The notes under the pieces are model-generated. The model had not been told where the DNA came from. It searched no databases and saw only the letters and a program-made list of their open reading frames with translations. Source: Glutamicibacter soli (GTDB lineage: Bacteria > Actinomycetota > Actinomycetes > Actinomycetales > Micrococcaceae). From it: 64,000 bases of DNA. The position numbers and the translations under genes were made by a program. The stretch is taken from contig NZ_POAF01000003.1 of the NCBI RefSeq assembly GCF_003309065.1, forward strand, positions 124,001-188,000, read 5' to 3'. Positions 1 to 64,000 of this stretch are shown here, piece by piece (positions within the stretch are counted from its first letter, which is position 1; the number at the start of each line of letters is the position of its first letter).

Positions 1-72
1 TGATCCAGGCGGCGCCTACGCGCCGGGTGGGAACCTGCAATGCGGCAGGGATGCTTCCCGGGGCTCCAGGGC

Positions 73-1215
73 TCATGGGGCGGGTCGTCCTAACTCGCGG
101 GGACCGATCTGCGGGTCCTCAAGCTGTTCAATGCCGGGGGTGATGCCGCGGGTGATCAGCTTGCGCACTGCCTTGGACATCAGTCCCCCATCGATCATGG
201 AGGCCGCCACCAGCGTGCCGGATTCGTCCAGGCCGAATACCGTCTGGATCTTGCCGCGGCGGCTGTACCGCTTCACGACGCTGGCAACCTTGGAGAAGTC
301 CCCCACGGTTTCCACGTGGGCATCGTGGCGGTCGGACCAGAACCACGGGACCGACCGGCCGGGCGCCGGGGTGCCGAGAATGGTGGAGGCGGCAATGGCG
401 GCGTCCTCCATCGCTGCTTCCCAGTGCACCGCACGGGGACGCCCTGCTTCGCGGGCCGCGTCGCCCAGGGCCAGCACCTGCCGATGGCTTGTCGAGCGCT
501 GTCCGGCATCGACCAGGATTCCGTTCTCCACGTCCAGGCCTGAGCGTTCGGCGAGCGCGGTATCCGCTTCGACGCCGATGGCCGAGACAATGATGTCCGC
601 GTCGTGGCGCTCGCCGGAGACGATAGCGTAGCCGGGGCCCAGCTCGGTCACCGTGCCGGTGATCGTGGTGACGCCGTGGGACTGGTGCTCCGCATGCAGC
701 TGCTCGGCCAGATCCTCGCCCAGCACGTGCGCCAGCGGGGCGTTGGAGCTGGAGACCAGAGTGACCTGGGCACCGAACATCCGGGCGGTGGAGGCGAATT
801 CGGCGCCGACCAGGCCTGCCCCGATGACCAGCACACGCTGGCCGAACATCCCGTCTTCCAGCTCGCGGGCCAGATGCTGGGCGTCGGCCGCGGTGTGCAG
901 GCTGCGCGCGAATTCCGCGCCGGGCACGTCCAGGGTGCGCGGGATGGTGCCAGTGGCCAAGACTACCCAGTCGTCCTCGGCCGTCGGCACCTGCAGTTCC
1001 GTGATTTCTTCCTGGACCAGGTTGATACGGTTCTCGCGGTACCAGGAGACCGGCGCGAAGGGCTCGACTTGCAGGGCCTTGCTCAACGGCGGTCGGTCGT
1101 AGGGAAGCCCCTGCGTATCGCTGATGCTGATGGTTCCCGCATAGTTCCGGCTGACCAGTTCACGGGCCAGGGTGTAGCCGGCGACTCCTGCCCCGATGAT
1201 GTGTACGGAGGACAT
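73..1215 (-). CDS. FAD-dependent ferredoxin reductase (rubredoxin/ferredoxin-NAD+ reductase type)
   Basis: Flavoprotein that should pass electrons from NAD(P)H to a small ferredoxin. The 380-residue sequence has an N-terminal FAD Rossmann motif (GAGVAG, residues 8-13), an ATG motif near residue 88 and a second dinucleotide motif for NAD(P)H (GAGLVG, about 132-137). The FAD-contacting segment ending in LALGDAA lies near residue 250. This is the order seen in putidaredoxin and rhodocoxin reductases, which are about 400 residues long. The gene begins directly behind the Rieske ferredoxin gene on the same strand, so the two are almost certainly one electron-transfer unit. The terminal oxygenase they serve is not visible here. 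The family call is firm and the physiological partner unknown. Confidence 0.88.
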   Translation of the reverse strand: MSSVHIIGAGVAGYTLARELVSRNYAGTISISDTQGLPYDRPPLSKALQVEPFAPVSWYRENRINLVQEEITELQVPTAEDDWVVLATGTIPRTLDVPGAEFARSLHTAADAQHLARELEDGMFGQRVLVIGAGLVGAEFASTARMFGAQVTLVSSSNAPLAHVLGEDLAEQLHAEHQSHGVTTITGTVTELGPGYAIVSGERHDADIIVSAIGVEADTALAERSGLDVENGILVDAGQRSTSHRQVLALGDAAREAGRPRAVHWEAAMEDAAIAASTILGTPAPGRSVPWFWSDRHDAHVETVGDFSKVASVVKRYSRRGKIQTVFGLDESGTLVAASMIDGGLMSKAVRKLITRGITPGIEQLEDPQIGPRELGRPAP

Positions 1216-1533
1216 CTAGATGTCGAGCTCCAGGTTGCCGTCCACCACGTTGACCTTATAGGTGCGGGCGTCCTTGGTGGCTGGCATGCACAGCACCTTG
1301 CCGGTGCGCAGGTCGAAGCTGGAGGAGTGCAACGGGCACTCTACTTCGCAGCCGTCGATCCAGCCTTCGGAGAGCGACGCGACTTCGTGGGTGCATTCGT
1401 CCTGCAGCGCATAGAAGTTACCGTCTTCGGCGTGGAACACCGCGATGTCCTCGATGGCTCCACTGTCTTTTGCCTCTACCAGCAACGCTTCGCCTTCTGG
1501 CAACTGGTCTGCTGGACCGACACGGTAACTCAC
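1216..1533 (-). CDS. Rieske-type [2Fe-2S] ferredoxin
   Basis: Small soluble electron carrier of the bifunctional Rieske ferredoxin class. With the chosen start it has 105 residues and carries the cluster-binding pairs C47-x-H49 and C66-x2-H69 (CTHEV and CPLHS). The start is the GTG at 1533, because AAAGGAG lies 5 bases upstream of it. A TTG 21 bases further out has no comparable ribosome site. The stop codon abuts the start of the ferredoxin reductase gene, so translation is probably coupled. Similar proteins feed aromatic-ring dioxygenases or P450s, but no intact oxygenase occurs in this window. It could also be a NirD-like subunit, although the reductase next door argues against that. Confidence 0.88.
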   Translation of the reverse strand: MSYRVGPADQLPEGEALLVEAKDSGAIEDIAVFHAEDGNFYALQDECTHEVASLSEGWIDGCEVECPLHSSSFDLRTGKVLCMPATKDARTYKVNVVDGNLELDI

Positions 1534-1631
1534 AATGACTCCTTTGGTGCGCAAATAGTTCTGAACCTATCTTGTCACCTAATTAGGCGATGCACATATT
1601 AGCGGTGTCACCTCCAAGCCCTCTGGATGGT

Positions 1632-2546
1632 TCAAACAGAAGAAATCATGGATCTCAGCGGATGGTTCGCCGTCAGCCCGCCCATCAGCCGGATGCCGTC
1701 CAGCCCGTTGCCGGCCGGTTCGACCAGCCGCGCTCCGGGAACCAGCGAGGCCAGCTCTGCCGTGAAGGCCGAGCGTACCCGGGCACCGGCGAATACTCCT
1801 CCGAGGCAGGCAACACTTGCCTGCGAGGCATCGGCTTGGCCTGTCCGGCGCAATGCGGCGGCCGCCGAATGGGCCAGCTCTTTGCCCGCGAGATCGCAGA
1901 TCAGGGCAGCGACCGGATCGGTCTGGGCGTAGCGGGAGACTTCCTTCCCGAAGGAGGCCACCACGGCGATCTTGTCGGGCGCGGCCTGGAGCTGGATGTA
2001 GGCTTCTTCTAGCTCCGGCCAACGTTCTTGGACCGGGCCGGTCAACGCTGTCTGCGGTCCGCGGCCATCGTGCGCGCGCATCACCGCGGATAATGCCTGC
2101 TGCCCCATCCAGTAGGCGCTGCCGGCATCCCCCATGATGTTGCCCCAGCCGTCCACGCGGGCCGTGTTGTTGGTTCCGACGGCGAGGGTGACCACGCCGG
2201 TTCCGGCGGCAACGACCGCCCCGGGCCGGTCTCCCAGCGCGCCCAGATAACTGGAAACTGAGTCATGGGCAAGGTTGAGACCCGAGGCCACGCCTGGCTG
2301 CAGCATCGCCCTGAGCGCCCCGGCGTCATGCTCGGCCTTGGTCAGCCCGGTGGTGCCGATGGAAACGACGTCGAATCCGGTACCGCGGATACTTGCTGCG
2401 TGCCCGATAGCGGCCGCCAACTGCGGCAGTACCGGCAGATGCGTCTGGACCCCAGGCAGGCGACGTTCCGCGACGTAGCCCTTGTCGATAATCCTGAGTT
2501 TTATTTCGGTTTGACCGCCGTCGACCGCCAGTTGCGTGTGGAACAT
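1632..2546 (-). CDS. BadF/BadG/BcrA/BcrD-family ATPase, probable N-acetylglucosamine-type sugar kinase
   Basis: Protein of the ASKHA (actin/hexokinase) fold, 304 residues. The phosphate-1 motif DGGQT is at residues 9-13, the phosphate-2 motif AGTGVVTL at 114-121 and a GDAGSAYW segment at about 139-146, as in N-acetylglucosamine kinases of this family. It probably phosphorylates an amino sugar or a related hexose in the cytoplasm, but the substrate cannot be read from the sequence. GGGAG precedes the start at about 11 bases. It is transcribed away from the MarR gene, so that regulator might control it. No sugar transporter or deacetylase is adjacent, which leaves its pathway open. Confidence 0.75.
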   Translation of the reverse strand: MFHTQLAVDGGQTEIKLRIIDKGYVAERRLPGVQTHLPVLPQLAAAIGHAASIRGTGFDVVSIGTTGLTKAEHDAGALRAMLQPGVASGLNLAHDSVSSYLGALGDRPGAVVAAGTGVVTLAVGTNNTARVDGWGNIMGDAGSAYWMGQQALSAVMRAHDGRGPQTALTGPVQERWPELEEAYIQLQAAPDKIAVVASFGKEVSRYAQTDPVAALICDLAGKELAHSAAAALRRTGQADASQASVACLGGVFAGARVRSAFTAELASLVPGARLVEPAGNGLDGIRLMGGLTANHPLRSMISSV

Positions 2547-2790
2547 GATGATTAGATCTCCCTGTCGTCATTCATAGGCTATGTTCAACCTGCGGATCGA
2601 TTCCCCGTGACATGCGGCCGTGATGACGGACGGTTTTTCAGCCTGGTCGGAGTTCTGGGCCTCAATGGCTCCGTGGAAAACCCGGCAATTGGCGAAAAAA
2701 CAGAATCGGCCGAATGCAATTTACGAATGGCGCGCGATTAGTTCTTTGAGCGAATTGTGCCCAATCACGTCATGGAACCGCAAAAAATCT

Positions 2791-2796
2791 TAGAAT
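2791..2796 (+). promoter_or_regulatory. Probable -10 element of the MarR gene (leaderless transcript)
   Basis: TAGAAT lies only 7 bases before the ATG at 2804, and no Shine-Dalgarno sequence is present between them. A transcript starting at the usual distance from this -10 would begin at or next to the ATG, as in the leaderless mRNAs common in actinobacteria. No good -35 box is seen. This is an inference from spacing. Confidence 0.4.
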
Positions 2797-2803
2797 AGAA
2801 AAC

Positions 2804-3247
2804 ATGCAAGAAGAACAGCTGATGCAAAAGGTGGAAGACGAATTCACCGCCCTGTTGTTTCGTGCGCGCCAGATGCTGGTTCGCCGCGCCAAAATCATCC
2901 ATCCTGAACTCCAGGACCAGGGTTACCGGCTTCTCGCAGTCGTCATCCGCGAAGACGCCCAGCAGCAGGGTGTGCTCGCCGAAAAGCTCCGCCTCGACAA
3001 GGCCACAGTGTCGCGGTTAGTGCAGCACCTGCAGTCCATCGGGCTGGTCTCCCGGGTTCCGGATCCGCGGGACGGCCGGGCTCAGCTGGTCTCCGCCACC
3101 GATGAGGCCCGCGAGAAATGGAGTTCCAGTGGCGACATGCTGCGCCAGCAATTACGAAACCACCTCAGCGACTGGAACCACGACGATCTGGAAGAATTCG
3201 GCATTCTCATGCACCGGCTCAACTCGACCTTTGACGACATCGTGTAG
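2804..3247 (+). CDS. MarR-family transcriptional regulator
   Basis: Winged-helix DNA-binding protein of 147 residues, the normal MarR length. The recognition helix region is around residues 55-75 (LAEKLRLDKATVSRLVQHL) and is followed by the wing motif DPRDGRAQLV at 87-96, typical of MarR proteins. Such proteins bind as dimers to palindromes in nearby promoters and release DNA when they bind phenolic compounds or are oxidised. The neighbouring divergent kinase gene and its own promoter are the likeliest targets. A strong shared terminator separates it from the convergent helicase gene. The inducer is unknown. Confidence 0.88.
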   Translation: MQEEQLMQKVEDEFTALLFRARQMLVRRAKIIHPELQDQGYRLLAVVIREDAQQQGVLAEKLRLDKATVSRLVQHLQSIGLVSRVPDPRDGRAQLVSATDEAREKWSSSGDMLRQQLRNHLSDWNHDDLEEFGILMHRLNSTFDDIV

Positions 3248-3267
3248 GCGCTCCGGACCCTGAACAC

Positions 3268-3318
3268 GCGAAAGGCGGATTTCTGATCAAATTTTTTGAT
3301 CAGAAATCCGCCTTTCGC
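3268..3318. terminator. Bidirectional rho-independent terminator
   Basis: A perfect 24-bp stem (3268-3291 with 3295-3318) closes a TTT loop and lies between the convergent MarR and SNF2 genes. A/T runs inside the stem near the loop give U-rich tracts in both directions. The stem is unusually long and free of mismatches. Confidence 0.85.
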
Positions 3319-3337
3319 TGTACAGCAGCAAAACGAC

Positions 3338-6300
3338 CTACTGCATCAAAGCCAGGAAGTCATCCGCGCTCAGCACCGAGGACTGTGCCGCATCCGTCTG
3401 CTCGCCCAGTACGTCGTTGAATAGTGCTGTCTTTTTTGCCTGCAGGGCCAGCACCTTGGATTCGATGGTGTCCTTGGCAACCAGCCTGTAGACGTACACC
3501 GGCTTGGTCTGGCCGATGCGGTGCGCACGGTCGATGGCCTGCGCTTCGGCCGCCGGGTTCCACCAGGGATCCAGCAAGATGCAGTAGTCGGCGGTGGTCA
3601 GATTGATGCCGAAGCCGCCGGACTTCAGCGATATGAAGAAGACCGGGAATTGCCCGTCGGTGAACCCGTCAATCATGTCCTTGCGCTTGGGACCGCTGGT
3701 CGCGCCGTCCAGGTAACCGTGGTCGATTCCGAGTTCCACCGCAATGTCTTTCGCCTTGCCCAAGAAGCTGGTGAACTGGCTGAAGACCAAGATCTTGTGC
3801 CCCTCGGCGACTGCGTCCGCCATGAGCTCGCGCAACATCTCCAACTTGGCGCTGGGAGCATTTCCCTCATCAACCAGGGAAGGGTCAAGCGCCAGTTGCC
3901 GGAGCAGGGTCAATGACTGCAGGATCTTGAACCGGTTGGAATCCACGTCATCCACCAGTCCCAGCACTTCCTGGCGCACCCGCTGGAAACGGCGGTCATA
4001 GGCCTTGCGGTGCGCCGGTTCCAGCTCGACTTCCAGTACTTGCTCGGTCTTGGCGGGAAGCTCCGGGACTACCTGTTCCTTGGTACGGCGCAGCACAAAC
4101 GGGCGCAACCTCTTCTTCAGCCGTTCCAGCCGTTCCGAGTCGCCGTCGGAAATCTGCTTCTGGTAGTTGTCCTTGAATGCCTTCTGGCCGCCAAGCAGAC
4201 CGGGCGCAGCCAGCGAGACCAGGGCCCACAGCTCCATCAGGTTATTCTCCATCGGGGTACCGGTCACCACCAGCTTGCACGGAACCGACAGCTGGCGCGT
4301 CTGCTTGTATCCCTTGGACGTGTGGTTCTTCAGCTGCTGCGCCTCATCGAGAATCAGCACGGAGAACCCTGCCTCCTCGAATTCTTCGAATGACAACCGG
4401 AAAATGGCGTAGCTGGTGACCACCAGTTGGGCATCGCCGATTTGCTCGACAATGCTCTTCCCTGCCTTTTTGGCCGTGGAGGTGATGGACTGGACCCGCA
4501 TCTGCGGGGTGAAACGATGCGCTTCGTTAACCCAGTTGCCAACAACAGAGGTCGGAGCGATCACCAGGAACTTCTGCTCCGGGTTCTCGGTGCGGGCCTG
4601 TTCGAGGCCTGCCAGCAGCTGGACGGTCTTACCCAGGCCCATGTCGTCCGCCAGCACCCCGCCCAGCGAATGCGTGCGCAGGAAGTTCAGCCAGGCGGCG
4701 CCTTGCTCCTGGTACGGTCGCAGTTGCGCCGTGAACGAGTCGGGGAGGTCGATCTTCTCCAGCTGCGCGCCATTGGTCAGTTCAGACATGGTCTGGAACC
4801 ACTGGTTTTCCTGGGCTTCGATGATGCCCAAGTCCACCAATTCCTGCCACCAGTCGATGCTCAAGCGGTGGATTCGGATGCTGTTGCCGGACACGGTGCC
4901 CAGTTCCCCGGCTTCCTGGACCAGCTGGCGCAGCTGGTGGAATTCCGGTCCGTCAATCGGAATCACCGTCATGTCCTCAAGGACCAGATACTCGTCCCCC
5001 ATGGTCAGTGCGGAAAGCAGTTCGGCGAACGGCACCTTCAGCCCGTTGATGGACACCTCGACGGCCAGATCGAACCAGTCTCCGGTGCTCTCCCCCGCTT
5101 CGATGCTCACCGTGGCCGGTTCGGAATTCAGTGAATAGCTCGGCAACTGCTCGTGGCCGGTGATGAGGATATCCGGGTGTTCCTCAAGCAACGGAAGGAG
5201 GTACATGACGAATTCAATGGCTTGGCTCTTGGAGAGTTCTTGTTCTGGGAAGACACCGTTCTTGGTCGTCTGGCCCAGTGGTTGGTCCCCGCCGAGCTTG
5301 TCGTTCACCGAGCTGATGATCTCGCGTTCAACCGACTTCTGGCGTGGCGATTTGGGCGGATATTTCCACGCAAAGCTCATGGTCAAACCAGTGCCAGTTT
5401 CAGTCAGCTGAAGCTGGAGCACCGGGCGTGCCGGCTGGGGAACCCTGTAGCTGGCATCTTCGCTGCGCACCGGTGCCACCTGCCGAAGGGAGTTCAGGTA
5501 CCCACTTTCGAAGTCCTCGATGTCTTTGGTCGGAACCATCATTGCGCCGGCGCTGATGAGATCCCTCAGCTCCGGCCCTACCGCGTCTTCCAGCGGTGCC
5601 AGTGAAAGATTTTTCGCCTTGTCCAGCGGTTTGTCGGCAAAGGCAATCATGGACGGCGGGTTGCCCAATGCCAAGACGTTATCCGTTTCGCCGTTCGGAC
5701 CGCGGAAAATGCCTTCAATGGTCAGGCCGCTGTCGTTTCGCCGCAAGTCGAGAAAGGCTGAACCGGAAAGATCCGCAAAAGACACCTCGCTGCGGTTGCT
5801 GGCGTTGCCGTTGACAATGTGAATTCCGGTTTCATGGATCAGGTCGAAGGCTTCGCGCAGGTCTTTTCCGGGCAAGTTGTTCAGGATGATCCAGTCGGTC
5901 GCATCCCAGACATGGCCATATTGGTCATGCTGGGATCGTTCGTTGAGCATGACCAATTCGTTGGCGGCGCGGCGCTGCTCCTTGGCGAACCTGTCGTCAA
6001 ATGGCAGCTTACGCCAAGATACTCCGGTCTGGACCCAGGGGCTGCGGGTTCCCCTGCGGGCCGGACGCGCGTTGAGGTTCAAGGTCGGCCGGCCAAATCG
6101 AGTGGCGGGGATGACTTTGAGGATCAGTCCCAGTGGTTCCTCTTCAAGGTCGTTTTCGTGCTCAGCACCGGCAGGCACCTGCGGAAGCAGCCGCTTCAGG
6201 GTCCGTTCCCATTGCGGGGCCTGCGGAGCTTTCCAGGTGTCTTCTGCCCTGACTACATCCGAAACTGCGAAGCCGCCGCTGCCGATCTGGGTTGCTTCCA

Positions 6301-6568
6301 CGAGCAACGCTGCGACATCCGCGCAGGAATATTCTTCCGGATGCGCATCGCAACGGCTGCTGAAGCTGATGCTCGTGCCCTCGATGGAAAGCTGGACCAC
6401 GACGAAGGCCCGGAGAACCCAGCCGGAAACGATCGAACGACCGGGCATCTGCCGACGGTCTGAAATGGTCACCTGCCCGGAATTGGCCATCAGCCACCCT
6501 TGGCTGTACTCGCCTTCGGTGACCAGGGTTTGAGCGGCGACGGGGGTCAGCTGGTATTCCATGCTCAC
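3338..6568 (-). CDS. SNF2-family DEAD/DEAH-box helicase with degenerate SWIM-like N-terminus
   Basis: Large ATP-dependent DNA translocase of 1076 residues. The C-terminal half carries the Swi2/Snf2 motor: motif I DDMGLGKT near residue 640, motif II DEAQ near 740, motif III VVTGTPMEN, and motif VI AIDRAHRIGQ near 1015. The N-terminal half matches the accessory region that precedes the motor in bacterial SNF2 proteins. At residues 70-90 a segment aligns with a SWIM zinc finger, but only C73 and C82 remain and the final His is Asp84 (CADVAALL), so zinc binding is doubtful. Bacterial members are linked to DNA repair or to transcription-complex recycling, but the role here is unproven. No restriction or phage-defence genes are adjacent. 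Confidence 0.92.
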   Translation of the reverse strand: MSMEYQLTPVAAQTLVTEGEYSQGWLMANSGQVTISDRRQMPGRSIVSGWVLRAFVVVQLSIEGTSISFSSRCDAHPEEYSCADVAALLVEATQIGSGGFAVSDVVRAEDTWKAPQAPQWERTLKRLLPQVPAGAEHENDLEEEPLGLILKVIPATRFGRPTLNLNARPARRGTRSPWVQTGVSWRKLPFDDRFAKEQRRAANELVMLNERSQHDQYGHVWDATDWIILNNLPGKDLREAFDLIHETGIHIVNGNASNRSEVSFADLSGSAFLDLRRNDSGLTIEGIFRGPNGETDNVLALGNPPSMIAFADKPLDKAKNLSLAPLEDAVGPELRDLISAGAMMVPTKDIEDFESGYLNSLRQVAPVRSEDASYRVPQPARPVLQLQLTETGTGLTMSFAWKYPPKSPRQKSVEREIISSVNDKLGGDQPLGQTTKNGVFPEQELSKSQAIEFVMYLLPLLEEHPDILITGHEQLPSYSLNSEPATVSIEAGESTGDWFDLAVEVSINGLKVPFAELLSALTMGDEYLVLEDMTVIPIDGPEFHQLRQLVQEAGELGTVSGNSIRIHRLSIDWWQELVDLGIIEAQENQWFQTMSELTNGAQLEKIDLPDSFTAQLRPYQEQGAAWLNFLRTHSLGGVLADDMGLGKTVQLLAGLEQARTENPEQKFLVIAPTSVVGNWVNEAHRFTPQMRVQSITSTAKKAGKSIVEQIGDAQLVVTSYAIFRLSFEEFEEAGFSVLILDEAQQLKNHTSKGYKQTRQLSVPCKLVVTGTPMENNLMELWALVSLAAPGLLGGQKAFKDNYQKQISDGDSERLERLKKRLRPFVLRRTKEQVVPELPAKTEQVLEVELEPAHRKAYDRRFQRVRQEVLGLVDDVDSNRFKILQSLTLLRQLALDPSLVDEGNAPSAKLEMLRELMADAVAEGHKILVFSQFTSFLGKAKDIAVELGIDHGYLDGATSGPKRKDMIDGFTDGQFPVFFISLKSGGFGINLTTADYCILLDPWWNPAAEAQAIDRAHRIGQTKPVYVYRLVAKDTIESKVLALQAKKTALFNDVLGEQTDAAQSSVLSADDFLALMQ

Positions 6569-6710
6569 AACTTCTCGGGTAGGAGGCCGCGCCGTAACTG
6601 CGCGGAGTTCGTGATCAATTCTATCGACGCAATGGACAGTTCTTCCTGTGACGAAACATGAAGAAAGCTATTTACCAACCACGAAGAAACCCGGTAGAAA
6701 AGTAACTACT

Positions 6711-6833
6711 GAATCACGAGTTCCAATCACACAAGCCCTGGCTGGTTGGACGGCAACCCTATTCGCGTCATTGTGCGGGGTGCTCCAGGTGATGATTCGA
6801 CGGATCTGAAAGACAGGTTCGTAAGCGATGGCG
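6711..6833 (+). ncRNA. SAM-IV riboswitch (S-adenosylmethionine aptamer)
   Basis: The conserved landmarks of the actinobacterial SAM-IV aptamer occur in order: TCACGAG, CAAGCCCTGGCTGG, GGCAACCCT, GGGGTGCTCCAGGTGATGA, a short hairpin (about 6802-6820), then GTAAGCG. The outer P1 helix can form between GAATCA (6711-6716) and TGATTC (6793-6798). The order and spacing match what I recall of SAM-IV RNAs upstream of sulfur genes in mycobacteria and streptomycetes. It sits in the 297-bp gap between the SNF2 gene and the OsmC gene and is oriented toward OsmC. Recognition is by eye, and a covariance-model search would settle it. Confidence 0.85.
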
Positions 6834-6854
6834 CCCCTTTGCGCCAGAAAGGGG
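6830..6854 (+). promoter_or_regulatory. Riboswitch expression platform: ribosome-site hairpin switch
   Basis: Two mutually exclusive hairpins overlap. GGCGC (6830-6834) can pair with GCGCC (6841-6845). Alternatively CCCCTTT (6834-6840) can pair with AAAGGGG (6848-6854), which is the ribosome-binding site of the OsmC gene. The second pairing would hide the ribosome site. This is the layout expected for translational control by the SAM aptamer just upstream. Which state SAM favours cannot be read directly. Confidence 0.6.
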
Positions 6855-6865
6855 ATTATTTCCTC

Positions 6866-7417
6866 ATGTCTACCGCAGCTTCCACCCTTTCCGTTGCCGA
6901 AGATCGTTCAGCCCGCCTACAGCAGGCCGGCACCGGCTGGGGAGAACGCATCTCCGCTGCTCCGGACAGCGCCAAACTGACCTTCACCGTTCAGGGCGAG
7001 GGCTTCGGCTCGGTGGCCAGCAACATCGTTTCGGGCCAACACACCTTTACCGTCGACGAGCCAGCTGCTCTGGGCGGCGACGATCTGGCAGCGAGCCCGG
7101 TCGAATACGCGCTGGGCGCATTGATCTCCTGCCAGGTCGTTGTCTACCGTCTTTATGCAGAGCAGCTGAACATCCAGGTCGACGACGTGAAGATCGTGGC
7201 CAACGGAAACCTGGACGTGCGCGGCCTGTTCGGCATCGACAAGTCGATCCGCCCCGGCTTCACCTCGGTGGATCTCGATGTGCAGATCACCGGCCCGGAA
7301 ACCGCTGAGCGCTACGACGAATTGCGCCAGGCAGTCGACGCCCACTGCCCGGTTCTGGATCTGTTCGCCAATCCGGTGCCGGTGAGCACAAAGATCTCGC
7401 TGGTTTCCAACAACTAG
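6866..7417 (+). CDS. OsmC/Ohr-family protein
   Basis: OsmC-fold protein of 183 residues from the ATG at 6866. That start is preceded by AAAGGGG at 6848-6854. The upstream codons of the longer reading frame lie inside the riboswitch and are not used. The two redox cysteines of the family are present: C89 in LGALISCQ and C161 in AHCPVLD. Family members reduce organic or lipid hydroperoxides with thiols. The SAM-IV riboswitch in the leader suggests that this member belongs to sulfur or methionine metabolism rather than general peroxide defence, and some OsmC proteins do act on sulfur compounds. The exact substrate is unknown. A strong terminator follows, so it is probably monocistronic. Confidence 0.88.
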   Translation: MSTAASTLSVAEDRSARLQQAGTGWGERISAAPDSAKLTFTVQGEGFGSVASNIVSGQHTFTVDEPAALGGDDLAASPVEYALGALISCQVVVYRLYAEQLNIQVDDVKIVANGNLDVRGLFGIDKSIRPGFTSVDLDVQITGPETAERYDELRQAVDAHCPVLDLFANPVPVSTKISLVSNN

Positions 7418-7423
7418 CTGATC

Positions 7424-7460
7424 AGCATGGCGTTGCCCGCTTCACGGGCGACGCCATGCT
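7424..7460 (+). terminator. Rho-independent terminator of the OsmC gene
   Basis: A 16-bp stem with one G-T wobble (7424-7439 with 7445-7460) encloses CTTCA, beginning 6 bases after the OsmC stop codon. The U-tract is short, but the stem is long and GC-rich. Confidence 0.7.
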
Positions 7461-7589
7461 TTACACAGAGCCTTGTTTCCACGGCGTGGCACTCATAGGC
7501 TGACTGCGAAGGCTAAGGACCGGAAGAAGCTGCCATGTCTGCGCCGAAAATTGTCCAGTGGGACCCAAGGATCCCGAGGCGTCTCGGCA

Positions 7590-8234
7590 GTGTTGCGACC
7601 GGAGAGCAGAACCGCACGGCCATGAAGCAAAACGCCATCGAGATCGGCGGCTACATCCCGCTGAGGGACTGGTGCTGTGCTGGGGAAACGCGTCAACGGA
7701 TCTGACCACCTGTCTGATGAATGAGTGGGTCTACGACCGCAAGATGACCGATGAAGGAACTGGTCAGCCTGCTGAGCAATTGGACAGTAAGCGAACTAAC
7801 CACAATTACGACCAGACTCGGCATCCCTGCGAGTCTGCTTCACGCCTGGTCGATGCCGTTTCCGACGGATACTGTGCTCCCCTGCACCGCTAGTTTCCGA
7901 CCGGCTGGTCGCTATAAAGGATGTAGAGATTTCTAGGGTACGTATTCCTGCCGGCAAACGTGTGAGCACCATGGGGGCGTCGGCCAACCGCGACGAAAGC
8001 GCTTTCGGAGATCCCGACGACATCCTCCTCGACCGGCATCCCAGCCTGAACTCGCTTTACGGGGCAGGGATCCACAACTGCCCCGGTGCGCCCCTGGCAC
8101 GGCTGGAACTGCGGGTATTGATCGAAGAACTGATCTTGCGCGTCCACCGGCTGGTGTCCATCGAGAACGATCCGCCGGTCCGCGCCCACTTCCCCGGCAG
8201 TGGATTCAGCAAGCTTCCGCTGATCATCTGGTAG
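7590..8234 (+). pseudogene. Decayed cytochrome P450 (C-terminal remnants)
   Basis: The clearest part (about 7905-8234) reads VAIKDVEISRVRIPAGKRV, then ASANRDESAFGDPDDI, then the haem-ligand loop GAGIHNCPGAPLARLELR. This is the normal C-terminal end of a bacterial class I P450, with the axial Cys in HNCPG. It has no start codon or N-terminal two-thirds, and the frame breaks near 7870. A second P450-like piece, IEIGGYIP joined by a frameshift to AEGLVLCWGNAS, lies near 7625-7685. The region is therefore a gene graveyard, perhaps of two P450 copies. It makes up most of the 0.9-kb stretch between the OsmC gene and the HNH-like gene, in which I see no intact gene. Confidence 0.7.
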
Positions 8235-8311
8235 TTGGTCGCCAATTTGTCGGAAGAACCGGATAGATTCTAGTCAACAATTAGCTCATCGCACCGGGGA
8301 GTCCTGACCTA

Positions 8312-9376
8312 ATGACCGACTACCGCTCTTTCGACCGCACACAACTGATTTCCCGCTACGGCCAGTTGACGTCACCCGAGCAGGCTTGGGCCTGCATGGA
8401 TATGACTCGTCAGAAACTAATCGACATGATTCACCAGCATGAGCCATTCGAGGAACAGCTTAGGCCCCATTTCCCACCAAACGCGCTGCTGAACCGCCAG
8501 CGCAACGAAATCGGTGCCGAGATGCCCTTCACGCTGGGATCCGAAAAGAAGTTGTACTTCTGCTGGGAGCCTGACGCGATCGGTGCCGCAGCCTACCTCG
8601 ATGTGTCCAGGATGGATCAACGCGTCTGGAATATCGGGGAAGAAATTTCGGCAGGCACCATGGTACTTACCGTCCTTGCCACGACGCCGCCGTTGGTTAT
8701 GGCATTGGAAACTGTGAAATCATTAGAAGGGCGAACCTACGATGTCCGCCGTGAGGCAACATTCGCCCAGCCGATTTCGTTGCTGGACCTCGAACAGCTG
8801 TGCGATTCCGGGCTGCCTCGATCTTCGCAGGCGCTCAATCCCCAGCTCGCGGAGCGCGTTCTCAACGCGTTGACCGGGCTCGTTGAAAATCCGCGCCCGT
8901 TGTACCTCGATGCGGGAGCCTGCGGGGTCGATAGCGAGTCGGAAGCTACAGCCACGGTGCATGCCTTGGCCCTCGCGCAGCGACATGATTCAGAAACCGA
9001 CTACTGCGACGGCTGCCAGACTAATATCAAGGGCAGGAGTACGGTTCACTTCTTCCGCGATCGTCATGTCGATCTGCATTGGGACATCCAGGACCATGTT
9101 GATGACGCAGCGTTGCTATGCGCCGATTGCCACCGGCTGATGCACGCACCCACGCTCAAGCATCTCCAGAGAATGCTCGTTGCCTGCCCGGGCTGCGGAG
9201 CCCGGAATCCGAAGGAATATTTCTGGGGTATGCCGGCCTTCCCGCCTGATGAAGAGGAATACGTCGTTGGCGGCTGCGCCATTCCGAACCCTCCGGTGCC
9301 GAGGTATTCCTGCCGCAACTGCGAACTGAGCTTCGGTGAGCATCCCCATTGGGTGTCGGAACGATTGGCCGACTGA
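8312..9376 (+). CDS. Unrecognised protein with HNH-like zinc site and C-terminal zinc ribbon
   Basis: I do not recognise the family of the first 225 residues of this 354-residue protein. Residues 232-278 hold C232-x2-C235, then C270-x2-C273-H274 and H278 (LCADCHRLMH). This is the C..C / LC..CH...H frame of HNH endonucleases, but the central catalytic His-His pair is not obvious. A separate four-Cys zinc ribbon follows (C292-x2-C295 and C334-x2-C337). The protein could be a nuclease or a structural zinc protein. It starts at ATG 8312, about 80 bp after the P450 remnant, with GGGGAG upstream, and ends before a convergent terminator. No methylase, toxin or defence partner is adjacent. Confidence 0.7.
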   Translation: MTDYRSFDRTQLISRYGQLTSPEQAWACMDMTRQKLIDMIHQHEPFEEQLRPHFPPNALLNRQRNEIGAEMPFTLGSEKKLYFCWEPDAIGAAAYLDVSRMDQRVWNIGEEISAGTMVLTVLATTPPLVMALETVKSLEGRTYDVRREATFAQPISLLDLEQLCDSGLPRSSQALNPQLAERVLNALTGLVENPRPLYLDAGACGVDSESEATATVHALALAQRHDSETDYCDGCQTNIKGRSTVHFFRDRHVDLHWDIQDHVDDAALLCADCHRLMHAPTLKHLQRMLVACPGCGARNPKEYFWGMPAFPPDEEEYVVGGCAIPNPPVPRYSCRNCELSFGEHPHWVSERLAD

Positions 9377-9408
9377 TTCCTAGTCTTGCCCAGTGACATG
9401 CAGACGCA

Positions 9409-9455
9409 AAAAGCCGAGGCCTTCAATCCATTCTTGGATCGAAGGCCTCGGCTTT
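9409..9455. terminator. Bidirectional terminator between the HNH-like gene and lldR
   Basis: A stem of about 20 bp with one mismatch (9409-9430 with 9435-9455), flanked by an A-run on the left and TTT on the right, lies between two convergent genes. Confidence 0.8.
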
Positions 9456-9462
9456 GGTCTTG

Positions 9463-10170
9463 CTATCGGGTTTGCGAGTAGAACCAGTTGATGTGTTCTT
9501 CGAGCAGCTGGGCCGCGCGCTCGCGCTGGTCCGTGGCGAACGCGTGGTGGATCGCCTTGTGCTGGCGGCGCAGCGTGCGCACGATCGGCTGCCAGGACTC
9601 GTCATCCGGGATCGACGCGGCCACGTAGTCGCTGATCGAGTTGCGCAGCGACTCCATCATGGATTCGACCACCGCATTGCCTGCCGTGGAAGCCAGCAGC
9701 ACGTGGAACTCCGCATCGATGCGGTGGAACTCGTCGCGCGAAAGCTGCGGGTCGTCCATGCGCATGATCAGCACGGCGGTGCGGTCCAGGACCTGCTGCG
9801 CGTACACGGTGTCCCGCGGGTGCATCTGCGCGGCCCAGGTTTCCAGCAGGATGCGTGATTCCACGATCTCGCGCACATTGATCCCCTTGGCCGCCACGTG
9901 CAGTCGCAGCGCCTGGGAGATCCCGGCCGACGGCTCGGAAATGATCACCGCGCCGGAGTTCGGGCCCGAACCGGTAGAGGTCCGCACGATCCCCATCACG
10001 TCGAGGATGCGGATCGCGTCGCGCACCGAAGCGCGGGAGATACCGTGCTGCTCGGCCAGGGCCCTCTCACCGGGGAGTTGGTCCCCCAGTGTGAGGACTC
10101 CTGACCGCAGGTCGTTCTCAATTGCGGTGAGAACTACTTGGTAGGCACGTGGAGCTGGATTTACTGACAT
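9463..10170 (-). CDS. lldR: FCD-domain GntR/FadR-family regulator of lactate genes (LldR/LutR-like)
   Basis: Regulator of 235 residues. An N-terminal GntR winged helix (about residues 10-75, with GISRASVRDAIRIL as the recognition helix) is followed by an FCD ligand-binding domain with the His/Asp metal-ligand pattern around EFHRIDAEFH. LldR-type proteins repress lactate genes and let go of DNA when L-lactate binds. It is encoded 28 bp behind the lactate permease on the same strand. The permease/lutA divergent promoter region contains three TGGTnnnACCA sites, the operator type of this family. The lactate role is therefore a strong contextual inference; the symbol reflects that role. Confidence 0.85.
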   Translation of the reverse strand: MSVNPAPRAYQVVLTAIENDLRSGVLTLGDQLPGERALAEQHGISRASVRDAIRILDVMGIVRTSTGSGPNSGAVIISEPSAGISQALRLHVAAKGINVREIVESRILLETWAAQMHPRDTVYAQQVLDRTAVLIMRMDDPQLSRDEFHRIDAEFHVLLASTAGNAVVESMMESLRNSISDYVAASIPDDESWQPIVRTLRRQHKAIHHAFATDQRERAAQLLEEHINWFYSQTR

Positions 10171-10198
10171 CTAGACCCAATTTTAGCCCGGATTCGGG

Positions 10199-11875
10199 CT
10201 ACGGCAGCATCCAGGAGAGGACCGGGGTGGACTGCAGGTAAACCAGCACGCACAGCACCATCAGCATGCCCACGGACCAGCCGGCAACCTTCTTCAGGAT
10301 GACCGACTCCTGGCCTTCCATCTTCACCGCGGTGGCGGCGATGGCCAGGTTCTGCGGGGAGATCAGCTTGCCGACCACGCCGCCGGAAGTATTAGCGGCC
10401 ACCAGCAGGGTCGGATCGATGCCGGCGTTCATGCCGGCGGTCTGCTGCAGCTTGGCGAACAGCGCGTTGGCCGAGGTGTCCGAACCGGTCACCGCGGTGC
10501 CGATCCAGCCCAGGATTGGCGACAGGAAGGCGAAGAACGCTCCGGTGCCGGCAAGCCAGGTGCCAACGGTGATGGTCTGGCCGGACAGGTTCATCACGTA
10601 GGCCAGGCCCAGCACCGACAGGATGGTCAGCGCGGCGTAGCGCATGTTGTAGACGGTGTGCCAGACTTCGGCCATGCCGCGGCCGAAGGTCATCTTGTAC
10701 TTGCCGCCGCCGTCGTTCATCGAGTAGACCAGCGCCACGATGGTGCCGGTGATCAGCAGCAGGGTGCCCGGGGAGGACAGCCAGGAGAAGTTGTAGATGG
10801 TGGAGGACACTGCCTCGCCGTTGGCGTTGACCACAGCTCCATGCAGTCCCGGCCAGCCGAACTTAATGTCGGTGCTGGCAAGCCATGCGGGAATGTCCAC
10901 GCCCAGCTTCCAGAGCTTGGCCACGCCGAAGATCAGGATGACCAGCAGGTAGGGGAACAGCGCCATCCAGGTGTTGGAAGGGTTCAGCTTCTTGCCGTGC
11001 TCGATCGGCAGCGCGGCGGCCTCGGCGGTCAGGATGCGGCCGCGGGCCTCGCCGGCGCCCTTAGGGGTCCAGAAGCGAAGCAGGATCACGGCGGCGGCCA
11101 GGCCGACCAGCGAGGCGACGATGTCGGTCAGCTCGTAGGAGAAGTAGGTGGCGCACAGCCACTGGGCCACGGCGAAGGAGAAACCGATGAACAAGGTGGC
11201 CGGCAGGGTCTGGCGCATGCCGCGCCAGCCGTCGATGACCAGAACCAGGATGGAAGGAACGAACAGTGCCAGGATTGGCGACTGGTGGCCCACCACGGCG
11301 CCGATCTCGGCTGACGGGATGCCGGTCAGCGCACCGGCGGTGGTGATCGGGATGGCCACGGCGCCGAAGGCGACCGGGGCGGTGTTGGCGATCAGCACGG
11401 CGCAGGCGGCGCGCAGCGGGGACAGGCCCAGGGCCAGCAGCATGGTGGCGGTGATGGCCACGGGGGCGCCGAATCCGGCCAGCGCTTCAAGCAGGCCGCC
11501 GAAGCAGAAGGCGATCAGCACTGCCTGGATGCGGACATCGCCGCCGCCAATTACGTCGAAGACGCGGCGCAGGTCGTCGAAGCGCCCTGAGACCACAGTG
11601 ACCTGGTAGAGGAAGATCGCCATGACGACGATCCAGACGATCGGGAAGGCACCGAACACCATGCCCATGACGCCGGAGTTCAGCGCCATGCCCACCGGCA
11701 TATGCCAACCGAAGATGGCAACCAGGATTGCGACGGCCAACGAGCCGAGACCCGCCACGTGGGCCTTGGTTTTAATAACCGCAAGGAGGATGAAAAATGT
11801 CAGCAATGGCACGAGAGCGACCAGAGCCGAGATGGCAACGCTGCCAGCTATGGGATCTGTTGTGGGGGTAAACAC
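10199..11875 (-). CDS. lldP: L-lactate permease
   Basis: Polytopic membrane protein of 558 residues, the usual LctP/LldP length, with about 12-14 hydrophobic segments. It begins MFTPTTDPIAGSVAIS and contains the family-typical stretches LLEALAGFGAPVAITATML and TGSDTSANALFAKLQ. It imports L-lactate (and often D-lactate or glycolate) with protons. The start is GTG at 11875 with AAGGACG upstream. Divergent lutABC encodes the oxidation machinery, and the regulator gene lies immediately downstream. Together they make a complete lactate-uptake and oxidation locus. Confidence 0.93.
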   Translation of the reverse strand: MFTPTTDPIAGSVAISALVALVPLLTFFILLAVIKTKAHVAGLGSLAVAILVAIFGWHMPVGMALNSGVMGMVFGAFPIVWIVVMAIFLYQVTVVSGRFDDLRRVFDVIGGGDVRIQAVLIAFCFGGLLEALAGFGAPVAITATMLLALGLSPLRAACAVLIANTAPVAFGAVAIPITTAGALTGIPSAEIGAVVGHQSPILALFVPSILVLVIDGWRGMRQTLPATLFIGFSFAVAQWLCATYFSYELTDIVASLVGLAAAVILLRFWTPKGAGEARGRILTAEAAALPIEHGKKLNPSNTWMALFPYLLVILIFGVAKLWKLGVDIPAWLASTDIKFGWPGLHGAVVNANGEAVSSTIYNFSWLSSPGTLLLITGTIVALVYSMNDGGGKYKMTFGRGMAEVWHTVYNMRYAALTILSVLGLAYVMNLSGQTITVGTWLAGTGAFFAFLSPILGWIGTAVTGSDTSANALFAKLQQTAGMNAGIDPTLLVAANTSGGVVGKLISPQNLAIAATAVKMEGQESVILKKVAGWSVGMLMVLCVLVYLQSTPVLSWMLP

Positions 11876-11898
11876 GGTGTGGGCGTCCTTACTTGTGA

Positions 11899-11909
11899 TG
11901 GTCTGACCA
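11899..11909. promoter_or_regulatory. LldR-type operator 1
   Basis: TGGTCTGACCA matches the TGGTnnnACCA palindrome bound by FadR/LldR proteins. It lies 24 bp upstream of the lldP start codon. Confidence 0.75.
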
Positions 11910-11913
11910 TACG

Positions 11914-11924
11914 TGGTCCGACCA
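11914..11924. promoter_or_regulatory. LldR-type operator 2
   Basis: TGGTCCGACCA is a second TGGTnnnACCA site, 15 bp start-to-start from operator 1. The two lie on nearly the same DNA face, so side-by-side dimers are possible. Confidence 0.72.
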
Positions 11925-11959
11925 CCAAGTGTACGAGGTGAGAGCCATCACAACAAGTC

Positions 11960-11989
11960 TTGACTATCGAGAAAGTTCCGACGTAGTAT
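11960..11989 (+). promoter_or_regulatory. Probable lutABC promoter
   Basis: TTGACT (11960-11965), an 18-bp spacer and TAGTAT (11984-11989) resemble a vegetative promoter. Operator 3 begins at the last base of the -10 box, so a bound repressor would block initiation. Confidence 0.6.
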
Positions 11990-11999
11990 GGTCAGACCA
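11989..11999. promoter_or_regulatory. LldR-type operator 3
   Basis: TGGTCAGACCA overlaps the end of the lutA -10 element and lies 22 bp before the lutA start codon. It is 75 bp start-to-start from operator 2, which leaves room for a repression loop between the divergent promoters. Confidence 0.75.
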
Positions 12000-12021
12000 C
12001 ACTTCGAAAGAGATATTTAGT

Positions 12022-12786
12022 ATGCGGATCGCTCTCTTTGCCACATGCATCGTCGATGCCATGTACCCCGAAACAGCCAAGTCCACGGTGAAAATCCTGG
12101 AACGCTTGGGTCATGAGGTCATTTTCCCCAAGGCGCAGGCCTGCTGTGGGCAAATGCACATGAATTCCGGATACATGCCCGAAGCCCTGCCGGTGGTTGA
12201 AAACCATATCAATGCCTTTGACACCGACGACTACGACGTTGCCGTGGCCCCTTCCGGCTCCTGCGTCGCCTCGGTCAAGCACCAGCACCCCTACCTCGCC
12301 GAGCGCTTGGGCAAGCCGGAGCTGAAGGAACGCGCAGTGGCCGTTGGCAAGCGCACCTACGAGCTCTCGCAGCTGCTGGTCGACGTCCTGGGAATCACCG
12401 ATGCCGCGAAGCAGCTGGGCAGCTACTTCCCCGAGACCATCACCTACCACCCGTCCTGCCACGGCATGCGCTCGCTGCAGCTCGGCGACCGCCAGCTCGA
12501 CCTGCTCAAGACCGTCGGCGGCATCACCGTGAACGAGCTTCCGGAGGCCGACCAGTGCTGCGGCTTCGGCGGCACCTTCTCGATCAAGAACGCCGACGTC
12601 TCCTCCGCCATGCTCGAGGACAAGGTGAAGAACATCTGCTCCACCGGCGCTTCGGCCTGCTCGGGCGGCGACGCTTCCTGCCTGATGCACATCGGCGGCG
12701 GCCTGTCCCGCACCGGCGCCAAGCCAAAGACCCTGCACCTGGCCGACATCTTGGCCAGCACCATGGAAGAGACGGTGAAACTGTGA
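12022..12786 (+). CDS. lutA: Lactate utilization protein A (CCG-domain Fe-S oxidoreductase)
   Basis: First subunit of the LutABC L-lactate oxidase complex, which converts lactate to pyruvate. It has 254 residues from ATG 12022, preceded by an AAAGAGA ribosome site. Longer readings of the frame run into the operator region and are rejected. It has the two cysteine-rich CCG modules of the family: QACCGQMHMNSGY early, and PSCHG with QCCGFGGTFS late. These bind iron-sulfur clusters in heterodisulfide-reductase-like proteins. The stop overlaps the lutB GTG start by 4 bases, so the two are translationally coupled. Expression should be induced by lactate through the three upstream operators. Confidence 0.9.
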   Translation: MRIALFATCIVDAMYPETAKSTVKILERLGHEVIFPKAQACCGQMHMNSGYMPEALPVVENHINAFDTDDYDVAVAPSGSCVASVKHQHPYLAERLGKPELKERAVAVGKRTYELSQLLVDVLGITDAAKQLGSYFPETITYHPSCHGMRSLQLGDRQLDLLKTVGGITVNELPEADQCCGFGGTFSIKNADVSSAMLEDKVKNICSTGASACSGGDASCLMHIGGGLSRTGAKPKTLHLADILASTMEETVKL

Positions 12787-14255
12787 GCCAGGTATTCCTC
12801 GGCATGCCGGCCCCGGGAATGGGCAACCTGTTCGAGCAGGAGCCGTTCCCCCAGGCCGCGCACCGCGAACTGGGCAACACCCAGATGCGCAAGAACCTGC
12901 GCCACGCGACGCACACCATCCGCGACAAGCGCCTGCGCGTGGTCGGCGAACTGCCCGACTGGGAGCAGCTGCGCGATGCCGGCAGCGCCATCAAGAACTC
13001 CTCGATGATCAATCTTGAAGAGCGCCTGCTGGAATTCGAGAAGAACTTCACCGCCCGCGGCGGCGTGGTCCACTGGGCCCGCGACGCGGATGAGGCGAAC
13101 AAGATCGTCACCGACCTGATCAAGGAAACCGGCTCCACCGAGGTCGTCAAGGTCAAGTCCATGGCGACGCAGGAAATCGGCCTGAACGAGCACCTGGAAA
13201 CCCAGGGCATCGAAGCCTTCGAGACCGACCTGGCCGAGCTGATCGTCCAGCTGGGCCACGACAAGCCGAGCCACATCCTGGTCCCGGCCATCCACAAGAA
13301 CCGCACCGAGGTGCGCGACATCTTCCTGAAGGAGATGCCGGTCGTGGATCCGGACCTGACCGACGAGCCGGCCCGGCTCGCGGAGGCCGCCCGCAAGCAC
13401 CTGCGCAAGAAGTTCCTGGCCGCCAAGGTCGCCATCTCCGGCGCGAACTTCGCGCTGGCTGACACCGGAACCCTGGGCGTCGTGGAGTCCGAGGGCAACG
13501 GCCGCATGTGCCTGACCCTTCCCGAAACCCTGATCACCGTCATGGGCATCGAGAAGGTTCTCCCGAAGTGGGAGGACATCGAGGTGTTCATGCAGCTGCT
13601 GCCGCGCTCCTCCACCGGCGAGCGCATGAACCCGTACACCTCGCTGTGGACCGGCGTGAGCGAAGACGACGGACCGCAGAACGTGCACATCGTGCTGCTG
13701 GACAACGGCCGCTCCCGCGTGCTGGCCGACAAGTTCGGGCGCTCCGCGCTGAACTGCATCCGCTGTTCGGCCTGCATGAACGTCTGCCCGGTCTACGAGC
13801 GCACCGGCGGCCACGCCTACGGCTCGACCTACCCTGGTCCGATCGGCGCGATCCTCTCGCCGCTGATGACCGGCATCGAGGCCGAGGACAACGGCTCGCT
13901 GCCGTATGCCTCCTCGCTGTGCGGCGCCTGCTACGAGGCCTGCCCGGTGAAGATCAACATCCCGGAGATCCTGGTGCACCTGCGCGGGGACGACGTGGAC
14001 GCGAACCGTGGCAAGCGCAAGATCCCGACCCAGATGGACCTGCTCATGAAGGGCGGCTCCTGGGCGCTGGGCAAGGGCAAGAACATCGGCCTGCTGGAGA
14101 AGGCGCTGCCGCTGGGCCGTCTGGCCGCCGGCAAGAGCAAGAAGATCAAGAAGCTTCCGGGCATCGCCGCCGGCTGGACCCAGTCCCGCGACATCCCTGC
14201 CCCGCCAAACAAGTCCTTCCGCGACTGGTGGAGCGACGAGAAGGAATCCAAGTGA
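12783..14255 (+). CDS. lutB: Lactate utilization protein B (LUD domain plus two 4Fe-4S clusters)
   Basis: Second subunit of LutABC, 490 residues from the GTG that overlaps the lutA stop (GTGA). The N-terminal two-thirds is the LUD domain shared with LutC. Two ferredoxin-type 4Fe-4S motifs follow: CIRCSACMNVCP near residue 325 and CGACYEACP near residue 380. The clusters presumably relay electrons from lactate toward the respiratory chain. The stop again overlaps the next start (lutC) by 4 bases. An ATG 21 bases inside the gene is an alternative start, but the coupled GTG fits the operon pattern better. Confidence 0.9.
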   Translation: MSQVFLGMPAPGMGNLFEQEPFPQAAHRELGNTQMRKNLRHATHTIRDKRLRVVGELPDWEQLRDAGSAIKNSSMINLEERLLEFEKNFTARGGVVHWARDADEANKIVTDLIKETGSTEVVKVKSMATQEIGLNEHLETQGIEAFETDLAELIVQLGHDKPSHILVPAIHKNRTEVRDIFLKEMPVVDPDLTDEPARLAEAARKHLRKKFLAAKVAISGANFALADTGTLGVVESEGNGRMCLTLPETLITVMGIEKVLPKWEDIEVFMQLLPRSSTGERMNPYTSLWTGVSEDDGPQNVHIVLLDNGRSRVLADKFGRSALNCIRCSACMNVCPVYERTGGHAYGSTYPGPIGAILSPLMTGIEAEDNGSLPYASSLCGACYEACPVKINIPEILVHLRGDDVDANRGKRKIPTQMDLLMKGGSWALGKGKNIGLLEKALPLGRLAAGKSKKIKKLPGIAAGWTQSRDIPAPPNKSFRDWWSDEKESK

Positions 14256-14884
14256 GCGCCAAAGAAGAAATCCTCGGACGCATCCGTTCGGCCCTGGCCG
14301 ACGCCCCGGCCGCCGAAGACATCCCGCGCGAGTACCGCACCAGCTCGGAGATGAGCGAAGAGCAACTCATCGAGATGCTCGTCGACCGCTTGGTCGACTA
14401 CAAGGCCGGCGTGGACGTCATCGACGCCGCGCAGATCCCCGCCCTCGTGGCCGCGAAGCTGGGCCAGGCATCCTCGGTGGTCTACCCGCATGGGCTGGAC
14501 ACCGGCTGGCTGTCCGCGCTGCCGCAGGGCATCGCCCGGCGCATCGACGAGCCGGGCGCCCGGCTGAGTGTCGCCGAGCTGGACGAGACCAGCGCGGTGG
14601 TGACCTCCTCGGCGGTGTCCATCGCCGAATCCGGCACCATCATCCTTGACGGCGAGCCGGACCAGGGCCGCCGCGCGATTTCGCTGGTTCCCGATCACCA
14701 CGTGTGCATCGTGCCGGTCTCCACGATCGTGCAGCTGCTGCCCGAGGCCATGCCCCGCCTGACCGTGACCCGGCCGTTGACGTGGATTTCCGGCCCGTCG
14801 GCCACCAGCGACATCGAGCTCGAACGCGTCGAGGGCGTGCACGGCCCGCGTGTGCTGGACGTTTTGCTGGTGCGCGGTCTGTAG
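14252..14884 (+). CDS. lutC: Lactate utilization protein C (LUD domain)
   Basis: Third LutABC subunit, 210 residues from the GTG overlapping the lutB stop. It consists mainly of the LUD domain, with SSAVSIAESGTIIL in the core and an RPLTWISGPSATSDIEL segment near the end, both typical of LutC/YkgG proteins. It lacks Fe-S cysteines of its own. The domain order and the uninterrupted lutA-lutB-lutC arrangement are as in other Gram-positive bacteria. A strong terminator ends the operon 20 bases after the stop. Confidence 0.9.
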   Translation: MSAKEEILGRIRSALADAPAAEDIPREYRTSSEMSEEQLIEMLVDRLVDYKAGVDVIDAAQIPALVAAKLGQASSVVYPHGLDTGWLSALPQGIARRIDEPGARLSVAELDETSAVVTSSAVSIAESGTIILDGEPDQGRRAISLVPDHHVCIVPVSTIVQLLPEAMPRLTVTRPLTWISGPSATSDIELERVEGVHGPRVLDVLLVRGL

Positions 14885-14904
14885 CCGAATCGTACAAGGC
14901 CATC

Positions 14905-14953
14905 GCAGCCGGTTCCCACTCCTAACCTCCAGGGAACCGGCTGCGAATTTTTA
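14905..14953 (+). terminator. Rho-independent terminator of lutABC
   Basis: A perfect 14-bp GC-rich stem (14905-14918 with 14933-14946) is followed by AATTTTT. Confidence 0.85.
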
Positions 14954-15028
14954 TGCCCGCGGGCTATCTGTTTTGATTGACGAGAAGCTTTTCGCGGCAC
15001 CAAGCGCAGCACGATGGAGGACCGGCAC

Positions 15029-16198
15029 GTGGGCACCAAGGACACACAGCGGGCGGCCCCGCGCGGACTGCCTGACGCCGCCCTGCGGTTCATCGGCTTC
15101 CTGTCCTTCTTCGACCGCTACGGCACCGCACCGATGCTGCTCATGCTGTCGGCCGGAACCGAGCTCTCCTTCGCCCAGGCCGTTGAGCTGATTGCCGCCT
15201 ATGCCTTGCTCTACGCGGTGGGCCAGCCCTTCTGGGGATTGGTCAGCGACAAGTTCGGCAGGCTCACGGTACTGCGCTGCTCGCTGGTCGGCGCCGCGCT
15301 CGGCTCCATTGCCAGCGTGCTGTTCACCGCCTACCTGCCGTTGCTGCTGGCCCGGTCCTTCACCGGCCTGATGTTCGGGGCCATGTATCCCACGCTGCTG
15401 ACCCTGCTCGGAGATACGCGCAAGGGCATTGAACGCGCCCGTGGCCTGTCGGACCTGCAGATCTATTCGTCCCTGGGCACCACGCTGGCGACCCTGGCCG
15501 CGGGACTGCTGGCCGCCTACCTCGATTGGCGGGTGGTCTTCATCCTTCCCGCCCTGGGCGCGGTTGCCGCGCTTGTGTCGCTGCGCGGGGTGCTGGAGCC
15601 GGCCCGCGCACACGCCACGATGAAGCTCGGGGCCGCAGTGCGGCCGTCCAACCTGCTGCTTTATGCGATAGTTTTCGTTGAAGGCGCGCTGCTAATGGGG
15701 TTGCTGACCTATATTGTTCCCGCCTTGCAGCAGTCAGGGGTAGGCGTCGGGCTCTCCGGTCTGCTCGGCTGCGGCTTCGCGCTGGGCGTGATCCTCGGGG
15801 CCCGACTGATGCGGCGGCTGGTGGCCCGATTCTCGCGCACCTGGCTAATCGGTATCGGCGGGGCGGTGCTGTTCCTGAGCTTCGTTCCCTCAGCATTCAT
15901 CCCCTCCCCCGCCTCCTTCACCTTCACCGGGTTTTTCCTCGGTGCGGCGAACGCGATCATGCATTCATCCATGCAGGGCTGGGCCACCGACATTGCCCCT
16001 GAGGCCCGTGCGACAACCGTCTCGCTGTTCGTGTTCTCCCTGTTTTTCGGAGCCTCCACAATGACCTACCTGACCGCGGATCTTGCGGCCGCTGCCGGCT
16101 ACGCACAGATTTTCGGCTACGGGCTTTGGCTCGGGATCGCGCTGGCAATCATCGCCACGCTGGCGCATGCCAGGTGGAGAGCCGCGAATCCCGCCTAG
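15029..16198 (+). CDS. Major facilitator superfamily transporter
   Basis: Twelve-segment membrane transporter of 389 residues. The start is placed at GTG 15029, because GGAGG lies 8 bases upstream and the ATG at 15014 overlaps that ribosome site. The MFS signature between helices 2 and 3 reads GLVSDKFGRLTVLR, and later SDLQIYSSLGTTLATLAAG marks the helix 4-5 region. It is too divergent for a substrate to be named. Efflux of a drug or metabolite is most likely for this size class. It stands alone between the lut terminator and a short DUF4190 gene. Confidence 0.8.
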   Translation: MGTKDTQRAAPRGLPDAALRFIGFLSFFDRYGTAPMLLMLSAGTELSFAQAVELIAAYALLYAVGQPFWGLVSDKFGRLTVLRCSLVGAALGSIASVLFTAYLPLLLARSFTGLMFGAMYPTLLTLLGDTRKGIERARGLSDLQIYSSLGTTLATLAAGLLAAYLDWRVVFILPALGAVAALVSLRGVLEPARAHATMKLGAAVRPSNLLLYAIVFVEGALLMGLLTYIVPALQQSGVGVGLSGLLGCGFALGVILGARLMRRLVARFSRTWLIGIGGAVLFLSFVPSAFIPSPASFTFTGFFLGAANAIMHSSMQGWATDIAPEARATTVSLFVFSLFFGASTMTYLTADLAAAAGYAQIFGYGLWLGIALAIIATLAHARWRAANPA

Positions 16199-16315
16199 CT
16201 GTGCGTGATGAACTTCTCCGGCTCGTGGCGTATTTCCTCGCGTCTGTACGGTGCATCCTCGGGATTTCTTGGTTCAATAGACTTATCAATCGCTTTGAGG
16301 AAAGGCATCGGCCAG

Positions 16316-16741
16316 ATGACCACGCCAAATAACGAACCCAACAATCCCTATTCTTCGGGCGGCAACCAGAACTGGTCGCAGCCAAGTTCCTCGTACCAGC
16401 CGCCGCAATACCAGGCCCCGCAGTACCATGGCCAGAACCAGCAGCATTTGGGCAACCAGCCGGGCTACGGCTATCCCATGGTGCATCCGGAAGGTGCGCA
16501 GCTGGCCCAGACCTCCATGATCCTGGGCATCATTTCCCTGTTCGTCGTGGGGATCGTCCTCGGCCCGATCGCAATTGTTAAGGCGAACAGGGCGGAGCGC
16601 GAATTCAACACTTCAGCCACCGTCGGCAAGGTCACCGGGTGGATTGGCACCATCTTTGGAGCGCTGGGGTTCTTGTACATAATCTTCATAATTCTCGCGG
16701 TCTTCGTATCCTTCCCCGTCGCCGGCGGTTTCGACTACTGA
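16316..16741 (+). CDS. DUF4190-type small membrane protein
   Basis: Protein of 141 residues from ATG 16316, with GAGGAAAGG about 10 bases upstream. The first 60 residues are rich in Gln, Pro, Asn and Tyr (repeats such as YQPPQYQAPQYHGQNQ) and probably lie disordered in the cytoplasm. Two hydrophobic helices follow (SMILGIISLFVVGIVLGPIA and a second near the C-terminus), joined by KANRAEREF. This is the DUF4190 layout, common in actinobacteria and often linked to the cell envelope. No function is assigned. It ends before a convergent terminator shared with the YceI gene. Confidence 0.75.
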   Translation: MTTPNNEPNNPYSSGGNQNWSQPSSSYQPPQYQAPQYHGQNQQHLGNQPGYGYPMVHPEGAQLAQTSMILGIISLFVVGIVLGPIAIVKANRAEREFNTSATVGKVTGWIGTIFGALGFLYIIFIILAVFVSFPVAGGFDY

Positions 16742-16773
16742 TCTCATTCGGCCCGCGCAACCCGATCTAACGA

Positions 16774-16814
16774 CAAAACCTCCGACCCACGCAGTGCGTG
16801 ATTCGGAGGTTTTG
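16774..16814. terminator. Bidirectional terminator between DUF4190 and YceI genes
   Basis: A 12-bp stem CAAAACCTCCGA/TCGGAGGTTTTG (16774-16785 with 16803-16814) has A- and T-rich flanks suited to both strands. Confidence 0.8.
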
Positions 16815-16861
16815 CCGGTATCGGCCCCGTGCCGCCTTCCCCAAGGCGGCAGTCGAGAAAA

Positions 16862-17419
16862 CTATTCTGCGGTCGGCAGGACGAACGAGGCGTCGATCTC
16901 GATCTTGACCTTGTCGCTGACCAGTACGCCGCCGGCTTCCAAAGCGGCATTCCAGGTGATGCCGAATTCCTTGCGGGAGATGGTGGTCGAGGCAGAGAAG
17001 CCTACGCGGGTGGCGCCGAAGGCATCCACAGCCTGGCCGCCCAGTTCGGTTTCCAGCTCAACCTGCTTGGTGACGCCGCGGATGGTCAGGTCGCCGATGA
17101 GCACGAACTCGTCTGCGTTGCCCTTGGTTCCGGTCGACTTGAAGGTCATGGTCGGGAACTGCTCGGCATCGAAGAAGTCGGCACTCTTCAAGTGGGCGTC
17201 TCGATTGGCATCCTTGGTGGAAACCGAAGCGATCTGGACGGTGGCCTCCACCGAGGAATCAGCCAGGCTCTCGCCGATGGTCAGGGTTGCATCGAATTCG
17301 GTGAAGCTGCCGCGGACCTTGGAGATGCCTGCGTGGCGAACCGAGAAGCCCACCTCGGAGTGCGAGGCGTCCAGGTTCCAGGTACCTGCGGTCAATGGCG
17401 AAGTTGCTGCTGCAGTCAT
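16862..17419 (-). CDS. YceI-family lipocalin-like protein
   Basis: Protein of 185 residues with the YceI beta-barrel pattern. It starts near GTWNLDASHSEVGFSVRHAGI and continues with VRGSFTEFDATLTI, FFDAEQFPTMTFKST and GDLTIRGVTKQVELE. Family members hold long isoprenoid or lipid chains. There is no signal peptide, so this one is cytoplasmic, unlike the E. coli protein. The start is ATG 17419, because GGAAGG lies just upstream; the ATT two codons further out is unlikely. A promoter is visible upstream. In actinobacteria YceI genes often accompany redox or polyprenyl-binding functions, but the neighbours give no further hint. Confidence 0.88.
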   Translation of the reverse strand: MTAAATSPLTAGTWNLDASHSEVGFSVRHAGISKVRGSFTEFDATLTIGESLADSSVEATVQIASVSTKDANRDAHLKSADFFDAEQFPTMTFKSTGTKGNADEFVLIGDLTIRGVTKQVELETELGGQAVDAFGATRVGFSASTTISRKEFGITWNAALEAGGVLVSDKVKIEIDASFVLPTAE

Positions 17420-17850
17420 GATCAATTCCTTCCGTCAGCACCTACTGGATTAGTTGATGCTTCAATTTGTTTTGCTGATATCAGTATTGCACCAATCAAG
17501 TTGAACCGTCAACCACTTATCGGTGAAATGTTGTCAAACTTCGACACGCAAACCATAAAAAACGCTGTTGACTAGTCCATTCATTTTTCAAACTTTTTTG
17601 CCAGCCATGTTGCGCCAAGCAGGATTCATGGACAGGCGGGTCGCGTGAGTATCGAGACCCAGGAAACCCGTTATCGCGGAACAGGAAGATGAACTCGCTG
17701 CCGACCTGGAAGAAATCTGGCAGGAGGGGTCCACCACCACGGCCGCGAGCACCGAAGCCGCAGACGAGGTTGATGGACAACTTGAAACCCGAAACCAAGT
17801 CTGAACCCTCGTTGCGGTGGCCTTGGACGCTATCAATGATTAATACACAA
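17420..17850. other. Non-coding stretch with YceI promoter and a possible coding remnant
   Basis: On the minus strand TTGACG (17507-17512), an 18-bp spacer and AATACT (17483-17488) make a likely promoter for the YceI gene. On the plus strand, 17649-17804 forms an open frame without a start codon. It encodes an acidic tail (EDELAADLEEIWQEG, then an Ala/Thr-rich end), which looks like the 3' end of a lost gene. No intact gene is seen. Confidence 0.4.
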
Positions 17851-17891
17851 GAGGTGTGTTCAGGGAACGTGCTGTTCCCGGAACACACCTC
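17851..17891. terminator. Terminator-like hairpin after the OpuC operon
   Basis: GAGGTGTGTTC and GGGAAC pair with GTTCCC and GAACACACCTC, with one internal A-G mismatch and a GTGCT loop. It lies 24 bp past the end of the minus-strand ABC operon. The U-tract is weak. Confidence 0.6.
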
Positions 17892-17915
17892 CGGTGCGTT
17901 GGATGGCGCCCAGCC

Positions 17916-18893
17916 CTATGGCTTGGTCACCAGCCCTTGGTCGACCATCCATTCGAAGGCGACATCCGAAGGTTCGCGTCCAACGACGTCCACCTGGTAG
18001 TTCATATCCATGAGAGCTTCATCAGTCAGCAGCGGAGCGATCTGCTCCATGATGTCCATTGCCTGCGGGAACTCGCGGATGAAATCACCGTTGAACGCCG
18101 GAGCGGCGTTATAGCTCGGGAAGTACTTCAGGTCGTCTTCCAGCACCGTCAGATCCAGCGCCTTGATGCGGCCGTCGGTCGTGAAGACTTCGCCGAAGTT
18201 GCAGGCCCCGTCGGCTGTGGCCTGGTAGATCGCACCGACATCGTACAGGCCGATGTTGTCTTCAGAGACGCCCTTGCCGCGGTCGATGTCATAATGCTTG
18301 AGCATCGGGGTCAAGCCGTCGCGGCGGGAGTTGAACTCGGGGTCAACGCAGAAGCTCAGTTCCTTCTTGTCCAGCTCTTTGAGCTGCGACAATTTGGTGA
18401 TGCCCAGACGGTCCGCAGTCTCACGGTTCATGGCCATCGCATAGGTGTTGTTCAGCGGTGCCGGGTTTCCCCATACGATATTGTTCGCCACGTCCTCATC
18501 ATGCACGGCCTGCCACTGCTTCTGCTCACCGGCAACCGGTTCTTCGTGACCGAGATAGGTCAGCCAGGCGGTGCCGGTATATTCCCAGAGCGCGCTGGCA
18601 TCGCCGGAGAGCAGCAACTGGCGTGCGGGCTGCGAGCCGGGCACGTTGGTCAGGTCGGTGACGTTGAACCCTGCGACTTCCAGAGCAATCACGGTGATCT
18701 TGCCGAGCAGCAGCTGCTCGGTGAAGGACTTCGAGGTCACGGTGGCCTTGGCATCCTCCGGAAGGTCCGGGATGGGCTGGATGCTTCCCGGCGCCGATTC
18801 CGGCACAGTGCCGGTGGAAGGGCTCAGTCCGCAACCGGTCAGGCCGATCAACGCGGCGAAGGACAAAGCGATGAGTTTCGATGTTCTTTTCAT
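17916..18893 (-). CDS. opuCC: Osmoprotectant (glycine betaine/choline) ABC transporter, substrate-binding lipoprotein
   Basis: Extracellular binding lipoprotein of 325 residues. The signal peptide ends in the lipobox LTGC with C21 as the lipidated residue. The mature part matches the OpuAC-type fold (SKSFTEQLLLGKITVIALEVAGFNVTD early, and LWEYTGTAWLTYLG). It captures betaine-like compatible solutes for the permeases. It is the last of four genes; its start overlaps the preceding permease stop by 4 bases. The choice among betaine, choline, carnitine and proline betaine cannot be made from the sequence. Confidence 0.88.
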   Translation of the reverse strand: MKRTSKLIALSFAALIGLTGCGLSPSTGTVPESAPGSIQPIPDLPEDAKATVTSKSFTEQLLLGKITVIALEVAGFNVTDLTNVPGSQPARQLLLSGDASALWEYTGTAWLTYLGHEEPVAGEQKQWQAVHDEDVANNIVWGNPAPLNNTYAMAMNRETADRLGITKLSQLKELDKKELSFCVDPEFNSRRDGLTPMLKHYDIDRGKGVSEDNIGLYDVGAIYQATADGACNFGEVFTTDGRIKALDLTVLEDDLKYFPSYNAAPAFNGDFIREFPQAMDIMEQIAPLLTDEALMDMNYQVDVVGREPSDVAFEWMVDQGLVTKP

Positions 18894-19618
18894 GAAAGTC
18901 CCTTCGGTCGTGCCAGCTGTTCAACCAGGCGACCTATCCAGTCGACGGTCAAAGCCAGCAGCGCCACCAGCAGCGAGCCGGCAATCAGCACGACGTTCAG
19001 GTTCAGGTTCACGCCAGTGGTGATCAAGATGCCCAGGCCGCCGCCGTTGATGAACGTCGCCAGCGTCGCGGTGCCCACGAGAAGCACCAAGGCGGTGCGG
19101 ATTCCGGACAGCATCACGGGTACGGCCAGCGGCAGCTCGACCTTGAACAAGACGGCCAGCTGGCTCATGCCGATGCCGCGTCCGGCTTCCACCAGCCGCT
19201 GATCGACCTGTTGCAGGCCAACGATGGTATTGGACAGCACCGGCAGGATGGCGTAGATCACCAGCGAGATCACGGCGGTTTTCGGACCGAATCCCAGCCA
19301 GAAGGCCAGCAGGACGATCACGCCGATGGCCGGTGCGGCTTGGCCGAAGTTCGCGATGGCCCGGACGGCGGGAGCCGCCTTGCGCAGCGACGGGCGGGTG
19401 AGCAGGATCCCCAGCGGGATGGCAATCAGCAGCACGATCACGGTGGAAATCAGCGTGATCTGCAGATGCTCCTGCGTATATTTCCAGATCGTTGCCGGAT
19501 CCAGGGTCTGGCGTTCGGTCTCGGTCAGGTCAGCGGTCACAAGCCAGATGACCAGCGCGGCGAATGCCGCGCCGATCGCCACCAGCTGATAAATCAGCCC
19601 CTTGGTCTCTTTGCTCAT
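18890..19618 (-). CDS. opuCB: Osmoprotectant ABC transporter permease
   Basis: Inner-membrane subunit of 242 residues with about 6 transmembrane segments. The EAA loop that contacts the ATPase reads EAGRGIGMSQLAVLFKVELP. It overlaps the ATPase gene by 4 bases upstream and the binding-protein gene by 4 bases downstream. Together with the other permease it forms a heterodimeric channel, as in the OpuC and OpuB systems of Gram-positive bacteria. Assignment of the B versus D letter between the two permeases is arbitrary. Confidence 0.87.
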   Translation of the reverse strand: MSKETKGLIYQLVAIGAAFAALVIWLVTADLTETERQTLDPATIWKYTQEHLQITLISTVIVLLIAIPLGILLTRPSLRKAAPAVRAIANFGQAAPAIGVIVLLAFWLGFGPKTAVISLVIYAILPVLSNTIVGLQQVDQRLVEAGRGIGMSQLAVLFKVELPLAVPVMLSGIRTALVLLVGTATLATFINGGGLGILITTGVNLNLNVVLIAGSLLVALLALTVDWIGRLVEQLARPKGLS

Positions 19619-20880
19619 GCCGGCTCCCCACCGCGCTCCGCGGGCTCGACCTCGATATCCACCACGTTGATGGCGCCGGAATTCAAGCCCACCGGAGCTT
19701 CGTGGTGATCGTCGGACGCGGAATTCGCCGCGGCGATCGCCTCCATCACCGTCTGCACCGTAATGATGCCCTTGAAGACATCGCGGCGGCCGGTCACCAG
19801 GGCGTATTCGGCACTGGCCACCAACATGGTGTCCAGTGCGTCGTTCAGCGTGGCCTGCTCGCCAACCACCGGAAGACCAGGGTCATAGGTGCCCTCGATG
19901 ATCTCCATGCGGGAGAGCTGGCGGCGGCCAAGTCGGCGCAGCGGACGGCCCCTGGAGTCGAGCACCACGGCCAGTTTCCGCCCTGCGCCCTGCAGCTGCG
20001 AGAGCACATCCGAGGCCCGCTTGCCCGGGGTGGTGGTAATTGCATCCACCAGATCCACCTCGTTCACACGGGTCAACGTGAGCTGCTTCAGCCCTGCGCC
20101 GGAGCCGATGAAGTTCTCCACGAATTCGCTGGCCGGGTTGGCCAGGATGCGTTCAGGAGAATCGTACTGCTCCAGCTGCGCGCCCTCGTTGAAGATGGCG
20201 ATCCAGTCCCCCAGCTTCACCGCTTCGTCGAAATCGTGGGTCACGCAGACAATGGTCTTCTGTACCTCGGACTGGATGTTCAGCAGCTCGTCCTGCAGGC
20301 GTTGGCGGGTGATCGGGTCCACCGCGCCGAAGGGCTCGTCCATGAGCAGCACCGGAGGATCGGCGGCCAGCGCGCGGGCCACGCCCACGCGCTGCTGCTG
20401 CCCGCCGGAGAGCTCCTTGGGGAAGCGGTCGCGGTACAGCTCGGGATCCAGCGAGACCAGTTCGAGCAGCTCGTCGACGCGGGCTGCGATCTTCGCCTTG
20501 TCCCAGCCGAGCATCTTGGGAACCATGGCAATGTTGGCCGCCACGGTCATATGCGGGAACAGGCCGCCGGCCTGGATCACGTAGCCGATGCGGCGGCGCA
20601 GCTCGTCGCCGTTCATCGTGGTGACGTCTTCGCCGTTGATGACGATCTGCCCGCTGGTCGGCTCGATCAGACGGTTGATCATCTTCAGCGTCGTGGTCTT
20701 GCCGCAACCCGAAGGGCCGACGAACATGACGATGGATCCCGCCGGGATCTCAAGGGTCAGGCCACCCACGGCGGACTTCTTCTGCCCGGGGTAGGTCTTG
20801 GTTACTTCTTCGAGCATGATGGAAGCGCCGGAGACGGTGTGCTCCGAGACGCCGGATGCGGAATTTTTTGAATCAGACAC
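19615..20880 (-). CDS. opuCA: Osmoprotectant ABC transporter ATP-binding protein with CBS domains
   Basis: ATPase of 421 residues. Walker A GPSGCGKTT is at about 55-63, the signature LSGGQQQRVGVARAL near 165, and Walker B LLMDEPFGAVDP just after. The last 120 residues form a tandem CBS module (LPVVGEQATLNDALDTML, then VFKGIITVQTVMEAI). In OpuA/OpuC systems this module senses ionic strength and switches transport on. The short acidic tail after the CBS domains may take part in that sensing. The gene overlaps the first permease by 8 bases and the second by 4. Confidence 0.9.
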   Translation of the reverse strand: MSDSKNSASGVSEHTVSGASIMLEEVTKTYPGQKKSAVGGLTLEIPAGSIVMFVGPSGCGKTTTLKMINRLIEPTSGQIVINGEDVTTMNGDELRRRIGYVIQAGGLFPHMTVAANIAMVPKMLGWDKAKIAARVDELLELVSLDPELYRDRFPKELSGGQQQRVGVARALAADPPVLLMDEPFGAVDPITRQRLQDELLNIQSEVQKTIVCVTHDFDEAVKLGDWIAIFNEGAQLEQYDSPERILANPASEFVENFIGSGAGLKQLTLTRVNEVDLVDAITTTPGKRASDVLSQLQGAGRKLAVVLDSRGRPLRRLGRRQLSRMEIIEGTYDPGLPVVGEQATLNDALDTMLVASAEYALVTGRRDVFKGIITVQTVMEAIAAANSASDDHHEAPVGLNSGAINVVDIEVEPAERGGEPA

Positions 20881-21514
20881 GGATACCTCGCGGGGTAGTC
20901 AGTCGGCCGATGCCGAGCAAGATCAGGTCAAGAATGAGTGCCAGGATGACGACGCCGACTACTCCGACGACCACCGACTCAAGCGCATTGGCGCCGCCAA
21001 GCCGGGAGAGTCCGGAGAAGATGAATCCGCCGAGTCCAGGGCCCAGGGCGTATGAAACGACCGCGGCCACACCCATCACCATCTGGGCTGAGATGCGCAC
21101 GCCGGTGAGGATGACCGGCCAGGCGATGGGGATTTCAACGGATACGAGCGTCTTGAGCCGGCTCATGCCAATCCCGCGAGCGGATTCGACGATGGTCGGC
21201 TCAATATTGTTCAGGCCCACGATCGCATTGCGCAGGATGGGCAGGGCGGCAAAGAATGTCACCACGATAACGGCGGGCGTCACCCCGAAGCCGAAAGGCA
21301 CGATCAACAGACCGATGAGCGCAAAGGATGGAACGGTCAGGCCGACGGCACTGACTCCGTTGGCAATTCCCGCTAATGCTTTGTTCCGATAAACCAGAAC
21401 GGCGATCAAAACCGCGATGAACGTCGCCAGGATCAGGCACTGCGCGACCAGCGAGAAGTGCTGCCAGGAGGCGAAAAGTATTTGGCGAGATCGCTCGCCA
21501 ATGAAATCTCCCAC
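20873..21514 (-). CDS. opuCD: Osmoprotectant ABC transporter permease (first gene of operon)
   Basis: Membrane subunit of 213 residues with an EAA-loop variant, ESARGIGMSRLKTLVSVEIP. It starts at GTG 21514 and is the promoter-proximal gene of the four-gene operon. All gene junctions in the operon overlap, so a single transcript with coupled translation is expected. The 214-bp gap to the divergent FAH-family gene should hold the promoters; AT-rich tracts are present, but I could not assign boxes with confidence. Confidence 0.86.
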   Translation of the reverse strand: MGDFIGERSRQILFASWQHFSLVAQCLILATFIAVLIAVLVYRNKALAGIANGVSAVGLTVPSFALIGLLIVPFGFGVTPAVIVVTFFAALPILRNAIVGLNNIEPTIVESARGIGMSRLKTLVSVEIPIAWPVILTGVRISAQMVMGVAAVVSYALGPGLGGFIFSGLSRLGGANALESVVVGVVGVVILALILDLILLGIGRLTTPRGIRV

Positions 21515-21728
21515 ATTAAAACCTACTTCACTTTAGTTTCGTATTTAGCAGTGCAACCGAGTGCTGAGCCAGCCTCAGTTTCTTCCCACTTTAGTCCCGC
21601 TTTCAGGGCGAAACTAGTTGGGTTTCCCGTATACAGCATTTGACTAGGTTGTATTTATTGAGGCAGGCCTTGTTTCGAATGTCCGGATTACGGGTGCGCA
21701 GTCGCGGGAAATGTAGTTCGATAGGTAT

Positions 21729-22589
21729 ATGAAACTAGCTACCCTTCGCCTGGCCAGCGACCCCGGCCATACGACCGCAGCAGTCATCGAGGACGACCGG
21801 ATTTACTACCTGGAAAATCTGGACACCGTGCAGCGCTTTCTGCGCCTGAACGATGCCATCCAGCAGGAAGTTCTGGCCCGCGCCTTGGTCGGCGATTCGA
21901 TCGCCGAGGGTGAAGCCGACTACGCCCCGGTCATCCCGAATCCCAGCAAGGTGTACTGCATCGGGCTCAACTACAAGGCGCACGCAGCGGAGGTTGGCAA
22001 GGAGCTGCCGGAGTACCCTTCGGTGTTCGCGAAGTTCGCTTCCACGCTGTGCGGCGCAAACGACGACATCGAAGTCCCACCGGAGGACCACCGCCTGGAC
22101 TACGAAGCCGAGCTGGCCATCATCATCGGCAAGCCCGGGCGACGCATCGCCGCCGAGCAGGCAGAAGAGCATATCGCGGGATACGCGGTCAGCAGCGACG
22201 TGTCGCTGCGCGGCTACCAAGGACGCACCTCCGAATGGCTGCAGGGCAAGGTCTGGGACAGAACCACTCCGTTGGGCCCCTGGCTCGTGACCCCAGACGA
22301 GCTCAAGCCCGACGCGCGCATCACCAGTGTCGTGAACGGCGAGACCGTCCAGGACAGCACCATTGACGACTTGATCTTCTCCGCGGCGGAACTTGTTGCC
22401 TATCTGTCGGTCATGAACGAGCTGCAGCCTGGCGACGTCATCCTCACCGGCACCCCCGCGGGTGTTGCCCTGGGCCGGCGCAACGAGCACAACCGCCACC
22501 CCTGGCTCAAGGCCGGCGATGTCCTGGAAACCAGCATCGAGGGGCTTGGCACGTCCCGGGTGACCTTCAAGGCAGCCGCCCCGGAATAG
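21729..22589 (+). CDS. Fumarylacetoacetate hydrolase (FAH)-family protein
   Basis: Enzyme of 286 residues with the FAH metal-site pattern: E126 and E128 in DYEAELA, and D157 in SSDVSLRGYQ. K174 (LQGKVWD) and the late GTPAGVALGRR loop complete the active site. The family hydrolyses or decarboxylates 2-oxo acids and acylpyruvates, for example in aromatic catabolism. The N-terminal 70 residues are the small lid domain. No operon partner is adjacent, so the substrate remains open; acylpyruvase or 2-hydroxyhepta-2,4-dienedioate isomerase activities are possible. Confidence 0.82.
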   Translation: MKLATLRLASDPGHTTAAVIEDDRIYYLENLDTVQRFLRLNDAIQQEVLARALVGDSIAEGEADYAPVIPNPSKVYCIGLNYKAHAAEVGKELPEYPSVFAKFASTLCGANDDIEVPPEDHRLDYEAELAIIIGKPGRRIAAEQAEEHIAGYAVSSDVSLRGYQGRTSEWLQGKVWDRTTPLGPWLVTPDELKPDARITSVVNGETVQDSTIDDLIFSAAELVAYLSVMNELQPGDVILTGTPAGVALGRRNEHNRHPWLKAGDVLETSIEGLGTSRVTFKAAAPE

Positions 22590-22610
22590 CGCGCTCCACG
22601 GACGATTCCA

Positions 22611-22640
22611 CTCCCGCATTCATCACGTCGAATGCGGGAG
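22611..22640 (+). terminator. Possible terminator hairpin after the FAH gene
   Basis: A perfect 11-bp stem CTCCCGCATTC/GAATGCGGGAG lies 22 bp after the stop codon. It lacks a downstream T-run, so its efficiency is uncertain. Confidence 0.4.
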
Positions 22641-22649
22641 CGGAGTTGT

Positions 22650-22820
22650 CCGGAGACGAGAATTTTCGACATAAACGTGACAGTTATTGCCGTTCATCGA
22701 AAATTCCCACGCCTCTGGCGCACGTTGCTGGATCGGAATTTTCTTCACTGGGATCTTATTTTCACCGCAGAAGAATCCGATCTCAGGCACTTTTCGCCTG
22801 CTTGAATGTCGAAAATTCGG
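22650..22820. repeat. Cluster of TCGAAAATTC motifs in a gene-free stretch
   Basis: The 10-mer TCGAAAATTC occurs at 22697 and 22809 and in reverse orientation at 22660. A partial copy (GAATTTTC) is at 22736. They lie in the 423-bp gap (22590-23012) between the FAH gene and the alanine symporter, where no gene is seen. They may be binding sites for a regulator or the arms of a decayed hairpin. Confidence 0.5.
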
Positions 22821-22912
22821 CTGGATCCCCGCGAAATCCCATAGTCCAACCCGCGCATCCGACCCTCACCTGACAAGGCGGCACATCGGGGAACCCTGGC
22901 CAAGGTTACCGT

Positions 22913-22951
22913 TTGTGACATCCGTCTCAGCTTCCTATAAAGTGAGTCACA
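22913..22951 (+). promoter_or_regulatory. Probable promoter of the alanine symporter gene
   Basis: TTGTGA (22913-22918), a 17-bp spacer and TATAAA (22936-22941) resemble a strong vegetative promoter. TGTGAC (22914-22919) and GTCACA (22946-22951) form an inverted repeat around it that could bind a regulator. Confidence 0.55.
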
Positions 22952-23012
22952 GCAAGCAATCCGTCTACATCAACGGACTGCATACTCTTCACTCGCACGA
23001 AGGAACTTTTCT

Positions 23013-24521
23013 ATGGATGCCTTGGCCACCACACTTGGTGACATCTCCTCGGTAATTTGGGGACCGTTTGTCCTCATCCCGCTTTTGCTGGGTACCGGTT
23101 TATACCTGACCATCCGCCTGGGCGGCCTGCAGCTAGTCAAGCTTGGGGCCTCCCTGCGCTTGGGATTGCTCAAGCGCAAGGACGCGGGAGCCGAAGGCGA
23201 CATCTCGCAGTTCCAGGCCCTGACCACGGCGCTGGCCGCAACCGTCGGCACCGGCAACATCGTTGGTGTTGCCACCGCCATCGGCATTGGCGGCCCTGGC
23301 GCCCTGTTCTGGATGTGGGTTACCGGCCTGCTGGGCATGGCCTCGAAATACTCCGAAGCTTTCCTCGGCGTCCGCTACCGCGGCACCGACGCTGCCGGCG
23401 AAAAGTCCGGTGGTCCGCAGTACTATCTTGAACGCGGCATCAAGGGCCCGTTCGGCAAGTTCCTGGCTTTGTTCTTCGCCATTGCGGCAACTCTTGCCTG
23501 CTTCGGCATCGGCAACATGACCCAGGGCAACTCGATTTCCGCCAACATGGAAAACTCCTTCAACGTGGCTCCGTGGGTCACCGGCCTGGTCCTGACTGTG
23601 CTGGCCATGGCCGTGCTGGTCGGCGGCATCAAGTCCATCGGCAAGGTCACCGCCGGCTTCGTCCCGGTCATGATCATCTTCTACGTTGCCGCAGCGCTGT
23701 ACATCCTGATCGCCAACGTCGGTGGAATTCCCGCCGCTTTCGCGCAGATCTTCACCGATGCTTTCACCGGCACCTCGGCAGTCGGCGGCTTCGCCGGTTC
23801 GGCCATCATCATCGCCGTGCAGTTCGGTGTGGCCCGCGGTATCTTCTCGAACGAGTCGGGCATGGGTTCGGCAGCTATCGCAGCAGCGGCTGCGCAGACC
23901 ACCCACCCGGTACGCCAGGGCTTGGTCTCCATGACCCAGACCTTCATCGATACCATCATCGTGGTCACCTGCACCGGCCTGGTCATCATCACTACCGGGG
24001 TGTGGAACATGACCGATCCGGAAACCGGGGAGCAGATCTCCGCAGCACTGATGACCGGCCAGGCATTCAGCTACGGCTTGCCGGGCCAGTGGGGCCACTG
24101 GATCGTGACCCTCGGCCTGGTCATGTTCGCCTTCTCGACCATCCTCGGCTGGTCCTACTACGGTGAGCGCAATATCGAACGCCTCATCGGCCGCCGCGCC
24201 GTCATGCCGTTCCGCGTGGTCTTCTCGCTGATCGTGTTCGTCGGCTGCACCACCGAGCTGACCGCGGTCTGGAACTTCTCCGACATGATGAATGGCCTGA
24301 TGGCTCTGCCGAACCTCATCGGCCTGCTGATCATGTCCGGACTCATCGCCCGCGAAACCAAGTGGTACCTCAAGAACGACCCGAAGCTGGAAGCCGACAA
24401 GGCCCAGATCGAGGACTTCATGGCAGGCCGCCCAGGCTGGGCCGAGTGGAAGTCCGGCGATGTCGTGGGCTCGTCGCACAAGTACGGCGGCGACGTCCAG
24501 GAACCGGATCCAATCCGCTAA
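23013..24521 (+). CDS. Alanine/glycine:cation symporter (AGCS family)
   Basis: Membrane transporter of 502 residues with about ten hydrophobic segments. Family hallmarks include GDISQFQALTTALAATVGTG near residues 65-85, IGIGGPGALFWMWVTGLLGM just after, and FSNESGMGSAAIAAAAAQT in the middle. Together these define sodium- or proton-coupled alanine/glycine carriers. The start ATG follows AAGGAAC. The C-terminal 50 residues are hydrophilic and cytoplasmic. It stands alone, between a likely promoter and a clear terminator. Confidence 0.92.
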   Translation: MDALATTLGDISSVIWGPFVLIPLLLGTGLYLTIRLGGLQLVKLGASLRLGLLKRKDAGAEGDISQFQALTTALAATVGTGNIVGVATAIGIGGPGALFWMWVTGLLGMASKYSEAFLGVRYRGTDAAGEKSGGPQYYLERGIKGPFGKFLALFFAIAATLACFGIGNMTQGNSISANMENSFNVAPWVTGLVLTVLAMAVLVGGIKSIGKVTAGFVPVMIIFYVAAALYILIANVGGIPAAFAQIFTDAFTGTSAVGGFAGSAIIIAVQFGVARGIFSNESGMGSAAIAAAAAQTTHPVRQGLVSMTQTFIDTIIVVTCTGLVIITTGVWNMTDPETGEQISAALMTGQAFSYGLPGQWGHWIVTLGLVMFAFSTILGWSYYGERNIERLIGRRAVMPFRVVFSLIVFVGCTTELTAVWNFSDMMNGLMALPNLIGLLIMSGLIARETKWYLKNDPKLEADKAQIEDFMAGRPGWAEWKSGDVVGSSHKYGGDVQEPDPIR

Positions 24522-24544
24522 TTCGAAACGCGGACTCCGTCCCT

Positions 24545-24584
24545 GCGCCCTCCCTGATTCACGGATCAGGGAGGGCGCTGTTTT
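24545..24584 (+). terminator. Rho-independent terminator of the alanine symporter gene
   Basis: A perfect 14-bp stem GCGCCCTCCCTGAT/ATCAGGGAGGGCGC is followed by TGTTTTATT. Confidence 0.88.
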
Positions 24585-24636
24585 ATTCTCCGAAACGCAG
24601 TCCAACCCAGTCGGCGGCCCAGGCCACCAGCACACC

Positions 24637-24674
24637 AAAAAGCATCCCTCCCGGCGAGCCGCCGGGAGGGATGC
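24637..24674 (-). terminator. Rho-independent terminator of the CitE-like gene
   Basis: GCATCCCTCCCGGC pairs with GCCGGGAGGGATGC (24642-24655 with 24661-24674). On the minus strand it is followed by TTTTTGG, just past the end of the lyase gene. Confidence 0.85.
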
Positions 24675-24696
24675 AATGGTGCTGTGTATCAGATGC

Positions 24697-25542
24697 CTAG
24701 GCGTTCCACAGGCCGTAGGAATCGGCCAGATCGGCGATTTTCTGTGCTCGGGCCAGTCGTGGCAGGTAGGAACCGTCGCCCACCGAGGCGCCCGCCGCGT
24801 GGGCTTCGAGCAGCTCCATGGCCCAGGACAGCTCGTCCTCGCTCGGTGCAAGCCCTGCGTTGATGCCGTCCACGTGGTCGCGCGAAAGCGACAGCTTTCC
24901 GGTCATGCCCATCGATGCGGTCACCAGGGTCTCCTCGGTGACCTTGGCTCCGTCGGAGCCTGCAGGAGGCGGGCCGTCGATGGCGCCAGGCAGCTTGCCC
25001 ACGCGGGATGCGACCACGAGCTTGCCGCGGGCGTAGGCTAAGGCCAGCGGGTCGTCGGAGACGCCGGTGTCCTTGCGGAAGTCGTTCACGCCGAAGGCCA
25101 GGCGGAAAGTGCCGGGAGCCGAGGCAATGGCAGTAGCATTCTCGATGCCGACTGCTGATTCGATCAGCGCCAGCACCGGGGTTCCGGCACGAAGGCGCAT
25201 CGCGGTGTAGGTGACCTGTTCAGGTTTTTCGGTCATGGCCAGCATGACGCCGCGCAGGCCGGGAGTGGCCGACAGAGCTGCCAAGTCATCGGACCAGTAG
25301 TCGGTGTCGATGCCGTTGACACGCACCCAGGCGGTCATGCCGTTGGAAAGCGCGTGGACCACCTTGTCACGGGCTTCTGCCTTCTTGTCATCGGGCACCG
25401 CGGCTTCCATGTCGAAGATGACTGAGTCCGCTTCCGAGGCCAGGGCCGGGGCAAAATCTTCGTCCTTGGCCGCATTAACCAATAGCCAGGATCGGGACAA
25501 CTTTGCCGGGAGAGCCGCTGCTCGACGATTTCGAAATGCCAT
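24697..25542 (-). CDS. HpcH/HpaI aldolase or citrate-lyase beta (CitE)-like CoA-ester lyase
   Basis: TIM-barrel enzyme of 281 residues. The segments SRSWLLVNAAKDEDFAPAL, SVIFDMEAAVPDDKKAEARD and LIESAVGIENATAI carry the substrate and Mg2+ acidic residues found in CitE, malyl-CoA lyase and related proteins. It is expected to cleave or hydrolyse a beta-hydroxyacyl-CoA such as malyl-, citramalyl- or beta-methylmalyl-CoA. No citrate-lyase alpha or gamma genes are present, so it is a stand-alone CitE-like protein. Its substrate is undetermined. Confidence 0.8.
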   Translation of the reverse strand: MAFRNRRAAALPAKLSRSWLLVNAAKDEDFAPALASEADSVIFDMEAAVPDDKKAEARDKVVHALSNGMTAWVRVNGIDTDYWSDDLAALSATPGLRGVMLAMTEKPEQVTYTAMRLRAGTPVLALIESAVGIENATAIASAPGTFRLAFGVNDFRKDTGVSDDPLALAYARGKLVVASRVGKLPGAIDGPPPAGSDGAKVTEETLVTASMGMTGKLSLSRDHVDGINAGLAPSEDELSWAMELLEAHAAGASVGDGSYLPRLARAQKIADLADSYGLWNA

Positions 25543-25745
25543 GATCCAAGACTACTCATTGACCCGTCATCGGCACTAATGAGCTCGAACACAATTAACT
25601 CTATTCCCACCTCTGGCATTGCACTTCCCGCGGAAATTCGACTATTGAACGAGATTCGGATGCTGTAATGTCACTCACTGGGCTCGTATGAGCTCGCACC
25701 AGTACGACCGGCGTCCCGCGGGGCGATGCACGAAAGGGGCACCAC

Positions 25746-27233
25746 GTGGCGCACGAATCCACGGATACTGCCAGCGAGAACGGACCGGAGCTCCAACGCG
25801 CCCTGTCCAACCGACATATCCAGCTGCTTGCGATTGGCGGTGCCATCGGCACCGGCCTGTTCATGGGCTCCGGCAAAACCATCTCAGTGGCCGGCCCATC
25901 GGTCATCCTCGTCTACATGATCATCGGCTTCATGCTGTACTTCGTCATGCGGGCCATGGGCGAACTGCTGCTCAGCCGCAGCAGCTACCGCAACTTCTCC
26001 GACTTCGCCGGAGACATCCTCGGTCCCTGGGCCGCGTTCTTCACCGGCTGGACCTACTGGTTCTGCTGGATCGTCACCGGCGTGGCCGACGTGATCGTGA
26101 TTGCCTCGGTCTACGTAACCTTCTGGCTGCCGCTGATCCCGACCTGGATTCCTGCACTGGTTGTCATCGTGGCGCTTATCGCGCTGAACCTCCCCTCGGT
26201 GCGGGGATTCGGCGAAACCGAATTCTGGTTCGCGCTGATCAAGATCGCGGCCATCGTGCTGCTGATCGTGATCGGCCTGGTCATGGTGTTCACCGGCTTC
26301 GAGCACGACGGCGCCCGGGCTTCCTTCCTTAACCTGTTCAACGTGGGTGGTGGCTTCTTCGGAGGCGGGCTCATGGGCTTCATCATGGGCTTCCAAATCG
26401 CGGTCTTCGCGTTCGTGGGCATCGAGCTGGTGGGCACGGCGGCGGCGGAAACCAAGAACCCCGAGCACAACCTCCCCAAGGCCGTTAACGCCATTCCGGT
26501 CCGCGTACTGCTGTTCTACGTCGGCTCGCTGGCTGTGCTGATGTCAGTGGTTCCGTGGGACCGCTTCGATGCGGACAACTCCCCGTTCGTGATGCTGTTC
26601 TCCCTGGCCGGGTTGGGCGCCGCTGCGCACATCGTCAACATGGTGGTGCTGACCTCTGCCATGTCCTCCGCGAACTCCGGCATCTATTCCACCTCGCGCA
26701 TGGTGTTCGGCCTGTCCACGGACGGCAACGCCCCCAAGGCGTTCTCCAAGCTGACCAGCCGCCAGGTTCCGCGCAACGCGCTGTTCCTCTCCGGCGTGGT
26801 GCTGCTCAGCGCGATCGTCCTGCTGGTCTTCGGGCTGGGCGAGTCCAAGGGCTTCACCATCGTCACCACGATTTCCTCGCTGTGCTTCATCTTCGTCTGG
26901 AGCATCATCCTGATCAGCTACATCGTCTACCGCAAGCGCCGCCCGCAGGCCCACGACGAGTCGATCTTCAAGGTCCCCGGCGGCACGTTCATGCCGTGGG
27001 TAGTTTTGGCCTTCTTCGTGTTCCTGCTGTGGGCCTTCACCCAGGACCCGGACACCCTGTTGGAGATGTACGCGGCCCCGATCTGGTTCGCGCTGGTCGG
27101 TCTCGGATACCTGCTGCTGCGCAAGAATCCGAAGCACCAGCAGCTGCGCCGGGACCACGAGGTGCGCATCGCCCAGGAGAAGCGCGATGCAGCCGCCTAT
27201 CTCGAGGCCAAGGGCTCGCGCTTGTCGCACTAG
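25746..27233 (+). CDS. Amino-acid permease, APC superfamily (CycA/AnsP-like)
   Basis: Twelve-helix transporter of 495 residues. The opening RALSNRHIQLLAIGGAIGTG and the later VGIELVGTAAAETKNPE are signatures of the amino-acid permease family that includes CycA (D-serine, D-alanine, glycine), AnsP and AroP. The sequence SRSSYRNFSDFAGDILGPWA is most like the CycA branch. The start is GTG 25746 behind GAAAGGGG. It is monocistronic, ending in a good hairpin. Uptake of alanine, glycine or serine would complement the nearby alanine symporter. Confidence 0.88.
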   Translation: MAHESTDTASENGPELQRALSNRHIQLLAIGGAIGTGLFMGSGKTISVAGPSVILVYMIIGFMLYFVMRAMGELLLSRSSYRNFSDFAGDILGPWAAFFTGWTYWFCWIVTGVADVIVIASVYVTFWLPLIPTWIPALVVIVALIALNLPSVRGFGETEFWFALIKIAAIVLLIVIGLVMVFTGFEHDGARASFLNLFNVGGGFFGGGLMGFIMGFQIAVFAFVGIELVGTAAAETKNPEHNLPKAVNAIPVRVLLFYVGSLAVLMSVVPWDRFDADNSPFVMLFSLAGLGAAAHIVNMVVLTSAMSSANSGIYSTSRMVFGLSTDGNAPKAFSKLTSRQVPRNALFLSGVVLLSAIVLLVFGLGESKGFTIVTTISSLCFIFVWSIILISYIVYRKRRPQAHDESIFKVPGGTFMPWVVLAFFVFLLWAFTQDPDTLLEMYAAPIWFALVGLGYLLLRKNPKHQQLRRDHEVRIAQEKRDAAAYLEAKGSRLSH

Positions 27234-27556
27234 GCGAGGTGCGCCAGGGACGATCCCCCATACGGAGAGGGCCGTTGGAACCAGTTCTGATTCCAGCGGC
27301 CCTCTCGTTCTTTCGCTGCGGCATGGGCCGCCGAAAGGGCCTTCGACCTCTCACCGAAATATGACTTTTTTTCGTGTAATAAAATTTATTTTCCACTATG
27401 CGATTTGCCATGCTGGTACTGTAGCTCGGAAAAATCCCGACGAAGACGCCTCGCCGGATCCGTAAACCCAACGGTCCCCTCAGTGCCCCAACGAAAGATC
27501 CAACAGGCTGCTAAAGCTCCGCAGCCAGTGGATTGTTCGTCCTATCGGAGGAAGAT
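27234..27556. other. Intergenic region between permease and hydratase
   Basis: It holds the permease terminator at its left end. A markedly AT-rich tract follows (about 27355-27405), which is the likely promoter area of the hydratase gene. No coding sequence is seen. Confidence 0.4.
27265..27315 (+). terminator. Rho-independent terminator of the amino-acid permease gene
   Basis: GAGAGGGCCGTTGGAA pairs with TTCCAGCGGCCCTCTC (27265-27280 with 27291-27306), with one mismatched position, and is followed by GTTCTTT. Confidence 0.8.
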
Positions 27557-28324
27557 ATGGAAGCGTCAAACATTCATGCCGTCGCCCGCGATCTGCGCCA
27601 CGCCACACGCTGCGGCTCACCACTCACGCCTGCCGGATTCGAAGCCCTGGATCTCGAGCTCGCCTGCGAAATCGCTGCCTTGGGCCGCGAACTTGCACTA
27701 GCTGACGGCGACCGCGTCGCGGGCTACAAAATCGGCCTGACCGCAGCGTCCGCGCGCGCCTCATACAGGTACGAATCCCCGGTCCACGGATACGTTTTGG
27801 AAAGCACGCTGTCGCCCTCCGGTAGTTTCGTCGAGACACAACAGCTCAGCAATCCGATGGTGGAGGCGGAAATCGCGTTCACCATCGGTTCGCCGCTCGA
27901 CGACCCCGCCACTTCGGTGCAAGACGTCATCGAGGCCACCGAGTCCGTGGCCCCTGCGTTGGAAATCATCGACAGCCGCTGGTCCGGAGGAGCTGCAAGT
28001 CTCCCGCTGCTCGTCGCCGACAACACGAATGCGGCCGCGGCCGTGGTTGGCGAACCGGTCCGGCTACCTGCCGATATCGCCGACGCGACGAGCCTGCTGA
28101 CAGTCGGCGGGGCGCAGCATCCCGGCTCCACCGACTCCGTCCTGGGCAACCCGCTCGAATCCGTCGCATGGTTGGCCCGCCACCTCGCAGCGCTGGGTTC
28201 GGGATTGAAGCCGGGCGACGTCGTGCTCAGCGGCTCCATGAACGTACCGGTGTCGCTGGGCAATGCTGCCGCAGCGTCCGCCCAAATCAGCAGGCTGGGT
28301 ACCGTGCATGCCTCATTCCGCTAA
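27557..28324 (+). CDS. 2-keto-4-pentenoate hydratase-family protein
   Basis: Enzyme of 255 residues in the MhpD/DmpE/XylJ group, which share a fold with FAH proteins. Recognisable parts are GYKIGLTAASARASYRYESP, the metal-ligand segment MVEAEIAFTIG, ALEIIDSRW and the late LKPGDVVLSGSM. It should add water to a 2-hydroxy-alkadienoate, giving a 4-hydroxy-2-oxo acid, as in meta-cleavage of aromatics. The start ATG 27557 is chosen because GGAGGAAG lies directly before it; the upstream ATG is inside the leader. The aldolase and dehydrogenase that normally accompany it are missing nearby. Confidence 0.83.
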   Translation: MEASNIHAVARDLRHATRCGSPLTPAGFEALDLELACEIAALGRELALADGDRVAGYKIGLTAASARASYRYESPVHGYVLESTLSPSGSFVETQQLSNPMVEAEIAFTIGSPLDDPATSVQDVIEATESVAPALEIIDSRWSGGAASLPLLVADNTNAAAAVVGEPVRLPADIADATSLLTVGGAQHPGSTDSVLGNPLESVAWLARHLAALGSGLKPGDVVLSGSMNVPVSLGNAAAASAQISRLGTVHASFR

Positions 28325-28536
28325 TCCCGGGTGCAATTCCGGCCGGAGCCCCGGCGAAGAGTCGCTCCGAACAGGAGCGCAGCAACCGAATCCCGGTACT
28401 CGCTGCCCGGGCCTGTTCCATTCTGGTAGCGCAGGTCCATCAGTCTCGTAGTGGTAAGCCCAAACCGGCTCTTCAGGATTCAGAGTGTAACCGCCTAAAA
28501 CCAACACCCCGGAGCAGTTCCCGTCCGGCCTCCAGC

Positions 28537-28965
28537 TTAGTTCTTTCGCGCGGCGAGCACGCTGTACGGAACGTCCTCCCCGACGAAGCTGATCTCCAGC
28601 AGCCGGGTCCGCTGCGCGTACCGCGAGTAGGCTGCCGGAATCAGCAGATGGAGGCGGCCGGACACCGTGCTGAAGAACAGCAGGCTGCCATCCTTCCAAT
28701 TTGCGGTGTGCCCCTGCCCGAACTTCTCGCCGCGCGACAAAACGCTTTCCGAGAAGCCGTTGAGCATCTGCATGGTGTCCTCCGGGCCCATGCCCCGAAC
28801 CAGGAATTCTGGATGGCCAACCTTGCTCAGCCCAACTGTGTAACCGTAGGATCCGCTGGTTGCATCTGCTTCGACGTAGACAATGGATCTGCCGTATTCC
28901 TGGATGTGGCGGTTCGTTTTGGCATTGACTTGTTCCCTGGTCATGCCATTGCACATATCGCACAT
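28537..28965 (-). CDS. DUF4262-family protein (copy 1)
   Basis: Soluble protein of 142 residues. It begins with the family motif CDMCNGMTREQV and contains the core YTVGLSKVGHPEFLVRGM and a closing ISFVGEDVPYSVL. DUF4262 has no established function. The two N-terminal cysteines are conserved in many members and could bind a metal. It lies 18 bp downstream of a second DUF4262 gene on the same strand, so the pair is very likely co-transcribed. Confidence 0.8.
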   Translation of the reverse strand: MCDMCNGMTREQVNAKTNRHIQEYGRSIVYVEADATSGSYGYTVGLSKVGHPEFLVRGMGPEDTMQMLNGFSESVLSRGEKFGQGHTANWKDGSLLFFSTVSGRLHLLIPAAYSRYAQRTRLLEISFVGEDVPYSVLAARKN

Positions 28966-28983
28966 GTCATTTCCTCTCCGTGC

Positions 28984-29427
28984 TCAGCGCACCGAAGTGC
29001 TGTCGGCAGGGGCGCTATCGAGTGCGTGTTTCGGTCGTACTCCGAACACCCGCAAATCCTCGGCGTCGAGCAATTCATCGTAGATACGCAGCCCAGCCAA
29101 GGGGTCGGTGATGTCCACGACCTCCAGCGAGGGGAAGAACGGCGTCGACGTGATCCCTTCCCGGAAGGCCTTGCCGCGACGGAGCACCTGCTCGATCAGG
29201 TGGAGCAGGAAACAGCGCGCGGACTCTTCGCAGTCCGCGGTGACCACGAGTTCCGGATGCCCGTAGCTGCTGAGCCCGATGGAAAATGCCGCGAAGGTCC
29301 GGCCGTCGTCGGGAAGGTACGCCACCACCGCGAATCCCGCCTCGTCCAGTTCCCGCGCGATCCTGTACATGAAATCTTCATCGGGTGTGCTGCTTATGAA
29401 ACTTAAGGTTCCTCCGGACGTTTCCAT
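28984..29427 (-). CDS. DUF4262-family protein (copy 2)
   Basis: Protein of 147 residues with the DUF4262 core FAAFSIGLSSYGHPELVVTA followed by a helical segment LLHLIEQVLRRGKAF. It lacks the CxxC start of its neighbour, so the two paralogues have diverged. The ATG at 29427 is preferred because GGGAGGAC precedes it at a good distance; a longer frame to 29508 has no ribosome site. This is the first gene of the pair. No function is known. Confidence 0.75.
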   Translation of the reverse strand: METSGGTLSFISSTPDEDFMYRIARELDEAGFAVVAYLPDDGRTFAAFSIGLSSYGHPELVVTADCEESARCFLLHLIEQVLRRGKAFREGITSTPFFPSLEVVDITDPLAGLRIYDELLDAEDLRVFGVRPKHALDSAPADSTSVR

Positions 29428-29561
29428 AAGTGTCCTCCCTAGGTAGTGAGCCGAGATATTCCCAGTCTCAGCGCGCTTCCGGGGGACCAGCGCGGTGCGG
29501 TGCGACATGTGGACAACGGATGCCGCCCATTCCGGATCATCGCGGTGAATCCCGCGGCAAC

Positions 29562-29599
29562 GAAAAACGCCGTCCCGAATCGAATGATTCGGAACGGCG
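29562..29599 (-). terminator. Rho-independent terminator of the malic enzyme gene
   Basis: CGCCGT and CCGAATC pair with GATTCGG and ACGGCG around one mismatch (29568-29581 with 29586-29599). On the minus strand it is followed by TTTTTCG. Confidence 0.82.
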
Positions 29600-29657
29600 A
29601 ATTCCGGTGGCGGCAGCTCTCCAACTGCCGCCTATGAGCTCCCTCGCAGGGGAATCT

Positions 29658-30839
29658 TTACAGCGCGCCCGACGCCTTGGCAGCGGCGCCAACGGCTGCA
29701 GCAACGGCCGGCATCACACGGTCGTCCAGCGCCGAAGGAATGATGTAGTCGGCGGCCAGGTCGTCGCCGGTGAGTTCGGCGATGGCGTGGGCGGCTGCGA
29801 CCTTCATTTCCTCGGTGATCTTCTTGGCGCCAGAATCCAGCGCGCCGCGGAAGATGCCCGGGAATGCGAGCACGTTGTTGATCTGGTTCGGGAAGTCGCT
29901 GCGGCCGGTGGCGACCACTGCCGCGTACTTGGCGGCGACATCCGGCATGACTTCCGGGGACGGGTTAGACAGGGCGAAGATGATCGCGTCCTTGTTCATC
30001 TTGGCCAGCGCTTCCTCCGGGAAGGTCGAGGAAGACAGGCCGACCACGACGTCCGCGCCGTCCAGCGCCTCGGCCAGTCCGCCCATCACGTCGTCGCGGT
30101 TGGTGCGGGCGGCCAGGTCTGCCTTGAACTGGTTCAGGTCGTTGCGCTCGCGGTGGATGGTGCCGCGCGAGTCGAGCACGATCACATCGTCGACGCCGGC
30201 GGACAGCAGCAGGTTGGTCACGGCGACGCCGGCCGAACCGGCACCGGAGACGACAACCTTCATGGAGCTGATGTCCCGCTTGACCTGGCGTGCTGCACCG
30301 ATCAGGGCCGCGAGGACCACCACGGCGGTTCCATGCTGGTCATCGTGCATGACCGGAACGTCGAGTTCCTCGATCAGTCGGCGCTCGATCTCGAAGCAGC
30401 GTGGGGCGGAGATGTCTTCCAGATTCACTGCGCCGAAGCTTGGCTGCAGGCGGACGATCGTCTCGACGATTTCATCGACGTTCTTGGTATCCAGCACCAA
30501 CGGGATGGAATCCAGGCCGCCGAATTCCTTGAACAGGGCGCTCTTTCCTTCCATAACCGGAAGCGAGGCGGCGGCGCCGATGTCGCCAAGGCCCAGCACC
30601 GCGGTGCCGTCGGAGACCACGGCGACCAAGCGGGAGGCCCAGGTGTGGGTGGCGTGTTTTGCCGGATCATCCGCGATGGCCTGCGATACCTTGGCGACAC
30701 CCGGGGTGTAGGCAATGGACAGATCGCGCTTGGAGGTCAGCGGCATCTTGGACTGGACGCTCAGCTTGCCGCCGAGGTGGGAGTCGAAGATTTCGGTGTC
30801 GGTGATGGTGGACAGGTCTTTAGTGGATTCAACAGACAT
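29658..30839 (-). CDS. NAD(P)-dependent malic enzyme
   Basis: Decarboxylates malate to pyruvate with reduction of NAD(P)+. At 393 residues it is the short bacterial form without a phosphotransacetylase-like tail. The active-site region KRDLSIAYTPGVA is near residue 40. The metal-binding EDISAPRCFEIE and PVMHDDQHGTA segments lie in the middle. The dinucleotide motif GAGSAGVA is near residue 200. Cofactor preference cannot be decided by eye. It is flanked by its own terminator and a 370-bp leader region. Pyruvate supply would connect it with the lactate and amino-acid genes nearby. Confidence 0.92.
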   Translation of the reverse strand: MSVESTKDLSTITDTEIFDSHLGGKLSVQSKMPLTSKRDLSIAYTPGVAKVSQAIADDPAKHATHTWASRLVAVVSDGTAVLGLGDIGAAASLPVMEGKSALFKEFGGLDSIPLVLDTKNVDEIVETIVRLQPSFGAVNLEDISAPRCFEIERRLIEELDVPVMHDDQHGTAVVVLAALIGAARQVKRDISSMKVVVSGAGSAGVAVTNLLLSAGVDDVIVLDSRGTIHRERNDLNQFKADLAARTNRDDVMGGLAEALDGADVVVGLSSSTFPEEALAKMNKDAIIFALSNPSPEVMPDVAAKYAAVVATGRSDFPNQINNVLAFPGIFRGALDSGAKKITEEMKVAAAHAIAELTGDDLAADYIIPSALDDRVMPAVAAAVGAAAKASGAL

Positions 30840-31210
30840 TGAATAGCTCTACTTTCAAGAAAGTTCTGAATGACGAAAACGCAGTACCCACGAAACTTGT
30901 GGAATAGCGTAGGAACGCGCATGACCATTCATCCGACCGCAATGGATCTTGAGGCTGCGCAGTTAAGGCAGGTATCAAGCGTCCATGTGCACAGTTCCCC
31001 GAGCGAAGCAGCCTGGTAAGGCGAAGCGTTCCCCACGGTGTGCCGGAAGATGGCTGGTCAGTACTTTCTTTAGACCTACGATTTCCACCATACGGGAACC
31101 GCTGGTCGCTAGACAACCCCCATTCGTCGCATCACCGTCATAAAGTTTCATAATCGGCATCTGGAAGGCCTCGGTCACCAACCGTGCGGCCAGGGCGGTT
31201 CTCAGGCAAA
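30840..31210. other. Intergenic region upstream of malic enzyme
   Basis: This 371-bp stretch separates the divergent malic enzyme and HTH genes and should contain both promoters. A minus-strand open frame (30975-31181) has no ribosome site and no recognisable similarity. I see no RNA element that I can name. Confidence 0.3.
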
Positions 31211-31618
31211 ATGAGACCTATGGCAACTCCGACTTCCGCGCTGGGCAAGGTGCGCACCTTCGAGGCACTCGATGAAAAAACCACCGCGAGGCTGCGCCGC
31301 GCGCTGGCCGAATCCAGCGACACGACGGTATTCGTCAACGGCACCGCCCTGCAGATCCCGAAGGATGCCCACGACGCGTTGATCGAAGTGCTCTCGCGCT
31401 TCGCCGCCGGGGACTCGGTCACCATCGGCACCGCCGAACTGCTGCTGAACACCTCACAGGCGGCCCAGATGGCGGGGATTTCCAACAGCTATCTTCGCAA
31501 GCTCGCGGACTCCGGAATCATTCCGGTGGAATACCGGGGCACGCATCGCCGCATCCGCCCCAGCGCCATCCAGGCTTGGCTGGACTCCCGCGAGAACCCG
31601 TCATCCAGGGCGAACTGA
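31211..31618 (+). CDS. Excisionase/MerR-type helix-turn-helix protein, antitoxin-like
   Basis: Protein of about 135 residues. The C-terminal 55 residues form an excisionase-type winged helix (NTSQAAQMAGISNSYLRKLA, then RRIRPSAIQAWLDSRE). The N-terminal half, with TVFVNGTALQIPKDAHDAL, resembles the dimerisation part of actinobacterial antitoxins that pair with PIN-domain toxins. No PIN-domain gene follows; the next gene is an aminotransferase 155 bp away. It may be a solitary antitoxin or a plain regulator. The start could also be the ATG 9 bases downstream; neither has a strong ribosome site. Confidence 0.7.
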   Translation: MRPMATPTSALGKVRTFEALDEKTTARLRRALAESSDTTVFVNGTALQIPKDAHDALIEVLSRFAAGDSVTIGTAELLLNTSQAAQMAGISNSYLRKLADSGIIPVEYRGTHRRIRPSAIQAWLDSRENPSSRAN

Positions 31619-31773
31619 CAGCGAAATTGCGGTTTTCGGGGCCTAGGATCTTGCCAAGCACCTGTTTTCCTGTTGGAATACCAAAGTATTCTATTTGAAA
31701 ACTTTTCTGCGCCACTGAACGTCGCAGTCGCCGGGCTCCCGCTACCGTGGGGCCGGCCGATCCAGGAGGACCC

Positions 31774-33015
31774 ATGTCAACCGATCAGCGTTCCATCCAG
31801 GACGTGCAGGAAGCGCTCTTCTCCCGGCGCGCCGCCGGAATCAAGCAGTCGGCGGTCCGCGACGTGTTCGAGCTGTCGCTGGATCCTTCGCTGGTTTCGC
31901 TGGCCGGCGGCAACCCGTACCTACAGCTGCTGCCGCTTCAGAAAGTCGGCGAGCTGGCCCAGCGCATCATCGTCGAGCAGGGGCCGGTGGCCCTGCAATA
32001 CGGCTCCGGTCTGGGAACCCCCGAGCTACGCGCGCAGATCATCGAAGTCATGGCTGCCGAGGGCATCACGAACGTGGGTATCGAGGACGTGGTGGTCACC
32101 AACGGCTCGCAGTCAGCCCAGGACATGGCCTGCAAGGTTTTCTGCGACCCTGGCGACACCGTCCTGTGCGAAGATCCCACCTATGTGGGCGCGCTGAACA
32201 CCTTCGAGGCCTACCAGGTCAAGGCCCGCCCGGTGGGCACCGATGAGAACGGGCTCATCCCCGACGCGCTGCGCGCCCGCATCGCCGAGCTGCGCGCCGC
32301 CGGCGAGCGAATCAAGTTCCTCTACACCATTCCGAACTTCAACAACCCCTCGGGAATCACGCTGGCCGCCGAGCGCCGGAGCGAAATCGTCGAGATCTGC
32401 CGCGAGGCCGGCATCCTGATCCTCGAGGACAACCCGTACGGCATGCTGCGCTACGAGGGCGAGGCTGCCCCGACGCTGCGCAGTCTGGATGCGCAGAACG
32501 TCATCTACATGGGTTCCTTCTCCAAGATCTTCGCCCCGGGCCTGCGCATCGGCTGGGCTGCGGTGCCCACCAACCTGTTCCGCCGCTTCTACCTGGCCGG
32601 CGAGGCCGTGGCGCTGTGCCCGCCGACGTTGAACCAGATGATCATCAGCGCCTACTTGGACGAGCATGACTGGAAGGGCCAGATTGCCAAGTACAACGAT
32701 TTGTATCGTTCGCGCCGCGACGCCATGCTGGCCGCGCTGGGCGAGCATTTGCCGGCGGGGATCACCCATACCCATCCGGAGGGCGGATTCTTCATCTGGC
32801 TGACGCTGCCCGAGGGCATCGACACCTACGAGCTACTGCAGCAGGGTGTGAAGGCCGGGGTCATCTTCATTCCGGGGGCGGCGTTCAGCCCTTCGGGAGA
32901 GGCCAGCAACAAGCTGCGGCTGGCGTTCTGCTCGGTGGACGAGGAAACCATCGCCGAGGGCGTGCGCCGTCTCTCGCTGCTGCTCGAGCAGGCCATCGCC
33001 TCCAAGGGAAGCTAG
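31774..33015 (+). CDS. PLP-dependent class I/II aminotransferase (2-aminoadipate/MocR-type fold)
   Basis: Enzyme of 413 residues from ATG 31774, which has AGGAGG just upstream. The PLP-binding lysine is in the motif SFSKIFAPGLRIGW near residue 250. FNNPSGITLAAERR and EDNPYGMLRYEG form the cofactor pocket. The overall pattern fits LysN-like 2-aminoadipate or branched-chain/aromatic aminotransferases. These move an amino group from an amino acid to 2-oxoglutarate in the cytoplasm. There is no regulatory DNA-binding domain at the N-terminus, so it is not a MocR regulator. The substrate remains open. Confidence 0.87.
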   Translation: MSTDQRSIQDVQEALFSRRAAGIKQSAVRDVFELSLDPSLVSLAGGNPYLQLLPLQKVGELAQRIIVEQGPVALQYGSGLGTPELRAQIIEVMAAEGITNVGIEDVVVTNGSQSAQDMACKVFCDPGDTVLCEDPTYVGALNTFEAYQVKARPVGTDENGLIPDALRARIAELRAAGERIKFLYTIPNFNNPSGITLAAERRSEIVEICREAGILILEDNPYGMLRYEGEAAPTLRSLDAQNVIYMGSFSKIFAPGLRIGWAAVPTNLFRRFYLAGEAVALCPPTLNQMIISAYLDEHDWKGQIAKYNDLYRSRRDAMLAALGEHLPAGITHTHPEGGFFIWLTLPEGIDTYELLQQGVKAGVIFIPGAAFSPSGEASNKLRLAFCSVDEETIAEGVRRLSLLLEQAIASKGS

Positions 33016-33129
33016 CCGCCAGCCCTTCTCAGAAAACCCACAGTGCCTCCTGTGATGGGCCATGATCCGTGCGTCTACGGTAGTGAACACGGCAATCAAT
33101 CCCATGTCACCTGCTTCAAGGAGCGCGCT

Positions 33130-34134
33130 ATGAATCCCCCACCACGCTGGTTCGGACACCGACAGTTGCCCCGGCCCGAAGAAGATCTTGAGGACCAGGG
33201 TCTGTCCTTCGACGTCGGCACCCTGATCGAGCGGCGCAAGGTCCTGGCCGGGATGGGAGTGGGCACGCTCGCGTTCGCCCTGGCGGCCTGTTCCCCCACC
33301 GGCACCCAGGGTTCCCCTTCCCCGTCCACCGCCGCAGAGATCCCTGACGAGACCGCCGGCCCGTACCCGGGCGACGGGTCCAATGGGCCCGATGTGCTGG
33401 AGCAAAGCGGAATCGTCCGCAGCGACATCCGCTCCAGCTTCGGCACCAGCACCACCACGGCTGAGGGCATCCCGATGACCCTTGAACTGAAGATCGTGGA
33501 CATGGCCAACAACAACCAGCCCTTCGAGGGTGTGGCCGTGTACGTGTGGCACTGCGACCGGTCCGGGGAATACTCCATGTACTCCAGCGGTCTGGAAAAT
33601 GAGAACTACCTGCGCGGGGTCCAGGTGGCCGATGCCGAGGGTCTGGTGCGCTACACCAGCATCTTCCCTGCATGTTATGCCGGGCGCTGGCCGCACATCC
33701 ACTTCGAGGTGTACCCGGATACCGGGTCGATTACCGACCACACCACGGCGATCGCCACCTCGCAGGTCGCCTTGCCGCAGGAAACCTGTACCGCGGTGTA
33801 CGCCACCACCGGCTACGAGCAGTCGGTGAAGAACCTGCAGGGCGTGAGTCTGGACTCGGACAATGTCTTCGGCGATGATTCGGGGGCCACCCAGCTGGCG
33901 ACCGTCACCGGAGATACAAGCGCCGGCTACACCGTGCGCCTCACGGTCAATGTGAATACGAACACCGAGGCTACCGGCGGAGGAGCCCCGGGAGGCGGCG
34001 GTGCTCCAGGCGGCGCAGGGGCCCCAGGCGGCGGAGGGGCCCCAGGAGGCATGCCTACCGGGCGTCCTCCTGCACTGCCCGATGGGCAGCAACCTGGCAC
34101 CGACCCGACTGCTTCAGCGCCGGCCGGCTCGTAG
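33130..34134 (+). CDS. Secreted intradiol ring-cleavage dioxygenase (Tat lipoprotein)
   Basis: Protein of 334 residues from ATG 33130 (AAGGAG upstream). Residues 35-54 form a signal with twin arginines (ERRKVLAGMG) and a lipobox ending LAAC54. It is therefore probably exported folded by Tat and anchored as a lipoprotein. The dioxygenase core contains DETAGPYPGDG, VYVWHCDRSGEYSMY and YAGRWPHIHFEVYP, which carry the Tyr and His iron ligands of the intradiol family. A low-complexity tail of Gly-Ala-Pro repeats (about residues 283-312) follows. It should open catechol-type rings outside the membrane. The quinate/shikimate genes beside it make plant phenolics a sensible substrate class. Confidence 0.87.
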   Translation: MNPPPRWFGHRQLPRPEEDLEDQGLSFDVGTLIERRKVLAGMGVGTLAFALAACSPTGTQGSPSPSTAAEIPDETAGPYPGDGSNGPDVLEQSGIVRSDIRSSFGTSTTTAEGIPMTLELKIVDMANNNQPFEGVAVYVWHCDRSGEYSMYSSGLENENYLRGVQVADAEGLVRYTSIFPACYAGRWPHIHFEVYPDTGSITDHTTAIATSQVALPQETCTAVYATTGYEQSVKNLQGVSLDSDNVFGDDSGATQLATVTGDTSAGYTVRLTVNVNTNTEATGGGAPGGGGAPGGAGAPGGGGAPGGMPTGRPPALPDGQQPGTDPTASAPAGS

Positions 34135-34205
34135 TGGCCGAGGGCCGCAATGGCTCGGGCGCAGGGCCCTGTCGGACTCCGAGTTGGGCAGGCGATCGCC
34201 CGGAC

Positions 34206-34649
34206 CTAGCTGCGGTTGGGGATGGTGCGCGAACGCCCGCGCATATGGATCAGGTGGGTGGTGCTGCCGTCCTGGTTGTCGCGGGTGACCTCGATGTCGA
34301 ACAGCCCGCTGCGCCCGGCATGGCCCACCAGCTTGGCGGTGGCGGTGGTGGTATCCCCGGAGAATCCCGGATTCATGAAGTTCACGTCCACCCCGGAGGC
34401 CACGGTGATGGTGCTTGCATCGCTGTGGGGGTCGTTGCAGACCAGGGCGAAGGCGGTATCCGCGAAGGCGACGATCATGCCGCCCTGCGCGATGCCGTAG
34501 CCGTTGAGCATGTCATCGCGCAGCCGCATCTTGATCACCACGTCGCCGTAGTCAGCGCGCAGCACCTCGGCGCCCAGCCACTGGGCGGACTTGTCGTTGG
34601 CGAATGCCGGGTGCTCGTGCGGCGCCATGGCCGCCTTGCCTGTGCTCAT
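34206..34649 (-). CDS. Hotdog-fold thioesterase, PaaI-like
   Basis: Acyl-CoA thioesterase of 147 residues. The core MLNGYGIAQGGMIVAFADTAFALVCN is the PaaI active-site helix with its Gly-Gly turn and catalytic Asp. It probably hydrolyses aryl- or short acyl-CoA esters and so protects the CoA pool. The ORF can be extended far upstream, but that part overlaps the IclR gene, and ATG 34649 is the natural start. It is the last gene of the IclR/dehydratase/dehydrogenase strand. No phenylacetate genes are visible, so paaI is not claimed. Confidence 0.82.
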   Translation of the reverse strand: MSTGKAAMAPHEHPAFANDKSAQWLGAEVLRADYGDVVIKMRLRDDMLNGYGIAQGGMIVAFADTAFALVCNDPHSDASTITVASGVDVNFMNPGFSGDTTTATAKLVGHAGRSGLFDIEVTRDNQDGSTTHLIHMRGRSRTIPNRS

Positions 34650-34690
34650 GCAGGACAGCCTACGCCGTCGCGGCGCAACCGGGCGGCTTG

Positions 34691-35461
34691 TCAGGCCAGC
34701 CGTCCCCCGAAGTCGTCGGCGATGTCCTGCGCGGCCCGGCGCAGGCGCGGCACCAGCTGCTCGGTGATGCTCTGCAGGTCCGCGCGCCCGCGCTGCACCG
34801 AAATGTTCAGCGCGCCCAGCAGCTGGTCTCCCCGGTACACCGGCACGGCCAGCCCGCGCAGGCCCTCGTCCAGTTCCTGGTTCACCAGCGACCAGCCCTG
34901 CTCCTTCACCCGGGCCAGCTCCGCGCGCAGCTGCTCCAGGTTCGCCACGGTGTGCTCGGTGTAGCGCTGCAGGTCGATCTGCGCCAAGAACTCCTTCTGC
35001 TCTGCGTCGCCCAGCTCGGCGATCAGCACACGGCCCATGGAGGTGACCCAGGCAGGAAGCCGGTTGCCGATGGACACGTTCATCGAATACAGCCGCGGCG
35101 AGGACACCCGCTCGATGTACAGGATGTCCTGGCCTTCCAAGACGCACAGTGCGGCACTTTCCTCCAGCTCGCGGGCCAGGCTTTCCAGGTGCAAGGTGGC
35201 GGCCTTGGGCAGCGTCAGCCCGGAAAGGTAGGAGGCTCCCAGGTCCAGCACGCGCGGGGTCAGGCGGAAGTTCGCTCCGTTGGCTTCCAGGTAGCCCAGG
35301 TCGGTGAGGGTCAGCAGGAAGCGGCGGGCGGAGGCGCGGGTCTGTTCGGTGGCGGCGGCGACCTGGCTGACGGTCATCTCCGGGTTTCCGCCGTTGAAGG
35401 CGAGCAGGACGGCCAGGGTCTTCTCCGTGGATTTAACAAAGTAGTCCGGCCGCTGCGTCAC
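34691..35461 (-). CDS. IclR-family regulator (PcaR/PobR-like)
   Basis: Regulator of 256 residues: an N-terminal winged helix (TVSQVAAATEQTRASARRFL, about 30-50) and a C-terminal effector domain with LCVLEGQDILYIERV, LPAWVTSMGRVLIA and GLRGLAVPVY. The sequence resembles the PcaR/PobR branch, which controls protocatechuate and 4-hydroxybenzoate genes. It starts at GTG 35461 with GGGGAG upstream and lies 18 bp after the dehydratase gene, so it is part of the same transcript. Activation of the dehydrogenase/dehydratase operon and the divergent transporter is the likely role. Confidence 0.87.
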   Translation of the reverse strand: MTQRPDYFVKSTEKTLAVLLAFNGGNPEMTVSQVAAATEQTRASARRFLLTLTDLGYLEANGANFRLTPRVLDLGASYLSGLTLPKAATLHLESLARELEESAALCVLEGQDILYIERVSSPRLYSMNVSIGNRLPAWVTSMGRVLIAELGDAEQKEFLAQIDLQRYTEHTVANLEQLRAELARVKEQGWSLVNQELDEGLRGLAVPVYRGDQLLGALNISVQRGRADLQSITEQLVPRLRRAAQDIADDFGGRLA

Positions 35462-35479
35462 AGTCGATTCTCCCCGTGG

Positions 35480-37330
35480 CTAGTGTCTGCTCCAGCGGTT
35501 GCGCTCGAATTGCGCGGCCAGCCGGATTGGGGCATTGGGCGCCCCGTACCCATCGTAACCATCGCGGCGCTCAACTACTTCAAAGAACATGTTTCCAATG
35601 GTCTCTGTGTAGAAATGCAGGAACTCCCCGTGCTCGTCCCGGTCGTACAGCAGGTTCAGCTCCTGCAAAGTCTGGAGCAGCTGCGGCTCCAGGTCGAAGC
35701 GCGCGGCGAGGTCCTCGTAGTAGTTGGCCGGGATGTGCAGGAAGTCCATGCCGTCGGCCACCGCGTTGCGGGCCAGGGTGATGATGTCCCCAGTGCGCAC
35801 CGCGATGTGCTCGGGGTACTCGTGGTTCCTGTCGATGGCCTCTTCCAGCCCGTGCGGAACGATGTTCAGCGCCAACCTGACCGCATTGTCCCCGGTGGCC
35901 AGCACCTGCGAGCGGACCAGCCCCATGGGGCTGGGAACCTCGGTGCCGGGCAGCGCCTGGAGGTTGAGCACGCTGGTGTAGAACAGCACGGATTCGTCGA
36001 ATGACTGCCAAGGCTGGGCGAGGTTCAGGTGGTCGATGCACTGGATCAGCGCGGGGTGCTCCGCCGCGGCTCCGGACTCGTGGACCCCGAATTCGGCTTC
36101 CCAGCCCCCGGCGTCCCCGGTGGCTCCGAAGAAGACCTCGGTGTTGTCCGGGGCGTTGAAGCCGGGCAGGTCCGCCTCGTTGCGCAGGTGCTGGCGCGGG
36201 ACCGGGCGGGCCAGCAGCTGCACGGCGCGCTCGCCGGCCGCGGCGGGGTCCGGGACCTGCACCCCGAAGCCTGACACCGCGGCGGTGACCCCGCGGCTGC
36301 GTTGCGAGTTGATGATGATCCGCGCCCCGCCGGCGCTGAACAGCTGCACCGGCTTGCGCCGGTGCTGGCCGCGGAATTCGAAGCCCAGCTGGGCCAGCAG
36401 CCGGGCCACCGGTTCGGGGTCCTCGGTGCGGATTTCGGTGAAGTCGAAACCGTTGGCCTTCTGCCCGCCGGGCAGCGCCTGCAGTGCAAGAGCGGAGCCG
36501 ATGCCCTGCGCATCGAGCAGCGCGGCGGTTTGGGACTGCAGCAGGTTCAGCGAGCGCAGCCCGTCCACCGCGGTGCGCTCGACATTCGACTGGCGGAAGA
36601 CGTCGTTGAAGATTTCCAGCGAAATGATGCCGGCATAGCCCGAGCGGGCGATGGCGCCGAGGAACTCGTCCAGCTTGAATCCGCCCTGCCCCGGGAACAC
36701 CCGGTAGTGCCGCGACCAGGACAGGATGTCCATGGACAGCACCGGGGCGTCGGCCAGCTGCACGAAGAAGATCTTCTCCCCCGGGATCTGCGCGATCGCC
36801 TCGGGGTCGTCCCCGCGCGAGAGGATGTGGAAGCTGTCCAGGCAGATGCCCACGTTCTCGCGGTCCACCTGGCGGGCGATCTCCCAGGAGTGCTGGTAGG
36901 TGTTCACGTATGTGCCCCAGGCCAGCGCCTCGTAGGCGATGCGGATCCCGTATCCGGCGGCCAGGTCCGCGAGCTGGCGGATCTGGGAGACGAACAGCTC
37001 GTCGTCGTTGATCGTGGCGGTGCCGACATTGGAGCACAGCAGCATCATGTCCATGCCCAGGCGCGTCATGAGCTTGAACTTCGCCTCCGCCCGGTGCAGA
37101 TTCGCCTGCAGCAGCTGCGGCTCGACGCCTTCGAAGTCGCGGAAGGGCTGGAACAGGTCCAAGGTGAGCCCCAGTCGCGCGGCCAGCGCCCGGACCTCCT
37201 CCGGGGACATCGGGCTGACCAGAAGGTCCTGCTCGAAGATCTCGATGCCGTCGAATCCGGCCTTGGCGCAGGCGAGCATCTTCTCTTCCAGCGTGCCCGA
37301 GAGGCACACGGTGGCAATGGAGGTGCGCAT
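35480..37330 (-). CDS. qsuB: 3-dehydroshikimate dehydratase, two-domain QsuB type
   Basis: Converts 3-dehydroshikimate to protocatechuate, the committed step of quinate/shikimate catabolism. The 616-residue protein has an N-terminal xylose-isomerase-like TIM barrel (about 1-280, with GFDGIEIFEQDL, YEALAWGTYVNTYQHSW and GICLDSFHILSRGDD). A C-terminal 4-hydroxyphenylpyruvate-dioxygenase-like VOC domain follows (about 300-600, with IDHLNLAQPWQSFDESVLFY and GYGAPNAPIRL). This domain pair is the QsuB arrangement of corynebacteria and relatives. The start ATG overlaps the dehydrogenase stop by one base (TAATG), so the two are translationally coupled. Confidence 0.9.
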   Translation of the reverse strand: MRTSIATVCLSGTLEEKMLACAKAGFDGIEIFEQDLLVSPMSPEEVRALAARLGLTLDLFQPFRDFEGVEPQLLQANLHRAEAKFKLMTRLGMDMMLLCSNVGTATINDDELFVSQIRQLADLAAGYGIRIAYEALAWGTYVNTYQHSWEIARQVDRENVGICLDSFHILSRGDDPEAIAQIPGEKIFFVQLADAPVLSMDILSWSRHYRVFPGQGGFKLDEFLGAIARSGYAGIISLEIFNDVFRQSNVERTAVDGLRSLNLLQSQTAALLDAQGIGSALALQALPGGQKANGFDFTEIRTEDPEPVARLLAQLGFEFRGQHRRKPVQLFSAGGARIIINSQRSRGVTAAVSGFGVQVPDPAAAGERAVQLLARPVPRQHLRNEADLPGFNAPDNTEVFFGATGDAGGWEAEFGVHESGAAAEHPALIQCIDHLNLAQPWQSFDESVLFYTSVLNLQALPGTEVPSPMGLVRSQVLATGDNAVRLALNIVPHGLEEAIDRNHEYPEHIAVRTGDIITLARNAVADGMDFLHIPANYYEDLAARFDLEPQLLQTLQELNLLYDRDEHGEFLHFYTETIGNMFFEVVERRDGYDGYGAPNAPIRLAAQFERNRWSRH

Positions 37331-38202
37331 TACAGGCCCGCCTCCAGCATTTCCAGCAGGTGTGCGCGCATGCGCGCGGCATCGGGCTTGATGCCGGTGA
37401 AGATCTCGAAGGAGTCCACGGCCTGGCCCACCGCCATGTGCCCGCCGTCAAGCACCCGGCAGCCGCGGTCGCGGGCTGCGAGGATCAGTTCGGTGTCGAC
37501 CGGGCGGTAGATGCAGTCGGCTACCCAGTGGCGGGATTCGAGCCCGGCCAAATCCAGCGGCAGGCCCGGGTGGTGGTGCATGCCGATCGGGGTGGCGTTC
37601 AGCAGCCCGTCCGCCGCAGGCAGCAGCTCGGGAACCTGGTCAGGGGACGCCGCGGTGACCGTGGCTTCAGGGAAAAGCCGGTTCAATTCCGCGGCCCGCT
37701 GCCCAGCGCGCTGCGCGTCCGGGTCCACCAGGAACAGCTGCTCGGTTCCGGACGCCAGCAGCGCGTAGGCCACGGCGGATCCGGCGCCGCCGGCTCCCAG
37801 CTGCAGGACCTGTTGCTGGTTGGCTCCGGGCAGCCCTTCGGCGAAGCCGCGGCCGAATCCTGAGGCGTCGGTGTTGTAGCCGTGGAACTTCCCGTCGCGG
37901 ATGACCACCGTATTCACCGCGCCGATGTCCCGCGCGTTCTGGGAGATCTCATCAAGGTGCTCCAGGACCAGCTGCTTGCACGGATGGGTGATGTTGAAGG
38001 CATTGAATCCGAGCTGCTCACCGGCCTTTAATAGAGCACCCACATCGCTGCCCGGGCGCTCCAGCACGGTGAGGTCGATGGGACGGTACAGGTAGCGCAG
38101 GCCCTGCGCATCAGCCTCCCGCTCGTGCATCCCGGGAGTCAGCGACGGCATCACCCCGTCGCCGATCAAGCCCACCAAATAGGATTCGGCAGTTGTACTC
38201 AT
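37330..38202 (-). CDS. Quinate/shikimate dehydrogenase
   Basis: NAD(P)-dependent enzyme of 290 residues. The substrate loop reads SLTPGMHE, with Thr at the second position, which is typical of catabolic quinate/shikimate dehydrogenases rather than biosynthetic AroE. The catalytic Lys is K76 in NITHPCK, and D112 is in YNTDASG. The dinucleotide motif GAGGAGSA begins at about 137, and GHMAVGQAVDSFEIFTG closes the protein. It would oxidise quinate or shikimate to the 3-dehydro compounds, which the adjacent QsuB-type dehydratase then processes. The start is ATG 38202 with GAGGA upstream; it is the first gene of the minus-strand operon. Confidence 0.88.
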   Translation of the reverse strand: MSTTAESYLVGLIGDGVMPSLTPGMHEREADAQGLRYLYRPIDLTVLERPGSDVGALLKAGEQLGFNAFNITHPCKQLVLEHLDEISQNARDIGAVNTVVIRDGKFHGYNTDASGFGRGFAEGLPGANQQQVLQLGAGGAGSAVAYALLASGTEQLFLVDPDAQRAGQRAAELNRLFPEATVTAASPDQVPELLPAADGLLNATPIGMHHHPGLPLDLAGLESRHWVADCIYRPVDTELILAARDRGCRVLDGGHMAVGQAVDSFEIFTGIKPDAARMRAHLLEMLEAGL

Positions 38203-38281
38203 CGCAGGTCCTCGCATTCAGTCATCGATGCAACAGGTATTGCTTCGTCTGTGATTTGCATCTACTCTAAACCAATGAACA

Positions 38282-38323
38282 CATTCCGAACAAGTGGTCG
38301 CATAGCGAACATTTGTAGGAATG
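38282..38323. promoter_or_regulatory. Possible IclR-type control region between the divergent operons
   Basis: CATTCC (38282-38287) and GGAATG (38318-38323) form an inverted repeat enclosing two copies of GAACA. It lies in the 157-bp gap between the dehydrogenase operon and the transporter gene, where the IclR protein would be expected to bind. This is suggestive only. Confidence 0.35.
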
Positions 38324-38359
38324 AGGCCAGAACATCGCCACCATCTAGGGAGTAACCCG

Positions 38360-39694
38360 ATGACCACGACACCGAAGCCGTCGGCATCTGAAGACAACGG
38401 AGCCGGGCAGCGCACGCCGGTCAAGGCCGCGCTGGCCAGCTTCATGGGCAGCGCCGTCGAATACTACGACTTCTTCATCTTCGGCTCCGCCGCAGCCCTG
38501 ATCTTCCCGCACATCTTCTTCCCCGACGCCGACACCAACGCCGCGGTCATGTCCCTGGCGACCTTCGGCTTCGCCTACATCGCCCGCCCCATCGGCGCGA
38601 TCATCCTGGGCCACTTCGGCGACCGGATCGGACGCCAGAAGGTCTTGATGTTCACCCTGGTGCTCATGGGAGCCTCGACCTTCGCCATCGGCTGCCTGCC
38701 CACCTTCGACCAGGTCGGCTGGCTGGCCCCGATCCTGCTGGTGGTCGCCCGCCTGATGCAGGGCCTGTCCGCCGCCGGCGAGCAGGCCGGTGCCTCCTCC
38801 ATGTCCCTGGAGCACGCCCCGGATCACCGGCGCAGCTTCTTCACCTCCTGGACCCTGACCGGCACCCAGGGCGGCCAGATCCTGGCGGCCTTGATCTTCA
38901 TTCCGGTAGTGGCACTGCCGGACGAGATCAAGTTCGGCATCGGCTGGCGCATCCCGTTTTGGCTGTCCGCCGTGGTTGTTGTGGTCACCTTCTTCATCCG
39001 CCGCTCGCTGCATGAGACCCCTGAATTCGAGAAGGCCAAGAAGAACAACGAGATCGCCAAGCTGCCGCTGGCGGTGCTGCTGCGCTTCCATTGGAAGGAC
39101 GTGCTGCGCGTGGTGCTGTGCGCGTTCATCGCCGCGGTGTCCACCGTGTATGGAACCCTGGCCATCTCCTACGGCAAGACCATTGGCAACATGGACGAGT
39201 CCATCACCCTGTGGCTGGTCGTGGCAGGCAATATCGGAGCACTGCTCACCCAACCGCTCTTCGGCATGCTGGCCGACAAGATCGGCCGCAAACCGGTCTT
39301 CATCTACGGCGCGCTGGCTTCCGCCGCGGTCATGCCCTTCTACCTGCGATCCATGGAAACCAGCAACACGCTGCTGCAGTTCGGGCTCTCGCTGCTGGTC
39401 TTCTCCTGCGCCTACGCGGCGGCCAACGCCGTATGGCCGAGCTTCTACGCGGAGATGTTCTCCTCCCAGGTGCGCTTCTCCGGCCTGGCCATCGGCACCC
39501 AGCTGGGCTTCCTGATGGCTGGCTTCGCCCCGTCCATCGTCGCCGCCCTGGGCGGACTGCAGCCCGGCGGCTGGGTGCAGATCAGCCTGTTCACCGCGGC
39601 CATCGCCCTGATCGCCTCGCTCTCCGCGCTGACCGCCCGCGAAACCTACCGCGTGCCGACCAGCCAGCTGGGGCACCACGTAGCAAAGGCATAA
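38360..39694 (+). CDS. MHS-family MFS transporter, probable shikimate/quinate importer
   Basis: Metabolite:proton symporter of 444 residues with 12 helices. It opens with the MHS signature ASFMGSAVEYYDFFIFGSAA. The MFS loop FGDRIGRQKVL is near residue 90, and a second GMLADKIGRKP lies in the C-terminal half. Close homologues are ShiA-type carriers. Divergence from the shikimate dehydrogenase gene makes quinate, shikimate or protocatechuate the likely substrate. The start ATG 38360 has GGGAG upstream. A clear terminator follows the gene. Confidence 0.85.
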   Translation: MTTTPKPSASEDNGAGQRTPVKAALASFMGSAVEYYDFFIFGSAAALIFPHIFFPDADTNAAVMSLATFGFAYIARPIGAIILGHFGDRIGRQKVLMFTLVLMGASTFAIGCLPTFDQVGWLAPILLVVARLMQGLSAAGEQAGASSMSLEHAPDHRRSFFTSWTLTGTQGGQILAALIFIPVVALPDEIKFGIGWRIPFWLSAVVVVVTFFIRRSLHETPEFEKAKKNNEIAKLPLAVLLRFHWKDVLRVVLCAFIAAVSTVYGTLAISYGKTIGNMDESITLWLVVAGNIGALLTQPLFGMLADKIGRKPVFIYGALASAAVMPFYLRSMETSNTLLQFGLSLLVFSCAYAAANAVWPSFYAEMFSSQVRFSGLAIGTQLGFLMAGFAPSIVAALGGLQPGGWVQISLFTAAIALIASLSALTARETYRVPTSQLGHHVAKA

Positions 39695-39710
39695 ATACGG
39701 CCGAGAAACG

Positions 39711-39757
39711 ACAGCGGGCAGGCGCCGGGAAGTCCATTCCCGGCACCTGCCCGCTGT
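39711..39757. terminator. Terminator between transporter and dehydrogenase genes (convergent)
   Basis: A stem of about 20 bp with one mismatch (39711-39731 with 39737-39757) separates two convergent genes. Confidence 0.75.
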
Positions 39758-39778
39758 TTGCCGCGGCGGGTTCAATGG

Positions 39779-40537
39779 CTATTGCGCCGTCCAGCCTCCG
39801 TCGATGGCGTAGCTGGCTCCGGTGGCCATCGCAGCACTGTCCCCCGCAAGCCAACCGGCCAGCGAAGCGACTTCCTCCGGCTCGATGAGCCGCTTGACCG
39901 CCATCTCGGTCAGCATGATCTTTTCCATCACTTCGGATTCGTCGATGCCGTGGGCCCTCGCCTGGTCGGCGATCTGCGCTTCGACCAGCGGGGTGCGCAC
40001 ATATCCGGGATTGATGCAGTTGCTCGTCACCCCGCGCTCCGCTCCTTCCAGCGCGGTCGCCTTCGACAGGCCCTCCAGTCCGTGCTTGGCCGACACGTAG
40101 GCGCTCTTGAACGCGCTGGCGCGCAGGCCATGGGCGGAGGAGATGTTGATGATGCGCCCGAACCCCCGCTCATACATCCCCGGCAGCGCCGCGCGGATCA
40201 GCAGGAACGGCGCTTCGAGCATCAATCGGTGGATCAGGCGCCAATGATCGGGTTGGTATTCATGGATCGGTCCCACCCGCTGCACCCCGGCATTGTTGAC
40301 CAGGATGTCGGCGTCGAGGGACAGCTCCTCCAGCCCCGAGGTGTCGGACAGGTCCACCACCCAGGCTTCCCCTCCGACCTCGGCCGCCGCATTCCGCGCC
40401 GCCTGCTCGTCCAGGTCCGCCACCACGACGCGGACTCCCTGGGCGGAGAGCTCGCGGGCGCAGGCCAGCCCGATGCCTCCCGCGCCGCCGGTGACTACCG
40501 CCCGGCGCACGGTGCGCCGGGTGTCACCGGCTTGCAT
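39779..40537 (-). CDS. 3-hydroxybutyrate dehydrogenase-like SDR
   Basis: Short-chain dehydrogenase of 252 residues. TGGAGGIG (16-23) binds NAD(P), NNAG follows, and the Ser-Tyr-Lys active site is in NISSAHG and AYVSAKHG. The region CINPGYVRTPLVEAQI and the end ATGASYAIDGGWTAQ resemble D-3-hydroxybutyrate dehydrogenases. It overlaps the end of the 3-hydroxyisobutyrate-dehydrogenase-like gene by 14 bases, so the two are co-translated. A different hydroxy acid is possible, because the operon has no acetoacetate genes. Confidence 0.82.
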   Translation of the reverse strand: MQAGDTRRTVRRAVVTGGAGGIGLACARELSAQGVRVVVADLDEQAARNAAAEVGGEAWVVDLSDTSGLEELSLDADILVNNAGVQRVGPIHEYQPDHWRLIHRLMLEAPFLLIRAALPGMYERGFGRIINISSAHGLRASAFKSAYVSAKHGLEGLSKATALEGAERGVTSNCINPGYVRTPLVEAQIADQARAHGIDESEVMEKIMLTEMAVKRLIEPEEVASLAGWLAGDSAAMATGASYAIDGGWTAQ

Positions 40538-41453
40538 GCTCTGCCGCTCCGTAGCCGCGCACCTGCCCGCCGGGCACCAGGTTCTTAACGATCAGCGAGC
40601 AGTCCTTGTCTTCCAGTCCTTCGGAGATCAGCTCGTCGAAGTGCTTGCTGACCAGTTCCGCGGCGGGAAGCGAGATGCCTGACGTGGTTCCCGCATCCAG
40701 CGCCAGCCCTACGTCCTTGCGCGCCAGGTCCACGCGGAAGGTCGCGTCAAAGTTGTTGTTCGCCGCGGCGGTCTCGACGATGCCGGGAACCGGGTACCAG
40801 GTCTGCTGCGCCCACGAACGGCCTGAGGATACCGACACGATCTCCCAGAACACTTGCGGATCGAGCCCCAGCTTCTCGGCCAGCTGCGATCCCTCGGCGC
40901 TGGCCATGAGGTCGATGAACAGCATCATGTTGTTGCAGATCTTCGCCGCGATGCCCATGGACGGGCCGCCGGCGACGATGGCTCGCGCTGACATCGGCGC
41001 CACCAGTTCGCTGGCCCGTTCCATGAGTTCCGGCGCCCCGCCCAGCATGATGGCCAGAGATCCGGCCGCCGCTCCCGAGATGCCTCCGGAAACCGGGGCG
41101 TCGACGAACTTCAGGCCGCGGGCCGCGGATTGCTCGTGGATGTAGCGGGAGGTCTCGATGTCCACGGTGGAACAGTCAAGCAGCATCATCGAGTCGGTGG
41201 CATGGGCCCAGATGCCTTCGGGGCCCTCGTAAACCGCACGGACGTGCTGGCCCTTGGGCAGCATGGTGATCACCGCATCCGCCCCCTCCAGTGCCTTGGC
41301 CACGGAATCGACGAGGAGCACACCGGCTCCCGCCGCCGCGGCGCGGGCCTGCTCGTTCAGGTCGACGCCGCGCACCTCGTGCCCGGCGGCGACCAGGTTC
41401 GCCGACATGGGTCCGCCCATGTTCCCCAGTCCGATCCATGCATATACGCTCAT
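40524..41453 (-). CDS. 3-hydroxyisobutyrate dehydrogenase-family protein
   Basis: Beta-hydroxyacid dehydrogenase of 309 residues with the NAD(P) motif GLGNMGGPMSANL (8-20). The substrate motif is DAPVSGGISGAAAGSLAIM, and the catalytic Lys is in GIAAKICNNMML. The family oxidises 3-hydroxyisobutyrate, tartronate semialdehyde or 2-(hydroxymethyl)glutarate. Here it is paired with an SDR and faces a LysR gene 146 bp away. This implies an inducible catabolic step for a hydroxy acid. Valine degradation is possible, but only an acyl-CoA dehydrogenase 6 kb away supports it. Confidence 0.82.
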   Translation of the reverse strand: MSVYAWIGLGNMGGPMSANLVAAGHEVRGVDLNEQARAAAAGAGVLLVDSVAKALEGADAVITMLPKGQHVRAVYEGPEGIWAHATDSMMLLDCSTVDIETSRYIHEQSAARGLKFVDAPVSGGISGAAAGSLAIMLGGAPELMERASELVAPMSARAIVAGGPSMGIAAKICNNMMLFIDLMASAEGSQLAEKLGLDPQVFWEIVSVSSGRSWAQQTWYPVPGIVETAAANNNFDATFRVDLARKDVGLALDAGTTSGISLPAAELVSKHFDELISEGLEDKDCSLIVKNLVPGGQVRGYGAAEHASR

Positions 41454-41599
41454 TGTGCTGTTCCTTCCACGCGCCGACAGGTGCTTGATAATTCGGGTAA
41501 TCCCGGATATGGCCAGCGTAGGTGCGCCACATCACTTCCTCAATGCACAAAGACCCGAGAAAATTGCAACACCGCTGTGCGCTGGCGCACACTGGGAGC

Positions 41600-42532
41600 A
41601 TGCAGCGTCCCATCGATTACCACCATCTCGAGTCCCTGATCGCCTTCCTGACCGTCGCCCGGCTGGGCAGGTACACGGCGGCCGCCAACGTGCTCGGGGT
41701 GAACCACTCCACGATTTCCCGGCGCATCGCCTCGCTGCAGCAGGCCATGGGCGGACGGCTGCTGACCCGCTCGGCGCAGGGGTGGGAACTGACCGACCTC
41801 GGGCGGCGCGCCATGGCCTCGGCCGAGGCCATCGAACGGGCCGTCGCCGCCATCGGCTCCGCCGACGAGCCTGGACAGGTGACCGGCCACGTGCGCGTCG
41901 CCGCACCGGACGCCTTCAGCGCCCATCTGGCCGCGCCGACCCTCGCGAAGCTGCACGAGATCCACCCGCAGCTACTGTTCGACCTGGTCTCGGAAACCAC
42001 GCGGGCACGCCAGGGCCGCACCGGCATGGACCTGGAAATCGTCATCGGCCAGCCCCAGGTGCGACGCGCGGTCTCCCATCTGCTGCTGAAATACGAGCTG
42101 CGGCTCTACGCCACTAAAAGGTACCTGGACCTGCATGGGACCCCCGGGAAACTGGAAGACCTGCGCGAGCATGCGCTGAACTACTACATCGACACCGCGC
42201 TGACGGTGGACAAGCTCGACGATGCCACCAGCGGGCTGCCGCCCATGCGCCGAGCCATCTCGTCCAACAGCATCGCGGTGCAGTACTCGGCGACCATGGG
42301 CCATGGCGGCATCGGCCTGCTGCCAACATTCCTCAGCCGGCACTACGAGGCACTGGTTCCGGTGCTCCACGACCAGTTCACCTACGAATCGGAATACTGG
42401 CTGGTCGGGCGTGAGGAAGCGCTGCGCAATCCGGCGGTGCAGCTCACCGCCACGGCGCTGCACGAGGCCGCCGAGCGCGGGGACTGGCATTTGGCGCCCT
42501 TCGCCCCGGTGTCCTCCGCGGCCAATTCCTGA
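41600..42532 (+). CDS. LysR-family regulator
   Basis: Regulator of 310 residues with an N-terminal helix-turn-helix (LGRYTAAANVLGVNHSTISRRI, about 22-43) and a substrate-binding-type effector domain. It is divergent from the two-gene hydroxy-acid dehydrogenase operon, the usual position for a LysR activator. The start is set at ATG 41600, where similarity begins; a GGGAG sequence lies unusually close before it, so the true start or a leaderless transcript is uncertain. The effector is unknown, plausibly the operon's hydroxy acid. Confidence 0.83.
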   Translation: MQRPIDYHHLESLIAFLTVARLGRYTAAANVLGVNHSTISRRIASLQQAMGGRLLTRSAQGWELTDLGRRAMASAEAIERAVAAIGSADEPGQVTGHVRVAAPDAFSAHLAAPTLAKLHEIHPQLLFDLVSETTRARQGRTGMDLEIVIGQPQVRRAVSHLLLKYELRLYATKRYLDLHGTPGKLEDLREHALNYYIDTALTVDKLDDATSGLPPMRRAISSNSIAVQYSATMGHGGIGLLPTFLSRHYEALVPVLHDQFTYESEYWLVGREEALRNPAVQLTATALHEAAERGDWHLAPFAPVSSAANS

Positions 42533-42564
42533 AGGGACACCACAGCCGGGCCGGTGCCGTTTAA

Positions 42565-42609
42565 CTGCCAGAGTGCCGCTCCCCGGTGCGGGATGCGGCA
42601 CTCTGGCAG
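42565..42609. terminator. Hairpin between convergent LysR and MHS genes
   Basis: A perfect 15-bp stem CTGCCAGAGTGCCGC/GCGGCACTCTGGCAG (42565-42579 with 42595-42609) lies between two convergent genes. There is no T-run, so it may act with Rho or as a transcript end stabiliser. Confidence 0.6.
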
Positions 42610-42623
42610 TAGCGGCCTGACAG

Positions 42624-44006
42624 CTAGCGCGTCAGCTTGCTTTCGGAGTCCAGCACCTCGGTGGACAGGCCGTTGCTGATGCGGTCCTGCTCGTCGATGT
42701 CGCCGAGGTCCACTCCCTTGGATTCACGAAGGAAGTAGACGGCAACCAGCGTCACCAGCGCGGCGAAGACGATGTATCCGGCTACCGGCACCCAGCTTCC
42801 GGACGCCCGCAGCAGGGCCGCCGCGATGATCGGAGCCATCGACCCGGCGACGATGGAGGTGACCTGGTAGCCGAGCGACACCCCGGAGTAGCGCATGCGG
42901 GTCGGGAACATCTCAGCCATGATCGCCGGCTGCCCCGCGTACATCAGCGCATGCACTGCGAGTCCTGCAACGATGGCCAGCAGGATGATCGCGTCGTTGC
43001 GGGTGTTGAACATCGGGAAGGCGACCACAGCCCAAACGATCATCAATCCGGCGCCGGCGGCGTAGACCGGGCGGCGGCCCAGGGTATCGGTGAAGCGTCC
43101 AACCAGCGGAACCACGATGGCGTGGAAGACGTGGGCCAGCAGCATCAGGGTGAGGATGTTGGAGGTCTGCATGTCCAGCTGCACGCTCATGTAGGTGATG
43201 GAGAAGGTCACCACCATGTAATAGAGGATGTTTTCCGCGAAGCGCAGGCCCATGGCGGTGAACACCCCGCGTGGGTAGCGCTTGAACACTTCGGCCACGC
43301 CGTAGCCTGCCGCGGCATTGGCTTCCATTTCGGCCTTGGCCTCGTGGAAGATCGGCGCGTCGGAGACCTTCGTGCGGATGTAGTAACCAACGCCCACGAT
43401 CACTACAGAGAGCCAGAAACCCACGCGCCAGCCCCATGCGAGGAATGCCTCGTCGCTGAGGGTGAAGGACAGCACCAGCAGCACAATGGTCGCCAGCAGG
43501 TTGCCGATCGGCACCGCTGCCTGCGGCCATGAAGCCCAGAATCCTCGCTCGCGGTTGGGCGCGTGCTCGGCCACCAGGAGCACGGCGCCGCCCCACTCGC
43601 CGCCAACGGCGAAGCCCTGCAGGAAGCGCAGGACGATCAACAGGATCGGGGCCGCGTAGCCGATCATGTCGTAGGTGGGCAGGCAGCCCATGAGGAACGT
43701 GGTCACGCCGACCAGGATGATGGCCACCTGGAGCAGGTGCTTGCGACCGTACTTGTCGCCGAAGTGGCCGAAGACGATGCCGCCGATCGGCCGGGCGATG
43801 AATCCCACCGCATAGGTGAGGAATGCCTTGATGATGTTGTCCAGGTCGTTGCCCGAGTCGGGGAAGAAGACCTTGTTGAACACCAAGGTGGCCGCGGTCG
43901 CGTAGAGGAAGAATTCGTACCACTCGACGATAGTGCCCGCCATCGATGCCGCGACGACCCGTCGCAGCCCCTTGCGTTCGGTTTTATCAGAAATTCCCGA
44001 TGCCAC
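42624..44006 (-). CDS. MHS-family MFS transporter
   Basis: Proton-coupled carrier of 460 residues. The opening VVAASMAGTIVEWYEFFLYA is the MHS signature, with GHFGDKYGRKH and FTDTLGRRPVYA as the MFS loops. The start is GTG 44006, because GGAAGG lies 7 bases upstream; the frame extends further but without similarity. It is not divergent from a known enzyme gene, so the substrate (a mono- or dicarboxylate, or an aromatic acid) is open. It could serve the hydroxy-acid dehydrogenase operon on the same strand 1.2 kb away, beyond the LysR gene. Confidence 0.86.
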   Translation of the reverse strand: MASGISDKTERKGLRRVVAASMAGTIVEWYEFFLYATAATLVFNKVFFPDSGNDLDNIIKAFLTYAVGFIARPIGGIVFGHFGDKYGRKHLLQVAIILVGVTTFLMGCLPTYDMIGYAAPILLIVLRFLQGFAVGGEWGGAVLLVAEHAPNRERGFWASWPQAAVPIGNLLATIVLLVLSFTLSDEAFLAWGWRVGFWLSVVIVGVGYYIRTKVSDAPIFHEAKAEMEANAAAGYGVAEVFKRYPRGVFTAMGLRFAENILYYMVVTFSITYMSVQLDMQTSNILTLMLLAHVFHAIVVPLVGRFTDTLGRRPVYAAGAGLMIVWAVVAFPMFNTRNDAIILLAIVAGLAVHALMYAGQPAIMAEMFPTRMRYSGVSLGYQVTSIVAGSMAPIIAAALLRASGSWVPVAGYIVFAALVTLVAVYFLRESKGVDLGDIDEQDRISNGLSTEVLDSESKLTR

Positions 44007-44245
44007 TGCCAATCCTTCCGATGCCGCAGGTCCCCCATTGGACCCGTCCCGTAGCACCCGAGTATGTCGCAGCTCACACTGCTTTGAAAGGTTTACCAGT
44101 CTTGTTCGAGGGGCCGATTGCGCACACCAAGCGTGCATTGTTGCACAGCGGACCCCGCAGCATGCGCCCGTCACTGCACGGGCTTGCTTCCATCGAACAG
44201 CGGCTGCGGCCGAGGTTATCCGAGGTCAGCCTCCCTCTTGGAGGG

Positions 44246-45169
44246 TTAGGACGCGGATTCCGCGGCGATTTCCAGCAGCGCCTGCTCGGCGGCGCCGGGG
44301 ACGTGGTCCACCGACCAGATCGCCCGCAGCTCGCGGACCAGCGCCGGGCCGTCGAAGGGGATCTCCACCAGCGTCCCGAGCTTCAGCTGGCTTTCCACGG
44401 CCAGCTGGCTGAGCACCGCCGGGCCCATGCCGGCGGCCGCGCATTGGCAGATGGTGGCGTTGCTATTGAACTCGGCCAGCGGCTTAGGGCGGTCGGCATG
44501 GGAAATGTAGTCGAGGAAGGCCCGGGTCCCGGAACCCGCTTCCCGTTCGATCAACGCGGTGTTCTGCAGCTCGTGCAGGGTCAGTGCGCCGCCTCGTTGC
44601 GCCCACGGGTGGTCCGGCGCGGTGACGATCAGCATTTCGTCGCTGTAGACCTGCTGACTTCTGAGCCCCATGGGGATGTGCGGCGTCTCGACGAAACCGA
44701 ATTCCAGCTCGCCCTCCCGGACCGACTGGATCACGTCCTGCGAGTTCATGATCCGCATTCTCGGCTTCACCAACGGCATCTTGCGGTGCAGCGCCCCGAT
44801 CCAGCTGGGCGCCAGGTACTCCGCCACGGTCATGCTGGCCCCGAAATCCAGCTCGCTCTGGCCCGGGTCTGCCAGGGACCGCGCGCCGGCGGCGAAGGTC
44901 TGCAGGCATTCGAGCACTTCGCGCGCCCACTGGACGGTGAGCACGCCTTCCGGAGTCAGAGTCGACCCCGTGGTCTTGCGATCCACCAGCTGGTATCCGA
45001 GCCGGCGTTCGAGGGTTTTCAAGGCGCGCGAGGCATTCGGTTGGGCGATGCCGGCTGCCCGGGCTCCGGCGCTGAGGCTGCCGTGGTCGGCGATGCCGAC
45101 CAGCAGGGAAAGCGAGGAGAACTGGATCCAGTGCGCAATGCTGTTCAGTGATGACGGGTCTTGATCCAT
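44246..45169 (-). CDS. LysR-family regulator divergent from YeiH (YeiE/CysB-like position)
   Basis: Regulator of 307 residues. The helix-turn-helix is at about 25-55 (DHGSLSAGARAAGIAQPNAS), and the effector domain ends ELRAIWSVDHVPGAAEQALL. It is transcribed away from the yeiH-like gene with a 71-bp gap, the same arrangement as yeiE-yeiH in enterobacteria. It therefore probably regulates that membrane protein in response to a sulfur compound such as sulfite; this function is known for YeiE and only inferred here. The start at ATG 45169 is the best in-frame choice. Confidence 0.82.
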   Translation of the reverse strand: MDQDPSSLNSIAHWIQFSSLSLLVGIADHGSLSAGARAAGIAQPNASRALKTLERRLGYQLVDRKTTGSTLTPEGVLTVQWAREVLECLQTFAAGARSLADPGQSELDFGASMTVAEYLAPSWIGALHRKMPLVKPRMRIMNSQDVIQSVREGELEFGFVETPHIPMGLRSQQVYSDEMLIVTAPDHPWAQRGGALTLHELQNTALIEREAGSGTRAFLDYISHADRPKPLAEFNSNATICQCAAAGMGPAVLSQLAVESQLKLGTLVEIPFDGPALVRELRAIWSVDHVPGAAEQALLEIAAESAS

Positions 45170-45240
45170 ATCAAGAGCATATGCCTCCAATAGCCACGGG
45201 ACGAATACCGCCGAAACCGTGACGGGAGAAGACTGAAAAC

Positions 45241-46272
45241 ATGCAATCGACAGACCAGACACAGACATCTTCCCCGACATCAACCCGCGCAACGCTGCGC
45301 ACCCTGTTCCCCGGACTGGCGGTCTGCCTGTTGGCCGGGGCCCTGTGCATGGTCATCAGCCGATTCCTCGACGGAGTCAGCGCACTGCTGCTGGCCATCG
45401 TGCTCGGCGCGCTGTGGCGAAACATCGTTCCGGTTCCCACGGCCCTGGAACCAGGCATCGCCGTCTCCGGCAAAAAGCTGCTGCGCCTGGGCATCGTCCT
45501 GCTCGGTCTGCAGCTGTCCCTGGGTACCATCCTGGGGCTGGGCCCCGGGGTGCTGCTGGTGGTTTTCCTCTCCGTCGGAGTGACCTTCTTCGCCACCTTG
45601 TGGATCGGCTCCCGGCTGGGCATGGATCTGCCGCAACGGCTGCTGATCGCCGCCGGGTTCTCCATCTGCGGCGCGGCCGCGGTGGCTGGGGCAGAGAACG
45701 TGGTGCGGGCCAAGCAGAGCGAAGTCGCCACGGCCGTCGGACTGGTGGTGCTCTTCGGAACCCTCATGATCCCTGCCATGCCTGCGCTCGGCGCGCTGCT
45801 GCAAATGGATGAGCGCAGCATCGGCATGCTGGTGGGCGCTTCGACCCACGAGGTCGCGCACGTCGTGGCGGCCGGCGGGTCGGTGGGAGCGGCCGCCCTC
45901 GAGGTGGCGGTGACCGTCAAGCTCGCCCGCGTGGTGCTTCTGGCGCCGATCATCGCCGGCGTGGGCATGTTCATGCGCCGCCGCCACGCGGTAACCGGCG
46001 GCAAGAACCCGCCGCTGGTGCCGCTGTTCGTGCTCGGATTCATCGCGGCGATGCTGCTGCGCACCAGCGGAATTGTTCCCGTCTGGGCCCTTGACGCAGG
46101 CCAGATGCTGCAGACCCTGCTGCTCTCGTCAGCCATGTTCGCTTTGGGGCTCGGAGTCCACCTGCGCAGTATCGTGAAAACCGGCGGCAAGTCGTTGCTG
46201 CTGGGACTGCTGGCCACGATAGTCATCACGGTTGTTTCGGTGCTCGGAACCCTCGCCTTCCCGCCGCAGTAG
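45241..46272 (+). CDS. YeiH/UPF0324-family membrane protein (putative sulfate exporter)
   Basis: Membrane protein of 343 residues with about ten hydrophobic helices. The conserved core reads GFSICGAAAVAGAENVVRAK near residue 140, followed by STHEVAHVVAAGG, hallmarks of the YeiH/UPF0324 family. Members are proposed to export sulfate or related anions, although direct proof is limited. A LysR gene lies divergent. The downstream gene is convergent and only 9 bp away, with no hairpin between them. Confidence 0.88.
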   Translation: MQSTDQTQTSSPTSTRATLRTLFPGLAVCLLAGALCMVISRFLDGVSALLLAIVLGALWRNIVPVPTALEPGIAVSGKKLLRLGIVLLGLQLSLGTILGLGPGVLLVVFLSVGVTFFATLWIGSRLGMDLPQRLLIAAGFSICGAAAVAGAENVVRAKQSEVATAVGLVVLFGTLMIPAMPALGALLQMDERSIGMLVGASTHEVAHVVAAGGSVGAAALEVAVTVKLARVVLLAPIIAGVGMFMRRRHAVTGGKNPPLVPLFVLGFIAAMLLRTSGIVPVWALDAGQMLQTLLLSSAMFALGLGVHLRSIVKTGGKSLLLGLLATIVITVVSVLGTLAFPPQ

Positions 46273-46281
46273 TCCCGCCGC

Positions 46282-46686
46282 TCACTGGGATGGTTGTTCG
46301 TAGCCGATCAGCCATGTCAGGCCGAAGCGGTCGAGGACCTGGCCGTCGCAGGCGCCCCAGGGCTTGGCGGCCAGCGGGTCGAGGACCCGGCCTCCCTCGG
46401 CCAGCGCCTCGAACCACCCGTGCAGCACGGGTGGTTCCGCAGCGCCCAGCAAGGAGAGCATGGCGCCCTGGATCTGCACCGGGTTCTCGTCCGGCGCCGC
46501 ATCGGCCGCACCCAGCGTCACGTTCCCGCTGAGCATTCCATGGGCGATCGCCGTGGGCGGCCCGTCGCTCCGGTTGAACTCCGCATAGGAGTACAGGGCC
46601 AGCTCGCCGCCGAACACCCCTGCATAGAAATTCAAGGCTTCCCGCGCCGTACCGGGGAAAAGGACATAGAGCTGCGGACCCTTCAC
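46282..46686 (-). CDS. VOC-family (PhnB/glyoxalase-like) protein
   Basis: Protein of 134 residues with the beta-alpha-beta-beta-beta pattern of the vicinal-oxygen-chelate fold. It opens LYVLFPGTAREALNFYAGVFGG and closes WGACDGQVLDRFGLTWLIGY, as in PhnB-like proteins. Such proteins are often resistance, epimerase or thiol-transfer enzymes, but the substrate is unknown here. It is convergent with the YeiH gene and divergent from the Nudix gene. Confidence 0.78.
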   Translation of the reverse strand: MKGPQLYVLFPGTAREALNFYAGVFGGELALYSYAEFNRSDGPPTAIAHGMLSGNVTLGAADAAPDENPVQIQGAMLSLLGAAEPPVLHGWFEALAEGGRVLDPLAAKPWGACDGQVLDRFGLTWLIGYEQPSQ

Positions 46687-46884
46687 GCGAGTTCCTTCTT
46701 TCAGCAGACGTCAGGCCACCGAGGCCCCGAGGTACGCCGGGAACGCAGAGGCCCCGGCGTGCGTCACACTCTATGCAAGCAGCAGCGTAGTGGCAAGGAA
46801 TCCTGCAGCGATAGCCGGGCTCGATGACGCCTGAACGTGCATACCGTTGGCTCAGCACGGCAAATACAGGACATACTGGGGTTC

Positions 46885-47592
46885 ATGACGACGAAGCCCA
46901 TTTTAGATCCGGCCGTAGAAGTTCCCATCCGACGCGCCGCCAGCGTGCTGTTGCTACGCGCAGCGGACACCGGGTTCGAGGTGTTCATCCAGCACCGGGT
47001 CAGCACCATGGACTTTGCCGCGGGTATGGTCGTCTACCCCGGAGGCCGGGTCGACGCGCAGGACGCTCAGCTGGTGCGCAGCGGAGCCCTCGATGCGCGG
47101 CTGCTCGCCGAACAGGCTCAGCGCTGGAAGCACTCCACCGTCTGGGACGAGGGTGAGCAGCAGGCCTCCTTCCACGCCGGGGAAATGCTGGCGGCCGCCC
47201 GCCGCGAGGTATTCGAGGAAACCGGTCTGCTGCTGGATCCCGAACAGCTGCTTCCCTGGGCGAACTGGGTCACCCCGGTGGGCTATCCCAAGCGCTTCGA
47301 TACCTACTTCTTCATCGCGGTGCTGCGCGAGGACCAGGAACCACGCCACCAGACCTCCGAAGCGGCGATCTCCAATTGGATCCATCCCGAAGCGCTGTTC
47401 GCGGCGCTGGAGCGCAAGGAAATCAAGATGATGCGCCCCACCCAGCGCACCTTGCTGGATGCCATGGAGCTGGGGTCCATCGCTGCGTTGCGGAGTTTCG
47501 ACCGGGAGATCATCCCGGTGCATCCCACCGGGAAGGACACCAATACCTCCACCCCGGTTCTCGATGTCGAGCTGCGCCCGCGGCACGACTGA
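46885..47592 (+). CDS. Nudix hydrolase with split Nudix box (NUDT19/CoA diphosphatase-like)
   Basis: Hydrolase of 235 residues. The first part of the domain reads FAAGMVVYPGGRVDAQDA. The metal-binding helix (AAARREVFEETGLLL) appears only about 70 residues later, after an inserted segment. The catalytic REVFEETG is intact. This split arrangement is seen in NUDT19-type proteins, which act on CoA and acyl-CoA. The next gene, convergent across an 18-bp gap, is an acyl-CoA dehydrogenase, which fits an acyl-CoA link without proving it. The start is ATG 46885. Confidence 0.83.
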   Translation: MTTKPILDPAVEVPIRRAASVLLLRAADTGFEVFIQHRVSTMDFAAGMVVYPGGRVDAQDAQLVRSGALDARLLAEQAQRWKHSTVWDEGEQQASFHAGEMLAAARREVFEETGLLLDPEQLLPWANWVTPVGYPKRFDTYFFIAVLREDQEPRHQTSEAAISNWIHPEALFAALERKEIKMMRPTQRTLLDAMELGSIAALRSFDREIIPVHPTGKDTNTSTPVLDVELRPRHD

Positions 47593-47610
47593 GCCGCGGG
47601 CGCCCGGCAG

Positions 47611-48747
47611 CTACTTGTCGACCAGGCCGCGGCCCACGATCAGCGACATGATCTCGTTGGTGCCTTCCAGGATCTGGTGCACCCGCAGGTCGCGGACGAT
47701 CTTCTCCAGACCGTAGTCGCTGAGGTAGCCGTAGCCGCCGTGCAGCTGGATGGCGCTGTTCGCGGCCTCGAAACCTGCATCCGTGGCGACCTTCTTGGCC
47801 ATGGCGCACAGCCTGACCCGGTCAGGCGCCTTCGCGTCCAGCGCGGCGGCGGCCCTGCGCAGCAGCGACCTGGCGGCTTCCAGCCCCATGTCCATCTCGG
47901 CCAGCTTGAAGACCAGCGCCTCCTGGCGGGTCAGCGGCCCGCCGAAAGCCTGGCGTTCCTTGAGGTATGCCGCGGACTGCTCCAGTGCATGCTGCCCGCC
48001 GCCCAGCGAACAGGCAGCGATATTCAGCCGTCCGCCGTTCAGCGCCTGCATGGCCATGGAGAATCCCTGGCCTTCGGCGCCGAGCAGGTTGCCGGCCGGG
48101 ATGCGCACGCCGTCCATGATGACCTGCCGGGTGGGCTGCGCCTTCCAGCCCATCTTCTTCTCGTTCGGGCCGAAGCTCAGCCCTGCGCTGTCCCCCGGAA
48201 CCAGGAAGGCGCTGATGCCGCGCGAGCCGGTGTCCTCGGTGCGCGCCATGACGATGTAGAGCGCCGAGGTGCCGGCTCCTGAAATGAACTGTTTGACCCC
48301 GCTGAGCACGTACTCATCCCCGTCCCGGCGCGCGCGGGTGGTCAGCGCCGCGGCGTCCGAACCGATCCCGGGTTCGGTCAGGCAATAGGAGCCAAGGTTC
48401 TGCATGGTGGTCATCTCGGGCAACCAGTGGGCGCGCTGCTCGGTGGTTCCAAAACTGTCGATCATCCACACCACCATGTTGTGGATGGAAATGTACGCTG
48501 AAATCGTCGGGCAGGCCTTGGCCAGTTCCTCGAACACCAGGATCGCGTCGCTGCGGGTCAGCGCCGAACCGCCGAACTCCTCGCCGGCGTAGATTCCGCC
48601 CATGCCCAGCTGGCCTGCTTCGGCCAGCACGTCGACGGGGAAATGCTGGCGCTCATCCCAGTCCAGTGCATTCGGGGCGATCCGGGTGGTGGCGAAATCG
48701 CGGACCATTTCCGCGAGCGCCTTCTGGTCTTCAGTAAGTTCGAGCAT
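47611..48747 (-). CDS. Acyl-CoA dehydrogenase, isobutyryl-CoA type
   Basis: FAD enzyme of 378 residues. YCLTEPGIGSDAAALTTRA and KQFISGAGTSALYIVMART bind flavin and substrate. The C-terminal LHGGYGYLSDYGLEKIVRD and QILEGTNEIM include the catalytic Glu in the position used by short-chain and branched-chain members. The overall pattern is closest to isobutyryl-CoA dehydrogenases of valine breakdown. The start ATG 48747 is set by CAGGAG 7 bases upstream; the TTG further out overlaps that site. A TGTGAnTCACA element lies 55 bp upstream. Confidence 0.88.
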   Translation of the reverse strand: MLELTEDQKALAEMVRDFATTRIAPNALDWDERQHFPVDVLAEAGQLGMGGIYAGEEFGGSALTRSDAILVFEELAKACPTISAYISIHNMVVWMIDSFGTTEQRAHWLPEMTTMQNLGSYCLTEPGIGSDAAALTTRARRDGDEYVLSGVKQFISGAGTSALYIVMARTEDTGSRGISAFLVPGDSAGLSFGPNEKKMGWKAQPTRQVIMDGVRIPAGNLLGAEGQGFSMAMQALNGGRLNIAACSLGGGQHALEQSAAYLKERQAFGGPLTRQEALVFKLAEMDMGLEAARSLLRRAAAALDAKAPDRVRLCAMAKKVATDAGFEAANSAIQLHGGYGYLSDYGLEKIVRDLRVHQILEGTNEIMSLIVGRGLVDK

Positions 48748-49063
48748 GTTTGGCTCCTGACTCAAGCAGGCGTCATCGGTGTGGACGCCCGACCGCTACA
48801 TATGTGACTCACACTACACCGATTCGGGTCCTCGGCGCGGGCTGGCGCCCACGGTTTCGCGCACCGCCGAACACACGGGAATTCCGCGGAATTCCACGGC
48901 CCGGCAAGCCGTCGCAAACATGATTTCGAAGGGGTTTTGGACGTAGTCTTGGAAGAGCAGTAAACCCCGCGGCGGCCAGTGTCGGCACGGGGTCGGATCT
49001 GAAGATTTTCCGCGGCCAGCACCGGCGTTTTCCGGTCGGAGGCCGCCGCGCGCAAGGATGCCC
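48748..49063. other. Intergenic region with palindromes
   Basis: The gap divides the divergent acyl-CoA dehydrogenase and DUF202 genes. It contains TGTGACTCACA (48803-48813) and a perfect 18-bp palindrome (48878-48895). No gene is seen. Confidence 0.4.
48878..48895. repeat. Perfect 18-bp palindrome
   Basis: GGAATTCCGCGGAATTCC reads identically on both strands and consists of two GGAATTCC units around GC. It may be an operator for the divergent acyl-CoA dehydrogenase or DUF202 genes. Confidence 0.6.
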
Positions 49064-49441
49064 ATGACCCAGAATGACCGCAGCAAACTCGCCCGGACGC
49101 TGTTGCCCGAAGGCAGCGAGCCCGATCCGCGGTTCACGCTGGCCAACGAACGCACCTTTCTGGCCTGGATCCGCACCTCGCTGGCATTCCTGGCCGGAGG
49201 CATCGCCCTGGAGGCGTTCACCGTCGGGGCGTTCCCGGGGCCGGTGCGCACCGTGCTGGCGTTTTTCGTCATCGGGGTGGGCATGCTCATCGCCCTGGGC
49301 GCCGGCGTGCGCTGGGTCCGGGTCGAACGCAGCATGCGCACCGGGAAGCCGCTGCCGCTGCCCGCCATCGTGCCGCTGCTCAGCCTGGGCGCGATTGCCG
49401 GGGCCATTGCCGCGCTCGCCATGGTCCTGGTGGGAAAGTAG
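49064..49441 (+). CDS. DUF202/YidH-family membrane protein
   Basis: Small membrane protein of 125 residues with three hydrophobic segments. The family motif FTLANERTFLAWIRTSLAFLA spans the end of the cytoplasmic leader and the first helix. The ATG at 49064 is chosen because AAGGA lies 5 bases upstream. The function of DUF202 proteins is not established. The next gene, 4 bp after the stop, is another DUF202 protein, and the two probably form a heteromeric membrane unit. Confidence 0.8.
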   Translation: MTQNDRSKLARTLLPEGSEPDPRFTLANERTFLAWIRTSLAFLAGGIALEAFTVGAFPGPVRTVLAFFVIGVGMLIALGAGVRWVRVERSMRTGKPLPLPAIVPLLSLGAIAGAIAALAMVLVGK

Positions 49442-49445
49442 CGGA

Positions 49446-49775
49446 ATGAAACAGGATTTCCCGGTCACCGACCCGGGCCTGCAGCCCGAACGCACCGTCA
49501 TGGCCTGGGCGCGCACGCTGGTGTCATTCCTCGTGGTCAGCGGCGTGTTCCTGCGCTGGGCTCCGCACTACGGCACCGGGGTGCTGGTCCTGGTGGGCAT
49601 CGCGGTCTGCGCCGCCGGCGGCATCTACCTCTCGCAGCGCCGCCGCTATTCGAGGATGGCCCACGGCGTGAAGAACGAACGCATCCACGCGGACGTGGTG
49701 GCGGTGCTGGTGATGACCGGCGCGATGCTCGCCCTGGGCGGCAGCGCCATCGTGCTGGTGGCGGCGGGGCTCTGA
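49446..49775 (+). CDS. DUF202-family membrane protein (second copy)
   Basis: Membrane protein of 109 residues with LQPERTVMAWARTLVSFLVV, the DUF202 signature, and three hydrophobic segments. A basic loop QRRRYSRMAHGVKNERIHAD lies on the cytoplasmic side. It starts at ATG 49446, 4 bp after the preceding DUF202 gene. Paired DUF202 genes are common in actinobacteria. A LysR gene begins one base after its stop, so the three should form one transcript. Confidence 0.78.
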   Translation: MKQDFPVTDPGLQPERTVMAWARTLVSFLVVSGVFLRWAPHYGTGVLVLVGIAVCAAGGIYLSQRRRYSRMAHGVKNERIHADVVAVLVMTGAMLALGGSAIVLVAAGL

Positions 49776-49776
49776 G

Positions 49777-50706
49777 ATGGTCAACTACACGCTGCGCCAG
49801 CTGCAGTACTTCGTCGCGGTCGCCGAGGCCGGCTCGCTGTCCGCGGCGGCCGTGGCCTGCCACATCTCCCAGGCCGCGATGAGCCAGTCCATGGCGGAAC
49901 TTGAACGCGTGGTCGGCAGCCAGCTGCTGGTGCGCAGCCGGGCCCGCGGCGTGGTGCTCACCGCGGTGGGCACCGAGTTCCTCCACGATGCCCGCTCGCT
50001 GGTGCGCCATGCCGAGGAGATCCAAGGCCAGATCATGGAGCGCCAGTCGGCGCTCGCCGGCCCGCTGGTCATCGGCTGCTATTCCTCGCTGGCCGCCTTC
50101 TGGGTCCCGGTGATCTGCGAGCGGTTCACCGCACCGAACCCGGGGTTGCAGGTGAAGATCATCGAGGGCGATGCCGCGCAGCTGCAGCAACGCATGCTGC
50201 AGGGACACCTGGATGTCGTGCTGACCCACACCCGGCACCTGCTGGAGGACGTGGAGCACCGGGTGGTGATGTCCGGGCGCCCCTACGTGCTGGTCGCCGC
50301 CTCGCATCGCTTCGCCGAGCGCGGTTCGGTGAAGCTGGCCGAACTGGCCGAGGACGACTTCGTCTCCCTGGATCTGCCTACGGTGCGCGACAACCAGCTG
50401 GTGAACCTGCGTTTATCTGGCTTGGATCCGAAGATCCGCTGGAGCTCGCAGAGCTTCGAGGCGGTGCGCGGCATGGTGGCCCGCGGGCTGGGCTACACCG
50501 TGCTGGTGCAGCGCCCGCCGGTGAACGTGAGCTACGACGGGCTGCCGCTGGCGATGCTGGAGATCGACGGACCGGTGGGCTACAGCGACATCTGCGTGGC
50601 CTACACCGCGACCAAGCGCCCCAGCCTGCGGCTTCGGGCATTCCTGGATTTCTGCGAACAGGTCGGCGCCGAACGCGACAGCCGGGCCGCCCAGGAGAAT
50701 TCCTGA
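49777..50706 (+). CDS. LysR-family regulator
   Basis: Regulator of 309 residues: an N-terminal helix-turn-helix (AEAGSLSAAAVACHISQAAMS, about 16-36) and a LysR substrate domain with LAGPLVIGCYSSLAAFWVP near residue 90. Its ATG lies one base after the DUF202 stop, so it is translated from the same message. Its C-terminal end is convergent with an MHS transporter/metallo-hydrolase operon that it might control, but a convergent LysR regulator is less usual than a divergent one. The effector is unknown. Confidence 0.85.
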   Translation: MVNYTLRQLQYFVAVAEAGSLSAAAVACHISQAAMSQSMAELERVVGSQLLVRSRARGVVLTAVGTEFLHDARSLVRHAEEIQGQIMERQSALAGPLVIGCYSSLAAFWVPVICERFTAPNPGLQVKIIEGDAAQLQQRMLQGHLDVVLTHTRHLLEDVEHRVVMSGRPYVLVAASHRFAERGSVKLAELAEDDFVSLDLPTVRDNQLVNLRLSGLDPKIRWSSQSFEAVRGMVARGLGYTVLVQRPPVNVSYDGLPLAMLEIDGPVGYSDICVAYTATKRPSLRLRAFLDFCEQVGAERDSRAAQENS

Positions 50707-50763
50707 ACGACCCGGCTGATTCGGGGTGCTGGCGGCGATGTCCCTTGACGGGGCGCCGCGCCC

Positions 50764-52101
50764 CTAGATGTCCTGCGCTTCCAGGTCGGCGTCCTTGCCT
50801 TCCTTCATGCCACGCATGGCCAGCGCGGCGATGATGAATGTCGCGGCCCAGACCACGCCGACCAGCCACAGGTTGCCTCCGGCGACCAGCACCAGGCCCG
50901 CAACGATCATCGGGGTGAAGCCGGCGCCCACGGTGGAGGAGAGCTGGTAGACCAGCGAGGCTCCGGTGTAGCGGATGCGGGTCGGGAACAGCTCGGCGGT
51001 GAATGCGCCGAAGGGTCCGAAGATGCTGGCCTGGATAATGCCGTTGGCGATGAACAGGGCAATGGCGAAGATCCACAGCTGCCCCAGTTCCAGCATGAAC
51101 ATGATCGGCAGGGCCAGCAGCGCACCGGCCAGGATGCCGACCATCATGACCGGGCGGCGGCCGTACTTGTCCGAGTAGCGGGCGGCGAACCAGATGCCCA
51201 CCACGGTCAGCGCGGCGCCAATCGCCTTGATGTTCAGCACGCTGGTGCGGTCCATGCCCAGGTCGTCGACCACGAAGGAGATGGCCCAGACGGTCATCAG
51301 GCCCTGCACGGTGTAGGAGCTCATGCCCACCAAGGTGCCGCGGACGACGGACTTCGGGTAGCGGGTGAGCACTTCGCGGATCGGGGTCTTGCGCTCCTCG
51401 GCCTTCTGCTCCAGGGACAGGAACAGCGGGGACTCAGTGACCTTCAGGCGGATGACCAGGCCGATGCCGACCAGCGCGATGCTCAGGATGAACGGAATGC
51501 GCCAGCCCCAGGCCAGGAACTGCTCGTTGGGCAGCAGCGAGACCGCGGAGACTGCCAGGGTGGCCAGGACCGCGCCGGCCGGGCCGCCCATGTTGGCGAA
51601 GCTCGCCGCGAAGCCGCGGCGCTCCTTCGGCGCGTGCTCCAGGGCCATGAGCATCGCTCCGCCCCATTCGCCGCCGACCGCCAGGCCTTGCACCACACGA
51701 AGGATGATCAGCGCGATGGGGGCGAGCATGCCCACCTGCGCGGTGGGAGGAAGCAGGCCGATGAGGGTCGAAGCGCCGCCCATCATGGCCATCGAGGTGA
51801 TCAGCACGCCCTTGCGGCCGATCTTGTCGCCGAAGTGGCCGAACACGATGCCGCCCAGCGGGCGGGCCAGGTAGCCCACGGCCAGCGTGGCGAAGGAGGC
51901 GAAGATCGCGACGCCCGGGGTGAGGTTGGTGAAGAAGATCTTGTTGAACACCAGCGACGCCGCGGTGGCATACAAGATGAAATCGTAGAATTCGATGGCG
52001 CTGCCCAAAAAGCTCGAAGCCAGGATGCGCCGCATTTCAGGCGACGAAAGGCTGGGAACTCGCAGGCCCGGGTCTTGCTCGTGCTTCACAGTGTTACTCA
52101 T
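50764..52101 (-). CDS. MHS-family MFS transporter
   Basis: Proton symporter of 445 residues. LASSFLGSAIEFYDFILYAT is the MHS opening signature, FGHFGDKIGRKG is the first MFS loop and RYSDKYGRRPVMM the second. It overlaps the preceding metallo-hydrolase gene by 4 bases (ATGA), so hydrolase and transporter form one operon. The imported compound is then probably an ester, lactone or amide that the hydrolase acts on, or the acid it releases. This is inference from coupling only. Confidence 0.86.
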   Translation of the reverse strand: MSNTVKHEQDPGLRVPSLSSPEMRRILASSFLGSAIEFYDFILYATAASLVFNKIFFTNLTPGVAIFASFATLAVGYLARPLGGIVFGHFGDKIGRKGVLITSMAMMGGASTLIGLLPPTAQVGMLAPIALIILRVVQGLAVGGEWGGAMLMALEHAPKERRGFAASFANMGGPAGAVLATLAVSAVSLLPNEQFLAWGWRIPFILSIALVGIGLVIRLKVTESPLFLSLEQKAEERKTPIREVLTRYPKSVVRGTLVGMSSYTVQGLMTVWAISFVVDDLGMDRTSVLNIKAIGAALTVVGIWFAARYSDKYGRRPVMMVGILAGALLALPIMFMLELGQLWIFAIALFIANGIIQASIFGPFGAFTAELFPTRIRYTGASLVYQLSSTVGAGFTPMIVAGLVLVAGGNLWLVGVVWAATFIIAALAMRGMKEGKDADLEAQDI

Positions 52102-53138
52102 GCTACTGCCATTTCAGAGGTCTTGCGGGCGAAGGAGATGACGTCCAGATCATTGGGGATGAGGAATCTGCCGGAGAACTGGCCGGCGTGTGCATGCCAG
52201 ACCGAATCCGGGGTGGTTCCGGGAACCAGGTGGTGCAGCGCGAGGGTGGCCGCGCCGGCGCGTTCGGCGATGTCGATCGCCTGCAGCGCCGAGGTGTGGG
52301 ACCGGCGGTGGTGGTCCATGGAGGCCTCGGCCTCCTCGGTGCCCAGCGAGCCGTAGGCGCGCTCGACCCAGTCGAAGTCGATGGCTTCGTGCAGCAGCAG
52401 GTCGGTGCCGCGGGCCAGCCGCACCAGGTTCTCGCAGGGCGCGGTGTCCCCGGAGATGGTCACCGAGCCTTCGGCCGTGTCGAAGCGGAAGGCGAAAGCC
52501 GGAGCGATCGGCGGGTGCTCGACCAGCGTGGCGGTCACCGTGACCAGCTCGTCCCGGTAGATCTCGAAGGGCTCGAAGTCCTGCGGGGTCGGGTTCTGGT
52601 TCGGGTGGTATCCCCCGGCGGCAGGGATCTTGATGTCGCTGGCCTGGAAGTAGTCCAGCGGCGAGGGACGCAGGGCATCGATCACGCGGTCGTTCAGGTC
52701 CGTGGCATAGGCCTGCATCAGCGCGAAGAACATCGACGCGGTGCCGGGGGTGGGGTTTGCCGGGAACAGCGGCTGCGGGGCCACGACGGCGCGCGGCGAG
52801 ACCGGTGGAAGCTCGCCGCGGTCGCCTGGGCCGATGATCCGCACCGGCTGCTTGCCGCGGGCCATGGTGAACAGGCCGAAGATCGCCAGCGACGCCAGGT
52901 CGATGGTGTGGTCCGAGTGCAGGTGGGTGAGGAAGATGCCGCGCAGGTCCCCGGGGGTGAACCCCGCCTTCATCAGTTGGTTGCCCACGCCGGTTCCTGC
53001 GTCGACCAGGTATACCGCGGAGCCGACGACCACCGCGGTGGCGATGCCCGAGCGGCGTCCGGCGTTCTCACCGGTCCACCAGCGCGGTCCGCCGGCGGTC
53101 CCCAGGGTGACAACGCGGGGGGAGAGATGTTCGGACAC
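52098..53138 (-). CDS. Metallo-beta-lactamase-fold hydrolase (RNase Z/arylsulfatase-like)
   Basis: Hydrolase of 346 residues with the MBL zinc motif THLHSDHTID near residue 72, the bridging Asp in TISGDTAPCEN, and a C-terminal His in ALHHLVPG. The relation is to the RNase Z/arylsulfatase branch. The N-terminal segment TLGTAGGPRWW and the long insert between the zinc ligands argue against a true tRNase Z. There is no signal peptide, so it acts in the cytoplasm. It is the first gene of the two-gene operon with an MHS carrier. Confidence 0.82.
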   Translation of the reverse strand: MSEHLSPRVVTLGTAGGPRWWTGENAGRRSGIATAVVVGSAVYLVDAGTGVGNQLMKAGFTPGDLRGIFLTHLHSDHTIDLASLAIFGLFTMARGKQPVRIIGPGDRGELPPVSPRAVVAPQPLFPANPTPGTASMFFALMQAYATDLNDRVIDALRPSPLDYFQASDIKIPAAGGYHPNQNPTPQDFEPFEIYRDELVTVTATLVEHPPIAPAFAFRFDTAEGSVTISGDTAPCENLVRLARGTDLLLHEAIDFDWVERAYGSLGTEEAEASMDHHRRSHTSALQAIDIAERAGAATLALHHLVPGTTPDSVWHAHAGQFSGRFLIPNDLDVISFARKTSEMAVA

Positions 53139-53281
53139 GGGATTTGCCCTTTCACGTTCTGACTGATGACTCTTTCAATCATCGTGAGGACGGTTACATT
53201 CGTAAAACTGTTTTTATCTACCAAGAACCATAGTTTTACTTATGAAGTGGGCTGTGGGTCCGAAATTGCGGCGATCCTGGG

Positions 53282-53665
53282 CTACAGGGTGGCATCGTCC
53301 CGGGTGCGGTCGAACTCCTCGCGGGCGCGCAGGACGCTGGGCACATGTTCCTGCGACCAGAGCCGGATGGTCTCCATGGGACCCAGCAGGCTGCGGCCCA
53401 GGTCACTGAGTTCGTAGTCCACGCGCACCGGCACCTGGGCGGTGACGGTGCGCAGCAGCAGGCCGTCGCGCTCGAGGGTGCGCAGCGTGCTGGTCAGCAC
53501 CTTGGGGGTCACCGAACCGATGCGTTGGCGTAACGCGGAGAAACGTTGCGGCCCTCCGGCGAGCGCGAGCAGCACCAGCGGAGTCCACTTGTCGCCCAGT
53601 CGCTGCATGATTTCACGCGAGGGGCAGCCCTGCACGAACACGTTGAAATCCCGGTCGCTTTCCAT
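53282..53665 (-). CDS. HxlR-type transcriptional regulator
   Basis: Winged-helix protein of 127 residues. The opening GCPSREIMQRLGDKWTPLVL has C14, the conserved cysteine that senses quinones and electrophiles in YodB/HypR/QorR proteins. RFSALRQRIGSVTPKVLTST is the recognition helix, and a wing with a basic tip follows. It is divergent from an NAD(P)-binding reductase across an 81-bp gap with a perfect GTATCT-AAA-AGATAC palindrome, as in known HxlR-reductase pairs. Redox-controlled repression of that reductase is the likely role. Confidence 0.88.
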   Translation of the reverse strand: MESDRDFNVFVQGCPSREIMQRLGDKWTPLVLLALAGGPQRFSALRQRIGSVTPKVLTSTLRTLERDGLLLRTVTAQVPVRVDYELSDLGRSLLGPMETIRLWSQEHVPSVLRAREEFDRTRDDATL

Positions 53666-53694
53666 GGGGAAACCTAGTTTCGTTGTAGTAGCCA

Positions 53695-53709
53695 GTATCT
53701 AAAAGATAC
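53695..53709. promoter_or_regulatory. Probable HxlR operator
   Basis: GTATCTAAAAGATAC is a perfect palindrome (6-bp arms, AAA centre) midway between the divergent HxlR and reductase genes. It fits the short palindromes bound by HxlR/QorR proteins. Confidence 0.65.
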
Positions 53710-53746
53710 CATTGAGCTGAATTCACCAGCAACGAAAGGACTCTCC

Positions 53747-54355
53747 ATGAAGATCGCAGTCTACGGAGCCACCGGCATGGTCGGCAGCCAGATCATCGCC
53801 GAGGCCGCCACCCGCGGCCACGAGCTCACCGCGGTCACCCGCTCGGGCAAGGAAGTTGACGGAGCCACCGCCGTGGCCGCCGACCTTGGCAACACCTCGA
53901 CCTACCGCCAGCTGGGCAAGGAAAACGACGTCATCGTCATTGCCGTGCCGCCATCGCGCACCGGCGGGGACCACCAGGACTACCTGGACGCCTTCGAGGA
54001 AATCACCGAGACCCTGACCGACGCCCGGCTGATCGTGGTCGGCGGCGCCGGCGCGACCGAGGTCGACGGCGTGCGTCTGGTCGACACCGACGGCTTCCCG
54101 GAAGAGTACAAGGCCGAGGCCCTGACCTGCGCGGAGGTCTACGACATGTTCACCTCGGTCTCCGGCATCACCTGGACCGTGGCCGCCCCGGCACCGGTTA
54201 TCGCCCCGGGCTCCCGCACCGGCAGCTACACCCTGGGCACCGATTCGCCGGCCGGCGACTTCGTCTCCACTCAGGACTTCGCCGTGGCGATCTTGGACGA
54301 GATCGAGACCCCGGCGCATGCTAACCGCCGCATGACCGTGGCCAGCGAAAAGTAG
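53747..54355 (+). CDS. NAD(P)-binding Rossmann-fold reductase (atypical SDR)
   Basis: Protein of 202 residues with the NAD(P) motif YGATGMVGSQI at the N-terminus and VVGGAGATEVDG near residue 100. This matches the NmrA/YwnB-like atypical SDR group, which lack the usual Tyr-Lys pair and act as reductases or redox sensors. Divergent HxlR control suggests a role against quinones or electrophiles. The ribosome site AAAGGAC lies 6 bases before the ATG. It is shorter than quinone-reducing QorB-type proteins, so catalysis is unproven. Confidence 0.82.
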   Translation: MKIAVYGATGMVGSQIIAEAATRGHELTAVTRSGKEVDGATAVAADLGNTSTYRQLGKENDVIVIAVPPSRTGGDHQDYLDAFEEITETLTDARLIVVGGAGATEVDGVRLVDTDGFPEEYKAEALTCAEVYDMFTSVSGITWTVAAPAPVIAPGSRTGSYTLGTDSPAGDFVSTQDFAVAILDEIETPAHANRRMTVASEK

Positions 54356-54503
54356 TTCGCGGCCGCGACCGCCTGCCGCCCCGGGGTGTGAACTGGATCG
54401 CATTGGCCGGTTCACCCGTCACCAGAAGTGTCGCCGATAGGCCCGGGTGGCTAGGGTGGTAGATGGTCATCTCCCATCCACTTAATGAGGTAAGTTTCAG
54501 CCC

Positions 54504-56165
54504 ATGCAAAGAAACCAGCGCGCCCGCCGCCTGCTCTCCAGCGCCGCGGCCCTCGGCATCGCATCGATCGTCCTGGCCGGATGCTCCTCCACAGCGGGAA
54601 CCGAGTCCACCCAGGACGCCACCCCGGTGGCCGGCGGCACCCTGGTCTACGCCTCCGGCGACGCGGAGCCAAGCTGCCTGGACCCTCACGTCGGCGGAAA
54701 CTACCCGCAGGCCCTGGTGGCCAGCCAATACTTGGAGTCCCTGTTCACCAAGGACTCCGAAGGCAAGATCATCCCATGGCTGGCCGAATCCACCGAGGTC
54801 TCCGAGGACGGGCTGACCCGCACCATCACCCTGCGCGAGGGCATCAGCTTCACCGACGGCACCAAGCTGACCGCCGAGGCCATCAAGGCCAATATCGAGC
54901 ACCTGCAGGACCCGGACACCGCCTCCTCCACCGGCTACCTGGCCGTGGGCAAGGTGGACCAGATCAAGGTCGTCGACGAGCGCACCGCCGAGCTGAAGCT
55001 CTCCGCCCCGGACAACGCGCTGCTCGAATCGCTGTCCATGCCGTGGACCGCCATCCAATCCCCCACCGCGCTGGAGCGCGACCAGGCCACCAACTGCGCC
55101 TCCCCGGTGGGCACCGGACCGTTCAAGGTCGAATCCTGGGAGCACCAGCAGGCGGTGAACCTGGTGCGCAACGAGGACTACGTGCCGCCGGTGGCCGATG
55201 CTTCCCGCACGCAGCCCACCGCCTACCTAGACGGCATCACCTGGCGCTTCATCCCCGAAGCCGCCACCCGCTACGCGGCGCTGGCCTCCGGCGAGGTCGA
55301 CGTGATCGACAACGCCCAGCCTGACACCATCGCCACCGCCGCGCAGGGCGGCCCGCTGGGCCATCTGGACGCCCCGCGTCCGGGCGCCTCCAACCGCATC
55401 GAGCTGAACAGCTCCAAGGCCCCGTTCAACGATGCCAAGGTGCGCGAGGCGTTCATCCGCTCGGTGGACGTCAACGCCGGCATCACCTCGCTGTTCTTCG
55501 ACACCGCCAAGCGCAGCTACTCGCTGCTCTCCAGCGTGGAACCACTGGGCATCTCCGATCAATCGCTGTTCACCACGGATCCGGCCAAGGCCAATTCCCT
55601 GCTCGACGAGGCAGGCTGGACCGAGCGCGACTCGGCCGGCTACCGCTCCAAGGACGGCAAGCGCCTGTCAGTGGTCTTCCCGGTATCCACCAACCAGTCG
55701 GTCCCGGCCGAGCAGTCGCTCTTCGAGCAGTTCCAGGCTTCGGCGAAGGCCGTGGGCTTCGAAGTGAAGATTCAGCTGCTGGACCTGTCCAGCTGGTACG
55801 GCGCGCTGGCCGAGCACAACTACGACCTGGTCTCCGCCCCGTACACCAAGGTCGGCCCGTCCGTGCTGCGCATCCTCTACCACTCCGACTCCACCGTCCC
55901 GGCCCCCTCCGGCTACTTCGCCAACAACGCCCAGGTCAAGAACCCTGCACTGGACAAGCTGCTGACCGACGCCGAGCAGACCAACGACGAGGCGCAGCGC
56001 GCGGACCTCTACGCCCAGGCGCAGAAGATGGTGCTGGAAGGCTACTACGTGCTGCCGCTGTACGACCAGCAGAACCACTTCCTGTACGGTGCGCAGGTCA
56101 AGAACATGGGAGCCACCACTTCGGTGTCCTCCCCGGTCTACACCGACGTGTTCCTGGCCGAGTAG
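54504..56165 (+). CDS. dppA: Peptide/nickel-type ABC transporter substrate-binding lipoprotein
   Basis: Family-5 solute-binding protein of 553 residues. The signal peptide ends in the lipobox VLAGC, with C27 as the lipidated residue. SLDPHV-like LDPHVGGNYPQALVASQYLE and the repeated GxLxxW-type segments are typical of peptide, opine and nickel binders. It is the first gene of a four-gene operon; permease, permease and double ATPase follow. The ligand (di- or oligopeptide, or another organic solute) cannot be decided. The dpp symbols are used for position and family only. Confidence 0.85.
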   Translation: MQRNQRARRLLSSAAALGIASIVLAGCSSTAGTESTQDATPVAGGTLVYASGDAEPSCLDPHVGGNYPQALVASQYLESLFTKDSEGKIIPWLAESTEVSEDGLTRTITLREGISFTDGTKLTAEAIKANIEHLQDPDTASSTGYLAVGKVDQIKVVDERTAELKLSAPDNALLESLSMPWTAIQSPTALERDQATNCASPVGTGPFKVESWEHQQAVNLVRNEDYVPPVADASRTQPTAYLDGITWRFIPEAATRYAALASGEVDVIDNAQPDTIATAAQGGPLGHLDAPRPGASNRIELNSSKAPFNDAKVREAFIRSVDVNAGITSLFFDTAKRSYSLLSSVEPLGISDQSLFTTDPAKANSLLDEAGWTERDSAGYRSKDGKRLSVVFPVSTNQSVPAEQSLFEQFQASAKAVGFEVKIQLLDLSSWYGALAEHNYDLVSAPYTKVGPSVLRILYHSDSTVPAPSGYFANNAQVKNPALDKLLTDAEQTNDEAQRADLYAQAQKMVLEGYYVLPLYDQQNHFLYGAQVKNMGATTSVSSPVYTDVFLAE

Positions 56166-56172
56166 CACGCGA

Positions 56173-57105
56173 ATGGGAACACTCGGCTGGGCCGTCCGGA
56201 AGATCGGCGGGGCGCTGGTGGTGCTGTGGCTGGTGGCCACCGCCATCTTCATCGGCATCCGCCTGATCCCCGGCGACCCGGCCGAAGCCATCATGGGCGG
56301 GCCCGGCTCCCAGGCCTCGGCCGAGGCGCTGGCCGCCGCCCGCGCCGAGTTCGGCCTGGACCAGCCGGTGCCCGTGCAGTACCTGATGTTCCTGGGCAAG
56401 CTGGCCCAGCTGGACTTCGGCACCTCCTACGCACTCAAACGCCCGGTGACCGAGGTGATGGCCGAGGTGCTGCCCAAGACCATCACCCTGGCCCTGCTGG
56501 CGCTGGCAGCCGCCTGGCTGCTGGCGCTGCTCTTCGCCGCGCTGGCCATGCGGGCCAACCGCTTCGGCGCCTGGCTTGGCAGCATGGTGGAGATCGTAGC
56601 AGCCGCCGTCCCGCACTTCTGGCTCGGCGCGGTGCTGATCATGGTTTTCTCCTCCGCCCTGGGCTGGCTGCCTGCGGTGGACAACGGCACCGGCGCCGGA
56701 CTGGTGCTGCCGGTGCTGACCCTGGCGCTGCCGCTGGCCGGATTCCTCACCCAGCTGATGCGCGACTCCCTGGCCACTGCGATGTCCAGCCAGTTCGCGC
56801 TGGCGGCCCGGGCCCGCGGCGAAAGCCGGCTGGCGGTCTTCTGGCGCCACGGCCTGCGCCATGCCTCGCTGCCGGCGCTGAACCTGACAGGATGGGCGTT
56901 TTCCTCCCTGCTGTCCGGCGCGGTGGTGGTCGAGGTGATCTTCGCCCGCCCCGGGCTGGGACGCTCGCTGCTCTCCGCGGTGCTGGCCCGCGACATCCCC
57001 ATGGTCACCGGCCTGGCGCTGTTTTCCGCGCTGGTCTACATCCTGGTCATGGCACTCACCGAAGCAGTGGAGCGCGCCATCGACCCGGCGGGAGCCGCCT
57101 CATGA
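56173..57105 (+). CDS. dppB: Peptide-type ABC transporter permease, DppB-like
   Basis: Membrane subunit of 310 residues with six helices. The N-terminal IGIRLIPGDPAEAIMGG is the periplasmic loop typical of DppB proteins, and the EAA loop reads ALAARARGESRLAVFWRHGL. It starts 7 bp after the binding-protein stop, and its stop overlaps the next permease start (ATGA). Together with DppC it forms the transmembrane channel. Confidence 0.9.
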   Translation: MGTLGWAVRKIGGALVVLWLVATAIFIGIRLIPGDPAEAIMGGPGSQASAEALAAARAEFGLDQPVPVQYLMFLGKLAQLDFGTSYALKRPVTEVMAEVLPKTITLALLALAAAWLLALLFAALAMRANRFGAWLGSMVEIVAAAVPHFWLGAVLIMVFSSALGWLPAVDNGTGAGLVLPVLTLALPLAGFLTQLMRDSLATAMSSQFALAARARGESRLAVFWRHGLRHASLPALNLTGWAFSSLLSGAVVVEVIFARPGLGRSLLSAVLARDIPMVTGLALFSALVYILVMALTEAVERAIDPAGAAS

Positions 57106-57899
57106 GCCGGCTGTCAAAGATCCTCGCCTGGCTGTTCATCGCGTTCTGGGCGCTGACCGCCTTGGCCCCGCAGCTGATCGCTCCAGGCGACCCGCTGGCC
57201 ATCAACCCGGCGCAGGCATTCCAGGCTCCGGGCTCCGAGCACGTGTTCGGCACCGACGAATCCGGGCGGGACATCTACACCCGCGTCATCCACGGCGCCG
57301 GAGACTCGCTGTTCATCGGTCTGGCCGCCACCGCCGTGGGCATGGGTCTGGCCATCGTACTGGGCACCCTGGCCGCCATGGCGCCGCGCTGGCTGGACGG
57401 CATCATCCTGCGGGTGCTCGAAGCACTGTACTCCATCCCCTCGCTGCTGCTGGCGCTGCTGATCATCGCGTTCACCGGCCCCGGCGTGGGACCTGCCATC
57501 ATTGCGGTGGGCTTGTCCACCGCACCGGGCTACGCGCGGCTGGTGCGCAGCCAGATCCGTACGCTGAAGAATTCCGAAATGCTCGAAGCTGCCACCGTGC
57601 TGGGCCGCGGCACCTGGCTGAAGATCCGCAACCACCTGGTGCCCAACGCACTCAAGCCGCTGCTCGCCCTGGTCACCCTGGGTATCGGCCAGGCCGTCAT
57701 CTGGGCCGCGGCGTTGTCCTTCCTGGGGCTGGGAACTCCCCCGCCGGCACCCGAATGGGGCGCGATGCTCTCGGCGGGGCGCACCTACCTGCACCTGGCG
57801 TGGTGGATGAGCTTGTTCCCGGGTCTGGCCATCGTGGTAGTGGCCGCCGGCGCCACCCTGATCGGCCGAGCCCTGGGCGGAAAGGCCAGAACCATATGA
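57102..57899 (+). CDS. dppC: Peptide-type ABC transporter permease, DppC-like
   Basis: Membrane subunit of 265 residues. The segment HVFGTDESGRDIYTRVIHGA is the DppC hallmark just before the core, and the EAA loop is EAATVLGRGTWLKIRNHLVP. The N-terminal helix precedes a short extracellular loop. It is coupled by 4-base overlaps with both dppB and the ATPase gene. Confidence 0.9.
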   Translation: MSRLSKILAWLFIAFWALTALAPQLIAPGDPLAINPAQAFQAPGSEHVFGTDESGRDIYTRVIHGAGDSLFIGLAATAVGMGLAIVLGTLAAMAPRWLDGIILRVLEALYSIPSLLLALLIIAFTGPGVGPAIIAVGLSTAPGYARLVRSQIRTLKNSEMLEAATVLGRGTWLKIRNHLVPNALKPLLALVTLGIGQAVIWAAALSFLGLGTPPPAPEWGAMLSAGRTYLHLAWWMSLFPGLAIVVVAAGATLIGRALGGKARTI

Positions 57900-59524
57900 G
57901 CACCGAGTCCCACCCTTCCCGGCAGGAGCCCGCACCGCTGCTCACGGTCTCCAACCTCTCGGTCAGCTTCGGCGCCGACGTTGCGGTGCAGGACGTCTCC
58001 TTCACCCTGTCCGCGGGACGCGCCCTGGCGCTGGTCGGCGAGTCCGGGTCGGGCAAGTCAGTGACCGCGCGCAGCCTGCTGGGGCTGTCCGGCGGAACCG
58101 TCACCGCCAAGACGCTGCGGATCTGCGGCCACGACGGCCTGGCGCTGCGCGACCGGGAATGGCAGGGCATTCGCGGCAACGCGGTGTCCATGATCCTGCA
58201 GGACGCGCTGACGGCGCTGGACCCGTTGCGCCCGGTGGGCCGGGAAATCGGCGACGCGTTGAAGGTCCACGGCTCGAACTCCCGCGCCGAGCGCCACGCC
58301 AGGGTCATCGAGATCCTTCAGCGGGTGCATATGCCGGATCCCGAACTGCGCGCGCGGCAGCGTTCCACCGAACTGTCCGGCGGCATGCGCCAACGCGCGC
58401 TGATCGCCCAGGCGCTGATCGGCAACCCGCAGGTGGTCATTGCCGATGAGGCGACCACCGCGCTGGATTCGAAACTGGCCGCCCTGGTGCTGGAGCAGCT
58501 GCGCGAGCTGAAGGAACAGGGCCGCGCGGTGCTGATGATCAGCCACGACCTGGCCCAGGTCGCTCACCTTGCCGATGAGATCGCGGTGATGCGCCGCGGG
58601 AAGATCGTGGAGCACGGGACCGCCGCCCGGGTGCTGGAAGATCCGCAGCACGAGTACACGCGCACGCTGCTGCGGGCGGTTCCCTCTGGAATCCCGCGCT
58701 TTGTCCCGCTCTCCGCTTCCTCGGCTCACGCCGCGCCCGCGGCCGCTGCCGTCAATGCCGAGGACCCGACGCTGGCGTTGCGCGCGCACAATCTGGGTAA
58801 GTCCTTCGGCAGCCACCAGGCCGTGGACTCGGTGTCCTTCGAGCTGCCCCGCGGCACCACGCTGGGCATCGTGGGAGAATCCGGGTCCGGGAAAACCACC
58901 ACCGCACGCATCGTGCTGGGACTGCAAAAACCCGACTCCGGGCAGGTCCAGCTGCTGGGCCGAGACTTCGCCCCGGGCAAGGAATCCGAGCGCCGGGAGC
59001 TGCGCCGTGCCATGGGCGCGATCTACCAGAACCCGCTGGGCTCCTTCGACCCCCGCTACACGGCAGGCCAGCTGCTTACCGATGCCCTGAGCGAGGGCAA
59101 GTCCAAGCGCGCGGACGGCGGATACCGCGATGGGGTGGAGCAGCTGCTGGAGCAGGTGGAACTTGATCCCGCGCTCGCCTCGCGCAACCCGCGCGAGTTG
59201 TCCGGCGGCCAGCGCCAGCGCCTGGCCATCGCCCGGGCGTTGGCTCCCAAACCCGCGGTGCTGGTGCTCGACGAGCCGGTATCCGCCCTGGACGTGTCGA
59301 TCCAGGCGACGGTGCTTGACCTGCTGGACCGCATCCAGCAGGAAACGGGAACCAGCTACCTGTTCATTTCCCACGACCTGTCGGTCATCGAGCACATGAG
59401 CGACCGGGTCGCGGTGATGACCCGGGGGCGGATCGTGGAGCAGGCAGATACCGCGCAGATCTTCGGGGACCCTCAGCATGAGTACACCAAGTCACTGCTC
59501 TCGGCAATGCCGCGGCTTCGCTAG
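57896..59524 (+). CDS. dppD: Fused double ABC ATPase (DppD-DppF)
   Basis: Two complete nucleotide-binding domains in one 542-residue chain. The first has GESGSGKSVTA and LSGGMRQRALIAQAL; the second has GESGSGKTTTA and LSGGQRQRLAIARAL. This fused form replaces the separate DppD and DppF subunits and powers import through the DppB/DppC pair. The start ATG 57896 overlaps the dppC stop. Short oligopeptide-family C-terminal extensions follow each domain. The operon ends here; no distinct hairpin is seen before the next gene. Confidence 0.9.
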   Translation: MSTESHPSRQEPAPLLTVSNLSVSFGADVAVQDVSFTLSAGRALALVGESGSGKSVTARSLLGLSGGTVTAKTLRICGHDGLALRDREWQGIRGNAVSMILQDALTALDPLRPVGREIGDALKVHGSNSRAERHARVIEILQRVHMPDPELRARQRSTELSGGMRQRALIAQALIGNPQVVIADEATTALDSKLAALVLEQLRELKEQGRAVLMISHDLAQVAHLADEIAVMRRGKIVEHGTAARVLEDPQHEYTRTLLRAVPSGIPRFVPLSASSAHAAPAAAAVNAEDPTLALRAHNLGKSFGSHQAVDSVSFELPRGTTLGIVGESGSGKTTTARIVLGLQKPDSGQVQLLGRDFAPGKESERRELRRAMGAIYQNPLGSFDPRYTAGQLLTDALSEGKSKRADGGYRDGVEQLLEQVELDPALASRNPRELSGGQRQRLAIARALAPKPAVLVLDEPVSALDVSIQATVLDLLDRIQQETGTSYLFISHDLSVIEHMSDRVAVMTRGRIVEQADTAQIFGDPQHEYTKSLLSAMPRLR

Positions 59525-59629
59525 CGGGTTTCCGGCCGCCCACTTGCGCGGCGGCATGTGGAGCTAGCCATAGGAGAGACATGAGTTCTAGCTGCTTGGC
59601 TTCGGCCAATCAGGAAAGGAGATCGAACG

Positions 59630-59935
59630 ATGAACGATTCAATCGCAATCAAATTCTGCGTCACGGCCCTGCGCACAGATCAGGAACAGCTGGACGTCGC
59701 AAGACGCCTGATCGATTTGGTGCAGCGTTCCGACCTGGATGACCATGTGGGAGTCTGGATGCAGGGCACCGCGCCACAGCTTAGCGTGCATGCCCATTCC
59801 GAGCCCGGATACACCCCCGAAATCCACCGAGACTGGATTGACGACATCGAAGAACAGCTCAGCGAGCTGACAAGGAGCCATATTCCACATGCTGAATTCG
59901 TTGCGCACATTGCTCCGGAAAGCCTCATCTGCTGA
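59630..59935 (+). CDS. Unrecognised small protein
   Basis: Protein of 101 residues with a very good ribosome site (AGGAAAGGAG) 8 bases before the ATG, which supports it as a real gene. It is soluble and acidic, and has no signal peptide, membrane segment or motif that I can name. Predicted strands (IAIKFCVTAL; HVGVWMQGTA) alternate with helices (LDVARRLIDLVQR; DDIEEQLSELTR), suggesting a small alpha/beta fold. It overlaps the next gene by 47 bases. A small partner or immunity-like protein is possible, but nothing proves it. Confidence 0.55.
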   Translation: MNDSIAIKFCVTALRTDQEQLDVARRLIDLVQRSDLDDHVGVWMQGTAPQLSVHAHSEPGYTPEIHRDWIDDIEEQLSELTRSHIPHAEFVAHIAPESLIC

Positions 59936-60359
59936 ATACCCTTCCCCCACAGCTCGGATCGAAACAACCATGCACACCTCCACCAGCGCTGATGGAACGA
60001 CGATCTATCGAGGGTTGGACATCAGTTCTTCCTCGTACCGCTGGGACAGCATCACCGCCGAGCACTTGGGCTATTGGATCAATCGATTGCCCCACCTGCG
60101 AACCCCGTTCCTGACCATTGCCAAGCCCCGGCCGGGAGTGCAGCACCCGGAATTCGTGCAAACCTACTGGGAGTCCGGTCAGGAATTCACCTTCGAGTGG
60201 TGGAACTACTCCCGACCCGGCCTGCATCGCGTGTGCACCGTAATATCGGCACAACGGCTGGTCCAGCTGATCCACAGCTGGCTGGATGGCGATGACAGCC
60301 AGCTGGAGAGCGAGCAGTGGGCCGAAGAATACTTCAAGGTCAAGATCCGTAAGCGCTGA
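59889..60359 (+). CDS. Unrecognised small protein, second gene of the pair
   Basis: Protein of 156 residues if started at ATG 59889 (AAGGAG 11 bases upstream), or 129 if started at 59970. It is aromatic-rich (FVQTYWESGQEFTFEWWNY), with a C-terminal helix and a basic end (KVKIRKR). No enzymatic motif is seen. The sequence pattern, a Trp/Tyr-rich core and a short basic tail, loosely recalls small immunity or chaperone-like proteins, but I cannot assign a family. Overlap with the upstream gene indicates joint expression. Confidence 0.5.
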   Translation: MLNSLRTLLRKASSAEYPSPTARIETTMHTSTSADGTTIYRGLDISSSSYRWDSITAEHLGYWINRLPHLRTPFLTIAKPRPGVQHPEFVQTYWESGQEFTFEWWNYSRPGLHRVCTVISAQRLVQLIHSWLDGDDSQLESEQWAEEYFKVKIRKR

Positions 60360-60447
60360 GCTGCCAAACCAGCCTGCGGCTGCTGGAGGGATAGCGCAGC
60401 AGGACCGCAGGGTTGCTGCTCTTGGCTATCCCCTCGATGGGCCTGCC

Positions 60448-62136
60448 TCAGATGGAATCGACCAGACCGTCCTTGACCTGCTTGCGCAGGATCTTGCCCA
60501 GCATCGAGCGTGGCATCTCGTCGATGGCGAGGATGCGCTTGGGAACCTTGTAGGCGGCCAGCAGCTCGCGGCAGTGCTCGCGCAGCGCGTCCTCGTCCAG
60601 GGCCGCGCCCTCTTCCAGCTGGACGGCGGCAACCACCATCTCGCCACCGCGGGCCAGCGGCTTTCCGAAGGCGGCGGCGTCGGCGACGTCCGCATGCTGG
60701 CGCAGCGCGATTTCAACCTCGGTCGGCGACACGTTGAAACCGCCGGTGATGATCAGTTCCTTGGCGCGGTCCACCATTGTGGCGAAGCCCGCCTCGTCCA
60801 CCGCGACCACGTCGCCGGTGTGCAGCCAGCCGTCCGCCGTCAGGGTTTTCGCGGTTTCCTCCGGGTTGTTCCAGTAGCCCCGGAAGACCTGCGGCCCCTT
60901 GATCAGCAGCTCGCCAGGCTCGCCCTGCGCCACTTCGCGGCTCGGGTCGTCCACGTCGACAACCTTCATCAAGGTGGAAGGGAACGGCACCCCGATGGTG
61001 CCGGCATGGCGGCTTGGATGGAACGGGTTGCCCATGGCCACCGGCGAGGACTCGGTCATTCCGTAGCCCTCGACCAGCAGGCCCCCGGACATCGATTCCC
61101 ACAGCTCCACCACGTGGTCCGGGAGGTTCATCGCGCCGGAAATGCAGTACTTGGCGCTGGCCAAGGACATGCCGCGCTCCTTGGCGGCCAGAGCGGTGCG
61201 CTCGTAGATCGGCGGCACCGCGCAGTACACGCTGGCCGGGGACTTCTTCCACGCGTCCAGGATCATGTCCGGGTCGAACTTCGGGAAGAGCACCAGCAGG
61301 CCCTGCTTCTTGATGCCGAAGGTCAGGTACAGGGTCATCCCGAAGGCATGGAACATCGGCAGGATCGCATAGAGGATTTCCTTGCGCTCCTGCGCCCCGT
61401 GCATCCAGGCTTCGCCCTGCAGGGCGTTAGAGTACAGGTTGAAGTGGGTGAGCATGGCGCCCTTGGGACGCCCGGTGGTGCCCGAGGTGTACTGGATGAC
61501 CGCGAGGTCCTGGACCTTCGGGTACGGATGCGCCGAATCCAGCGGCGAGGCCTTGAGCAGCTCCTTGAAGGCGAGGGTGCCGCGGGTGCGGGTGGTCAGC
61601 GAGTTCCTGGTGTCGCGCAGCTTCTTCACCGGAAGGTGCAGCGCCAGGCGCTTGACGGCAGGGAAGGCCTCCAGCAGGTTCACCGCAACGATTGCGTCGA
61701 TCTGGATGTCCTTCGGGAATTCCTGGACATGCTCGACCACCTTGTCCCAGGCGATGACCACGCGCGCCTGGTGGTCCTCGAACTGGTGGCGCAGTTCGCG
61801 GGAGGTGTACAGCGGGTTGTGTTCGACCACCACGGCTCCCAGGCGGAGCACCGCATAGAATGCGATGACGTGCTGCGGGCAGTTGGGCAGGATCAGCGCC
61901 ACCCGGTCCCCGGCGCGCACGCCGAGATTCCGCAGCCCTTCGGCGGCCCGCTGGACCTGCTCTCCGAGTTCCTTGTAGCTCATCCGCCGGCCGAAGAACT
62001 CGGTGGCAGGGCTGGACCCGGCTTCGAGCACCGAGCGTTCGAACATGTGGCTCAGAGATTCGGTGGGCAGCTTGATTTCGGCGGGAACGCCGGGCTGGTA
62101 GTTGGCGGTCCAGGCAGGTGCGGATAAATTCTCCAT
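60448..62136 (-). CDS. fadD: Long-chain fatty-acyl-CoA ligase (AMP-forming)
   Basis: ANL-superfamily ligase of 562 residues. YTSGTTGRPKGAMLTH is the AMP-binding P-loop, GYGMTESSPVAMGNPF the A5 motif and GWLHTGDVVAVDEAGF the A7/A8 region. The catalytic Lys is in RSMLGKILRKQ near the end. It activates fatty acids to acyl-CoA with ATP. The minus-strand frame can be read far beyond the true start, across the topoisomerase gene, but that part is an antisense shadow, so ATG 62136 is used. A strong ribosome site is not seen. The fadD symbol is used for function; the exact chain length is unknown. Confidence 0.9.
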   Translation of the reverse strand: MENLSAPAWTANYQPGVPAEIKLPTESLSHMFERSVLEAGSSPATEFFGRRMSYKELGEQVQRAAEGLRNLGVRAGDRVALILPNCPQHVIAFYAVLRLGAVVVEHNPLYTSRELRHQFEDHQARVVIAWDKVVEHVQEFPKDIQIDAIVAVNLLEAFPAVKRLALHLPVKKLRDTRNSLTTRTRGTLAFKELLKASPLDSAHPYPKVQDLAVIQYTSGTTGRPKGAMLTHFNLYSNALQGEAWMHGAQERKEILYAILPMFHAFGMTLYLTFGIKKQGLLVLFPKFDPDMILDAWKKSPASVYCAVPPIYERTALAAKERGMSLASAKYCISGAMNLPDHVVELWESMSGGLLVEGYGMTESSPVAMGNPFHPSRHAGTIGVPFPSTLMKVVDVDDPSREVAQGEPGELLIKGPQVFRGYWNNPEETAKTLTADGWLHTGDVVAVDEAGFATMVDRAKELIITGGFNVSPTEVEIALRQHADVADAAAFGKPLARGGEMVVAAVQLEEGAALDEDALREHCRELLAAYKVPKRILAIDEMPRSMLGKILRKQVKDGLVDSI

Positions 62137-62289
62137 GCTCCCATCATGCCTTGTCCCGCATCCGCCGGAAACTTCGGCAGCGGACGCAGTCCCCGTCCCG
62201 CCTTGGAATTCGCCGAGCCGCGTACCGCCGGCATTCGTGATTTTCCTAGGGTAGTGCCAAGTGCAGGAACAACATTGAGGACGGGGCGC

Positions 62290-63276
62290 ATGACACGCAA
62301 GGATCGGCTCCCGATCATCCGCAAGGGTGCAGGCCGCGGCTTCTACTACGAGCTGGACTCGCAGAGGATTACGGACCAGCAGGAGCTGGACCGCATCAAG
62401 GGATTGGCCATTCCACCGGCGTGGAAGCAGGTGCGGATTGCACGCAGCACGCGGGCCAAGGTGCAGGCCGTCGGTGTGGATGCGGCAGGACGCACCCAGT
62501 CGATCTACAACCCGGTGTTCAGGGCTCGTCAAGACGAAGCGAAATTCGCCCGGATGCTGGAGTTCGGTACCGCCCTGCCGCAACTGCGCGCCCAAGTGCG
62601 CAAGGACCTCCGTCGGCGTTCGGCCAACGAGCAGAAGGTTGCGGCGGCGGTCATCGCGCTCATCGACGAGCATCTGCTGCGGGTCGGAACGCCGGCCCGC
62701 TCCGGTGCAGGCGTCTCCTTCGGAGCCACGACCCTGCGCCGCAAGCACGTCAAGCCGGCCCGCGCATCCTTGAAGCTGGAGTTCACCGGAAAATCGGGGC
62801 AGCCCCAGTCCATTCGCGTGAGCAATCCCAAGTTGATGCGCATCCTCGAGGAATTGAAGAACATGCCAGGCCACGAGCTCTTCCGATTTCTCGATGAGAA
62901 CAACCATGCGCACCGCATGGATGCCGATCGGGTGAACAGCTACCTGCGCCAGGCCATGGACGGGCCTTTCACGGCCAAGGACTTCAGGACCTGGGGCGGC
63001 ACGAGCTGCGCACTGCAGGCGCTGCTCGAGGTCCCGGGCGCCGATGCCCAGGCACCGGAGCAGCTGGCCAAGCACGCGGTGGAAACAGCGGCCGCGAAGC
63101 TCGGCAATACGCCGACGATCGCCCGGGAGTCCTATGTCGATCCAAGGGTCCTGCTGTTGTGCGAGGAACCCGAGCGGCTGGACCGGCTGCGCCGTTCGTA
63201 CCGGCAGCTGAAGACCCGCCATCACCTGGATCCTGCCGAACGCTGCCTGCTGCGGGTGCTGCGCACGGAGCCCTGA
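62290..63276 (+). CDS. Type IB DNA topoisomerase (poxvirus-like)
   Basis: DNA-relaxing enzyme of 328 residues in the bacterial poxvirus-like TopIB group. The N-terminal KGLAIPPAWKQVRIA and VGVDAAGRTQSIYNPVFRA match the small domain. The catalytic core has LRVGTPARSG, DFRTWGGTSCAL and the nucleophile Tyr in RESYVDPRVLL. In many relatives the last motif reads SYIHP; here Asp replaces the His after Tyr. The role in cells is not essential and is poorly understood. It is divergent from the ligase gene. The start is ATG 62290. Confidence 0.9.
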   Translation: MTRKDRLPIIRKGAGRGFYYELDSQRITDQQELDRIKGLAIPPAWKQVRIARSTRAKVQAVGVDAAGRTQSIYNPVFRARQDEAKFARMLEFGTALPQLRAQVRKDLRRRSANEQKVAAAVIALIDEHLLRVGTPARSGAGVSFGATTLRRKHVKPARASLKLEFTGKSGQPQSIRVSNPKLMRILEELKNMPGHELFRFLDENNHAHRMDADRVNSYLRQAMDGPFTAKDFRTWGGTSCALQALLEVPGADAQAPEQLAKHAVETAAAKLGNTPTIARESYVDPRVLLLCEEPERLDRLRRSYRQLKTRHHLDPAERCLLRVLRTEP

Positions 63277-63304
63277 GCGATCTGCAGCTGCCCGAGGTCC
63301 CGCG

Positions 63305-64000
63305 CTAAAGACGACTGCGCCCCATCGAGCGGCCCTGGTCATCGAGAATCTGGCCCATCTGCTTGACGGTGCGCAGCACCACCGACCGGTCGCTGATGGC
63401 CAAACCGGACAGGCGGATTTCCAGGGCCTGCTCCAGCCGCTGCACTTGGCCCAGGTCCTTGAGCCAGACGTCCATGATCACATCGTGCGGCCCCACGGTG
63501 TGGGACACCAGACGGACCTCAGGGAGGTTTTCCAGCCTGCCGGCGATTCCCTCCAGCTTGGTGGCCGGGACGCGCATGAAATGCCAGGCGCTGACCGGCC
63601 ATCCCGAGCGTGACCTGGCCAAATCCGTGCGTTGGATAAGCGATCCGCTGCGTTGCATCAAGGCCAGCAGCTCACGGATATGCCGCGGGTTCTGGTCCAG
63701 TTCGGAGGCGATCCTGGTGGCGCTGGCTCGGCCGTCCCGATTCAGCAGGGCCAGCATTGCCCGTTCGAGCTCCGGGTTGCGGGTCGCGGAACGGCTGGTG
63801 GCAGGCAGCGGAAGGCCCGCAATGCGCGCGCTTTCGTGGGCGTCCAGTGCGCGCACCCGCCATGATCTTCCGTCGATGAGGGTGCGGGCGATGGGGTGGC
63901 TGCGCACCGAGGCCACGGAGGGTACCTTGGGCAGCTCGTCGAGCAGGTACTTTCCCAGCGCGTGCGAATCACGCGCCGCGACGGTTGCCACGATGTCGCG
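63305..64000 (-). CDS. Lrp/AsnC-family regulator, probably double (5' end outside the window)
   Basis: The reading frame is open to the end of the window, so the N-terminus is missing. The visible 228 residues begin with the tail of one effector (RAM) domain (VATVAARDSHALGKYLLDEL). A complete second unit follows: helix-turn-helix (LERAMLALLNRDGRASATRIASEL, about residues 74-98) and a RAM domain with VRLVSHTVGPHDVIMDVWLKDL. This implies the two-headed HTH-RAM-HTH-RAM form known in actinobacteria, which would be about 330 residues. It would respond to amino acids or related small molecules. The target genes are not visible. Confidence 0.83.
   Translation of the reverse strand, partial: RDIVATVAARDSHALGKYLLDELPKVPSVASVRSHPIARTLIDGRSWRVRALDAHESARIAGLPLPATSRSATRNPELERAMLALLNRDGRASATRIASELDQNPRHIRELLALMQRSGSLIQRTDLARSRSGWPVSAWHFMRVPATKLEGIAGRLENLPEVRLVSHTVGPHDVIMDVWLKDLGQVQRLEQALEIRLSGLAISDRSVVLRTVKQMGQILDDQGRSMGRSRL

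Follow-up and report, generated by a model that had tools for sequence, protein, structure and literature searches.

Why should a gene of the OsmC family stand directly behind a SAM-IV riboswitch in the genome of Glutamicibacter soli, how might the riboswitch act on it, and what would its product do when sulfur or SAM runs short? SAM-IV is described as regulating metXY in Actinomycetales, and the available part of that account does not mention OsmC (PMC4239095). We studied the locus in a stretch of 64,000 nt (the window, to which all positions refer), in which the SAM-IV element was the sole RNA to reach the gathering level in an Rfam scan.

The SAM-IV leader and its gene

The aptamer, the parts of it used below and the gene are placed as follows.

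6712-6833, + strand: SAM-IV riboswitch aptamer (RF00634 match and covariation in 28 leaders)
6712-6715/6794-6797, + strand: P1, placed by the SAM-IV model
6737-6741/6785-6789, + strand: PK-1, placed by the SAM-IV model
6766-6773, + strand: PK-2 5' strand CGTCATTG, located in the loop of P3 and able to pair with 6826-6833, two of the pairs being G-U
6826-6833, + strand: PK-2 3' strand CGATGGCG, sharing 6829-6833 with the anti-sequestor hairpin (its 5' arm)
6866-7417, + strand: osmC, encoding an OsmC-family protein of 183 aa with Cys89 and Cys161 (PF02566, 62.3 bits, cut-off 27.5)

An earlier note, made from the letters of the sequence, had recognised both a SAM-IV leader and an OsmC-family gene here, and the Pfam score above agrees with it on the gene. 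On the leader it was borne out by a match to RF00634 over the full length of the model (positions 1-116 of 116) at 69.3 bits, E 3.3e-10, with a gathering score of 38. The aptamer ends 32 nt short of the osmC ATG (6866). The closest solved structure to the protein is 2opl_A, and its score against the NCBIfam model OsmC_like_Se (NF041052), 72.3 bits, is below the curated cut-off of 95.

Covariation was followed in an alignment of 28 distinct leaders (27, to which L110 was added), which are kin and hence not 28 independent trials. In the aptamer 95.7% of cells are paired and 14 of 38 pairs have changed on both sides, among them 5/7 in P2a, 2/2 in P2b, 1/6 in P3 and 5/8 in P5, and none of 500 shuffles equalled the real set on any of five measures. 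PK-1 is paired in 100% of cells and PK-2 in 91.7% over six counted pairs, the changes in PK-2 being one-sided or breaks only; ATGGCG within its 3' strand is invariant in 28/28 leaders. Covariation in P1, which the earlier note had named as a check, spoke neither for nor against the assignment: P1 is AATC/GATT in 28/28 leaders and does not covary within the group, so that the check is uninformative there, and the pairs that do covary are those of P2a, P2b, P3 and P5. Compared with the Rfam consensus ggUC/GAcc, two of the four P1 pairs differ on both sides. In every feature open to sequence testing the element is a member of the SAM-IV class, from which we infer that it binds SAM.

SAM-IV was present in 100/100 family genomes, the window's own included, and OsmC relatives (E <=1e-10) were found in 30 of the 100; 20 of these, again with the window's own, are close (>=59% identity). 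The note had proposed to compare the leaders of OsmC orthologues, and SAM-IV proved to lie directly upstream of osmC in 17 of the 20 close loci, which rules out chance adjacency of aptamer and gene. The close loci without it are L052 and the two from Yaniella, L044 and L048 (the same as L096 and L113). SAM-IV was found in none of ten distant OsmC loci of the family genomes.

In a survey of named genomes, covering the best 80 of 164 OsmC relatives, a SAM-IV pattern stood upstream in 21, from Glutamicibacter, Arthrobacter, Paenarthrobacter, Paeniglutamicibacter and one genome labelled Sporosarcina. Rfam confirmed 17/17 of the pattern-positive loci submitted; the remaining four (L069, L070, L085 and L109) are identical with L039, L040, L042 and L047, already Rfam-confirmed. 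Among the 59 pattern-negative loci no SAM riboswitch appeared in the nine scanned with Rfam (seven, with L096 and L113), the other 50 being negative by the pattern alone. The nearest named OsmC proteins, 77-93% identical, come from seven loci, four of Glutamicibacter and three of Arthrobacter sp. For the groups of the relatives we use the names Micrococcaceae, Microbacteriaceae and Micrococcales, which we take to be the appropriate ones. As a minor observation, the SAM-IV osmC leader of L112, labelled Sporosarcina beigongshangi, is Arthrobacter-like, possibly because of a wrong label or contamination.

Like the SAM-IV leaders of metY in this genome and across the family, the osmC leaders have the full aptamer and both pseudoknots. 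They differ in the target gene and in forming a lower-scoring SAM-IV subgroup (66.7-85 bits, against about 93-125 bits for the best hits of the family genomes). They also differ in the PK-2 3' strand, which is GTAAGTATGGCG or GTAARCGATGGCG in osmC leaders (GTAAGCAATGGCG in L068) and GCAAGCGCGG in most other SAM-IV leaders compared. The aptamer class is a known one, and for SAM control of osmC Pelagibacter, with its SAM-V element, offers a precedent. There, according to the available part of the report, osmC likewise lies behind a SAM riboswitch, described as covering the ribosome site, and is raised in sulfur limitation; in contrast to the present case the aptamer is unrelated to SAM-IV, osmC adjoins bhmT, and the gene is also up in control stationary phase (PMC5069961). 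The SAM-IV/osmC pairing itself was not found in the available portions of the literature searched (including PMC2704228, PMC4448311 and PMC5069961, the SAM-IV discovery paper being outside this scope), and OsmC goes unmentioned in the main text of a regulon survey (PMC3766115).

A further likeness was seen at L066, where a gene for a distant OsmC paralogue follows immediately on a SAM-I riboswitch (RF00162, 49 bits, cut-off 44.4, at 1363-1445 in the region 1363-1452), its ATG coming 7 nt after the element. Both the OsmC subgroup and the aptamer class differ from those of the window, and it is one of ten distant loci examined. A wider search for this paralogue gave one of 119 genomes at E 1e-30 (L153), and as L153 has no SAM riboswitch the convergence of SAM-I and OsmC rests on one locus. 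A SAM-I element beside L059 lies downstream of the osmC gene there, outside the leader, and was therefore left uncounted.

The upstream repeat and the role of OsmC

Upstream of the aptamer we placed a putative promoter and, before it, a short repeat.

6648-6663, + strand: putative operator of two 10-bp-phased units, GTGACG-AAAC-ATGAAG, 5' of the -35 (GTGACGAAACATGAAG)
6671-6676, + strand: putative -35, TTTACC, placed by eye
6695-6700, + strand: putative -10, TAGAAA, placed by eye, with an 18-nt spacer and a transcription start presumed near 6707

A -10 of TAGAAA or TAAAAA can be seen by eye in most Glutamicibacter-group loci; a sigma-70 consensus scan found no promoter at the putative -35 and -10. 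The repeat scored 7.2 with a weight matrix trained on SAM-IV-free osmC loci, between the 95th (6.4) and the 99th (7.4) percentile of controls. It belongs to a motif that was spotted by eye in loci later counted, which makes the first count post hoc: among the 59 osmC loci free of the SAM-IV pattern, units of the form [GAT]T[GT][AT]CG recur in 10-bp phase at least twice in 43 and at least three times in 13, compared with 1.4% and 0.02% of control windows from the same loci (n=5663). Other unit spacings, from 7 to 14, were reached in 2-10 of the 59. GTKACG-type repeats occur upstream of osmC in the SAM-IV-free loci L074-L146 and upstream of metY in L154-L183.

Further loci were then scored with the matrix. 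A metY relative was present in 38/38 genomes searched, and in the 30 metY loci examined a phased array precedes the gene in 14 by the strict unit and in 29 by a matrix score above the 95th percentile of controls, which came from the family loci, hence from other genomes, and may differ in base composition. Of the osmC genes with SAM-IV, 21/28 scored above the 95th and 12/28 above the 99th percentile of 3780 control windows, the best position falling 59-71 nt 5' of the aptamer in 24/28. The 95th percentile was exceeded by 6/35 of the SAM-IV leaders that belong to metY or to other genes. The phased repeat was also seen before an ABC transporter gene in two genomes (L199 and L205); the gene after it in L205 resembles the SsuA family at 115.8 bits, below the cut-off of 163.5, and that of L199 is alike by eye. 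Of two pattern searches with backward controls, one gave 6 hits against 14 in the backward control (13 of the 14 from one genome), the other 22 against 14, with 11 of the 22 before metY-like genes, osmC or the ABC operon. An operator-promoter pattern derived from osmC had osmC as its sole hit in 4/5 genomes of the genus Glutamicibacter, with 3 backward control hits, and its metY-like version had hits in 0/5 of these genomes. Separately, one genome of the same genus (G075) has neither an osmC match at E 1e-10 nor the operator-promoter pattern, as if both were absent together.

Because the repeat is like those before sulfur genes of related genera, sulfur probably controls the gene at two levels. 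It seems that in Micrococcaceae osmC receives a sulfur signal at the promoter, through the putative operator, with the SAM riboswitch on top. A broader reading, which we put forward tentatively and at somewhat less than even chances, would make osmC a core gene of a sulfur-shortage regulon in Micrococcales, governed by a regulator that would read the 10-bp-phased GTKACG repeats of osmC, metY and uptake genes of sulfonate type, with the SAM-IV element of Micrococcaceae and its PK-2 strand exchange overlaid. If it is true, three SAM riboswitch classes (SAM-IV, SAM-V in Pelagibacter and SAM-I at L066) have been placed before OsmC genes, and such convergence would point to a peroxide or reactive-sulfur hazard at low SAM.

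Cys89 and Cys161 are invariant in 20 orthologues. Two kept cysteines are expected of a thiol peroxidase in the OsmC/Ohr family, and this activity is predicted here. In sulfur-limited exponential cells of Pelagibacter, osmC, downstream of SAM-V, rose 50-fold in mRNA and 4.5-fold in protein; as its mRNA was also up about 41-fold in control stationary cells, sulfur is not the only signal behind the induction, and in stationary phase sulfur-limited cells had less of the mRNA than controls (0.23), as given in the available part of that study (PMC5069961). Sulfur starvation of Pseudomonas aeruginosa likewise brings an Ohr-type peroxidase into the response, with ohr mRNA up >40-fold, lsfA >45-fold and the Ohr protein about 2-fold, in an account whose available part mentions no riboswitch, unlike osmC here (PMC12581299). 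From the kept cysteines and the induction in these two organisms, peroxide or related redox defence during shortage of sulfur or SAM is the likeliest role of OsmC by analogy. The comparison of leaders and upstream regions suggests that the enzyme is part of the sulfur-shortage response in these soil bacteria.

The SAM control had suggested to the earlier note a specialised role in sulfur metabolism. The link to sulfur metabolism gained support, as other SAM-IV elements of the genome precede a metY-like gene (L001, the gene being named by resemblance to the scored relative L154) and a flavin reductase gene (L002), and the phased repeat precedes both osmC and metY; a peroxidase made in sulfur shortage would fit as well as the specialised role. 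OsmC could be specific to sulfur acquisition, beyond general peroxide defence, with substrates such as the peroxy, persulfide or organosulfur intermediates that arise when sulfonates are used. The repeat before metY and the SsuA-family ABC operon, together with the flavin reductase gene among the SAM-IV targets, would agree with this. We nevertheless think it unlikely, at perhaps one chance in a few, since crude ORF calls showed no conserved sulfur genes near osmC, both cysteines are retained, which is the pattern of thiol peroxidases, and peroxidases rise in sulfur starvation without a demonstrated sulfur-specific job (available part of PMC12581299). Redox defence in sulfur shortage remains the preferred role, and it would move this OsmC-type protein from osmotic or peroxide stress toward sulfur homeostasis, on the evidence of two unlike regulatory signals. 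The need for OsmC in SAM-short cells can now be tested directly in soil bacteria.

In the neighbour survey neither an operon nor conserved neighbours of osmC, sulfur genes included, were seen in 80 loci with crude ORF calls; the largest clustered frames were on the minus strand in 32 loci, mostly across osmC. A MarR-type gene, judged by resemblance, lies upstream of osmC in 10/80 loci, with an SNF2 helicase near it in 8. The window has a MarR-type regulator gene at 2804-3247, beyond a helicase, which resembles the gene upstream of osmC in those 10 loci.

The predicted switch at the Shine-Dalgarno site

Between the aptamer and the start codon lie the elements through which the riboswitch could act.

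6829-6846, + strand: anti-sequestor hairpin TGGCGC (6829-6834)/GCGCCA (6841-6846), from an inverted-repeat search
6834-6854, + strand: sequestor hairpin CCCCTTT (6834-6840)/AAAGGGG (6848-6854), from the same search, masking the Shine-Dalgarno site
6850-6854, + strand: Shine-Dalgarno site (SD) AGGGG, 11 nt 5' of the ATG, inside the sequestor
6851-6865, + strand: third possible hairpin GGGGA (6851-6855)/TCCTC (6861-6865), over the SD and adjoining the ATG, from a predicted fold

The note had described two mutually exclusive hairpins, an arm of one masking the ribosome site. Both came back from the inverted-repeat search, they exclude each other because C6834 is common to them and each loop holds part of the other, and the SD does lie inside the sequestor. 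The model in the note lacked the coupling to the aptamer: the PK-2 3' strand doubles as the anti-sequestor's first (5') arm, an overlap that, like the aptamer, the hairpins, the SD position and the conservation of the unit, is read from sequence and comparison. Since the two use the same bases, PK-2 excludes the anti-sequestor, and the anti-sequestor in turn excludes the SD sequestor.

When the stretch of the window from PK-2 to the SD was dinucleotide-shuffled 300 times, a hairpin as strong as the anti-sequestor was rare (p 0.00) and one as strong as the sequestor was not (p 0.10). That the hairpins go beyond chance follows from their conservation over the 28 leaders and from the set-wide shuffled control of SD opening cost given below. 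In the MAFFT alignment of 28 leaders 90.4% of cells retain the anti-sequestor, which is re-formed in L045 (GCGGG/CCCGC) and L112 (GCGGGCG/TGCCCGC), both misplaced by the alignment; its covariation is not above shuffles, 152 of 500 reaching its percentage paired and 86 of 500 its covariation score. A sequestor of the type CCC(C)TT/AAGGG(G) is found in nine Glutamicibacter-group leaders, the version of L115 being rich in G-U pairs. The other 19 leaders have a different stem of 4-6 pairs at or beside the SD in 17 cases (CGTG/CACG, CCTG/CAGG and similar) and no stem in 2. The stem beside the SD is paired in 70.2% of cells, gaps in the alignment taking out part of them; 0/500 shuffles reach its cells paired or its covariation score, and 146/500 reach its three doubly changed pairs.

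Holding PK-2 raised the modelled cost of opening the SD by >0.5 kcal/mol in 23, 22 and 20 of the 28 leaders for RNAs extending 0, 13 and 27 nt beyond the ATG; a fall of the same size was seen in 1, 1 and 0. At 13 nt the mean change over the set was +1.71 kcal/mol, compared with +0.33 in shuffles (the sd of replicate means was 0.21 and the highest of 60 was 0.86). Six of the 28 leaders had no clear predicted effect, L045, L046, L049, L055 and L056 being within 0.5 of zero and L110 at -0.69. For the window RNA the cost went from 6.3 to 10.7, from 7.5 to 8.8 and from 8.0 to 8.8 kcal/mol at the three lengths, an effect with p 0.15 against 60 shuffles. The energy lost when PK-2 blocks the anti-sequestor was not above controls (5.6 vs 5.3 kcal/mol). 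In probabilities, the SD became less often unpaired with PK-2 held in 18/28 leaders and more often in 7/28; in the window the value was 0.145 free and 0.151 with PK-2 held. It hardly shifts there because the third hairpin can also cover the SD. That hairpin was seen in the PK-2-blocked fold of L037 and also in folds of L040, L072 and L115, and in the model it may hold expression down whichever state the RNA is in. The OFF/ON model of alternative pairings therefore stands in part: over the set of leaders the modelled rise in opening cost with PK-2 held exceeds that of shuffled controls, and for the window alone, with its nearly unchanged SD unpaired probability, the modelled switching effect is weak.

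The SAM response and switching that we infer would run as follows. When SAM is plentiful, the SAM-bound aptamer would hold PK-2 closed and so engage 6826-6833; TGGCGC/GCGCCA could then not form, and with the anti-sequestor absent CCCCTTT would pair with AAAGGGG and hide the SD. When SAM is scarce, the anti-sequestor would outcompete PK-2, the SD would be easier to open and OsmC would be made. Cryo-EM of the isolated SAM-IV RNA indicated that base pairing is not disrupted by SAM binding (PMC6890682, available part). We consider it fairly likely that the locus combines, jointly, a translational SAM-IV OFF switch on an apparently monocistronic osmC, a promoter layer of sulfur control and a thiol peroxidase for sulfur or methionine shortage. 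It would be a compact and conserved translational switch, the coupling element of which, the PK-2 strand exchange, can be read in the sequence.

It could also be that the riboswitch is inherited and adds little, the upstream repeat and its putative protein being the main control. The 43/59 SAM-IV-pattern-free loci that keep at least two phased units would accord with this, as would the weak modelled switching in some leaders; the strong constraint on the aptamer in 28 leaders and a PK-2-to-SD stretch organised beyond shuffles over the set argue against it, and we rate it as quite improbable. Least likely of all is that the aptamer acts on transcription, by the hairpin at 6834-6854 as a terminator or by SAM exposing a Rho site. 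A scan does list CCCCTTT...AAAGGGG followed by ATTATTTCCT as terminator-like, but the 1 kb scanned held two such sites where shuffles would give 1.2, Glutamicibacter relatives (ATCAATTCC, ATGATTCC, ATCGTCCCC) have not preserved the T-rich tail, which by eye is absent from the other leaders examined as well, and the hairpin holds the SD, so that an intrinsic terminator was rejected on the T run and the number of sites. Translational control by the SAM-IV leader is the reading that we prefer.

Other SAM-IV elements of the genome

The genome of 3.84 Mb has six SAM-IV matches, five of them above the cut-off, the osmC leader being L005. In L004 an element of 74.7 bits precedes the gene of a 186-aa protein (L004:890-1447, - strand) with no Pfam or NCBIfam match. 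In L003 the element (1501-1614, 75.8 bits) stands before an ORF of about 88 aa, and in L006 a SAM-IV-like element (1501-1620, 36.4 bits, below the cut-off) before one of about 98 aa, both ORFs having no Pfam match; the elements of L003 and L006 have GGTGGNTCGGATGANGAAGC in common.
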